A stretch of DNA of 35,663 bases, from positions 1-35,663 of IMG/VR virus record IMGVR_UViG_3300037231_000019, one strand, 5' to 3'. The notes beneath the pieces were generated by a model. The model was not told the DNA's origin. It ran no database searches and worked only from the letters and a program-made list of their open reading frames with translations. The DNA comes from a virus. Shown piece by piece: positions 1-35,663 of this stretch (its first letter is position 1; each line of letters begins with the position of its first letter). The position numbers were made by a program, and so were the translations under genes.

Positions 1-45
1 AGCGTAGCTGTGAAACGCCCATACGAAACTCAGACACGTCGTAAT

Positions 46-78
46 CTCGTACATTTACCCAAATATCATATGTACGAG
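46..78. repeat. 9-bp perfect inverted repeat near left end
   Basis: CTCGTACAT (46-54) is the exact reverse complement of ATGTACGAG (70-78), with 15 bases between. It lies upstream of the first rightward gene. It could be an operator or the stem of an RNA hairpin. No T-tract follows, so it is not a standard terminator. The remaining bases of 1-147 show no convincing promoter. Confidence 0.5.
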
Positions 79-147
79 GACTTGCCTTAATGTGTACAAA
101 CGTGGTAGAAGGATCGTGTAGAAAAATAGGAGTGGGAGATATGTCAT

Positions 148-639
148 ATGACGGCTTTGATAGTGGTTTCGGTGATAGCGATGATCCTGCTGTGTTTTAT
201 GGTGTACCTAGTGACCACCCAGCGTTCCGACAACCTGACGATGACGAAGACGGTATTGGAGAAGTCGGAGAACCAGACGGATATGGCGGAAAGAATGATG
301 AGGTTGGTGGTGCAATCCTCAACTTCCCAGTCGGCCGATATGACGGAGTTACTCGACAAAACGACTCAGAAGTGGTCGGGGTTGCTAGAGTTGATGAGTC
401 TCGGCAGAGAGCAGCCGATAGACAGTTCCTCGCAGATCGTCTTGACGCCAGCCGAAGAGGCGTTGCTGAGAGAGCCATTGGACAGCGAAATGCCATCGCA
501 CATTCAAGAGGCGTTGGCGAGGGAGAGGGAAGCGATGGATCAACCCTTCACTCCCAGTTGGCCGCAAGCCTCGAACAGGCAGGCATTCGATTCCGATCTA
601 CCAGGAATGGGGACGGAAGTGGAGATAACCCCGCTATAG
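148..639 (+). CDS. single-TM membrane protein with charged helical tail
   Basis: The 163-aa product has a strongly hydrophobic segment at residues 4-24 and then a charged, helix-prone region rich in Glu, Lys, Met and Gln (residues 30-130). This is the look of an N-terminally anchored coiled-coil protein. GGGAG at 134-138 lies 9 bases before the ATG. A second ATG at 141 is in another frame, which is open to 944, but its translation here is Asp/Gly-rich and looks like a shadow. The gene sits immediately before the terminase block. If the genome is circularly permuted, it would follow the lysis genes at the right end, so a lysis role (holin or inner-membrane spanin) is possible but unproven. No family was recognised. 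Confidence 0.65.
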   Translation: MTALIVVSVIAMILLCFMVYLVTTQRSDNLTMTKTVLEKSENQTDMAERMMRLVVQSSTSQSADMTELLDKTTQKWSGLLELMSLGREQPIDSSSQIVLTPAEEALLREPLDSEMPSHIQEALAREREAMDQPFTPSWPQASNRQAFDSDLPGMGTEVEITPL

Positions 640-650
640 ACCCCGAAGAA

Positions 651-944
651 GTGGTGCAAGCATTTCTCAATGGGCCAGAGGTTAATCAACAGAGGGGGGG
701 TTGGCAGAAGTCATTACCACCTACTCAACCTCTTACCCGTGCGAAGCGTGGCATCATTGAAGCGCCGAAGTTCCAAGAGGCTCATATGATTGGAACGATG
801 GGTGGACTAAAGTCGAATGTATCAGGTACTTGGGTATTGACACTTCTTATCGACTCTGATTCATATGAAGAGGCGACCAAGTTGGGGAAGGCTCATGGGT
901 TGGCGTTGGAGATAGGGATTAAGAGGAAGAACCGTAATGACTAA
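651..944 (+). CDS. hypothetical protein upstream of terminase
   Basis: The reading frame after the preceding stop codes for a plausible globular protein. Its C-terminal half (about 50 residues) has alternating hydrophobic and charged residues and a Lys/Arg-rich end. The start is uncertain. GTG at 651 or 654 gives about 97 aa but has only a weak GAAGAA upstream. ATG at 786, preceded by AGAGG with 5 bases spacing, gives 52 aa. The stop overlaps the ATG of the next gene at 937. A run of seven G lies at 694-700. No family was recognised. Confidence 0.5.
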   Translation: MVQAFLNGPEVNQQRGGWQKSLPPTQPLTRAKRGIIEAPKFQEAHMIGTMGGLKSNVSGTWVLTLLIDSDSYEEATKLGKAHGLALEIGIKRKNRND

Positions 945-1419
945 CACCGCCTTTGACCCGTGGCAACTCGACATCGACGCCCCCGACTGGCTTACCCATG
1001 TCGCCACTCGCCTGCTCGAAGTAGGCGTCCCGCCGACCGCCATCTCCAAAGCCTTCTACGTCGAACTCGAAGCGGTCAAGGACCTTCAATCCACTCTCCA
1101 CATCGCTCGCTACGGTTCGGCCGAACTATCCGAAGCCATGTTGTTCTTCATGTGGAAGATGATTGACGATGCTTACGAGATGCTCGAAACCGCACCACTC
1201 AATCAGAAGGCCCGATTAATGACTACGCTCTTAGCTCGGGCCTCGTCTATGGTTCAGGCGGCGGACCCCGAAGGCATGGAGAAGATGCGTGCCGAGTTTA
1301 TGAAGTTGACATCCTCTATCCAATCAACCGAATCGACAGTACCCTCTATCTATGCCAGCCCTGAGTTTAGTCCCGTGGACCGAGAACCTAACGATCCAGA
1401 AGAAGGACCTCCAGGTTGA
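937..1419 (+). CDS. putative terminase small subunit
   Basis: The 160-aa product is mostly helical and lies directly upstream of the large terminase gene, which it overlaps by 68 bases. Residues about 19-50 resemble a helix-turn-helix of the kind small terminase subunits use to bind packaging-site DNA. Residues 60-130 are helical and could form the oligomerisation region, and the tail is Pro/Glu-rich. AGAGGAAG at 922-929 is a good ribosome binding site for ATG 937. Length fits the usual 130-180 aa. The assignment rests on position and general character, not on a diagnostic motif. Confidence 0.6.
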   Translation: MTNTAFDPWQLDIDAPDWLTHVATRLLEVGVPPTAISKAFYVELEAVKDLQSTLHIARYGSAELSEAMLFFMWKMIDDAYEMLETAPLNQKARLMTTLLARASSMVQAADPEGMEKMRAEFMKLTSSIQSTESTVPSIYASPEFSPVDREPNDPEEGPPG

Positions 1420-2959
1420 GCCCATCGACCTCTCGGACGACTTCGCATGGGCTCAGGACGAACTACGCATAGAGATCGAACGCCAATACAATCTTGGCCT
1501 CCCTGTTCGGATTATTATCCTAAAGGGGCGCCAACTTGGTATATCGACATTCTCAGAAGCTACTTTATTCAACTGGACCTTCATCCACCCCGGCACCCGG
1601 TCATTAGTGATCGCACACGAAACAAAAGCGGCGCAGCATCTATTCGATATGACCAAGTTGATGTGGGAGGAATGGCCGTTCCATGAACTATTCACCGAGA
1701 AGCACAACACGATCAAAAGTCTTGCTTGGTTGGAGACTCGATCTTCTATGTCGGTTGCCACCGCTCGAAATGCTGGATCAGGGCGGTCATTTACATACCA
1801 CGCCGTACATTGTTCTGAGTGTGCTTTTTGGGAAGACCCGGAAACTCTTATGGTTGGACTTAACCAGTCTATCCCTTACAAGCATGGCACCATCGTCATT
1901 ATTGAATCCACCGCTAATGGCATTGGAAACTGGTATCACGAAGAGTGGGTCCGTGCGGTTCACGGCCAGTCGCAATACGTTCCATTGTTCTTCCCGTGGT
2001 GGAAGCACTCCGAATACGCCATTCCCAATACGACTCTTAAACAATATGACCTCAACAAGACTGAACGAGACATTCAAGAGAAGTACGGCCTGACCCTTCC
2101 TCAACTCGCCTGGCGCCGTCACACAATCAAGAACGACTGTCTTGACGATGAAAAGATGTTCAACCAGGAGTACCCGTGTTCGCCGCAGGAAGCATTCCTG
2201 TCAACTGGTACTAACGTCTTCCCGCTTGAGAAGTTGGACGAGTGCTTCGAGCCTCAACGTGGAGTCACCGGCTCCCTTGTCAATGCGAACGGTAAGCTCA
2301 CTTTCATTAAGGACGCCACTGGTCCACTCACTATCTATAAGTGGCCCAGTAACAACAAGATACACGGCAAGTACGTTGTCGCTGGTGATCCCTCGAAGAC
2401 GACGTATGGAGATGGTGCATGTATTCAAGTCATCAATCGTCTGACTCTCGAACAAGTCGCTGTCTGGCATGGTCATATTGATCCTGTCCCTTTCGCCCAT
2501 ATCCTGATGGAACTAGGATACTTCTACAACACCGCCCTCTGCAACTCCGAGATAGAAGGCCCCGGTTACGCCACCATCGGCGTCATGCTCGACCAGTCCT
2601 ACCCCGATATCTGGCAACACCGTTGGGCAGACAAAGCACCGGGCAAAATCTCCGGTTCATTCGGGTGGTCAACCAACTACCAACGCAAGCATTGGGCAAT
2701 GGCGCAAGTAAAGTTCCTCCTCGGCCAACGTGCTCTACTCATCCATGACGAGATCACCTATGACCAAATGACTACCTATGTGACCCTGAATAATGGGGAG
2801 CTTGGCCCGGCGAGTCTGAAACTGTATGATGACGCAGTAATGGCCTATGCAATCGCCATAGTCTCGACCATGACAGAGCCGCAGCTCCCCCGAGAGGTTG
2901 CCCCAGAAGCGCAGGTGTATGACCTGTTCGACCGGCCACCGTGGGATGCGGTGGGATGA
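1352..2959 (+). CDS. terL: terminase large subunit (DNA-packaging ATPase/nuclease)
   Basis: This 535-aa protein is the motor that pumps DNA into the procapsid and cuts the concatemer. The ATPase half shows a variant P-loop, KGRQLGIST (residues 58-66), in which the usual Lys before Ser/Thr is Ile, a Walker-B-like segment around residues 150-160 (HCSECAFWED), and the coupling motif ESTANGIGNW (185-194). EYPCSPQEAF (residues 273-282) is typical of the linker between domains. The nuclease half begins near VVAGDPS, with Asp346 as a likely metal ligand. The start lies inside the small-subunit gene without a clear ribosome binding site, so translation is probably coupled. Its TGA overlaps the next ATG. 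Confidence 0.93.
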   Translation: MPALSLVPWTENLTIQKKDLQVEPIDLSDDFAWAQDELRIEIERQYNLGLPVRIIILKGRQLGISTFSEATLFNWTFIHPGTRSLVIAHETKAAQHLFDMTKLMWEEWPFHELFTEKHNTIKSLAWLETRSSMSVATARNAGSGRSFTYHAVHCSECAFWEDPETLMVGLNQSIPYKHGTIVIIESTANGIGNWYHEEWVRAVHGQSQYVPLFFPWWKHSEYAIPNTTLKQYDLNKTERDIQEKYGLTLPQLAWRRHTIKNDCLDDEKMFNQEYPCSPQEAFLSTGTNVFPLEKLDECFEPQRGVTGSLVNANGKLTFIKDATGPLTIYKWPSNNKIHGKYVVAGDPSKTTYGDGACIQVINRLTLEQVAVWHGHIDPVPFAHILMELGYFYNTALCNSEIEGPGYATIGVMLDQSYPDIWQHRWADKAPGKISGSFGWSTNYQRKHWAMAQVKFLLGQRALLIHDEITYDQMTTYVTLNNGELGPASLKLYDDAVMAYAIAIVSTMTEPQLPREVAPEAQVYDLFDRPPWDAVG

Positions 2960-3105
2960 GAGTAGCTTGGGGTTGGGAACCTGATCGGGATATGGGATGG
3001 CGTTATCGTCGCACCCTATCGGAAGAGGACAGAGAACTATTTGATAATCTCTCTTGGATGTCTCAACTATTGATTTCCTCTGCCTACGACCGTAAGAGTG
3101 CCTAA
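2956..3105 (+). CDS. small hypothetical protein (49 aa)
   Basis: The ATG overlaps the TGA of the terminase gene (ATGA) and the stop overlaps the ATG of the next gene (TAATG), so this 49-aa gene exactly fills the gap between two firm genes. The product is Trp/Arg-rich at the N-terminus with an acidic middle (SEEDRELFDNL). Perfect coupling on both sides is the main evidence. No function is suggested. Confidence 0.7.
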   Translation: MRVAWGWEPDRDMGWRYRRTLSEEDRELFDNLSWMSQLLISSAYDRKSA

Positions 3106-3476
3106 TGGCTAACTATTCCTATAAGTGCCCATCCTGCAAGGCTGTCTACACCCTCGAAGCCTCTATTCACGACGACCTTCCCGAACGTCGTCCATGCCCT
3201 CGTTGCAACTTCAATGGCTCCACTCGCTCCTATTCATTCAACCTCGCCCCATCATTCCAAGAGCACTTCAATAACTCTCTAGGCGAATACGTCACGAACA
3301 ACAGATCATTTGAAGATGGTCTAAAGCGTCGATCCGCAGAGATGTCGGAGCGTATGAGTCAAGACGTCAACTACACTCCACTCTCTCCCGCCGAAATGAG
3401 AGAAGCCTCCTCACACGGAGTAACGGAAGAGGGACTATACGAGTCTCGTAAACAACTACACGACTCTACCCAATGA
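3105..3476 (+). CDS. FmdB-like zinc-ribbon protein
   Basis: The 123-aa product opens with a zinc ribbon made of CPSC (Cys8, Cys11) and CPRC (Cys31, Cys34), as in FmdB-type putative regulatory proteins, which often occur between terminase and portal in phages of actinobacteria. The remaining 85 residues are charged and probably helical. The gene is coupled to its neighbours: its ATG overlaps the previous stop, and its TGA overlaps the portal ATG. A role in DNA binding or packaging is possible, but it is inferred only from position. Confidence 0.75.
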   Translation: MANYSYKCPSCKAVYTLEASIHDDLPERRPCPRCNFNGSTRSYSFNLAPSFQEHFNNSLGEYVTNNRSFEDGLKRRSAEMSERMSQDVNYTPLSPAEMREASSHGVTEEGLYESRKQLHDSTQ

Positions 3477-5419
3477 CGCTAACCGACGACAACACATATC
3501 GTATCGAGTCCGCCCCCTCCCTTGACGACGGCCCAATCCCCGAAATCCTCCAAGACGACTTCTACCTAACCCAACGCCTTGACCAACTCTTCCAGCAAGC
3601 AGCCACCGAGAAACGCAAGCTAACCGCCAACTGGAAACGCAACTACATGCTCGTCTCCAACCAAGCTGGAGCAATGGCACTTCAATCCCCCTGGTCGCCC
3701 AACGTCACCGACAGCGAAATCTTCCCCATCATGTCCTCCCGCATCGCATGGATGACGGACCAGAAGATATCTCCGGAAATCGCACCCGCCGCTTTAGTCG
3801 GTGACCCATACTCCCAACATCTCCAAACACTAGCCGAACATCTCGAAATGCTACTCAACTCATCCTTCCAAGTACAGGGTTGGGATAAACAACTCACTCT
3901 CATGCTTTGGGATGCTGGTCAGTTCGGAGCCGGTATCCTCAAATCCATATGGGATAGTGGACTCGACGGCGGTATCGGCAACGTCGCCATGAAGCGAGTA
4001 GACGTCTGGCAGTTCTACCCCGATCCCAACGCAACCGACCTCGAAGACTCCTCATACCTGTTCGAAGTTAGAAAGATGACCTATGACGAAATCCAACGAC
4101 GATTCCCAAGTGCTGACCACGAAGCCGTTAAAGCTGCCGCACTCTTCGGTGATCGTGGAGACTCAGGACAAGACCGACCATCTGGCACCAATGCCTCCAC
4201 CTATCCAATGGCGATGCCTGGCAATCTACCTGGATCAAGTGGTACGACCTGGGGCCTACCAGGTCAATCCAATCGTAACTCCGGCGAAATCCTCTCCAAC
4301 GGAATCTCAGTCAAAGAGTGTTGGGTAAGAGAGAATGCAGTCACCTACTCCATCCCAACGGACCCAACCCACGGCGATGACCCCGTCCGAATCGTCCATG
4401 ACCAATGGCGATGCGTTATCTACACCGGCAACGTCGTATTATTTGACGAACTCGCTATTGACCTCTGGGAGCACGATAGACATCCATACTCTCGATTCGT
4501 TGATGAGGAGATGGGAGAGTTCTGGCCGACTCCCATTGTCAGTCATTTAGCCCCTTGCCAAACAGCCATCAATCGCATACTCTCTTCGATGCAAGGGAAC
4601 GTCGAACTAGTCGGCAACCCCATCTTCATGGACGTCAAAACCTCCGGCCTCGAACGGACTAAGATCGTCAACCGTCCCGGCCTACGTCTGTCTATGTCTT
4701 CGCAAGTCGCAAACTCGCCGGGTGCGAAGCCACAATGGCTCGAACCTCCTAAGTTTAGTGGGGATGCCTTGCAACTCTTGGGTATCTGGAAGAGTGCGCT
4801 CGAAAACATATCCGGCCTATCGGGTGTCACCAAGGGGAACACTCCACAAGGTAGGCAAGCTCAACAAACAGTACAAGCTTCTCAAGAAGCCGGATTCGTT
4901 CGTATTCGTTCCGCTCTCCGAAATCTCGAACGTACTCTGGCAGAGCAGTTTACTCTACTCGCTCATCTCATTATTCAGAACTACGATATCCCCCGCACGG
5001 TTGCAATCGTTGGACAAGATGGCGAGAACTCGGCGCTTCTCTTAAGCTCTCGCCATTTCTACTCTCCAACAGAGGGTGGAGACGCCGAAGCTCGCCTATC
5101 CGAAATGGGCTTCAAGGGTGGTATCAATGTTCTCCCTGGCCTCATGGATGAGTCGAAGCAGGCACCCATGAAGTTCTCCCTCCTCGTTATAGCAGGTGCC
5201 AGCAACCCAACATCTCGTCAAGCTCGCATCGCTGAATCGGACGCCCTGTTCGCCATGAAGGCCATCGACCGTCCAGCCGTTCTCGCCGCCCACGCTTACC
5301 CACACTGGCAACAGATCGACCAACGAATGAACCAAGCCGAAGCGGCCATGGCGCAAGCACTCGCTCAAAGTGGAGGTAAGGAGCAACCCAAGGGCCCCGG
5401 TACCGGCCATGCCCATTAA
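3473..5419 (+). CDS. portal protein
   Basis: The 648-aa product follows terminase and matches the character of podovirus/P22-type portal proteins. These form the dodecameric ring at the capsid vertex through which DNA passes and to which terminase docks. Recognisable stretches include the N-terminal helical region, the wing with VWQFYPDPNA near residue 180, and a helical stem/crown region. The C-terminus is Ala/Gln-rich, as in barrel extensions. The start overlaps the upstream stop (ATGA) with no clear ribosome binding site, suggesting coupling. Position before scaffold and capsid supports the call. Confidence 0.88.
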   Translation: MTLTDDNTYRIESAPSLDDGPIPEILQDDFYLTQRLDQLFQQAATEKRKLTANWKRNYMLVSNQAGAMALQSPWSPNVTDSEIFPIMSSRIAWMTDQKISPEIAPAALVGDPYSQHLQTLAEHLEMLLNSSFQVQGWDKQLTLMLWDAGQFGAGILKSIWDSGLDGGIGNVAMKRVDVWQFYPDPNATDLEDSSYLFEVRKMTYDEIQRRFPSADHEAVKAAALFGDRGDSGQDRPSGTNASTYPMAMPGNLPGSSGTTWGLPGQSNRNSGEILSNGISVKECWVRENAVTYSIPTDPTHGDDPVRIVHDQWRCVIYTGNVVLFDELAIDLWEHDRHPYSRFVDEEMGEFWPTPIVSHLAPCQTAINRILSSMQGNVELVGNPIFMDVKTSGLERTKIVNRPGLRLSMSSQVANSPGAKPQWLEPPKFSGDALQLLGIWKSALENISGLSGVTKGNTPQGRQAQQTVQASQEAGFVRIRSALRNLERTLAEQFTLLAHLIIQNYDIPRTVAIVGQDGENSALLLSSRHFYSPTEGGDAEARLSEMGFKGGINVLPGLMDESKQAPMKFSLLVIAGASNPTSRQARIAESDALFAMKAIDRPAVLAAHAYPHWQQIDQRMNQAEAAMAQALAQSGGKEQPKGPGTGHAH

Positions 5420-5421
5420 CC

Positions 5422-5694
5422 GTGTCGGCCTACCACCACTCTCGTACTGACGATCCGCAAACGCAATGGATGTCAGACGACAATCCATGCAAAAAGAATC
5501 CTTCACTATTCTTTCCCGGTCAAGGTGACAATATCCACCCAGCTATGGATATCTGCAACACTTGCGCCAATCGCCTTCCCTGTCTCGAATACGCCCTTCG
5601 CAACCACATCGACCACGGCATATGGGGCGGGGCCTCTGAGCGTGGACGCCGCCGAATCCTCCGAGCCCGTCGGGGTGACTTGAAAGCCCTCTGA
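5422..5694 (+). CDS. WhiB-family iron-sulfur transcription factor
   Basis: This 90-aa protein carries the four WhiB cysteines (Cys23, Cys45, Cys48, Cys54; pattern C...CxxCx5C) expected to hold a 4Fe-4S cluster, then GIWGG (66-70) and a basic tail RGRRRILRARR (74-84) that contacts DNA or sigma factor. WhiB proteins are confined to actinobacteria and their phages; phage copies such as that of TM4 can interfere with host WhiB regulators. The GTG start at 5422 is two bases after the portal stop. ATG at 5470 would also keep all cysteines. It sits among virion genes, so it is probably expressed late, or serves the late switch. Confidence 0.92.
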   Translation: MSAYHHSRTDDPQTQWMSDDNPCKKNPSLFFPGQGDNIHPAMDICNTCANRLPCLEYALRNHIDHGIWGGASERGRRRILRARRGDLKAL

Positions 5695-5716
5695 GCCCCC
5701 TCTACGGTCCCCACTC

Positions 5717-5920
5717 ATGGCCGACAGAGGACGACACACGCTAGCCACCGACAACGACTGCGAAGTCATCGAGAATGGCCGTGGTCGTCGGGTCCCAGAC
5801 ATCTACGCAACCGGTGACGACGATTGCAAGTTCGGGGATGCCCACGCAAAACAAATCTGGGACCCCTACGATCGTTACGGCTCTGACACTCCATTCGGCA
5901 CCGACTCAAAGGATCATTGA
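5717..5920 (+). CDS. hypothetical acidic protein (67 aa)
   Basis: This small gene lies between WhiB and the basic micro-genes. The product is rich in Asp and Gly with a cluster of acidic residues near residues 31-37 and two cysteines. It has no membrane segment. The ATG follows WhiB by 22 bases and the stop is 3 bases before the next ATG. No family recognised. Confidence 0.5.
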   Translation: MADRGRHTLATDNDCEVIENGRGRRVPDIYATGDDDCKFGDAHAKQIWDPYDRYGSDTPFGTDSKDH

Positions 5921-5923
5921 TCT

Positions 5924-6019
5924 ATGCCCTTTAAGTCTCTCATCTACAAAACCGGTGGCGGCGGCAAGTCGTCCGGCTCTCGCAAAAAGTCCGTCCGCAA
6001 ATCCCCTAGGAGAAAGTAG
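5924..6019 (+). CDS. tiny basic protein (31 aa)
   Basis: A 31-aa product dominated by Lys, Arg, Ser and Gly (GGGGKSSGSRKKSVRKSPRRK at the C-terminal end, given here in part as RKKSVRKSPRRK). Next to it is another tiny Lys/Arg-rich gene. Such peptides could neutralise packaged DNA or bind RNA. Tight spacing (3 bases on each side) supports it as a real cistron. Confidence 0.55.
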   Translation: MPFKSLIYKTGGGGKSSGSRKKSVRKSPRRK

Positions 6020-6022
6020 GCC

Positions 6023-6133
6023 ATGGCAAAGCGTCAGTTGACCAAAGGTATGACCAAGGGCTCGGGGATGAAAAAGGGGAAGAAGTCCATGCTCCGCAAA
6101 GCCCCTCGAATCAAGTCAAGAGGGGGCCGATAG
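6023..6133 (+). CDS. tiny basic protein (36 aa)
   Basis: A 36-aa Lys/Arg/Gly/Met-rich peptide (KGSGMKKGKKSMLRK in the middle). AGGAGAAAG at 6008-6016, inside the end of the previous gene, could serve as ribosome binding site. Its TAG is directly followed by the TTG start of the next gene. It is the second of three small basic proteins in a row; the role is unknown, with DNA condensation in the head one possibility. Confidence 0.55.
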   Translation: MAKRQLTKGMTKGSGMKKGKKSMLRKAPRIKSRGGR

Positions 6134-6367
6134 TTGCCACTCTCCTCGGGCTCATCTCGTAAGGTTGTCTCTAGAAACATCAAAGAGATGGTCGATGCGG
6201 GTCACCCACAGGATCAAGCGGTAGCTGCTTCTCTCTCTAATGCTCGCAAACACCCAAGTAGGAAAGGGGGTGATGACTTATCGCACGCCATAAGGGCCGT
6301 CACGGTGGTCGCAAGAAGGGCCGCAAGTAACCCTTCTTCACCACCACTCACCTACTCCGCTAGGTGA
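6134..6367 (+). CDS. small basic phage protein
   Basis: The segment SRKVVSRNIKEMVDAGHPQD (residues 8-27), followed by QAVAASLSNARK, resembles a family of short phage proteins with the pattern 'K-I-N-I-A-G-Q-A-A-LS-A-K', commonly found near portal and capsid genes. Function unknown. A TTG start at 6134 directly follows the previous stop. The C-terminal third after GGDD uses a frame with rare AGA/AGG codons, whereas another frame over 6289-6330 reads as a Lys/Arg/Gly-rich tail, so the end of the protein could be affected by a frameshift (see findings). Confidence 0.6.
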   Translation: MPLSSGSSRKVVSRNIKEMVDAGHPQDQAVAASLSNARKHPSRKGGDDLSHAIRAVTVVARRAASNPSSPPLTYSAR

Positions 6368-6376
6368 AGCTCTAAC

Positions 6377-6413
6377 GAGTGGCCCATGTCAAGTCAAAGG
6401 GTGCGGGCCACTC
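6377..6413 (+). terminator. terminator-like hairpin
   Basis: GAGTGGCCC (6377-6385) pairs perfectly with GGGCCACTC (6405-6413) across a 19-base loop. It sits in the gap between two genes and is followed by TTCAGAGTTTC, which is only weakly T-rich. It may be a partial terminator or an mRNA-stabilising stem. Confidence 0.5.
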
Positions 6414-6455
6414 TTCAGAGTTTCATCCAAACCAATCACAAAGGACCAAACCAAA

Positions 6456-6671
6456 ATGGGTAAATGGGTAATCAGCATCGTTGGCGAATCCCTCACCGAC
6501 GATCTCGCACCGGCCATCGCTGACTTCGTGACGACCATCCAGAAGTCCGACCACGTTGTTTCCGCCGTTCGTGTCACAACGGATACCGGGGAAAAGGTAC
6601 TCCCGATTACCCCGGTGGAAGCCCCCGCTCCTGCTCCTAAGGTCATTCCCGGTCTGTCCGCTCCTCAGTAG
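6456..6671 (+). CDS. hypothetical protein (71 aa)
   Basis: A 71-aa product with an alpha/beta-looking N-terminal part (MGKWVISIVGESLTDD) and a Pro/Ala-rich tail (EAPAPAPKVIPG). CAAAGGACC upstream provides AAAGGA for the ATG. Its stop is directly followed by the ATG of the next gene. It was not recognised; a small virion accessory protein is plausible from context. Confidence 0.6.
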   Translation: MGKWVISIVGESLTDDLAPAIADFVTTIQKSDHVVSAVRVTTDTGEKVLPITPVEAPAPAPKVIPGLSAPQ

Positions 6672-7220
6672 ATGCACGAACACGAAGAACGAGAAGTACG
6701 CCGCATCATCCACGAAGTATTAGACGAAAGGCTACAACAAATGACCGATGCACTTACAACTGCGATTGACACTCTCACCACGTCACTCGACACTCTCTCC
6801 ACCACCATCGACACGGCTGTCACGGCCCTCGCCACCGATCCCACAGCAGAGGGTGAAGTCACCGCTGACGCCGCCACCATCTCGGCTCTCCAGGCTCAGG
6901 TGGACACTCTGACGGCCAAGCTCGCCGCCGCTCTTGGAACATCCTCGTCCAGCACGGTGGTTGTCTCCGCTATCCCGGCCCAGACGGCTCCGTTGAACTC
7001 ACCGTTCTCGCTTGACCTCACGTCGGACATCTCGGGTGGCGCAGCCCCCTACACCCTCTCGGCTCCCTCTGGTCTGCCCATCGGGCTCTCCATCTCGGGT
7101 CTGGTCATCTCGGGCACGCCAACTACGGCTCTCGCCCAGACCGCCGTTCCGCTTGTCGTCACTGACTCGTCCACTCCTCCACAGACCGCCGACGTATCTG
7201 TGGATTTCACCGTCGCATGA
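6672..7220 (+). CDS. coiled-coil protein with C-terminal Ig-like domain
   Basis: Residues 1-92 form a long helical, heptad-like region (many Leu/Ile spaced by Thr and Asp). Residues about 97-182 resemble a bacterial Ig-like (He_PIG type) domain, with the pattern APYTLSAPSGLPIGLSISG and then VISGTPTTA, ending in a beta strand with VDFTVA. Such domains decorate phage capsids or fibres and bind weakly to surface sugars. The gene lies before the scaffold and capsid genes and overlaps the next start by four bases. It is a probable minor virion or decoration protein. Confidence 0.65.
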   Translation: MHEHEEREVRRIIHEVLDERLQQMTDALTTAIDTLTTSLDTLSTTIDTAVTALATDPTAEGEVTADAATISALQAQVDTLTAKLAAALGTSSSSTVVVSAIPAQTAPLNSPFSLDLTSDISGGAAPYTLSAPSGLPIGLSISGLVISGTPTTALAQTAVPLVVTDSSTPPQTADVSVDFTVA

Positions 7221-7444
7221 CGATCAACCTGGGCAACATCTCTTGGCGGTCTATCGAGAAGGTAGTCGCATACGGTGCGGCCACGGTAGCTGCCACCGAT
7301 GGTTTCGCCCAGGTATCCATGCCAGCCGGTGTCCGTGAGTGGCTACTCGGTATCTCGGGGATCGTCATCGCCGCTATCCACATTTCCGGTCCAGCGGCGA
7401 CTCCCAACACGTCAACCTCTCCATCCAATCCAGTCGTCAAGTAA
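7217..7444 (+). CDS. small membrane-segment protein
   Basis: A 75-aa product with one hydrophobic stretch, WLLGISGIVIAAIHI (residues about 42-56), and a Pro/Ser/Thr-rich tail. The ATG overlaps the previous stop. The size and layout are like small phage holin or membrane proteins, but its position inside the head gene block argues for a virion-associated role. Not recognised. Confidence 0.55.
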   Translation: MTINLGNISWRSIEKVVAYGAATVAATDGFAQVSMPAGVREWLLGISGIVIAAIHISGPAATPNTSTSPSNPVVK

Positions 7445-7456
7445 GAAAGGAATCAA

Positions 7457-7603
7457 ATGGCAACCGACCGTACAGCATCGAACTATTCCGGCAAGTCCGG
7501 CAAGACCAATGTCCAGATGCAGGGACAGACCGAAGGGGTCTACGGTAACGACCCCAACATGCAACGCCGTGAGCCCTCTCCTCCGAAGGACTTGCGCCCG
7601 TAA
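7457..7603 (+). CDS. small hypothetical protein (48 aa)
   Basis: A 48-aa hydrophilic product rich in Gln, Asn, Gly and Pro. The start is well supported by GAAAGGAATCAA immediately before the ATG, the same leader found before the decoration gene at 10054. The stop is one base before the next ATG. No family seen. Confidence 0.65.
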   Translation: MATDRTASNYSGKSGKTNVQMQGQTEGVYGNDPNMQRREPSPPKDLRP

Positions 7604-7604
7604 C

Positions 7605-8021
7605 ATGGCAGGTACGCCGAAGCAACCCACTAGCTTCAAAGACTCGTTGTCGGATGCGGCACAAGCCATCGCCGGTGGCGTGTCCTCTCCTGACTACGAT
7701 CCGAAGTTCGGTGGGATGCTACTCGACGCTATCTCCAAGTTCATCCATCAGCCGCCGCCAGGGGGCACTCCTCCTCCCGGTGGTGGTGCTGGTGGCGCCG
7801 GTGGCACTCCCCCTCCCGGCACTCCCCCTCCCGGCGCCGATACTGGCGGTCCTCCTCCTGGCCCAGCCGCAGGTGGACAACCCGGCTCGGGTCCTCCCGG
7901 TGGCGGTGCTCAGACTCCCCCCGGCGCTCCTACCCCTCCCGGTCCTGGCGGCATGACGCAGGGCCTATCCCCCTCGCCTGACGAACTTCGTCGGGTCCTA
8001 GCAGATGTGGCAGGCAAGTAG
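7605..8021 (+). CDS. Pro/Gly-rich protein upstream of scaffold
   Basis: A 138-aa product. Residues 1-47 are a short folded-looking segment (DSLSDAAQAIAGGVSS), residues 48-118 are an extremely Pro/Gly-rich low-complexity stretch (repeats of TPPPG and GGGAGG), and the C-terminal 20 residues are helical (DELRRVLADVAGK). The frame is open far upstream, but the ATG at 7605, one base after the previous stop, is the sensible start. Its stop is followed directly by the scaffold ATG. A flexible linker protein in the capsid or a partner of the scaffold is plausible. Confidence 0.6.
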   Translation: MAGTPKQPTSFKDSLSDAAQAIAGGVSSPDYDPKFGGMLLDAISKFIHQPPPGGTPPPGGGAGGAGGTPPPGTPPPGADTGGPPPGPAAGGQPGSGPPGGGAQTPPGAPTPPGPGGMTQGLSPSPDELRRVLADVAGK

Positions 8022-9023
8022 ATGGCCCCCGAAATCACTCCTCAGTCAAACGACGAAGACTTCTACCAGATCGTTGCCGGTGACGATGGCCAAACTCTTG
8101 AGTCAATGGACGCCTTTATCAAGTCCCTTGAACAGGGTTTCGAGTACCCCGAACTTGCCAAGCTCGGCCAGACCGACGAACAGATCGCCGCTGAAATCCT
8201 CGGCAACGAAGGGCAGGAGACTGACGAAGATGAGACTGACGATGAGGGCACGTCGACATCAACTCCACCGGCGCCGGTTGTTTCGGATACTCCCCCCGTT
8301 GAGCCCGACCCGACTCTTCTCCCCGATCATGTTCTCATCAATGGTAATCAAATCCCTCTCGCTGACGTACAACGGCTTTACGAGTTCGATCAATATCTCC
8401 GCTCCAATCCAGAAGCCGCCGAACGGGTCCACGCCGCCGTCCAGCCCGTTGTTCCCACACCCGAACAAACCCCACCCCCGGCCAATCAAGAACTAACTCC
8501 TCCTGAATGGATGGACCTAGAGGACCCACAACAGAAGTTCATGTGGGACTCTCACGTTTCCAACCAACGCCTCCTCGCCACAATGGTGGAGCAGAACAAC
8601 GCCAGAGCCCAATCCGAGATCAATGCCAGAGCCCAATCTGATATGGCCTCCGCTCTCACCCGTTGGACAGCCGCTCACCCCAACTTCAACGAAGATCAAA
8701 TCGAGAAGGTCCGCAAACATGGCGCCGAGATGAACATCATCTCTGGCGTCATGGCGACATCTCCCGACCCTGTTACTGCTCTCGTCCGTGTTATGGACTT
8801 GGCGGCAATGGATGACCCTGATCTCCGAGCGGTCTACTTGACGCCCGAAGTAAAAACCCCCACCAGGCAACAACGTTCCACGACACGCAAAGGGAAGCTC
8901 AACTCTCTTGGCGGTTCGTCTGGTTCTGTCCCTCGCACGACCACAACGCCACGCCCGATGTCCGACAGGGAAGCAATCGACCAGTTCGCCGCAGGGCTCG
9001 CTGAGTCGTTTCAACAGAACTAG
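8022..9023 (+). CDS. putative scaffolding protein
   Basis: This 333-aa protein directly precedes the major capsid gene. It is highly acidic at residues 60-85 (QETDEDETDDEGTS), Pro-rich between about 85 and 160, helical at residues 165-220 with the near-repeat NARAQSEI/NARAQSDM, and basic near the C-terminus (TRQQRSTTRKGK). This mix of acidic, disordered and helical parts with a basic C-terminal capsid-binding end is typical of phage scaffolds, which guide procapsid assembly and then leave. The call depends on position and composition. Confidence 0.7.
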   Translation: MAPEITPQSNDEDFYQIVAGDDGQTLESMDAFIKSLEQGFEYPELAKLGQTDEQIAAEILGNEGQETDEDETDDEGTSTSTPPAPVVSDTPPVEPDPTLLPDHVLINGNQIPLADVQRLYEFDQYLRSNPEAAERVHAAVQPVVPTPEQTPPPANQELTPPEWMDLEDPQQKFMWDSHVSNQRLLATMVEQNNARAQSEINARAQSDMASALTRWTAAHPNFNEDQIEKVRKHGAEMNIISGVMATSPDPVTALVRVMDLAAMDDPDLRAVYLTPEVKTPTRQQRSTTRKGKLNSLGGSSGSVPRTTTTPRPMSDREAIDQFAAGLAESFQQN

Positions 9024-9050
9024 ACCAACAACCAACAGGAGAGAATCACA

Positions 9051-10019
9051 ATGGCCGTAGTCCCGATTGGCACCAACACAGTCACGGCGCTCAGTCGGCG
9101 CTTGATCCTGCCCCGCATCGTTGACAACGTTTACAACTCGAACGTTCTCTTCTACCGGTGGTACCGGGCCAACAAGTTCACCCAACAGGGTGGAACGCAG
9201 ATCGAACAGCCGCTTATGTATAAGCGGATGGCGGCAGGTGGCTCATACTCGGGATACCAACTCCTGCCCATCACCCCCTCCGACACGGTACAGAACGCCG
9301 CATTCGCATGGCGTCAGTACTACTCCCCAGTCACGGTAGACGGACTCACTCTCCTCCGCTCCGACTCCCCACTCGCCATTGCGGACTTCGTAGCCACGCA
9401 GTTCAAGCAGGCCGAGATGGACCTGTCGGACCTTCTCGGTGGCGGACTCTGGTCGGACGGCTCTGGAGCCACCGACATTGATGGTGTCCTCGAAGTGGTG
9501 GACAACGGCACCATCCAGTCGTCATACGGTGGTATCGCCCACTCGGGCAACACCTGGTGGAACGCTCAGATCGACTCGTCCACCACGACGATGACTCTGT
9601 TGGCTCTTCAAAACCTGTTCGGTTCATGCACGAATGGTGGTAGAGCCCCCACGATCATCTTCTCCACCCAGGCCAACTACAACCGCTATTGGAATCTCAA
9701 CCTCTCGCCACAGCAGTTCCCAGTCCAGCCTGGCGGGAAGGACATGCAGTTGGCCCAGGCCGGTTTCGAGAACCTGCTCTTCAACGGTGTCCCCTGGTTG
9801 GTTGACTCCCACATCCCGACAACGGGCTCGGAAGGCAACATCTTCTTCCTCAACGAAGACTACTTCCAGATCGTCAAGGCATCCCGTGCGGACTTCCACT
9901 TGCAGGACTTCCAGACGCCTGTCGATCAGGACGCCATGACCGCACTCCTACTCTGGGCCGGGAACCTCGTTTGCGGCAACATCCAGCGCCAAGGCAAGTT
10001 CACGGCCATCGCCGCCTAA
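9051..10019 (+). CDS. major capsid protein
   Basis: The 322-aa product has the length and position of a HK97-fold major capsid protein, the shell-forming subunit. It starts with a helical N-arm (TALSRRLILPRIVDNVYNSN), has a central region with Trp/Gly-rich loops, and a C-terminal half with beta strands ending QRQGKFTAIA. CAGGAGAG (9038-9045) 5 bases before the ATG is among the strongest ribosome binding sites in the window, as expected for the most abundant virion protein. It is flanked by a scaffold upstream and a decoration-like protein downstream. Confidence 0.85.
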   Translation: MAVVPIGTNTVTALSRRLILPRIVDNVYNSNVLFYRWYRANKFTQQGGTQIEQPLMYKRMAAGGSYSGYQLLPITPSDTVQNAAFAWRQYYSPVTVDGLTLLRSDSPLAIADFVATQFKQAEMDLSDLLGGGLWSDGSGATDIDGVLEVVDNGTIQSSYGGIAHSGNTWWNAQIDSSTTTMTLLALQNLFGSCTNGGRAPTIIFSTQANYNRYWNLNLSPQQFPVQPGGKDMQLAQAGFENLLFNGVPWLVDSHIPTTGSEGNIFFLNEDYFQIVKASRADFHLQDFQTPVDQDAMTALLLWAGNLVCGNIQRQGKFTAIAA

Positions 10020-10053
10020 TCCACTCCCACATTCCAACTCTCAAAGGAATCAA

Positions 10054-10524
10054 ATGCCATCCACGCAGATCACCAATCCACTCGGACAGTCGGGTGAAGA
10101 CTTCGCATACGGTAATGAGTTCCAGTATGTCCAGTTCGACCCAGCCGCTACGGGTGTCATAACCTCTGGCCAGATTGTCAAGGTGTCTCCAGTAGCGGGT
10201 ATCGCATCCGGCACAGCCCAGTTGCTCTGCCGCCTGACATCGGTAACCGCTGACTTCTCATTCCTCGGTGTCGCTGTCGGAGCACCGGCAGGCGGGTATC
10301 TCCCCGGCCAGGTGGTCAAGATTGCCATTGCAGGTGTGGCGCTAGTCCAGTTCGACACGACCACAACGGTCGCTCTCGGGCTTGCTCTCCAATCCGCCGC
10401 AAACGCTGGTATGGCGACCTATTCAGCCACGGCCACACTCGGCAAGACAATCGGCATCGTCCTCGAAGCGGTCACTACTCCCACAGCCGGGACCCTTATC
10501 CCGGTCCTATTGCGGTTCATGTAA
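10054..10524 (+). CDS. DUF2190-like capsid decoration protein
   Basis: A 156-aa all-beta protein rich in Gly, Ala, Val and Thr. It has motifs common in the DUF2190/capsid-stabilising family: VITSGQIVKVSPVAGIASG (about residues 36-54), then FLGVAVGAPAGGYLPGQVV, then IGIVLEAV near the C-terminus. These proteins bind the outside of the capsid after expansion and stabilise it. AAAGGAATCAA precedes the ATG directly. The position right after the capsid gene agrees. Confidence 0.75.
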   Translation: MPSTQITNPLGQSGEDFAYGNEFQYVQFDPAATGVITSGQIVKVSPVAGIASGTAQLLCRLTSVTADFSFLGVAVGAPAGGYLPGQVVKIAIAGVALVQFDTTTTVALGLALQSAANAGMATYSATATLGKTIGIVLEAVTTPTAGTLIPVLLRFM

Positions 10525-10534
10525 AGGAATAACA

Positions 10535-11158
10535 ATGTCACCCTCCCTCATTCTCCCCCGTGCCGATGCCCTAAAGCTCGACTCGGGGAAGATGTACTTC
10601 ATCCAGAACAATACAACACACTCATTGACCACCCCCGATGGTCGAACTCCCCTTCTCCGTTACGCCAGGATCGCATATCCGCTCGGCCCTGGCGACAAAG
10701 AGATTGTCCCGTTCGCTCTCATCGCCCTTCTCTTCGGTGACCCTCGTTCTCGCAACGGAATGGTCCAGAAGTTCAAGGACTCATCGGGTGAAGGGATGAT
10801 CCAGTCCCGTGAAGCGGAACTCTCCCGTATCGCTGTCTTCTGGGGTGTCTACGAACAGGGTGTCGATTCCCTCGCCGCTGTCATCCCCGACGTGACCATC
10901 TCCACCCTCCAGGGCCAAGAGATCATTCCCGCATGTTTCGATCCTTGGGGAGAGCACTCCTACGGGTTCGAGAAGGGTCCGATCGACACGCAACAGGGTG
11001 CAGCCGCTCAACTGCTCGCTCTCCAAGAGCAGATGGACCAGATGAAGGCAATGATGGATGCTCTTCAGCATGGTGGCGACAATGATCAAGAGATTCCAGA
11101 AGACCTGCCATTGAACCACCCGGCATTCGGAGGTTTGATGGCACCCGCAGCGCCATAG
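10535..11158 (+). CDS. hypothetical virion protein
   Basis: The frame is open from further upstream, but ATG 10535 with TAAAGGAATAAC before it is the start. The 207-aa product has a mixed N-terminal domain (residues 1-150) and then a short coiled coil, LLALQEQMDQMKAMMDALQ (about 164-182), followed by an acidic Pro-rich tail. It lies between the decoration protein and a strong terminator, so it ends the capsid transcription block. A head-associated role is inferred only from position. Confidence 0.6.
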   Translation: MSPSLILPRADALKLDSGKMYFIQNNTTHSLTTPDGRTPLLRYARIAYPLGPGDKEIVPFALIALLFGDPRSRNGMVQKFKDSSGEGMIQSREAELSRIAVFWGVYEQGVDSLAAVIPDVTISTLQGQEIIPACFDPWGEHSYGFEKGPIDTQQGAAAQLLALQEQMDQMKAMMDALQHGGDNDQEIPEDLPLNHPAFGGLMAPAAP

Positions 11159-11180
11159 ACGGGGGTCTTGGCGTTTCACC

Positions 11181-11219
11181 GATTAAGCCCCGGCTAACGA
11201 GGGAGGCCGGGGCTTAATC
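11181..11219 (+). terminator. strong hairpin terminator after capsid block
   Basis: GATTAAGCCCCGGC (11181-11194) pairs perfectly over 14 bp with GCCGGGGCTTAATC (11206-11219), with an 11-base loop, followed by ATTTCT. It separates the capsid genes from the tail genes. The T-tract is short, so it may terminate partially and so set capsid versus tail gene ratios. Confidence 0.75.
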
Positions 11220-11234
11220 ATTTCTAAGGATATC

Positions 11235-11522
11235 ATGGACATCTCCAAGTACCACGCTCTCACTCCAGACGAACTCCGTGACGAACTCATCTCTACTGTC
11301 CACGATCTTGTCTATACAATCAGAGAGCACGCCACCCTCTCGGCTGACTATCATGGCGATTTCCTCCGTTCATGGGCTCAATCCGCTGGTGGCAATGTTT
11401 CAGCCAAAGACCGTGATGCAGAGTTCCAAAACAAAGACGTCATGGAGGAGATCATCTCCCGTAAAGGCATGATCGAAGCTCTCACCGCTCAAAGGGATCT
11501 CCTCCTATGCCTAATCAAATAG
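11235..11522 (+). CDS. hypothetical helical protein (95 aa)
   Basis: The product is predicted helical throughout, charged, with a single Cys near the end. It starts just after the terminator hairpin, with TAAGGATATC before the ATG. The C-terminus overlaps the start of the large tail gene by 16 bases. A small connector or completion protein would fit this place, but no family was recognised. Confidence 0.6.
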   Translation: MDISKYHALTPDELRDELISTVHDLVYTIREHATLSADYHGDFLRSWAQSAGGNVSAKDRDAEFQNKDVMEEIISRKGMIEALTAQRDLLLCLIK

Positions 11523-13267
11523 TCCCTAAGGGTGACGATAACGAAGGGTTCGGATGGCTTCACATAGACGACTTCACGCCGGGCTTATTCACGGCCAATG
11601 CCACATCAGTCACTACTGTCGCCGCCCAAACCGACTACACCCCACAGCCATTAGGTTCCTGTTCTGCGGTAGAGGGATGTATCGGTCAACCTAACGGCGG
11701 GTTAGTCCCACTCCCTTGGTTCTCCGAAGCCCCCCGTGCATGGCCGTTCGGTACTCCACCTGGAGACATTTTCGTAGTCGGAGTCGAATCCAACACTGCC
11801 CGCCGACTCAACTACCTAATGACTGGCGACACTGAGGAAACTGAACTCATCGTCATAGCTGAATCCGAGGCCGCAGGTAACCACATCTTTGCCGTCAACT
11901 CCTACATAGTCGAGACATCAGTTGACAACGCAGTAATCCACTCAGTCTCCGGTCTAACGGGATTCTTTTGGGGCTCGCCATTCCCCCAATGGACACGCCT
12001 TAACGAATCTGGGACAACCGACTATACGGGTATCTTCCCCGTCCTCGTCTTCCCCTCCATCGTCCCGACTGACTCGCAGGGCCAAAATGGACACATGTAT
12101 GTCTACCCAGATGTATCGGCTCCAACGACATTCAACGTCGAAGACCTCATCCCCGAGTCTCCACAAGCCGGTGCAGGTGCCGCTACCGGACAACTCATCA
12201 CATATGATGGTAGAATCCTCGGGCTCGTCACTCCACCATTCACGTGGCCAGGTACCGACAGTGCTCAGTTCAGATCAAACGAAGTCATCGAATATACCGA
12301 CCCCCCAGAAACCAACCAATACTTTCCCGAGACAACCGACTATGCCCTCTTGGTCCCTGAAAACGCTTTCGGCTACGGTGCAGTCGGATCAATCAGTGCG
12401 GGTGAGTTATTTCTTATCAAGAGACGGGGTGGAGGGGTACTTGTTCTCGGAGACATTGATGCGCCATCCTCTATTACTTACCTCCCTGGCGTTCAGCCAA
12501 CTGGTAACTTCTACGGACGAACCGACTCAACGTCTCTTGGTCTCGTCTATTGCTCGCAAGGTTTCGGGGCTTGGGTGTGGAATGGTGCCAATATCTCGCA
12601 GAAACTCTCCCCCCAACTAGAAGACAACTTCTTCGACGCCACAACTATCTCCGGTGTCAACTCGGACAACCTCGGATTCTTCGTCAAGAGATGGGGTAAC
12701 TATATCCTCTTCTCCAACGGGTACGTCTACTCAATCCTAACCCAATCCTGGTGGAATCTAACGCCTCCCGAAGGTTCTAACCTCCCCTACTTCCACTATG
12801 TAGACGCCCGTGACGATCACCAGTTCTACGCCATGCCGATCCGTGTCTCAACTGCCATTGATACGTTCCTCTATACCTTCGACTCTCGTTGTCCTGCCCC
12901 CCTCTATTCATGGACATCGACCGATCTCTACCGACACATCGCATCAATCTCCGACCGCCGAGTGGATGTCCGTGAGGTAGTAGTAGTCGCTTCCGTCAAT
13001 GATCCAACTCCGACAGGTTATACGATTACACTGGAAGTCCTCGGTGCTAACGATGCAGTCCTCACGACCCAGACATCATCCACCCCTATCGGCCAGGACC
13101 CATCGCAGATCCGGTTCAACATCGGTGACAAGCAACTCGGTAACTTCAAGATCCGATTAACCAGTACATCCCCCAACGCCACTCCCGGTTCTAGTACAGC
13201 TGCCCCAACTATCTGGTCACTCGACATCGCCTACCGTGTGCGCAACAAGCAACGAGCCGACCAATGA
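11507..13267 (+). CDS. tail hub/nozzle-like protein
   Basis: This 586-aa, beta-rich protein has many short Gly/Trp/Tyr-containing repeats (for example SLGLVYCSQGFGAWVWNG near residues 345-362 and WGNYILFSNGYVYSILTQSW near 396-415). The pattern suggests a beta-propeller, as in P22 gp10/T7 gp12-type nozzle proteins that extend the short tail below the portal. It is followed by a beta-sandwich-like C-terminus (VREVVVVASVNDPTPTGYTI). Its position, between capsid genes and the head-tail adaptor, fits a podovirus tail. It overlaps the next gene by ATGA. Confidence 0.65.
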   Translation: MPNQIVPKGDDNEGFGWLHIDDFTPGLFTANATSVTTVAAQTDYTPQPLGSCSAVEGCIGQPNGGLVPLPWFSEAPRAWPFGTPPGDIFVVGVESNTARRLNYLMTGDTEETELIVIAESEAAGNHIFAVNSYIVETSVDNAVIHSVSGLTGFFWGSPFPQWTRLNESGTTDYTGIFPVLVFPSIVPTDSQGQNGHMYVYPDVSAPTTFNVEDLIPESPQAGAGAATGQLITYDGRILGLVTPPFTWPGTDSAQFRSNEVIEYTDPPETNQYFPETTDYALLVPENAFGYGAVGSISAGELFLIKRRGGGVLVLGDIDAPSSITYLPGVQPTGNFYGRTDSTSLGLVYCSQGFGAWVWNGANISQKLSPQLEDNFFDATTISGVNSDNLGFFVKRWGNYILFSNGYVYSILTQSWWNLTPPEGSNLPYFHYVDARDDHQFYAMPIRVSTAIDTFLYTFDSRCPAPLYSWTSTDLYRHIASISDRRVDVREVVVVASVNDPTPTGYTITLEVLGANDAVLTTQTSSTPIGQDPSQIRFNIGDKQLGNFKIRLTSTSPNATPGSSTAAPTIWSLDIAYRVRNKQRADQ

Positions 13268-13818
13268 CAACTAGTCAACCCGGTATCCAGCCACAAGGTG
13301 CTACTAATAACGGTAACCTGTTGGTTCCGAATAAACAGATGCAACCGTTCTCTCAACCCTCATATGGTACCGACATGCGAGCCATCGAGCGTTGGTGTAA
13401 TAGCCTAATAGCATCAATCGCAGCTGGACTATATAAGTCCCTCACGGGTGCCGGTACAACAACTACTCCAGGCGATTTAGTACAAGAGGGTGGCTTCACA
13501 ATAAACGATATTCCTGGTGATGGCATTCACTTCTTCACTAATGGTGAGATGCTCATGGAGTCAGTTGGCCAGGCTAGCTTCGAGTCATTTTATAACAACC
13601 TTAGTCTAAGCGCATTGAACGGTGCGGTATTGGTAGAAGCCGGGTCTGGCCCTATTCAACTAGCGGCAGGCCCCAATGGAGCTATGAACGTCTTTACCGC
13701 CGACGTCCTGGCTGATCTTGAAACTCCGGTCCCGCCATATGAGCCGGGGTGGGGATTCACGAACGATGGCCATATCTATTTTTACCCAAGTGGAGGACCC
13801 TGGGGATTGAAGGTCTAG
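13264..13818 (+). CDS. minor tail/virion protein
   Basis: A 184-aa product whose ATG overlaps the stop of the nozzle gene. Residues 30-60 are helical, followed by a Gly/Thr-rich beta region with NNLSLSALNGAVLVEAGSGP (residues about 111-130), which resembles short beta-helical or fibre-like repeats. The end contains aromatic/Pro-rich strands. Translation coupling with the tail gene supports a structural partner role. Not recognised. Confidence 0.55.
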   Translation: MTTSQPGIQPQGATNNGNLLVPNKQMQPFSQPSYGTDMRAIERWCNSLIASIAAGLYKSLTGAGTTTTPGDLVQEGGFTINDIPGDGIHFFTNGEMLMESVGQASFESFYNNLSLSALNGAVLVEAGSGPIQLAAGPNGAMNVFTADVLADLETPVPPYEPGWGFTNDGHIYFYPSGGPWGLKV

Positions 13819-13839
13819 CGGAAACCTCCGGTTTCCCGC
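13818..13839 (+). terminator. hairpin after minor tail gene
   Basis: GGAAACC (13820-13826) pairs with GGTTTCC (13830-13836) across a three-base loop, extended by GC pairs with one bulged C. It lies directly after a stop codon in a 56-base gap. There is no T-tract, so a processing or stabilising stem is as likely as a terminator. Confidence 0.45.
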
Positions 13840-13874
13840 ACCTTCCCGTAACGTATAAGGAGTAAGATTTCGAC

Positions 13875-14555
13875 ATGGTGACGACGTTGACAGAGGGGCT
13901 CACGTTCGTCCGTGATCTCTTGGATGAAACCTCGGCGCAGTTCTGGACCGACGAGCAACTCACCAACTACATCAATCAAGGGTGTGCCGAGGTAGCCCGT
14001 AAGTGTGAGTGGAAGCGGACTATATCCAACATCGCAGTAACCGCCGAGGAGCAATCGGTAGTAGCCCCCACCGACACTTATCGGATCTATCGTCTTGAGT
14101 TCGTGCAAGGTGATAACACCGTCAACACCTACACCGTCGAGTTCCGTGGCTACATGGAGATGGACCAGGTCTGGGGAATCAATCAAGAGTGGCCCGCCAA
14201 CTACCCGCTCTACTACACGATGTGGGGTGCGCCACCATCTCTCAATATCAAGCTCTACCCCGTCCCATCCGAGTCAGGCACTCTAAACGTCTATTACTAC
14301 CAACTTATAACTCCAGCGGTATCCGACTCTGACCCCATCGATATCCTCGAAGGTTGGGAAGACCTCATCTGGGATTACGCCACCTACCGGGCATGGATAC
14401 AGGATAACAACCCATCTTGGAAGGATGCCAAGGCCCGGTTTGCCGAGAAGCTAGCTGACTTCTACGACACCACTCGAACCTTCCAAGATCAAGCCGGTAC
14501 GTTCTCCACCGGTCAAGCGGCTCTCCCGGCATGGCTCACATCGGAGGGTTACTAA
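13875..14555 (+). CDS. head-tail adaptor protein
   Basis: The 226-aa product has the signature of podovirus/siphovirus adaptors that bind below the portal: an N-terminal helical pair with LTEGLTFVRDLLDETSAQFW (about residues 5-24), then TDEQLTNYINQGCAEVARKC (25-44), and a beta domain with LNIKLYPVPSESGTLNVYYY (120-139). It finishes with a helical C-terminal region starting at EDLIWDYATYRAW. This matches the 'phage adaptor' group (P22 gp4/T7 gp11-like in role). TAAGGAGTAAG before the ATG is a strong ribosome binding site. Confidence 0.78.
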   Translation: MVTTLTEGLTFVRDLLDETSAQFWTDEQLTNYINQGCAEVARKCEWKRTISNIAVTAEEQSVVAPTDTYRIYRLEFVQGDNTVNTYTVEFRGYMEMDQVWGINQEWPANYPLYYTMWGAPPSLNIKLYPVPSESGTLNVYYYQLITPAVSDSDPIDILEGWEDLIWDYATYRAWIQDNNPSWKDAKARFAEKLADFYDTTRTFQDQAGTFSTGQAALPAWLTSEGY

Positions 14556-14600
14556 GGTGGCCCGCCCCCTTAACCCCCGGATCAAGAGGGTGGTGATCTA

Positions 14601-15386
14601 ATGGCCGCTCCCAATACCGGCGCCGCATCTACACAGCAACAACTCCTCCAGGGACTCGCTCCAACCACTGGCGCTGACAACATCGCTATAGCCGCACTCC
14701 AATCTCAGCAACAAGCAATAACTCCCCAGGTCGCCCAGGAAACCGCATACGCCAACGCACTCTCAGGTATCCAGTCCTCCCAGTACAACATCCAGCAACA
14801 ACAAACTGGCCTACAGCAACTCGGCAATACCCAACAAGCCGCTCAGAACACGGCACAACAGGGTATCGAGCAAACTGGCTACGGCCTACAGCAAGCCGCC
14901 TACGGCATCCAGGGTTCCGAACTAACCAACCAACAAGCCTCTCTCAACCTCAACTATGGGAACGCCCTACGTAGCCAATCCGACACCGGTGCTGGCCAAG
15001 GCACTCTCAACACTCAAGGTCAAGCCAGAGCCAACTCGACACTCGGCACCCAACAAGTACTCGCCACCGGAGCATTGGGTCTACAATCCCAGTTACTCGG
15101 TAACCAACAAGCCCAATCCCAGAACACGCAAGCCGGTGAGGAATCGGGCTACCAGTTCAACCAATCCCAACTGGCCAACGCCCAACAGAACCTCGGCTTA
15201 ATCGCCCAAGCCAATGGCCTCTCCAACCAACAGGCCCTCACCATGCTCAACTATCAGAACCAACAGGCCGGTGTCCAGGGCCAGCAACAATCTACTGCTC
15301 TCCTCGCCCAAATCGGTGAGGCACGACTCGGTGATCTCTCCAACGTTGGTAGTGCCCTCTCTACTCAATCCTTCGCTCAGGGGTAG
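14601..15386 (+). CDS. Gln-rich ejection (internal virion) protein candidate
   Basis: The 261-aa product is about one fifth Gln and rich in Ala, Asn, Gly and Leu, with no charged core and many repeats of QQ and NQQA. It is predicted helical throughout. It is the first of three consecutive proteins between the adaptor and the 1353-aa protein, which mirrors the three ejected internal proteins of P22 (gp7, gp20, gp16) and T7 (gp14, gp15, gp16). These leave the capsid first and help build a channel across the cell envelope. The call rests on order and composition. Confidence 0.6.
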   Translation: MAAPNTGAASTQQQLLQGLAPTTGADNIAIAALQSQQQAITPQVAQETAYANALSGIQSSQYNIQQQQTGLQQLGNTQQAAQNTAQQGIEQTGYGLQQAAYGIQGSELTNQQASLNLNYGNALRSQSDTGAGQGTLNTQGQARANSTLGTQQVLATGALGLQSQLLGNQQAQSQNTQAGEESGYQFNQSQLANAQQNLGLIAQANGLSNQQALTMLNYQNQQAGVQGQQQSTALLAQIGEARLGDLSNVGSALSTQSFAQG

Positions 15387-15401
15387 GGGGGATAACCCCC
15401 C
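15386..15401 (+). terminator. G6/C6 tetraloop hairpin
   Basis: GGGGGG (15386-15391), loop ATAA, CCCCCC (15396-15401), starting at the last base of the stop codon. A second CCCCCC follows at 15406-15411, so two alternative pairings are possible. No T-tract. Probably an RNA stability or weak termination element. Confidence 0.5.
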
Positions 15402-15441
15402 TTGACCCCCCATACCCTATAACACATAACGGGAGTCTCTA

Positions 15442-16371
15442 ATGGCCACGCTTGCATCAACTGGACAACAAGATACTAATGAGAACAACCCATATTCATA
15501 CGCTGGCGTGGCGCCGATATCTGAGAACAACCCGTATCAACAGGCACTCCAGGGTGGGGCTGCATCCAACGTATTCGCCGGGCTCCCAAAGAACGCCGAG
15601 GGTCCCTATACGCCCGCTCAACTCGCTCCAGCCGGACAGGCATATCAGAACCAAGTCGCATCCAACGAACAGGCCAACACCGCTGGCTCGCCATTCATCG
15701 GAACCAACGCCGTCCGCTCTCTTGGTACCAATGCCCCCATCCCCGACGACTCTACCCAGAACACTCCCGAAGCCGCCTCTGCATCCGCCCAAGCCGCCCA
15801 ACAGGGTGCCGCCAATCTGCAACAGGCTAATCACGCTCTCTCCCCTAAGACAGCCGCCAAGGTAAAAACCCCCACAGAACAACAAGACGTTAATGCCGCC
15901 CTCGCACCCGATGAAGCCTCTCTCGACTCCCTTGCTTCCGAAGATGTCGCATCAACCGCCGCTCTCGCCCCCTACGTTAACTCGGGCCAGAACACTGGCA
16001 ATGCTGCCCTCAATGCCGCCGACGCCGCTGTTGCCAAAGAAACCGACTCATCTTCTGACCCCGTTCTCGCCGCTCTCCAGCAACTCCCTAAGGACGCCTC
16101 TGAGTACGCCAAGTCCGTCCCATACCAAGGCATAATCCAATCCCTTCTCGGCTACAACAAGTACGAACAAACTTATGGCGGATTACCCCCCACGGGCCAA
16201 TCCTCATGGTCACAATCCATGGACGAGATATACTCCTACCTCTCGGGTAAATCCACTGGCTCGAACAACGGCCTACCCACTCCTGCCGCAGCCGCCGCAT
16301 CCGCCTCGGCCGACACAACCTCTGCCGCTTACGCTGCCGCCAACGCCACAACGGGTGGGGGCAACGGGTGA
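15442..16371 (+). CDS. Ala/Gln/Asn-rich ejection protein candidate
   Basis: A 309-aa product with over a quarter Ala, many Asn, Gln and Ser, and two copies of the motif ENNPY near residues 14 and 29. Residues 110-230 are helical and Ala-rich; residues 265-309 are low complexity (AAAAASASADTTSAAYAAA). It lies between the Gln-rich protein and the giant protein. The unusual composition, lack of any enzyme motif and position fit an ejected internal virion protein. CGGGAGTCTCTA precedes the ATG. Confidence 0.58.
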   Translation: MATLASTGQQDTNENNPYSYAGVAPISENNPYQQALQGGAASNVFAGLPKNAEGPYTPAQLAPAGQAYQNQVASNEQANTAGSPFIGTNAVRSLGTNAPIPDDSTQNTPEAASASAQAAQQGAANLQQANHALSPKTAAKVKTPTEQQDVNAALAPDEASLDSLASEDVASTAALAPYVNSGQNTGNAALNAADAAVAKETDSSSDPVLAALQQLPKDASEYAKSVPYQGIIQSLLGYNKYEQTYGGLPPTGQSSWSQSMDEIYSYLSGKSTGSNNGLPTPAAAAASASADTTSAAYAAANATTGGGNG

Positions 16372-16408
16372 GTAGCGACCCCCGCTGCACCCAGGGTAAG
16401 GGTGTCTA

Positions 16409-19400
16409 ATGGTCGATAAGTCAGGCACTCAGACCTTTACGCAATCGTGGTCCAAGACAGTCAACTGGGCTAAGCAAGCCGGTATCCCTCAATCCGCCTA
16501 CTACCCGGTCTACCAACTCGACTCGCAACGCCTCCTCACCGGCACGCCTATGTCGGAATCCGAACGTATCCGTGCCATTCAAGCTGCCTCCGGACTCAAC
16601 TATTCCTCTGCTCTCCCAACCGATACCCACTCCGACTCTGCTGTCGTCGCCAACGTCAAAACCAATGCCGCCAATATCTTCACTGGGCTCGACCCGATCT
16701 CTCTCGTCAAGAACATCTTCGACACGATAACCAACACAGTCGAGCACCCATCCTCCCTTCTCCACCCCCTCGCCCTTCACTCCCTCGCCTCATGGATACC
16801 CGGTCTAACCGACTTTGCCGAACTCATGGAGGGTAAGGCCGGGCTCAACACACTCCTCCAGAACCCCTTAACCTCTCTTCTCGATGTCCTCCCTCTAACA
16901 GACTACCTCCCCAAGATATTGGCCCACACCGACCAAGGCATCGCTATGGCCGCTAAGCTCGGCATCGCTCCCGACGAACTCTCGAAGATGTCCGCCGCCC
17001 AACTTTCATGGGCACTCGGTAAGAAACTCCCCCTAAAGAACCAAGGAGTCATCGCCACCACCGACGCCGCTGGCCAAACCTCTCTCGCCTCCATGACGGT
17101 TGGCGACCAGCTAAACCTCTACCGCAACGCCAAAAACGTCGGCTCCGAACAATCCGAACTCAACAAGGGACTCATCTCTGCCGAACAAAAGGGCACGAAG
17201 CTAGTCGAAGATATGACTCGCCCGATGATCGAAGCCATCGGTCGCCTCTCCCCTGCCGACAAAGACCTCGCACTCCAAATCTACAAAACGGACTTCCGCT
17301 CTCCCGAAGACATCGCTTTAGACCCCTCCATCCCTCCGCAGGTCCGCAATGCTCTCGACGCCACCTTCTCCACTGAACGCCAAGCTCTTCAACTCCAAAT
17401 GCAGGCCGGGAAAATAGCCGACGTCAAAACAAAACTCGTCAACGATCAAGGTGTCGTCACCGATCAACTCGAAAAGTATCTCGTCACTCCCGGCTCCCGT
17501 GGTGAGAAAGTCCTCCGAGCCGGTACCCTATCCGACGAAGCCCACGCCGCCCATGAAGCCGCCTCTACCCAGTTCAACTCCCTTCTCATAAAGGTAGACC
17601 AGAGCGACAAGTCACTCGACCGATTCGTCTCCACTCTCCACTCCACTTCCGCCGCCGTTTTCCAATCAATCAAGGCCTCCATCTCATCTCTCCCAGACGA
17701 TGCCGCCGAACGTGCTCGCCAAGCCCTCCCATCCGCTGAACGATGGGATCGAACCGTCCCCTCCAACACAGTCGTCCTCCGCAACCTCCTCGGCCTAGGC
17801 CCAGACGAACGCATCTCACTCCACTCGATGAACGCCATTCGTGATCTCTTCTCTCCTGGCGGGCTCATAGACCAAATCTATAAGGCCTACGAGAACCACG
17901 ACTTTAAATCAATGTCCGATTACTCCAAGGTCGCTGTCCGAAAGTTCGACAATAAAGTATTCAAATCCCTCCCCGGTGGACCCAATGGCCATCTCCTCCA
18001 AATCCGCAACACCCTAAAGGGCCTCCAGCAATACTCCCTTGTCCGCTCCAAGCTCATGACAACCATGGATCGACTCTGGAATGGTAAGTCCAAGTTCGAT
18101 AAGACCTCCATCTCCTACCTCGCCGCCGCTGCCCAGAAAGCCGACCAACACTTCATCGAGACTTCCATCCGCAATCCCCCTGGCGTATGGAAGTCCGCCT
18201 ATAACGATGAACTTGTCCGCCAGGTCCAAACCTCGGAGAAAGCCGCCAACCTCATCCCCGACACCCTTACCGCCCTCCACAAGCAGGACCCGAACGCCTG
18301 GCCCGATACCGCCGTGTCCAAGCTCGAAGCCGATCCACGCACAATAATCGAACTCGTTTCCCGTGCCTCCAAAGACTCCTACGGCAACCCGATGCTCCCC
18401 GACCTCCCCGTTGCCCTCTGGAAAGAGATGTCCGACAACGCCTACAACGAACTCGCCTCCCTCCGAGCCCGTGGCCTTGTCCCCCACTACCTCCCACATC
18501 TCTCCCCGAACGACATCAATAAAGAAGCTCGCCCCACTTACAACCTCAAACTCTCCGCCCTCCGCCCCAAATCCGAAGCGGCCATCCATGAGAACATCTT
18601 CGACTATTCCTCATCAGTCTCCGACATCCAACTCGGATTCCTCAAAGGCGCCAAAGAAGCCCTCCACGATGACGTCCTCCAAGAGTTCCACGAAGAGTGG
18701 GTGAAGCCTCACCTCCATAACGCCGCCGATCTCCGAGCCCTTCTCGCCAACTACCTCGCTCCCGACATCCAGGCGAACTCAGAGAAAGTCATAGCCGGTA
18801 CCGCCACCGACAACGTGGACGCTCTTATCCAGGACCAACTCAAAAAGATGGGACTCGTCACCTGGAAGCCCGAATCAGTCTTCGGCAATCTCTCACTCCC
18901 CAAGATGGACGCTGAATACTACATAGATGGCAACCTCGCCAAGGCAATGGAATCAACCGTCCAGAAGATGGACAACCCAACAAACAACATCATGGACAAA
19001 GGGACGAACCTATTCCGCCACTCTATCCTCGGGCTCTCCCCTCGCTTCACCCTTCACATAACCGTTGGCGGATCAGTAATGGTCGCCTTCCGTGGTAACA
19101 AAGAAATGTTCTCTTTCCTCCGAGATGCCGTCCACTACGGTCGCACTGGCAAACTCACTGACGAAACCCTGGCCAAATACCCCGGCCTTGGCGAACGTAT
19201 CGACTCGGCATTCGGTACATCATCCTCCCAAGAGGGTGCCGAGGACATGAAGTTCCACTATCTCGGCGGTAAGCAACTCGGCAATCTCGCAATAGATGAA
19301 CATCTCGCTAACCACCCACATATCCAGGGTGCCCTAGCTCGCCTCAAGGCCGCAGCCAATCTCAACTTCAAGTTCACCCGTGCAGTAACCAAAGCCCAGA

Positions 19401-20470
19401 AGGCTCTCGTCTATCTCGCCGGTTTTGAACGTGCCCTAAAAGATGGATCATTCTACGATGATGTCTACACTCCACAACTTGACGCCGCTGGCAACCCAGT
19501 CCGCCACCCGATAACCGGCAAAGAAATCTACTCTCACTCCCGTGAGAAAGTAGATATGACGGCCGACCAGGCCCATGAAGCCGGGATGCAAGCCGCCATG
19601 TCCGTCATGGGCGATATGCGACATATGACTCCCTTAGAACGTGGCGCTCTTCTCAGAATCTTCCCCTTCTACGGTTGGACAAAACACATCCTCTCCTATG
19701 TCCTCTCCTACCCAGCCGACCACCCCTACCGTGCCACGTTCCTCTCACAACTCGCCACACAAGACTCCTCGAACATCCCATCTGGCCTCGATACCCGTAT
19801 CCAACTCCTCTTCTTCCTCGGCCAGCCTGACGCCCAAGGCAACGTATCCGCAGTAGACACTCGCTTCCTTGACCCGTTCCGAGACACGGCCAACTACGCA
19901 TCGTGGACAGGGTTCTTCGAATCTCTCAACCCGATCATCGCCGCCCCAATCGCCGCCATCGACCCCAACGCATCATTCGGCGGTACTCCTCTCTACACGA
20001 ACTTAACCTTTAACTCTCTCTATGGCATCAAAGCAGCCGGGCCCCAAGGCAACATCTTCACCTCCATAGAACAAATAGTTCCGCAGGTATCCGCCTTGGA
20101 CGCCGCTCTCAACCTCTCCGGCCAGTACTCCTACCTCAAAACAAACGATCCAGGCGGATTCGCCAAGATGGTCGCCAACGCTCTCAACGTCCCATTTGCC
20201 GATGTCCAGAAGATCAACCTCCGCCAGATGGCCGCCAAGTCGGAGATATCCCGCTACCAGATAGCCGAAGCAGACGCCTATAACGCCCTCACCACTGGCG
20301 ACTTCTCCACACTCGACAAGTACCCAGCAGGAGCCACGGTCCCCGATCCACTCGGGACCCAGTACAACGTCACGCCCGCCTACCTCAAAGCTCTCTACAA
20401 CCAAACCGAAAAGCAGTACGGGCTCCCGCCGACCGAAGCGTTGCCGCCGCTCCCAACGCCTGCGATTTGA
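16409..20470 (+). CDS. giant internal virion/ejection protein (1353 aa)
   Basis: By far the largest gene. The protein is mostly helical, without a visible lysozyme or other enzyme motif. Hydrophobic stretches around residues 85-165 are interrupted by Pro/Gly. Near residues 1075-1110 lies ALLRIFPFYGWTKHILSYV, a pattern of the type 'R-PF-WT' seen at the end of large ejected or polyvalent phage proteins. Its size and place at the end of the virion block match T7 gp16/P22 gp16-type proteins that span the envelope on infection. AAGGGTGTCTA precedes the ATG. A terminator hairpin follows at 20527-20553. Confidence 0.65.
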   Translation: MVDKSGTQTFTQSWSKTVNWAKQAGIPQSAYYPVYQLDSQRLLTGTPMSESERIRAIQAASGLNYSSALPTDTHSDSAVVANVKTNAANIFTGLDPISLVKNIFDTITNTVEHPSSLLHPLALHSLASWIPGLTDFAELMEGKAGLNTLLQNPLTSLLDVLPLTDYLPKILAHTDQGIAMAAKLGIAPDELSKMSAAQLSWALGKKLPLKNQGVIATTDAAGQTSLASMTVGDQLNLYRNAKNVGSEQSELNKGLISAEQKGTKLVEDMTRPMIEAIGRLSPADKDLALQIYKTDFRSPEDIALDPSIPPQVRNALDATFSTERQALQLQMQAGKIADVKTKLVNDQGVVTDQLEKYLVTPGSRGEKVLRAGTLSDEAHAAHEAASTQFNSLLIKVDQSDKSLDRFVSTLHSTSAAVFQSIKASISSLPDDAAERARQALPSAERWDRTVPSNTVVLRNLLGLGPDERISLHSMNAIRDLFSPGGLIDQIYKAYENHDFKSMSDYSKVAVRKFDNKVFKSLPGGPNGHLLQIRNTLKGLQQYSLVRSKLMTTMDRLWNGKSKFDKTSISYLAAAAQKADQHFIETSIRNPPGVWKSAYNDELVRQVQTSEKAANLIPDTLTALHKQDPNAWPDTAVSKLEADPRTIIELVSRASKDSYGNPMLPDLPVALWKEMSDNAYNELASLRARGLVPHYLPHLSPNDINKEARPTYNLKLSALRPKSEAAIHENIFDYSSSVSDIQLGFLKGAKEALHDDVLQEFHEEWVKPHLHNAADLRALLANYLAPDIQANSEKVIAGTATDNVDALIQDQLKKMGLVTWKPESVFGNLSLPKMDAEYYIDGNLAKAMESTVQKMDNPTNNIMDKGTNLFRHSILGLSPRFTLHITVGGSVMVAFRGNKEMFSFLRDAVHYGRTGKLTDETLAKYPGLGERIDSAFGTSSSQEGAEDMKFHYLGGKQLGNLAIDEHLANHPHIQGALARLKAAANLNFKFTRAVTKAQKALVYLAGFERALKDGSFYDDVYTPQLDAAGNPVRHPITGKEIYSHSREKVDMTADQAHEAGMQAAMSVMGDMRHMTPLERGALLRIFPFYGWTKHILSYVLSYPADHPYRATFLSQLATQDSSNIPSGLDTRIQLLFFLGQPDAQGNVSAVDTRFLDPFRDTANYASWTGFFESLNPIIAAPIAAIDPNASFGGTPLYTNLTFNSLYGIKAAGPQGNIFTSIEQIVPQVSALDAALNLSGQYSYLKTNDPGGFAKMVANALNVPFADVQKINLRQMAAKSEISRYQIAEADAYNALTTGDFSTLDKYPAGATVPDPLGTQYNVTPAYLKALYNQTEKQYGLPPTEALPPLPTPAI

Positions 20471-20526
20471 CCCTCAGACGTCTAAGTTACTCCGCAGTAT
20501 TGGGGGGTAGGCGGGCCGCAAATCCT

Positions 20527-20553
20527 CCCCCTGGACCATGGCGCCACAGGGGG
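20527..20553 (+). terminator. terminator hairpin after ejection block
   Basis: CCCCCTG (20527-20533) pairs with CAGGGGG (20547-20553); the loop contains the palindrome TGGCGCCA. It lies in the 176-base gap before the XRE gene. The sequence CCCCCTGGACC at its start occurs again at 25328-25338 in another gap. It has only TTCCCC after it, so termination would not be of the classic T-tract type. Confidence 0.55.
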
Positions 20554-20607
20554 TTCCCCGACCCTTAGATCGAAGATAAACCCCTATGTTGCAACTCTCC
20601 GTAACAT

Positions 20608-20636
20608 TTGACGAATATCTTTGCTGCCTCTAGGTT
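20608..20636 (+). promoter_or_regulatory. consensus promoter for the XRE gene
   Basis: TTGACG (20608-20613, five of six matches to the -35 consensus) and TAGGTT (20631-20636, with TA and final T of the -10) are separated by exactly 17 bases. The expected start of transcription is about 3-4 bases before the ATG at 20647, which would make the mRNA practically leaderless. GTAACAT at 20601-20607 abuts the -35 and resembles the repeats upstream of 21242, so it may be an operator half-site. Confidence 0.65.
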
Positions 20637-20646
20637 GGCCCTCCCC

Positions 20647-20889
20647 ATGGCTTCCACTGAACTCCCCCAGTCCGTTCGAGTCACCAAGCTCCGGATCAAG
20701 GTTCTCTCGGTCCCCCACCCCCAGTACCAGGTGGCCGCTCTCGCCGGTATCCACCCCTCCACAATGTCGATGTATGTGAAGGGTGATAAGCCGATACTCG
20801 ACAAACACTTAGTAGCCCTATGCGATCTCTTTGGGTGCGAACCAGACGAGATAGTTGGATGGAGAGATGTGAACGGATTCTATCAGTGA
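20647..20889 (+). CDS. XRE/Cro-type helix-turn-helix regulator
   Basis: The 80-aa product has a Cro/C1-type HTH at about residues 12-60: YQVAALAGIHPSTMSMYVKG forms the turn and recognition helix, and LVALCDLFGCEPDEIVGW the conserved last helices. The frame extends upstream to 20608, but that part coincides with the promoter, so ATG 20647 is preferred. No ribosome binding site is present, consistent with leaderless translation, which is common in actinobacteria. It heads the DNA-metabolism module and is a candidate regulator of its own promoter and of the GTAACAC repeat region downstream. Confidence 0.8.
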   Translation: MASTELPQSVRVTKLRIKVLSVPHPQYQVAALAGIHPSTMSMYVKGDKPILDKHLVALCDLFGCEPDEIVGWRDVNGFYQ

Positions 20890-21128
20890 TACATGTCCAA
20901 CACTCTCGACCTGTTGAACAAGATGTAGAAGTTTTCCGGATGTACTGCGATACCCATAATGTCGGATCAGTATGCGTGATACCTCGTATTGAACTTGTTC
21001 GATTGTCCAGTGTTGACGCTGAAAAGTTCGTTAGAAGTGAAGCCCGTTTGGCTATTAAGGAGATGGAAGAGGGTGGTTGTGACTGTGATAAAGACGAATA
21101 TTCCTCCTGGAATGACTCAATCGTGTAA
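20886..21128 (+). CDS. hypothetical protein with acidic/Cys C-terminus (80 aa)
   Basis: GTG at 20886 overlaps the TGA of the XRE gene (GTGA), giving an 80-aa protein. It has a beta-looking N-terminal half (EVFRMYCDTHNVGSVCVIPR), a helix (ARLAIKEMEEGG) and an acidic end with CDCDKDE. The frame is open further upstream within the XRE gene, but that part looks like a shadow. No family recognised. Coupling suggests action with the XRE regulator. Confidence 0.55.
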   Translation: MIHVQHSRPVEQDVEVFRMYCDTHNVGSVCVIPRIELVRLSSVDAEKFVRSEARLAIKEMEEGGCDCDKDEYSSWNDSIV

Positions 21129-21208
21129 CACGTAACACAGTATGTTTGTACCACCCTAGAGCCTTTGTAACACCTTAACACATCACTTTCGTCGTGTTAG
21201 CGTAACAC
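21125..21208. repeat. cluster of GTAACAC repeats
   Basis: GTAACAC occurs at 21125-21131, 21132-21138, 21167-21173 and 21202-21208, with a TTAACAC variant at 21175-21181 and an inverted GTGTTA at 21194-21199. Six related sites in 84 bases of non-coding DNA just before a leading gene suggest a multi-site operator, or iterons of a replication origin. A related GTAACAT lies beside the XRE promoter. Confidence 0.7.
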
Positions 21209-21210
21209 GA
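21192..21210. promoter_or_regulatory. palindromic operator
   Basis: TCGTGTTA (21192-21199) and TAACACGA (21203-21210) are perfect inverted repeats around a central GCG. It overlaps the probable -35 region (GTAACA, 21202-21207) of a promoter whose -10 is TACTAT (21224-21229, 16-base spacer). Binding here would block transcription of the gene at 21242. The XRE protein or the ribbon-helix-helix-like product of 21242 itself are candidates. Confidence 0.6.
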
Positions 21211-21229
21211 AATGTAATACTAATACTAT
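21202..21229 (+). promoter_or_regulatory. putative promoter of the 21242 operon
   Basis: GTAACA (21202-21207, four of six -35 matches), a 16-base spacer and TACTAT (21224-21229) as -10, in an AT-rich stretch (TAATACTAATACTATAG). Transcription would begin near 21236 just before GAAGGGGCGG, which serves as ribosome binding site or yields a short leader. It is overlapped by the palindromic operator. Confidence 0.5.
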
Positions 21230-21241
21230 AGAAGGGGCGGA

Positions 21242-21730
21242 ATGGCCGACGTTGATCCCTGGCGCATGGAAAAGCCCCATGAGACTTACACGAAGTCAGA
21301 TGTCAAACGTGGCGCTACGGATCACGTCCAGTTCCGTGCTGATTCATTCCACATACGTCGTATAGATGAAATACTTGGACAACGATTAGATTCAGCATTC
21401 AAAACTCGAAGTGACGTATTCCAAGACGCTATAGTAATGTGGCTCGAAGATTGGGACCTTAAACATCCAGACGGTGCGGCCGGTGAACTTCATTACAAGT
21501 TCGCAATGGAACAACAAAAGCGACAACGAGTATCACGTAGGGAGTATCTCGAAACAGTCAAGGAAGAACTAGACGACTTACGGAAAGACGCCGATGTTGA
21601 AGGATTGCGAGCCCTCGCACGCAATATCATTTCCGCCTCAGAAGAGTTGAAACATACCGCTCCCCCGAAGTATATTGCGGAACTAGATCAAATCCTCGCA
21701 GACACCAGGAGAATGCTAGACCCCCAATGA
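21242..21730 (+). CDS. ribbon-helix-helix-like DNA-binding protein
   Basis: Residues 28-71 look like an RHH (MetJ/Arc) fold: a strand HVQFRA (28-33), helix A FHIRRIDEILGQRLDS (36-51) and helix B SDVFQDAIVMWLEDW (57-71). The remaining 90 residues are helical and charged and may form an oligomerisation or helicase-binding tail. RHH proteins bind repeated half-sites, which suits the repeat cluster just upstream, so autoregulation is likely. AAGGGG sits 6 bases before the ATG. The stop overlaps the helicase ATG (ATGA), so it is co-translated with the helicase. Confidence 0.6.
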   Translation: MADVDPWRMEKPHETYTKSDVKRGATDHVQFRADSFHIRRIDEILGQRLDSAFKTRSDVFQDAIVMWLEDWDLKHPDGAAGELHYKFAMEQQKRQRVSRREYLETVKEELDDLRKDADVEGLRALARNIISASEELKHTAPPKYIAELDQILADTRRMLDPQ

Positions 21731-22692
21731 ACATAACCCTCCCTCCGTGGGCCGATACGATCCGCCCACATCAACAGAAAGCTCTCGCCGGTGTCCTTAG
21801 TGCATTCTCCAATGGGGATCAACTCGTCATGTTGGATGCGCCAACGGGCTCAGGCAAAACTCTTATTGGAGAACTGGTCCGTCAGAGTCTCGACGCAAGA
21901 GCCCTTTATCTGTGTTCGTCCATCGCACTACAGACACAGTTCCATCGAGACTTCCCCAACTCGGTCATCCTCAAGGGCCGCTCGAACTACGCCACCGCCG
22001 ACTCCCCCGACCAGTTCCCCGCCCTGAACGCTGGCGACTGCATCAAACGCCGTGAATCCCTCCCAGCCTGTTTCCTCTGTACCGAAGACAATCCCGACGC
22101 CATGCACTGTCGATGGTGCCATCCCGTATCTTCCTGCCCATACGAGATCGCCAAGTTCTCGGCCATCCGTTCCCCACTCGTCTGCACCAACATCCAGTAC
22201 TTTCTCTACGAGGCAAACTACGTCGGCAACCTCCCTCTCAACCGGCAGTTGATTATCGTGGACGAAGCGGATACACTCGAAGACGTAATGATGTCATTCG
22301 TGGAAGTACGAGTAACCGCTCGAAAGGCTAAAGAGTATGGGATTGAGCCGCCATCTAAAAAGACAGTCGAAGCCTCCTGGGTCGAATGGGCGCTTGAAGC
22401 CGAAGAGAAACTTCGGGCTCACAAGGTCACAGGTGAAGGTATTGACGCCATACGTGCTCGCCAATCCCACAGTCGTCTTCTTGGAAACGTCAAACGGCTT
22501 AACGATCCTACACATGGAATATCATCTGGGGGATGGGTTTATACCGGGTATGACAAAGGAGATATTGCTTTCAAACCCGTCACTATTGATTCGCTTACCT
22601 ATGACAACCTCTTCCGGCACTCCCCTAGATGGCTCCTAATGTCTGCTACAACAATATCCTTCGACGTGTTCGCTGAAACGTTGGGTATCTAA
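21727..22692 (+). CDS. XPD/DinG-like helicase, N-terminal half (motor domain 1)
   Basis: The 321-aa product holds the first half of an SF2 helicase of XPD/DinG type: Walker A DAPTGSGKT (37-45), KGRSNYATAD (83-92), a cysteine cluster (Cys105, 115, 118, 128, 131, 137) in the place of the Fe-S domain, DEAD-box-type motif II VDEAD (178-182), and motif III SATT close to the end. It then stops. Motifs IV-VI are absent and appear in the gene at 22830. The two products together (532 aa) would make one complete helicase. Its TAA is followed by ATG of a small Cys/His gene. Confidence 0.82.
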   Translation: MNITLPPWADTIRPHQQKALAGVLSAFSNGDQLVMLDAPTGSGKTLIGELVRQSLDARALYLCSSIALQTQFHRDFPNSVILKGRSNYATADSPDQFPALNAGDCIKRRESLPACFLCTEDNPDAMHCRWCHPVSSCPYEIAKFSAIRSPLVCTNIQYFLYEANYVGNLPLNRQLIIVDEADTLEDVMMSFVEVRVTARKAKEYGIEPPSKKTVEASWVEWALEAEEKLRAHKVTGEGIDAIRARQSHSRLLGNVKRLNDPTHGISSGGWVYTGYDKGDIAFKPVTIDSLTYDNLFRHSPRWLLMSATTISFDVFAETLGI

Positions 22693-22833
22693 ATGCCTAT
22701 CCAATGCGAACAGTCTCATTACGGGCCAGGCTCCTACGGCCACAAATGCTGCCTCAATAAACACGACCGCTCCACTCGCCACTACTGTGAATGCGGCCTA
22801 ACGTGGTCCGAGCCTATCGAGAAGAAAGGATGA
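22693..22833 (+). CDS. 46-aa Cys/His-rich protein between helicase halves
   Basis: This gene starts on the last base pair of spacing after the upstream TAA (TAAATG) and ends with TGA overlapping the next ATG (ATGA). The 46-aa product has five Cys and four His residues arranged as in a small zinc-binding knuckle (KCCLNKH, then HYCECGLTW). It is inserted exactly between the two halves of the helicase. It may bind them, or be a late insertion tolerated at a domain border. No family recognised. Confidence 0.7.
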   Translation: MPIQCEQSHYGPGSYGHKCCLNKHDRSTRHYCECGLTWSEPIEKKG

Positions 22834-23465
22834 ACTGGTCCGGTGTCGCTATCCCTTCCACCTTTCCTATCTCTCGAAGACCTATCTACGTCTATCCCAT
22901 CGCCTCAATGTCCCGAAAGGAAAAGGATGACTCCCAACCTCTCATCGGTGCGGCGGTGCTTAAAATCGCTTCTCTCCATCCGGACAGTAAAATCCTCGTC
23001 CATACAGTCTCATACGATCTCAATAAGGTCATCGAGACTTACCTTGACAACAGCCAGCACTATCTCCGCACGATCACTTATCATTCGAGTGGAGAGAAGC
23101 AACGGGCCATCGACCGTTACCTCTACACTCCTGCGAGCATCCTTCTCGCACCATCTCTGGACAGGGGTATTGACTTGCCAGATGACGACTGTCGGGTCAT
23201 CGTTGTCTGTAAGGTTCCATTCCCCTCTCTTGGCGACAAGCAAATCTCCACAAGGCTCTACAGCAAAGGGGGTCAAAACTGGTACGCAGTACGCACGATC
23301 CGTTCGCTAGTCCAGATGACTGGCCGTGGTATGCGATCTGCCGACGACTTCTGTGAGTCATACATACTCGACTCTCAGTTTCTAAAGATGGTATGGCGTA
23401 AGAACAAACACCTGCTCCCTTCATGGTGGAGGGATGCACTCGTATGGGACAAGGGAGTATTGTGA
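22830..23465 (+). CDS. XPD/DinG-like helicase, C-terminal half (motor domain 2)
   Basis: The frame is open from 22791, but ATG 22830, coupled to the preceding stop, is preferred (211 aa). The sequence resumes where the upstream half stops: FPISRRPIYVYPIASM (about 11-26), then motif IV region SKILVHTVSY, motif V SLDRGIDLPDDDCRVI, and motif VI QMTGRGMRSADD, whose Gly-Arg-Gly-x-Arg carries the arginine finger. There is no P-loop here, so it cannot work alone and must pair with the product of 21727-22692. Confidence 0.82.
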   Translation: MNWSGVAIPSTFPISRRPIYVYPIASMSRKEKDDSQPLIGAAVLKIASLHPDSKILVHTVSYDLNKVIETYLDNSQHYLRTITYHSSGEKQRAIDRYLYTPASILLAPSLDRGIDLPDDDCRVIVVCKVPFPSLGDKQISTRLYSKGGQNWYAVRTIRSLVQMTGRGMRSADDFCESYILDSQFLKMVWRKNKHLLPSWWRDALVWDKGVL

Positions 23466-23466
23466 A

Positions 23467-23676
23467 ATGGACATATCGGGTCGTTTCGACTATCACAAGC
23501 CAGACCAACGCAAGAGTGAACTTCACACCGATGTCCGTAACGAGTGTCATCGCCTTGCGGACCTTCTCAATACTTTTCTTCCCGAAGGGAGGGAGAAGTC
23601 ACTCGCAATAACCCATCTTGAAGAGACAATGTTTTGGAGCAATGCGGCAATCGCACGTTCCAACCCTCTTGACTGA
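23467..23676 (+). CDS. Acb2/Tad1-hairpin-like anti-CBASS sponge protein
   Basis: The 69-aa product closely matches the Acb2-type hairpin family (formerly DUF7681-like): RFDYHKP near the N-terminus (6-12), a first helix (residues about 17-36), the turn LPEGREKSLAITHLEE (38-53) and a second helix with MFWSNAAIAR (55-64). Acb2 hexamers sequester cyclic nucleotide signals and so block CBASS, and in some cases Thoeris, host defence. A longer frame from 23434 overlaps the helicase gene; ATG 23467 with GGGAG 9 bases upstream is preferred. This fold is known to occur in phages of many hosts. Activity here is inferred. Confidence 0.8.
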   Translation: MDISGRFDYHKPDQRKSELHTDVRNECHRLADLLNTFLPEGREKSLAITHLEETMFWSNAAIARSNPLD

Positions 23677-23727
23677 CTTGGTAAGAAGACGCCAAGCCGG
23701 GGTTATTTGACACCCCAATAGTCAAGT

Positions 23728-23764
23728 GAGGGTGCGGGTGCCATTGTGTGAGTACCCGCCCCTC
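23728..23764 (+). terminator. terminator hairpin after Acb2-like gene
   Basis: GAGGG-T-GCGGGT (23728-23739) pairs over 11 bp, with one bulged T, with ACCCGCCCCTC (23754-23764), followed by TATTCCTT. A smaller stem GGGGT/ACCCC (23699-23703/23712-23716) precedes it. It ends the regulator-helicase-Acb2 unit. Confidence 0.6.
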
Positions 23765-23804
23765 TATTCCTTAACCAGTATCCCTCAAATAGAAAGAGAA
23801 TCAA

Positions 23805-24614
23805 ATGGCAGATGTTGAAATCACAGACCCGTGGAAACTCTCATCGGGTCTTCGGGACGATATGGTGCTCCAAATCTTCTCGGCGTACTTCGCACCGGAC
23901 GCCGACTATCAAGGTGGTCGGCAACTCCTCCTCCATCTCATCGGAGTGGACGAACTCGAAGAGCCCCAAACCCTGAAACTCTCCATCGGTGCCGACTGGG
24001 AATCTGCCGACGGCGGGACCACAGTCACCCACCCAACCAAGAAACAGCAACGTATCAATGCCTCGACCATCTACGGGCACTGGATCAGTTCGGCCCAGGA
24101 AATCCCTGAACTCGTCGCAGAACTCCAACGCCGCCCCGGTGGTCCTACCAACGCCAAGGTATGGGAAGGGCTCATCCTCCACCTGCTCGAAAAGGAAATA
24201 ACCTTCGGCCGCAACATCGACCCACAGAAGCGACTCATGCCCGCTGAATACTTCGGGTTGATCCAAGATTCCCCACCTGCTACTATCCCACCCGTGTCAC
24301 CGGCCCCCGTTGCAATGGCCCCCATGGGAATCCCACAGGTACCAGTAGCTCAGGCTCCTGTCGCCAATGGTGTTCCCGGTGGTCAAGTAGCTCCCGCCGT
24401 TGACACCGCCGCACTACTAGCACAAGCCCGTGCTGCCCAAGCCGCACCCGCCCCAACCGGCAATCCGCTATTCGACAAGTACACCGCCCTCGCTCGCACC
24501 ACCGAATGGGGCGTATTTCTCGCAACAGCACTTGCCGATCCAGAGGTACTAGCCGACGATGAGTTTGCCCAACAGGCGATCTCGGGCTCCCTCTACAATG
24601 CGGCACGGGCCTAA
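23805..24614 (+). CDS. hypothetical protein of DNA-metabolism module
   Basis: The 269-aa product has an N-terminal folded region (residues 1-155) with two acidic-aromatic helices, a Pro/Ala/Val-rich linker (about 156-220, containing PVSPAPVAMAPMGIPQVPV) and a C-terminal helical part (225-269). AAAGAGAATCAA precedes the ATG. Domain-linker-domain layouts of this type are seen in phage single-strand binding and recombination mediators, and it stands ahead of a nuclease and a Sak4-like ATPase, but no diagnostic motif is visible. Confidence 0.55.
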   Translation: MADVEITDPWKLSSGLRDDMVLQIFSAYFAPDADYQGGRQLLLHLIGVDELEEPQTLKLSIGADWESADGGTTVTHPTKKQQRINASTIYGHWISSAQEIPELVAELQRRPGGPTNAKVWEGLILHLLEKEITFGRNIDPQKRLMPAEYFGLIQDSPPATIPPVSPAPVAMAPMGIPQVPVAQAPVANGVPGGQVAPAVDTAALLAQARAAQAAPAPTGNPLFDKYTALARTTEWGVFLATALADPEVLADDEFAQQAISGSLYNAARA

Positions 24615-24641
24615 TCCACCCCAACCGAAAGAGAGCATCAA

Positions 24642-25169
24642 ATGACTGACACTGACACTGACACCGCCACCGTCCCATCGGTCTTCGGAGAGATCGTCTT
24701 CGAGGACATCCCTGCCGCCCCTCCCCGTCCTCCTGGCAAGGGACGAGAGCCCGTCAAGTGGGAAGAGCATCTTGCACCCCTCGAAACGCAGTTGCTTAAT
24801 AAGCCCGCTCGACTTTGGCAGTACGAAGTCAAGACAGGCGCCGTCAGTCGGATGTCGGCCGTTCGCCAGCGTCTTGCCGAAGTTGTACCGGAGAAGCACT
24901 GGGAGTTCAAGGTACGCCCCGTTCCCAACACTGACCCACAGCTCTTCGGTGTCTACGCTGTCTTCCACGGCCAGAACACCCCCGAACAGATGTTGGCCAA
25001 CGCTCAGGATCGCCAGAAGCGACGGGACGCCCTCGCTTCCGCCAGAGCGGCCAAGACCGCCGATGTGGCACCGGAGTCCAGCGCACCCGCCAGCGCCGCT
25101 CCTGCGCCCACCGAGGCACCGAAGACGCCGAAGGAGAAGTTGGCCGCAGCTGCTGCCGCCAAGAAGTAA
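24642..25169 (+). CDS. hypothetical protein with Lys/Ala-rich tail
   Basis: A 175-aa product. The N-terminus is Asp/Thr-rich (MTDTDTDTATV), residues 25-115 look folded and basic with several Trp/Tyr (WQYEVKTGAVSRM, KHWEFKVRPVP), and residues 130-175 are Ala/Pro-rich ending in KEKLAAAAAAKK, a disordered histone-like tail. AAGAGAGCATCAA precedes the ATG. DNA binding is plausible from the tail and the neighbourhood, but no family is recognised. Confidence 0.55.
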   Translation: MTDTDTDTATVPSVFGEIVFEDIPAAPPRPPGKGREPVKWEEHLAPLETQLLNKPARLWQYEVKTGAVSRMSAVRQRLAEVVPEKHWEFKVRPVPNTDPQLFGVYAVFHGQNTPEQMLANAQDRQKRRDALASARAAKTADVAPESSAPASAAPAPTEAPKTPKEKLAAAAAAKK

Positions 25170-25184
25170 CCTCGGCGTCACCCG

Positions 25185-25216
25185 CCTACCCTGTTTCCGC
25201 CATGTGGCAGGGTGGG
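25185..25216 (+). terminator. hairpin after 24642-25169 gene
   Basis: CCTACCCTG (25185-25193) pairs with CAGGGTGGG (25208-25216), one T-G wobble included, over a 14-base loop. It overlaps by two bases the left arm of the large inverted repeat that follows, so the two stems compete slightly. Confidence 0.5.
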
Positions 25217-25316
25217 CCGGTAGGGGAATCAGGTGGTACAACCCAAGACAATCACTTTGGTCCGACACCGGAGTCGTCTTGCGTTCGTGAGAGCCATCCT
25301 GATTCCCCTACCGGCC
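25215..25316. ncRNA. 102-nt structured element with 19-bp perfect inverted repeats
   Basis: GGCCGGTAGGGGAATCAGG (25215-25233) is repeated exactly in reverse complement at 25298-25316, extended by TGG/CCA with one bulge. Inside, CAAGAC (25244-25249) pairs with GTCTTG (25276-25281) and GAC/GTC can close a smaller loop; TCAC (25252-25255) could pair with GTGA (25287-25290) as a pseudoknot. No ORF fills the 199-base gap. It may be a structured RNA, an origin hairpin, or a miniature mobile element. AGGGG/CCCCT (25318-25322/25329-25333) adds a small stem next to it. No known RNA family was recognised. Confidence 0.55.
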
Positions 25317-25368
25317 AAGGGGTTGCACCCCCTGGACCCCGGCTTCCAAACCCCTCGATAGGAGTCCC

Positions 25369-26466
25369 ATGACTGACTGGACGTTGGCCGACGAACCGGA
25401 CTCCCCCATTCCGGACTTCAAGCAAGAGATTGGAGGAACCATCCTCGACTACCAGGGCAATCCAGATGACGGTATCGACCGTTCCGCTTCATCTCCAATC
25501 GTCCAGATGGTCGAAGGTGAAGTCCTATACCGAGCATCATCTGTAGGTGGTTGCCCACGCAAGCTATGGGCCGCACGATCTGGCTACCCGGCCCAACCCC
25601 CAACCGCCAAGATGCAAGCCATCTTCGACCGGGGCCACGAACTCGAACCCATCATCCTCAAAGCTCTCCAAGATCGTGGTTGGCAACTCCGCAACTATCA
25701 AGGGGAAGTCTTATTCCAAGTCTTCACTCTTCCCTCTGGAACAACCATCTCTATCATCGGTCACTACGATTGCGAAGCCCGCTACCCACTACTCGGCCAA
25801 CTCGCCAATCCATCCCATGAAGCCAACTGGTCGGAATGGTACCCGTGCGATGTCAAGGGTTTTGGGCCAGACCTCATCTCCGAATACCTCTCCCACGGTA
25901 TCGACAACCTTCCGCACTACCAATGGCAACAGTCTATTTACGTCATCGGGCATGATTCCGCCAAAGCATTCCTCATGCCGATATGGGACAAGGAGAAGAA
26001 TGAACTACTCCAATCATCTCTTTACCCTCGTATCCCCGACATAACGCTCACTGACATCGAGTCGAAACTGGCCAGTATAGAACACGCTTATCTCAACTCT
26101 CAGATGCCGGAATGCACTCTCGAATACCCTTGCCCGTACTATAACCTCCACGATGAGAAGGCATCCCCATCTGATACTGTCCCGCCAGAAGCCATTATCT
26201 TCATCGTCGCACGTAACAACGCCGACGCCAAGATAAAACTCTTCCAATCCGCCAAAGACGCCATGACGGAACAGCTACTCAAAATCCTCCCAGAAGGATT
26301 CTCGGCCGAGTACGAAGGTTCTAAGATATCCGTTACTCCCAACTCTGGCCGGTTCAACACGAATCACGCCAAAGACATTCTCCGTGAGGCTGGATTCGAC
26401 ATCGAGAGTGAAGAGTTCAACTCTAAGGGTGTCGGGTACAAGTTAGTTATTATCCCTCCAAGATAA
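25369..26466 (+). CDS. Cas4/RecB-like PD-(D/E)XK exonuclease
   Basis: The 365-aa protein shows the ordered motifs of Cas4/RecB-type nucleases: RASSVGGCPRKLW (55-67, Cys62), GHELEPI (89-95), the Asp of GHYDCEA (Asp134), the D-x-K of YPCDVKGFG (Asp161, Lys163) and the Gln motif YQWQQSIYV (184-192). CTLEYPCPYY near residues 250-260 brings further cysteines, as in Cas4-type iron-sulfur nucleases, but the full four-Cys set is not certain. Such enzymes process DNA ends for phage recombination. TAGGAGTCCC precedes the ATG. The long N-terminal 50 residues are unusual. Confidence 0.82.
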   Translation: MTDWTLADEPDSPIPDFKQEIGGTILDYQGNPDDGIDRSASSPIVQMVEGEVLYRASSVGGCPRKLWAARSGYPAQPPTAKMQAIFDRGHELEPIILKALQDRGWQLRNYQGEVLFQVFTLPSGTTISIIGHYDCEARYPLLGQLANPSHEANWSEWYPCDVKGFGPDLISEYLSHGIDNLPHYQWQQSIYVIGHDSAKAFLMPIWDKEKNELLQSSLYPRIPDITLTDIESKLASIEHAYLNSQMPECTLEYPCPYYNLHDEKASPSDTVPPEAIIFIVARNNADAKIKLFQSAKDAMTEQLLKILPEGFSAEYEGSKISVTPNSGRFNTNHAKDILREAGFDIESEEFNSKGVGYKLVIIPPR

Positions 26467-26648
26467 TGCCCACCTTCCGAAACTGGACTAAACACTCGAA
26501 ATGGTCACGTATCAAACCCTGGCATGCAAGAGCCAAACGTGAGGGTATCGAATGGTCACTCGGCTACTACGCAACAAAGGAAGAGGCTCAAGTAGAAGAA
26601 GATAGATTCAACCGTGCTTTCCCTCGAAAGGTTAATCAACATGGCTAA
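26466..26648 (+). CDS. small AP2-like DNA-binding protein (60 aa)
   Basis: The ATG overlaps the stop of the nuclease gene (TAATG). The 60-aa basic product contains PWHARAKREGIEWSLGYYAT followed by KEEAQVEEDRF. The pattern 'W-A-R-G-LGYY-T-EEA' is that of AP2-type beta-sheet DNA-binding domains found in phage HNH enzymes and small regulators. No nuclease motif is visible. Probably a DNA-binding accessory of the recombination genes; moderate certainty. Confidence 0.6.
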   Translation: MPTFRNWTKHSKWSRIKPWHARAKREGIEWSLGYYATKEEAQVEEDRFNRAFPRKVNQHG

Positions 26649-26922
26649 GCAACCAAACATGGCCTCTCTCGCCACCACCCAAACCACATGGATGGCGATA
26701 ATGACGGCATCCTCAACTGGCGACTACGAATCCGCCAATGTCTTAGTCAACGAGTTTCGCCTTCGCTACGGCGACTTACTTCCTCTCTTAATCTGTGCCG
26801 CCTCATTCTCCAACTCGATACTCGACACCTATGCCGAAGTCATTGAGGAAGACCCCAAGGTTATTCTCCAATCCCTTGCACTTAACACATTAATGAAAGG
26901 CGAAGACCCCCATGCGCATTAA
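26641..26922 (+). CDS. hypothetical helical protein (93 aa)
   Basis: The frame is open from 26614 but ATG 26641 (AAAGG 10 bases upstream) is preferred. The 93-aa product is helical, with hydrophobic stretch LLPLLICAASFSNSIL near residues 45-60, which is amphipathic and too polar at its ends for a clear membrane anchor. Small proteins of this sort occur commonly beside Sak4-type genes in actinobacteriophages. Function unknown. Confidence 0.6.
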   Translation: MAKQPNMASLATTQTTWMAIMTASSTGDYESANVLVNEFRLRYGDLLPLLICAASFSNSILDTYAEVIEEDPKVILQSLALNTLMKGEDPHAH

Positions 26923-27148
26923 CATCTACAGCGAAGAACTGACGGATGAGATCATTTTCGTTGAGAAGACATCTGAGAATGGCGACACGTTCTACGGTGT
27001 ACGGATGTTCCTTCTTTCATCGAACCAACTCCACCATTCAGAAACGGATGATGATCGTTCTGCCTTAACCTTCTGGCTCACTGATGAGAGACAAGCGGAG
27101 AACCTTGCAGAAGCTATCCACACAGAGCTTGTCGGCAAGTTTGTTTGA
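26912..27148 (+). CDS. conserved-looking hypothetical protein (78 aa)
   Basis: A 78-aa product with an alpha-beta layout: MRINIYSEELTDE, then FYGVRMFLLSSNQLHH, then RSALTFWLTDERQAENLAEA. From memory this pattern occurs in small phage proteins of actinobacteria that precede recombination ATPases. It overlaps its upstream neighbour by 11 bases and its TGA overlaps the next ATG. The function is unknown. Confidence 0.65.
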   Translation: MRINIYSEELTDEIIFVEKTSENGDTFYGVRMFLLSSNQLHHSETDDDRSALTFWLTDERQAENLAEAIHTELVGKFV

Positions 27149-27921
27149 TGCCCCTCTCACAACCCTATCCCGTCTCCGAACGTATCCTTGTCCTCGGTCC
27201 CGCTGGCTCATCCAAGACAACCGGCCTTCTCAACATCGCTAAGTTCTGTGCCCTAACCGGCTCGGACGCCCAGTTCTACATAGGCGACTCTGACTCAGCT
27301 ATCCCCCGCATGATGACCGGCTACCCAACTATCCAAGATCGTGTCCATATCACTTCCTTATACGATTGGAAGGACTACGAATCATTCGGCAAGATGGTCG
27401 CTCGAACCGCTCGCCCACAAGATTGGGTGTCAGTAGACTTCATCTCGAACGCCTGGTCGTCAGTCCAATCCCACTTCATAACGGAAGTCTTCCAACAGGA
27501 TATGGGTAAATACTTCGTCTTCCAACGCAAGGCGGACCAAAAGACACTAGAAGGGTGGACTGATTGGAATGTCATTAACGCTCTATACCGAGACTGGATA
27601 AAGCCACTCATCTTCAAGGGTAACTACCATCTCTACTGCACGGCTATGTCGGAGAATCTCTCATCCGACAAGAAGCCAACTGAGTCCAAAGAAGTCCGCT
27701 CCCTCTTCCTCCCCTACGGCGTCAAGCCCTCAGGTCAGAAGGAACTCCCGTTCCAGTTCCACACTCTCCTACTTGCTGGCAAGACACAACTCCCCGGCTC
27801 TCCACCACAATGGACGCTAACCTCAGTTAAAGATAGGGAACGTAAAGAGCTAGTCGGGGCTCCTGTCGCTAACTTCGCCATCGACTACCTCGTTAATGTC
27901 GCCGGATGGCAAGTAACATGA
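27148..27921 (+). CDS. Sak4-like RecA-family ATPase
   Basis: The 257-aa product has a Walker A motif GPAGSSKTTG (17-26), FYIGDSDSA near residues 47-55, a Walker-B-like strand DWVSVDFIS (about 92-100), and later a sensor-like segment with LYCTAMSE. This is the layout of Sak4-type single-strand annealing ATPases, which help phage recombination together with a single-strand binding protein and exonuclease. TTG 27145 is possible but ATG 27148, overlapping the previous stop (TGATG), is preferred. A nearby Cas4-like nuclease and ERCC4 nuclease support the call. Confidence 0.78.
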   Translation: MPLSQPYPVSERILVLGPAGSSKTTGLLNIAKFCALTGSDAQFYIGDSDSAIPRMMTGYPTIQDRVHITSLYDWKDYESFGKMVARTARPQDWVSVDFISNAWSSVQSHFITEVFQQDMGKYFVFQRKADQKTLEGWTDWNVINALYRDWIKPLIFKGNYHLYCTAMSENLSSDKKPTESKEVRSLFLPYGVKPSGQKELPFQFHTLLLAGKTQLPGSPPQWTLTSVKDRERKELVGAPVANFAIDYLVNVAGWQVT

Positions 27922-28130
27922 CTTATCCCATACGCCACATTAACAATATCCGCCCCATCATTCGCCCAGCCCCAACCCCACTCCATCCCTGTCAAGATTG
28001 CGACTGGCCCAAATGTATGAACGCCACCGGTTCCGTCTGTCTATTCAATCTGCCAGACGAGTTCTACGAACATTTAGAAGACATCAATGGCAACTCAATG
28101 TCTTCCAATCCATTATCATCGTCGTCTTGA
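27918..28130 (+). CDS. small Cys-rich protein (70 aa)
   Basis: ATG 27918 overlaps the Sak4 stop (ATGA). The 70-aa product contains HPCQDCDWPKCMNATGSVC (about 28-46), a four-cysteine cluster likely to bind zinc, followed by the acidic segment LPDEFYEHLEDI and a Ser-rich tail. A longer start at 27906 is possible. The 3' part overlaps two other reading frames: the membrane peptide at 28013-28171 and the long form of the ERCC4 gene. Confidence 0.6.
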   Translation: MTYPIRHINNIRPIIRPAPTPLHPCQDCDWPKCMNATGSVCLFNLPDEFYEHLEDINGNSMSSNPLSSSS

Positions 28131-28171
28131 TATACGCAATAATGGCCGCTATCATCATATGCTTCTTATAG
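28013..28171 (+). CDS. overlapping single-TM microprotein (52 aa)
   Basis: In a third frame, ATG 28013 leads to a 52-aa product: an Arg-rich amphipathic N-terminus (RFRLSIQSARRVLRTFRR) followed by a C-terminal hydrophobic helix of about 22 residues starting SIIIVVLIYAIMAA. It overlaps the Cys-rich gene by 118 bases and the ERCC4 start by 13. There is no ribosome binding site. The membrane helix covers 28131-28158, which no other convincing protein claims. It could be a real small membrane protein (lysis or envelope) or a fortunate shadow. Confidence 0.35.
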   Translation: MYERHRFRLSIQSARRVLRTFRRHQWQLNVFQSIIIVVLIYAIMAAIIICFL

Positions 28172-28839
28172 CGCCGTCAGAACATGAAATACAGCGACTT
28201 CTGGATCAAAGTCCTCTCGGAACACTCCGTTGGTCGATCTCTCCTCTACCCGAAAAACACGGATGTGACTTCTTCTATGTCCAATCAACCGGTATCCTCG
28301 GCTTCCAGCGTAAAACACTCCCCGACCTCGCCGCATCCCTTATCGACGGAAGGCTCCATTATGAACTCGACCAGATCGAATCCTCGGCTACCGTCACACA
28401 TGCGTACCTCATCCTCGAATCTTCGTTCTCTCGAACAACTGACGGCGCACTGGTTGATGGTCCCATATCCATGGACACAGTCCGCAGCATTATCACTAAA
28501 TGCGCTGCTAGACGAGTTGGGACATTCACAACTCTGGACCCAAGCGATACGATCCGGTGCATATTGGGCGTTGCGAAGTATGTGCGAAGCCCAAGCTTCA
28601 ATACAACGCATCGACCTAAACAACTCAAAGACGAGTGGGGACAAGTAGGCTCCGACGCCTACTCACTATTCCTACTCCAATCATTCCCCAACATCGGCCC
28701 TAAACAAGCCAAGGCCATCTACGATCACTTCGGCTTCGTCCCAATCGAGTGGACCGTATCCGCCGCCCAACTCATGGAAGTCAAGGGCATAGGGAAAAAG
28801 ACAGCAGAAGCCCTGATAGCCGCCCTCCGACTGGAATAG
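28159..28839 (+). CDS. ERCC4-type structure-specific nuclease with HhH
   Basis: The product has an ERCC4/XPF-like nuclease domain: a central strand with FFYVQSTGILGFQRKTLPDL (38-57) matches the ERK-x3-D active site with Gln replacing Glu, a variant I recall in phage members. DGRL (63-66) follows. Two helix-hairpin-helix motifs end the protein (SFPNIGPKQAKAIYDHFG, then MEVKGIGKKTAEALIAAL). Such enzymes cut branched recombination or replication intermediates. A longer form from 28087 (250 aa) is possible, but its first 24 residues look non-coding, so ATG 28159 (226 aa) is preferred. No clear ribosome binding site at either. Confidence 0.82.
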   Translation: MLLIAPSEHEIQRLLDQSPLGTLRWSISPLPEKHGCDFFYVQSTGILGFQRKTLPDLAASLIDGRLHYELDQIESSATVTHAYLILESSFSRTTDGALVDGPISMDTVRSIITKCAARRVGTFTTLDPSDTIRCILGVAKYVRSPSFNTTHRPKQLKDEWGQVGSDAYSLFLLQSFPNIGPKQAKAIYDHFGFVPIEWTVSAAQLMEVKGIGKKTAEALIAALRLE

Positions 28840-28884
28840 GGGGCCTGACGCCCCCTTACCCCTCGCTCTCCCTCCGACTGGAAT
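28823..28884 (+). repeat. 15-bp direct repeat around the ERCC4 terminator
   Basis: CCCTCCGACTGGAAT occurs at 28823-28837 (the last codons of the ERCC4 gene) and again at 28870-28884. The copies flank the terminator hairpin, 47 bases apart. This suggests a local duplication of the gene end, or a recombination joint between modules. Confidence 0.6.
28839..28855 (+). terminator. GC-rich terminator hairpin after ERCC4 gene
   Basis: GGGGGC (28839-28844) pairs with GCCCCC (28850-28855), five-base loop, then TTACCCC. It begins on the stop codon and closes the recombination operon. Confidence 0.6.
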
Positions 28885-28913
28885 GATGGCGTTCGATCGG
28901 ATACCCTGCCCTA

Positions 28914-29153
28914 GTGCCCGTCCGTAGAGCCCAGTTGCCGACAGCCCTGCCCTACATTCCCTTGCAACCGACTGATCTCCGTTGCACTTGCACGACATAC
29001 GTTGGCAAGAACGTCGAGTGCATCTACCACCAGTTGACCAGAGTGTTCGCTCCATCCCCTCTCCCCATCCCCTCTCGCACTCCAAAACTCCCCGCTCTAC
29101 TCCGACGCAAGAACTTCTCCACCCCGAACCCACTACAAGGGAGAATGGTCTAG
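28914..29153 (+). CDS. hypothetical protein upstream of fibre genes (79 aa)
   Basis: GTG 28914 starts a 79-aa, Pro-rich basic product with LRCTCTTYVGKNVECIYHQL (residues 22-41), which has three cysteines and looks like a small folded core. Its TAG overlaps the GTG of the next gene (TAGTG). The frame is the only open one here without a shadow look. Function unknown. Confidence 0.5.
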   Translation: MPVRRAQLPTALPYIPLQPTDLRCTCTTYVGKNVECIYHQLTRVFAPSPLPIPSRTPKLPALLRRKNFSTPNPLQGRMV

Positions 29154-29458
29154 TGGCACTCAAAGCAGTACAGATAACCCTAGTAACATCCACTATCACC
29201 CCCCTCTTAGTACAAGGTTCTGGCCTCGGCCAACTAAAGAACATCGCCGGTAACATCCAGGACCCACTCCCAGTAATCATCTACAACGAAGACGCCGCTA
29301 TAACAATCCGAATCGGCGGGCCAGACGTATCCGCCACAACCGGCGTCCCACTCCTCCCCGGCCAATCCCTCCCGATGAACCTATACGGGACATCTGAAAT
29401 CCCCTATGCATTCGCAGTCGGTACTCCCCTTATCTCCATTCTCGCCGGTCGTCAATAA
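29153..29458 (+). CDS. small beta-rich virion protein (101 aa)
   Basis: A frame open from 28982, but GTG 29153, overlapping the previous TAG and preceded by AAGGGAG, is the likely start. The 101-aa product is beta-rich (KAVQITLVTSTITPLLVQG, then PVIIYNEDAAITIRIGG, then VPLLPGQSLPMNLYG). The pattern 'NEDAAITIRIGG...PLLPGQSL' resembles small phage proteins next to fibre genes that may form caps or chaperone fibres. It is followed two bases later by the fibre gene. Confidence 0.6.
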   Translation: MALKAVQITLVTSTITPLLVQGSGLGQLKNIAGNIQDPLPVIIYNEDAAITIRIGGPDVSATTGVPLLPGQSLPMNLYGTSEIPYAFAVGTPLISILAGRQ

Positions 29459-29460
29459 CA

Positions 29461-30747
29461 ATGGGGCTCTCGAACACCAATGGCGAGTTCGGCACCCCAT
29501 CATCGAAATCCTCATCCTCTGGCGGATCGGGTACGGTAACGTCCGTATCCAACGTCGACGGGACAATAACTGTTTCAGGCACTCCCAACGTAGCCCCAGT
29601 AGTTTCCCTATCCGCCGCCGAGGTAGCCGTTATAGCCGCCAAAGCTCCTCTAGCCTCCCCCGCCTTAACCGGCACCCCAACCGCCCCTACTGCCACGCCT
29701 GGCGATAACACGACTCAGATAGCCACGGATGCCTTTGTCACTAATGCAATCTCCAACGCTGTCGCTGGTATTAATCCAGCCGTAGCTGTCCAGGCGGCAA
29801 CTACTCTCGCCTCCAACACTTCCGGTCTAACCTACGCTAACGGTGTCGGGGGAGTAGGCGCTACATTCACCGGCACCGCAAATACCCCAATCGTTATCGA
29901 CGGCATCACCCTCAACACTGTCGGCCAGCGCCTCCTAGTTAAAAACGATACACAAGCCCCATCCGGCGCCTTTAACGGTATATACGTCCTCACCATCGCC
30001 TCAGGCGTAGGTATCGCTCCCGTGTTCACCCGTGCCCTGGACTACGACCAGCCTTCCGACATGAATAACACCGGGGCCATCCCGGTCCAAGGCGGGACGG
30101 TCAACGCTGTAACCTCTTGGCTCCTAACTTCCCAAGTCGTCACGGTCGGTACTACCCCACTCGTCTTCGCCAAGTTCACCAACAACCCATCGGGGGGGGG
30201 CGTCGGCGCTCTCACCCAAATAGCTAACTCAGTCCTCGCATCTGCCGCCGCCAGCATCACGTTCAGCGCCATCCCAGGGACGGCGAACCATCTCGAACTC
30301 ATCGCGTTCGGTCGTTCCTCTAATGCGGCCGTTGACAACTATCAGGTGACCGTCAACTCGGTGGCATCGGGATATTTCATCAACGGCATTGGCGAGGCAG
30401 TCGGAGGATCCAACTACCTCGGGGCCTCGGCCACCGCTGCCGGATGGTCAGTCAACCTGGTACCGAGCATCGGCAATGGCAAAGACCTCCCTGGCACGGG
30501 CGCAACGGCTGGCGTGACCGGCCAGCTCGATGTCAAGATCTTCGGCTATGCCGCCACCACCTTCAACAAAAGCGGGACGTTCACGAGCGGGTACTACGAC
30601 GGGGTGACGGGCACTACTTCGAGCAGCGCCGGCACTTCAAATATTCAGGTGACCAGTACGGCCGCCGTTACCTCGGTCACCCTCAAGCCGCTCAGTGGGA
30701 GCAACTTTGTCACCGGCACATCCGCCTATCTCTATGGGATCACTTAA
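29461..30747 (+). CDS. tail fibre/receptor-binding protein
   Basis: The 428-aa product begins with GTVTSVSNVDGTITVSGTP (22-40), and PLASPALTGTPTAPTATPGD (63-82) with TQIATDAFV, a classical repeat unit of phage tail fibres. The central region is a beta-rich domain around NTPIVIDGITLNTVGQRLLV. The C-terminal domain starts at SITFSAIPGTANHLELIAFG, a pattern common in receptor-binding tips. It has a G9 tract at 30192-30200 in the hinge between the parts. It would bind the host surface. Codon use in the C-terminal part appears slightly different, consistent with domain exchange. Confidence 0.75.
   Translation: MGLSNTNGEFGTPSSKSSSSGGSGTVTSVSNVDGTITVSGTPNVAPVVSLSAAEVAVIAAKAPLASPALTGTPTAPTATPGDNTTQIATDAFVTNAISNAVAGINPAVAVQAATTLASNTSGLTYANGVGGVGATFTGTANTPIVIDGITLNTVGQRLLVKNDTQAPSGAFNGIYVLTIASGVGIAPVFTRALDYDQPSDMNNTGAIPVQGGTVNAVTSWLLTSQVVTVGTTPLVFAKFTNNPSGGGVGALTQIANSVLASAAASITFSAIPGTANHLELIAFGRSSNAAVDNYQVTVNSVASGYFINGIGEAVGGSNYLGASATAAGWSVNLVPSIGNGKDLPGTGATAGVTGQLDVKIFGYAATTFNKSGTFTSGYYDGVTGTTSSSAGTSNIQVTSTAAVTSVTLKPLSGSNFVTGTSAYLYGIT
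30192..30200 (+). repeat. G9 homopolymer in tail fibre gene
   Basis: Nine consecutive G encode Ser-Gly-Gly-Gly between the two halves of the fibre. Such tracts slip during replication, so in-frame loss or gain would need a three-base change and other changes would cut off the receptor-binding tip. It could act as a phase-variation switch or could be a sequencing artefact. Confidence 0.6.
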
Positions 30748-30911
30748 TGACCGTCGAAAAGATAGACCCCGCGGTCGGCCCGCAAGGCAGGCACCTCGTC
30801 ATCAACGCCACGACGGGCGAGCATTTTGCGTGCGATACCCTCGAAGAAGCCCACTCCCTCGCACACCAACATGGCATTGACGCAGGGTTAATATCCCCAG
30901 ATGACGATTGA
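30747..30911 (+). CDS. small protein between fibre genes (54 aa)
   Basis: ATG 30747 overlaps the fibre stop (TAATG) and the stop overlaps the next gene by 11 bases. The 54-aa product is acidic at its C-terminus (ISPDDD) with one Cys. Its frame is open far upstream inside the fibre gene, but that is a shadow. Coupling to both fibre genes suggests a chaperone or assembly role, though nothing specific is visible. Confidence 0.55.
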   Translation: MTVEKIDPAVGPQGRHLVINATTGEHFACDTLEEAHSLAHQHGIDAGLISPDDD

Positions 30912-31662
30912 CGGCAACGCTGGCTCGCTAACCGAGAACCTCATCGACCTAATCGAAGCAGCCGGTGGCTCACGTCCAGAGTCCAAAGGGCTCTCCGAGC
31001 TATACCAAGCTCTAGCTATCGCCCTATCCGACTTCACCCCAACTGCCGGTGTCGCTCAAGTCCACGCTGGCACCAACGTTACGGTAACGGGTACTCTCTC
31101 TGACCCGATAGTCAACTCATCTGGCGGTGGCGGCTCATTCCCCGACTTCACTGGCGACAACCCACCAGAAGGTGTCCAGACAGCCAACTACGGTCAGTGG
31201 TATCTCAACACTGGTGGCGGCACCGACCCGCTAGCCGCAGCTCTCTACCAGTTTCAGGGCACTGACGGTACGAAGACCGGGTGGGGTCTTGTCGCCGGGA
31301 CAGATGATGGTGGTGGTGGCAACGGCTATCAGATGCAACTCAACTCAGTTGCGGACGGTGGTGGTTGGCAGTTAACAGTAGAGGCTGGTACCGGTACACC
31401 CGATGCCGATGCGAGCGGGATCTCCCTTGAGAATAACGGCTCTGGCGGCCTCACTATTAACAACAACTCGCCATCGAGCAACCTCACATTAAAGGGTGCG
31501 GGTGGCATCGACATTGAAGCGGCCACCAACGGCACATCCATCAACAGTGATTTCCTCTACTCTGATAACACGGTAGGTCCAGTTATAACGGATCAATCCA
31601 ATGGTCACACATACCGCATCATCTGCACCGCTGGCGTCCTTTCGACACAAGAGGTCACCTAA
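30901..31662 (+). CDS. second fibre-like/virion protein
   Basis: The 253-aa product has a helical N-terminal part (residues 1-45), a Val/Gly/Thr-rich segment resembling fibre repeats (VHAGTNVTVTGTLSDPIVNS), a Gly-rich linker with WYLNTGGGTDPLAAALYQFQ and a beta-helical-like part with GSGGLTINNNSPSSNLTLKG. It looks like a secondary fibre or tail appendage. It partners with the 13264 gene in having NNLSLS/NLTL-type repeats. The stop overlaps the next ATG (TAATGG). Confidence 0.62.
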   Translation: MTIDGNAGSLTENLIDLIEAAGGSRPESKGLSELYQALAIALSDFTPTAGVAQVHAGTNVTVTGTLSDPIVNSSGGGGSFPDFTGDNPPEGVQTANYGQWYLNTGGGTDPLAAALYQFQGTDGTKTGWGLVAGTDDGGGGNGYQMQLNSVADGGGWQLTVEAGTGTPDADASGISLENNGSGGLTINNNSPSSNLTLKGAGGIDIEAATNGTSINSDFLYSDNTVGPVITDQSNGHTYRIICTAGVLSTQEVT

Positions 31663-31859
31663 TGGCAGGTAGTGGCATCCATCTCAACCCAGCCAACCGA
31701 GGCAAGTTCACCGCTAAAGCCAACCGCTCTGGCAAATCAGTCGCCGCTTACGCCAACAAGGTAACCAAGCCAGGTTCCAAAGCCTCAACGAAAACAAAGC
31801 GTCAAGCTGTATTCGCTAAAAACGCTCGCAAGTGGAATAAAGGTGGCAAGCGTAAGTGA
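31662..31859 (+). CDS. small basic phage protein (65 aa)
   Basis: A 65-aa Lys-rich product beginning MAGSGIHLNPANRGKFTAKA and ending VFAKNARKWNKGGKRK. The pattern 'GIH-NP-RGKF...FAKNARKW' recalls a common small phage protein of unknown function, found near fibre or lysis genes. The ATG overlaps the preceding stop and its TGA overlaps the GTG of the endolysin gene. It has no membrane segment. RNA or DNA binding is possible. Confidence 0.65.
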   Translation: MAGSGIHLNPANRGKFTAKANRSGKSVAAYANKVTKPGSKASTKTKRQAVFAKNARKWNKGGKRK

Positions 31860-32617
31860 CTGATACAATGTATGACTCAACCGATGCAGCCAATATCCCA
31901 CCCACCGCCACCCTACTGGCCGGATACATCAATGGCGCCTGGCCGTCCTATTACTCGATGGTTGCTCGATTCCCATCCACTACAACCATCCTCTCTATAA
32001 CAACTTATGCCCACAACCCAGACAACTCCTATGTCGTCGCTGACATCCTCGACGTCGAATCCGGTGATGCCTCGCCCGCCGAGGCTCCTGGCTGGACAAC
32101 CGCCATGCGAGCCCTTCGCCGCCCGATAATCGCACCCTACTGTTCTCGACTCGGCACCTGGCCCGACACTCTCGCCGCATTCAAAGCTCAATCCGTCCCC
32201 CTCCCTGACTTCTGGATAGCGGACCAAACAAACACCCCTCACCTACTCCCCGGCTCAGTCGCCACTCAATACACCGACGACGCCAACCTCTACGATATCT
32301 CCCTTACAAATGGCCAGTGGCCTTTTTCCTCAGTTATCCCCACTCCCCCACTCCCGCCAATCGAAACACACAAGGTAGGTAATCTCATGCTTTCGACCGT
32401 CGCTGTCCTAGCTGACCCAAACGGCAACGGGGACCTCCATACGTCAATCCCCTGGTCTACATTCCAGGCCGCAACAATCCAGGGCTCAGACCCCGAGGCG
32501 GACGGCACACACTGGCCCGGTTACTGCCAAGTCCAAGAGCGTGACGGGAATGTTCTCGTTTCGATAATCGGATGTCTACCCAACATCGTCCGAAACGTCT
32601 TCGTCCTAACCTCATAG
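31856..32617 (+). CDS. GH25-like endolysin
   Basis: The first 150 residues resemble the glycoside-hydrolase-25-like TIM barrel of lysins in actinobacteria and their phages: MYDSTDAANIPP, LLAGYINGAW, then VVADILDVESGDASPAEAPGW with the acidic pair expected at the active site, and IIAPYCSRLGTW. The Cys-containing C-terminal 90 residues (after PPLPPIETHKVG) form a separate beta-rich domain, perhaps for cell-wall binding. GTG 31856 is coupled to the previous TGA; ATG 31868 is an alternative. It would cut peptidoglycan at the end of infection. Confidence 0.72.
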   Translation: MTDTMYDSTDAANIPPTATLLAGYINGAWPSYYSMVARFPSTTTILSITTYAHNPDNSYVVADILDVESGDASPAEAPGWTTAMRALRRPIIAPYCSRLGTWPDTLAAFKAQSVPLPDFWIADQTNTPHLLPGSVATQYTDDANLYDISLTNGQWPFSSVIPTPPLPPIETHKVGNLMLSTVAVLADPNGNGDLHTSIPWSTFQAATIQGSDPEADGTHWPGYCQVQERDGNVLVSIIGCLPNIVRNVFVLTS

Positions 32618-33003
32618 GTGTGTTGCTCGCTCTATTCTCCGGTATTGGTTCGGCACTCGCTGTCTTCGTTCTGTCTCTCCTCAAAGGTAACTACAACTCA
32701 AGGGTACGTATGAAAGCTCAACAGTTAGACAAATCCAAAGCGGAAGACCTCGACCTCCGAGAAATGGTCACAACGATCTACTCCGCAATGGTCACACCCC
32801 GTGCGACCCCGTTCAATCGCAACCCGACTCCCGGACTCATCGACCGTGTTGCCTCGATTGACGAACGGCTATTCGACCACGACAGGCAACTCAAGGAGCT
32901 GGCGTCCGCTCTATCCCAGGTCGCCCATCGTGCCGCCCTGGAAGTCAACGAGCAGTCTGTCGAGCGTGAGCGTGTCCAGTCCAGGGATGCCGGTAGGGAC
33001 TGA
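32572..33003 (+). CDS. one-TM holin or spanin candidate
   Basis: The 143-aa product has a basic N-terminus (STQHRPKRLRP), one transmembrane helix (residues about 14-38, LIGVLLALFSGIGSALAVFV), and a charged helical tail (residues 45-143) with heptad-like Leu/Ala spacing. The ATG is 46 bases inside the end of the endolysin gene. One-helix proteins with long cytoplasmic or periplasmic coiled coils act as holins or spanins in some phages. The neighbouring endolysin gives context. A bidirectional terminator follows. Confidence 0.65.
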   Translation: MSTQHRPKRLRPNLIGVLLALFSGIGSALAVFVLSLLKGNYNSRVRMKAQQLDKSKAEDLDLREMVTTIYSAMVTPRATPFNRNPTPGLIDRVASIDERLFDHDRQLKELASALSQVAHRAALEVNEQSVERERVQSRDAGRD

Positions 33004-33008
33004 CAGCA

Positions 33009-33044
33009 AGAATCCCGGCCCCTCAGTACCGGAGCCGGGATTCT
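33009..33044. terminator. bidirectional terminator
   Basis: AGAATCCCGGC (33009-33019) pairs perfectly with GCCGGGATTCT (33034-33044), 14-base loop. It separates the rightward lysis genes from the leftward operon, so it serves both strands. The last leftward stop codon lies about 35 bases away. T-tracts are weak on both strands. Confidence 0.72.
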
Positions 33045-33076
33045 GTGCCCTTAGGCGCAATCGTAGGGCGTCAGTT

Positions 33077-33280
33077 TTACCCCATCTCATGCCCACGTCG
33101 CACCGCCCGGGCCGCATGTGGCAACTGGACACTCTCCAACACCCTTGCCAACGCTCCGGCCGTGTCCCGGTCCAACTTCCTCCCGACAGTCCTGAATACC
33201 TGACTAGCTGTCTTAATCTCGTCAAGCTCGGCTGTCAATCTCTCGTACTTCTCTTGCGTCGTCTCTTCTATTGTTTGCAT
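33077..33280 (-). CDS. small helical protein (67 aa)
   Basis: The last leftward gene. The product is helical and charged (EETTQEKYERLTAELDEIK at residues 5-23), ending ARAVRRGHEMG. AGGAG lies 9 bases before the ATG. A coiled-coil-forming regulator or host-takeover protein would fit, but no family is seen. 33281-33357 holds nothing more than a possible 12-codon frame. Confidence 0.68.
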   Translation of the reverse strand: MQTIEETTQEKYERLTAELDEIKTASQVFRTVGRKLDRDTAGALARVLESVQLPHAARAVRRGHEMG

Positions 33281-33357
33281 GTGTCCATTCTCCTATCTCA
33301 TTCTCAACTCATCCACAACGGATGAACAATAAATGGCACTCGGACATTTGTATAGGA

Positions 33358-33501
33358 TTATTCGGTATAGGTATTCGGATCAATACAGAACTGCCCTCCG
33401 CACTCTCGGCACCGGTAATAGTCATAGACTCGACCGTCTCTCTTACTCCCGGTACCCTCATATTCGCACTCTCCGAGATGCCTACATTTCTCATCATGCA
33501 T
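33358..33501 (-). CDS. small zinc-ribbon protein (47 aa)
   Basis: ATG 33501 with GAGAGGG upstream gives 47 aa: HDEKCRHLGECEYEGTGS, then YDYYRCRECGGQFCID. Five cysteines in the order C-C ... C-C-C form a zinc ribbon. A longer start (TTG 33552) is possible but has no ribosome binding site. Its start overlaps the end of the membrane microprotein by 8 bases. Probably a nucleic-acid or polymerase binding protein, as short phage zinc ribbons often are. Confidence 0.65.
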   Translation of the reverse strand: MHDEKCRHLGECEYEGTGSKRDGRVYDYYRCRECGGQFCIDPNTYTE

Positions 33502-33574
33502 GGAAACCCTCTCCCACGTACCAGAGAAAGCAGACGATCCATATAACGGCAATGACGTCTATCAAGCCCTGCAT
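33494..33574 (-). CDS. 26-aa membrane microprotein
   Basis: ATG 33574 overlaps the stop of the upstream gene (TAATG) and encodes 26 residues, nearly all hydrophobic in the middle (IDVIAVIWIVCFLWYV), with an acidic-aromatic end. The stop overlaps the zinc-ribbon start. One transmembrane helix with tight coupling on both sides suggests a real membrane peptide, possibly an early toxin or envelope-targeting factor. Confidence 0.55.
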   Translation of the reverse strand: MQGLIDVIAVIWIVCFLWYVGEGFHA

Positions 33575-33978
33575 TATGTGTATATCTTCCGCACGTAGGC
33601 CCTAGCCTGTCGCAAGGTGTCGAACCGTTGAAACCCTGACAGGTCCGCTGTACTCCCGTCATCCTTCAATGCCCGAACCGTGTACAACCTCGGACTCGCA
33701 TAGTCGAACTGCTCCGACGTAATGAACACTCGCCCATGAGTCACCCCTGGCGCAATCCGACTACGGAAGAATCGCATAGCGTCCCTGTCGAAGAAATGAA
33801 AGCCTGCCTTGTCATTCGCACGCTTCATCATTTCGATGGTGTGGAATGGGCCATAAGCTTCGATACGCTCAACCTGGTCCGGCCATTCTGGATTATCGGG
33901 CCACGATGTCACGATAACTAGAAAGCAGTCACCATTAGTCTGGCCTTCCTCTAAATGTGTCTCCGTCCTGCTTGCCAT
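33574..33978 (-). CDS. hypothetical protein after ribozyme 1 (134 aa)
   Basis: ATG 33978 with GGAG five bases upstream (the ribosome binding site starts three bases past the ribozyme) gives 134 aa. A GTG two codons earlier is less likely. The product has an alpha-beta look (DCFLVIVTSWPDNPEWPDQV, then GRVFITSEQFDYASPRLYTV) and a basic helical end, LRQARAYVRKIY. It is not recognised. It is preceded by a complete hammerhead ribozyme that would give its mRNA a defined 5' end. Confidence 0.68.
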   Translation of the reverse strand: MASRTETHLEEGQTNGDCFLVIVTSWPDNPEWPDQVERIEAYGPFHTIEMMKRANDKAGFHFFDRDAMRFFRSRIAPGVTHGRVFITSEQFDYASPRLYTVRALKDDGSTADLSGFQRFDTLRQARAYVRKIYT

Positions 33979-33989
33979 GTTCACTCCAA

Positions 33990-34041
33990 AGTCTCATCAG
34001 GTGGCCTATCTGACCACGACAGGGTTTCCCCTGTTTCGACT
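33990..34041 (-). ncRNA. type II hammerhead ribozyme 1
   Basis: Reading the minus strand: AGTC (stem II, 5' side), GAA, stem III ACAGGG with GAAA tetraloop and CCCTGT, cleavage base C (34018), stem I GTGGTC / loop AGATA / GGCCAC, core CTGATGA, and GACT (stem II, 3' side). All invariant core bases of hammerhead ribozymes are present. Stem II is the open helix, so it is type II. The stop TAG (34042-34040) of the clamp gene overlaps its first bases. Cleavage would fall between 34018 and 34017. Confidence 0.9.
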
Positions 34042-34657
34042 AGTTAATCCGTACCGGCATGACAAGCATCATTGCGTCCCATTCATCCCAGACCATCGTC
34101 CAAACGCTTGCCTTGCTATTCGACAGATTCTCACACTTCCATAACCTGTTCGTATCCTTCGTCCCGTCAAGCCTATCTATCTTGTCCAGCTTGGCCAGGT
34201 TCGCACTGGACAGCCCGGTCAACTCATGGGTGTAGTCGCCAGTATCCTGCAATAGGTTCTCCCATTTCGGATAAGTCCCTTCAACGGGCGCCGATGACAA
34301 CACTGTCCCGTAGGTGCTCATTTTTGCAAGCTTGCCGAACTCGTCAACAGTCAATCTCACTTCCAGGTTCGCGACCTCCCGTGCTAGTAGCGTCTTACTC
34401 CACATTTTTGCATCCCTTACGTCAAGCTGGAACTCTCCACACGTCAACACACCTTCCGAATACGCCATAGTCTGTACCAGCATGACGTAACTATTCGTGC
34501 CGATAACCCGAATCTCATGCTCTTTGATCTCGAATCGCAATGTTGCTAGCAATGGACGGCTTGCGTCGTCGCCAGCGGCCACGATTCCATTCTTAAGCAA
34601 CTGTCCCAACTTGCGACAGTTCATTGTGATATCAATCATGCCTATTTCATCTGCCAT
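34040..34657 (-). CDS. sliding-clamp (DnaN-like) protein
   Basis: ATG 34657 (GAAGGG 9 bases upstream) is the real start; the longer frame begins at the CTGATGAGACT of the ribozyme core. The 205-aa product has a DnaN-like pattern: TLRFEIKEHEIRVIGTNSYV (about 40-59), GTYPKWENLL (about 129-138) and an ending DEWDAMMLVMPVRI, matching the last strand and the 'MPMRL' end of bacterial beta clamps. It is about two thirds of a standard clamp. No DNA polymerase occurs in the window, so it may load host or other polymerase. Ribozymes lie at both ends of the gene. Confidence 0.65.
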   Translation of the reverse strand: MADEIGMIDITMNCRKLGQLLKNGIVAAGDDASRPLLATLRFEIKEHEIRVIGTNSYVMLVQTMAYSEGVLTCGEFQLDVRDAKMWSKTLLAREVANLEVRLTVDEFGKLAKMSTYGTVLSSAPVEGTYPKWENLLQDTGDYTHELTGLSSANLAKLDKIDRLDGTKDTNRLWKCENLSNSKASVWTMVWDEWDAMMLVMPVRIN

Positions 34658-34673
34658 GTGTCTAATCCCTTCA

Positions 34674-34725
34674 AGTCTCATCAGGTTGGCTACTTGCCAA
34701 CGACAGGGTTTCCCCTGTTTCGACT
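34674..34725 (-). ncRNA. type II hammerhead ribozyme 2
   Basis: Minus strand: AGTC, GAA, stem III ACAGGG-GAAA-CCCTGT, cleavage base C (34702), stem I GTTGGC / loop AAGTA / GCCAAC, core CTGATGA, GACT. Stem III is identical to ribozyme 1, while stem I differs at several positions on both sides and keeps all pairs, a compensatory change. The TAG of the 46-aa gene (34726-34724) overlaps its start. Cleavage would fall between 34702 and 34701. GAAGGG, the clamp gene's ribosome binding site, follows. Confidence 0.9.
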
Positions 34726-34864
34726 AGATCGCTTCTTTATATGCGATAGCCCACCCTTCCATTATTAAGTCATCGTCGCTCTTGTCGCCATCGTAGTAAG
34801 CCACGATTGCCACGTAGTACCCCGGTCTGTCGAGTATGTCCCGCTCCATCTCGTTTAACTTCAT
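34724..34864 (-). CDS. small hypothetical protein (46 aa)
   Basis: ATG 34864 overlaps the stop of the previous gene (TAATG); TAG overlaps ribozyme 2. The 46-aa product has a helical N-terminus (MKLNEMERDILDR), a Tyr-rich strand (PGYYVAIVAYYDGDKSDDD) and a helical end (MEGWAIAYKEAI). It has the fold-like order of a small alpha-beta protein. Not recognised. Confidence 0.65.
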   Translation of the reverse strand: MKLNEMERDILDRPGYYVAIVAYYDGDKSDDDLIMEGWAIAYKEAI

Positions 34865-35178
34865 TACATTTCTTCCCATGATTCATTCGACCAATAATAG
34901 AACTCTCCGTCATGCCATCCGAACGAATACCCTTCAATAGCAAGGTTATCGTTCATCCATTGTTCTGCCTTGTCGCCTAACTCATATACCGTTTCGTATA
35001 TGTCGGCCCGGTCGCTGTCGGCATAGTTGTATTCGTTCACCCGGTATTGATCTAGGTCCGACAACTTGAAACCGTTGTCATGTGCTATGTCGATCATGTG
35101 GGTTATCGCATACTGGCCACGATGGCCATCTACGTAGCACCCGGTTTCATTCTCCGACCATTTCGTTACGTCTGCCAT
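34864..35178 (-). CDS. acidic hypothetical protein (104 aa)
   Basis: ATG 35178 with AGAGGG 8 bases upstream (after ribozyme 3). The product is strongly acidic and aromatic, without a membrane segment: NETGCYVDGHRGQYAITHM, later DNLAIEGYSFGWHDGEFYYW. Acidic small phage proteins of this kind often mimic DNA or bind host enzymes, but no family is visible. Stop TAA overlaps the next ATG. Confidence 0.65.
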   Translation of the reverse strand: MADVTKWSENETGCYVDGHRGQYAITHMIDIAHDNGFKLSDLDQYRVNEYNYADSDRADIYETVYELGDKAEQWMNDNLAIEGYSFGWHDGEFYYWSNESWEEM

Positions 35179-35193
35179 GTGTCTACCCTCTTA

Positions 35194-35245
35194 AGTCTCC
35201 TCAGCGTGCCTATCTGACACGGACGGGCCGTAACCCGTTTCGACT
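35194..35245 (-). ncRNA. type II hammerhead ribozyme 3 (variant core)
   Basis: Minus strand: AGTC, GAA, stem III ACGGG with loop TTACGG and CCCGT, cleavage base C (35222), stem I CGTGTC / AGATA / GGCACG, core CTGAGGA, GACT. The core has G instead of U at position 7, the one core position known to be variable (CUGANGA). Stem III is different from the other two but still paired. The loop AGATA of stem I equals that of ribozyme 1. Stop TAG (35246-35244) of the 66-aa gene overlaps the start. Confidence 0.87.
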
Positions 35246-35444
35246 ATTGGAATGTTTCGCAACGTTGCGTGAACGGTATCGAGTCACCCTTGCGTACCTT
35301 GCCTGGCACCTTAAGTATCGTCACGTTCCGGTATTGGGTATTACGCCATTTCCAGGCAGCCTCTTCCATCCTGAACGTCCGCTCCACGTATCGAGTGAAG
35401 TCCATTCCACGTCCGTTACGTATCAAGCACAGTGTGTATGTCAT
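35244..35444 (-). CDS. small basic protein (66 aa)
   Basis: ATG 35444 lies 9 bases after the stop of the 22-aa frame. The product is Arg/Lys-rich with aromatic residues (CLIRNGRGMDFTRYVERTF, then WKWRNTQYRNVTILKV), probably a compact beta-alpha protein. Upstream AGGATGG can bind the ribosome. No family recognised. It is the first sizeable gene of the leftward operon, and its stop codon overlaps ribozyme 3. Confidence 0.65.
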   Translation of the reverse strand: MTYTLCLIRNGRGMDFTRYVERTFRMEEAAWKWRNTQYRNVTILKVPGKVRKGDSIPFTQRCETFQ

Positions 35445-35453
35445 ACCACCATC

Positions 35454-35522
35454 CTACCCTCTCAATGCACGCTTGTCTACACTTGTCAACCCTTTTCTTT
35501 CATCATCATCCATCATCATCAT
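35454..35522 (-). CDS. 22-aa leader peptide candidate
   Basis: Four in-frame ATG codons followed by three GAT encode MMMMDDDERKGLTSVDKRAL plus RG, with GGGAG 8 bases upstream. It ends 9 bases before the next gene's ATG. A TTGACA (35489-35484) lies inside it but has no good -10. The ATG/GAT run is a trinucleotide repeat. Beyond 35523 there is no gene I can support: only short frames and the end of the window. Confidence 0.4.
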   Translation of the reverse strand: MMMMDDDERKGLTSVDKRALRG

Positions 35523-35663
35523 GGAGCTAACTCCCTTCCTCCAACACACACACGCACACTGTCTCGCCCATACCGCCTGCCGTTGTCAGTAACCGATCAC
35601 TCAGCCACCCCGGCCCCCCGGTGTCATTCCCATTTGACCTTTCGTTCAAGCCCTATAGAGAAG

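Follow-up and report, generated by a model that had tools for sequence, protein, structure and literature searches.

Three type II hammerheads in a phage operon

The window, by which we mean the whole 35,663-bp IMG/VR virus record analysed here, carries on its minus strand three motifs that are very probably real type II hammerhead ribozymes, located at gene junctions of one operon. We favour, as a fairly probable reading, that these ribozymes process the minus-strand polycistronic RNA into separate, independently stable and translated mRNAs.

Each motif is a 52-nt element that matches a strict type II descriptor, folds into the hammerhead as its minimum free energy (MFE) structure, and scores highly in R1, a covariance model built from 19 aligned ribozymes of other contigs with the window left out. 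Hammerhead 1 (35194–35245; 58.0 bits, E = 3.2e-16) comprises stem II AGUC/GACU, stem III ACGGGU/GCCCGU, stem I CGUGUC-AGAUA-GGCACG and the core CUGAGGA, in which N7 is G; its C17, after which the cut is predicted, is position 35222. In hammerhead 2 (34674–34725; 52.8 bits, E = 1.4e-14), C17 is 34702 and stem I is GUUGGC-AAGUA-GCCAAC, and in hammerhead 3 (33990–34041; 55.8 bits, E = 1.7e-15), C17 is 34018 and stem I is GUGGUC-AGAUA-GGCCAC. The stem III sequence is identical between hammerheads 2 and 3. The order of elements is the same in all three: AGUC-GAA-A, the stem III hairpin, U-C17, the cut, the stem I hairpin and CUGANGA-GACU, with stems II, III and I of 4, 6 and 6 bp and a loop I of 5 nt. 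In both the descriptor and the MFE folds, stems I and III are closed and stem II is open, as in the type II layout. The invariant core is complete in every copy (C3 U4 G5 A6 N7 G8 A9, G12 A13 A14, A15.1-U16.1 and C17), position 17 is not G, and these bases are intact in each copy although the stem I sequences differ.

The descriptor matched the window at exactly these three places, and 200 dinucleotide shuffles of the window yielded no match. With the filters off, the next best place in the window scored 9.4 bits in R1. Given the empty shuffles and the R1 E-values of 3e-16 to 1e-14, chance is excluded for the three motifs; the folding-energy z-scores (-2.6, -2.8 and -1.4) are moderate only. 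The best explanation takes the three ribozymes to be catalytically competent, their cleavage being predicted from the sequence. A fourth occurrence of TAGTCGAAAC, at 23483–23492 on the minus strand, was rejected since no core surrounds it, and a BLAST match of a ribozyme to Salmonella phage SM5 was discarded as a chance 23-nt match in a coding region.

Rfam (release 15) returned no hammerhead match in the window, either at the gathering cut-off or at E ≤ 10. The window ribozymes thus lie below the 37-bit gathering cut-off of RF02276 (Hammerhead_II) and are not filed as matches to that family. They have the core, the element order and the open stem II in common with RF02276, and differ in belonging to a compact loop ANNNA subtype that falls below the cut-off or is not reported. 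In contrast, many ribozymes obtained with the same search patterns score above it, including many Hammerhead_II matches on seven other contigs. The subtype with a 22-nt stem I is detected by the Rfam model, whereas ribozymes with a 17-nt stem I on two other contigs (L145 and L023) reach 24.9–32.6 bits. Since these other 17-nt members also stay below 37 bits, the Rfam miss reflects a limit of the model rather than a defect of the sequences: the Hammerhead_II model is tuned to the form with the larger stem I. It misses much of the compact subtype, and arrays are therefore probably under-counted in phage annotation.

These results agree with most of what the first-pass annotation had read from the DNA: three full type II hammerheads on the minus strand at these positions, with the CTGANGA, GAA and U-C core and three stems, stem II as the open helix in one common architecture, predicted cuts after 34018, 34702 and 35222, and all of them within a single phage operon, as the minus-strand genes and the terminase and portal matches described below confirm. 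It had also let the claim hang on a significant Hammerhead_II score. By that rule the Rfam scan speaks against it; the motifs themselves stand on their R1 scores of 52.8–58 bits, and the rule fails on the limit of the Rfam model.

Genes around the ribozymes

On its plus strand the window encodes the large subunit of a terminase as well as a portal protein, and these matches, together with the IMG/VR record, establish its phage origin. A 1353-aa ORF without Pfam match (16409–20470), a large virion-type protein, is common to the window and a related record (G032; 32–35% identity). The ribozyme-bearing operon occupies the minus strand between about 35444 and 33077, facing convergent plus-strand genes with their end at 33003. 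Its transcript is probably early. A candidate sigma-70-type promoter, TAGACA-17-TAGGAT (35451–35479, minus strand), is weak with 9 of 12 matching positions and is not clearly above chance, the scan having found 5 where 2.9 were expected. A candidate terminator at the convergent junction (33014–33033, minus strand) is likewise weak (1 found, 1.5 expected).

Gene 1 (35244–35444; 66 aa, without family) ends with a UAG at 35246–35244 that overlaps stem II of hammerhead 1. It is followed by gene 2 (34864–35178; 104 aa, without assigned function) and gene 3 (34724–34879; 51 aa), which overlap at a coupled junction that has no ribozyme; the UAG of gene 3 (34726–34724) overlaps stem II of hammerhead 2. 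Gene 4 (34040–34657), the stop of which overlaps stem II of hammerhead 3, shows weak similarity to DNA polymerase sliding clamps or processivity factors (PF02767, E = 9.5e-4, below the cut-off; phrog_947, E = 2.2e-5; phrog_3007, E = 7e-7). Its start is likely 34657 rather than the mechanically listed ATG at 34681; because the core CUGAUGA holds an in-frame ATG (34679–34681), gene callers may place the start there. Gene 5 (33574–33978), encoding a DUF7447 protein (PF24239, E = 4.2e-19; phrog_4655), begins with a Shine-Dalgarno (SD) sequence GGAG and an ATG at 33978 directly 3' of hammerhead 3. All five genes are on the minus strand. At each of the three ribozymes the UAG begins at -5 relative to GAA, so that the stop codon lies partly within stem II, and the next start lies 6–17 nt beyond the third base pair of stem II by script count. 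Several hammerheads on the same strand thus flank single genes of a phage-type operon, the arrangement described by Perreault et al. (2011).

Arrays in other viral contigs

Two pattern scans of IMG/VR, read with the descriptor, recovered 284 type II hammerheads, many as rows of 3–8 on one strand; the records were picked by patterns that fix TAGTC or AGTC, and these counts give no share among all phages. R1 found at least one ribozyme in all 44 records checked, several of which held 6–8, and a 35-kb record (G020, containing L145) held 10. A further scan for the window's subtype (loop C-ANNNA-G) gave 23 stretches, including a 42-kb contig with seven R1 matches. Three hammerheads in a row are ordinary among the survey contigs. 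The first-pass annotation had called such a series unusual, a view contradicted by these many contigs with 3–8 copies and one with 10, and by a published triple array (PMC3088659).

A few of the same contigs carry, in total, 12 type III and 3 convincing type I hammerheads against the 284 of type II. They have the core of the window's ribozymes, and the open helix differs. L020, L021, L029, L035, L039, L048, L061, L066, L073 and L077 share a type III hammerhead of almost constant sequence, GTGTCTCAGGCAAYCAGCCTGACTGATGAGCGRCRGTATYCGCGAAACAC, and the contigs with this motif mostly carry type II hammerheads too. A type I copy is present in L018, L033 and L062; further type I matches in L128, L130 and L167 were judged false, being near-identical copies with long loops and weak stems. 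An 8-kb contig (JABXKD010000121.1; L199/L202) binned as Candidatus Lokiarchaeota has four type II hammerheads between small genes (805–3179), two of them with the window's loop subtype, and may represent an archaeal virus or else phage DNA that was binned wrongly.

Placement relative to codons and duplication with the leader

Of 249 ribozymes, 96% have an ORF stop immediately upstream, 93% a start immediately downstream and 89% both; the values at random places of the same contigs are 34%, 54% and 19%. Only two stops of this set pass position -4. The counts were redone on 105 non-seed ribozymes to meet the seed bias of the patterns, and in 89 of these the stop begins between 4 and 13 nt ahead of GAA, most often at -5 and -6. 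The ribozymes are under strong positional constraint with respect to stop and start codons, and the proximity to stop codons could partly reflect the compactness of phage genomes.

The two flanks of the ribozymes behave differently. In the 30 nt on the 3' side, 34% of array neighbours are more similar than the 99th percentile of pairs from different contigs, as compared to only 1.6% in the 30 nt on the 5' side. Within arrays, 47.5% of the leaders following ribozymes are alike, versus 2.6% of those of ribozyme-free genes on the same contigs. Within the window, TAGACACATGGCAGA recurs in the leader of gene 2 and in that of gene 4. Since the leaders are alike and the upstream flanks are not, the ribozyme and the downstream leader duplicate together, which links the ribozyme to the start of the gene that follows; the sequences indicate that ribozyme and ribosome-binding leader are copied as one 5'-leader cassette.

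A predicted covarying contact between loop I and the tail

The first base of loop I is predicted from covariation to make a tertiary contact with the base just 3' of stem II (the tail base). In the window the partners would be A35215 and U35193 in hammerhead 1, A34695 and U34673 in hammerhead 2, and A34011 and U33989 in hammerhead 3, all on the minus strand. In 101 ribozymes whose stem I has 17 nt, A at the first loop I position goes with U in the tail in 40 of 40, and U goes with A or G in 57 of 61; no search pattern fixes the tail base, and kinship among the sequences lowers the effective count. The loop I–tail contact of type II hammerheads is thus found as a single-base covariation, with A facing U in the window copies, and from it we infer the pairing type. 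The contact would correspond to the loop I–tail pseudoknot of Perreault et al. (PMC3088659), reduced to one base. In the stems of homologues, both sides have changed with the structure kept in 13 of 17 pairs, a figure that is partly built in by a homologue set chosen for pairing, from which the loop I–tail contact is excepted. We therefore place more weight on this contact than on the stems.

Proposed function of the cuts

End-dependent RNA decay proceeds through 5' sensing by RppH and RNase E and through 3' exonucleases. Under the processing model, each ribozyme would cut itself after C17 at its gene junction, yielding gene 1, genes 2 and 3 together (520 nt), the clamp-like gene 4 (684 nt) and the RNA from gene 5 onward. 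As stems I and III are both closed in the type II form, one cut would leave hairpins flush at both ends: the upstream message would end 3' in stem III, carrying a 2',3'-cyclic phosphate, and the downstream message would begin 5' with stem I, carrying a 5'-OH. A closed hairpin flush at each new end is a property of the type II layout only; the type I and III layouts, unlike it, would not produce one at both. Both new ends would resist end-dependent decay, and the genes of one transcript would become independently stable, translated mRNAs. The motifs, the way they are conserved and placed, and the duplication of the cassette are observations; cleavage in the cell and a benefit to the phage are inferred, and so, from what is generally known of RNA decay, is the protection of the ends.

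The same end chemistry fits another fate, since RtcB joins 2',3'-cyclic phosphates to 5'-OH ends. The cuts might serve to form circular mRNAs, the core reforming across the ends of a unit and ligating them, or the host RtcB joining them. Each unit would indeed begin with stem I-CUGANGA-GACU and finish with AGUC-GAA-stem III, and the stem II AGUC/GACU common to all three window ribozymes makes neighbouring halves compatible. However, in arrays with varied stem II, neighbours were compatible in 32 of 51 cases against 29.1 ± 1.7 after shuffling, no significant excess (p ~0.09), and Perreault et al. sought circular or spliced products and found none (PMC3088659), which leaves circularization highly unlikely. 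A role for the ribosome is suggested by the stops that cluster 5–6 nt ahead of GAA and hardly ever reach into the core: a terminating ribosome would cover stem II and GAAA and block folding, and cutting would be confined to times when translation of the upstream gene is not completed, which would set the ratio of products or uncouple the later genes. Yet the same pattern follows from tight gene packing combined with a requirement that ribosomes stay off the core, and we regard such a switch as unlikely. To the same low degree we entertain a broader scheme in which a mobile 5'-leader cassette, consisting of a compact hammerhead and an SD with the stop in stem II, is carried by many phages and splits their early operons by ribosome-gated cleavage.

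The remaining alternatives make little of cleavage. The ribozyme–leader repeats might persist mainly as recombination seams for the swapping of small early genes, with cleavage secondary; the cassette-like duplication fits this, as do related phages in which the flanking genes differ and the ribozyme stays after gene 1. But stem pairing is kept through two-sided changes and the loop I–tail bases covary, which requires selection on the RNA and not on DNA identity, making seams as the main reason quite improbable. That the motifs are inactive relics or plain hairpins, such as transcript-stabilizing stems, could be argued from the absent Rfam score. Against this, three copies that differ in stem I all retain the complete invariant core, the loop I–tail contact, which lies outside that core, is preserved as well, and no U tract follows the hairpins in the window; we consider relics extremely improbable.

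Published arrays and related phages

Serial phage hammerheads have been published since 2011, and the window is a further example of a known arrangement. Perreault et al. (2011) described hammerheads of types I, II and III that cluster at genes of prophage operons, demonstrated cleavage of tandem arrays both in vitro and in E. coli, showed that a triple array around ardA of A. tumefaciens cleaves, and proposed that a long phage RNA is cut into gene-length mRNAs, but could not establish the purpose of the cuts (PMC3088659). A 2017 review repeats their account and calls the biological role open (PMC6155905). The window resembles those arrays in ribozyme class, permutation, several copies between genes of a phage-type operon, a stem II of few base pairs and a loop I that contacts the base or bases 3' of stem II. 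It differs in its 17-nt stem I, whose loop has 5 nt, in showing one covarying contact where their pseudoknot typically has at least 4 bp, and in its flanking genes, clamp-like and DUF7447 instead of ardA. Activity is demonstrated for their arrays and predicted for the window ribozymes. In the literature searched, we did not find descriptions of the docking of the stop in stem II, the duplication of ribozyme–leader cassettes or the covariation between loop I and the base that follows stem II. Concrete handles on the purpose of phage hammerheads come from several features: arrays with as many as 10 copies, constrained placement, cassette duplication and a hairpin at both ends.

Searches by nucleotide sequence, by the clamp-like protein and by the gene 2 protein revealed no close relative of the window among phages or in IMG/VR. 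The phage of record G032 (L204) is related to the window phage (terminase 44% and portal 42% identity) and has a single R1-detected ribozyme of the window's subtype, on the strand opposite to the structural genes. This ribozyme lies directly 3' of the UAG of the first small gene, which follows a TTGACA-like element, and its flanking genes have no detectable similarity to those of the window. Between these two phages the ribozyme appears to outlast its neighbour genes. A homologue of gene 2 (32% identity, E = 5e-17) lies directly upstream of a hammerhead in L040 (9846–10169), within a hammerhead-bearing operon of an otherwise different phage. In L216, from the related phage, GTGCAAGGRTCGTRNAC is repeated four times, imperfectly, at 13460–13860, ahead of the first gene in the operon with the hammerhead; these repeats look like repressor operators.
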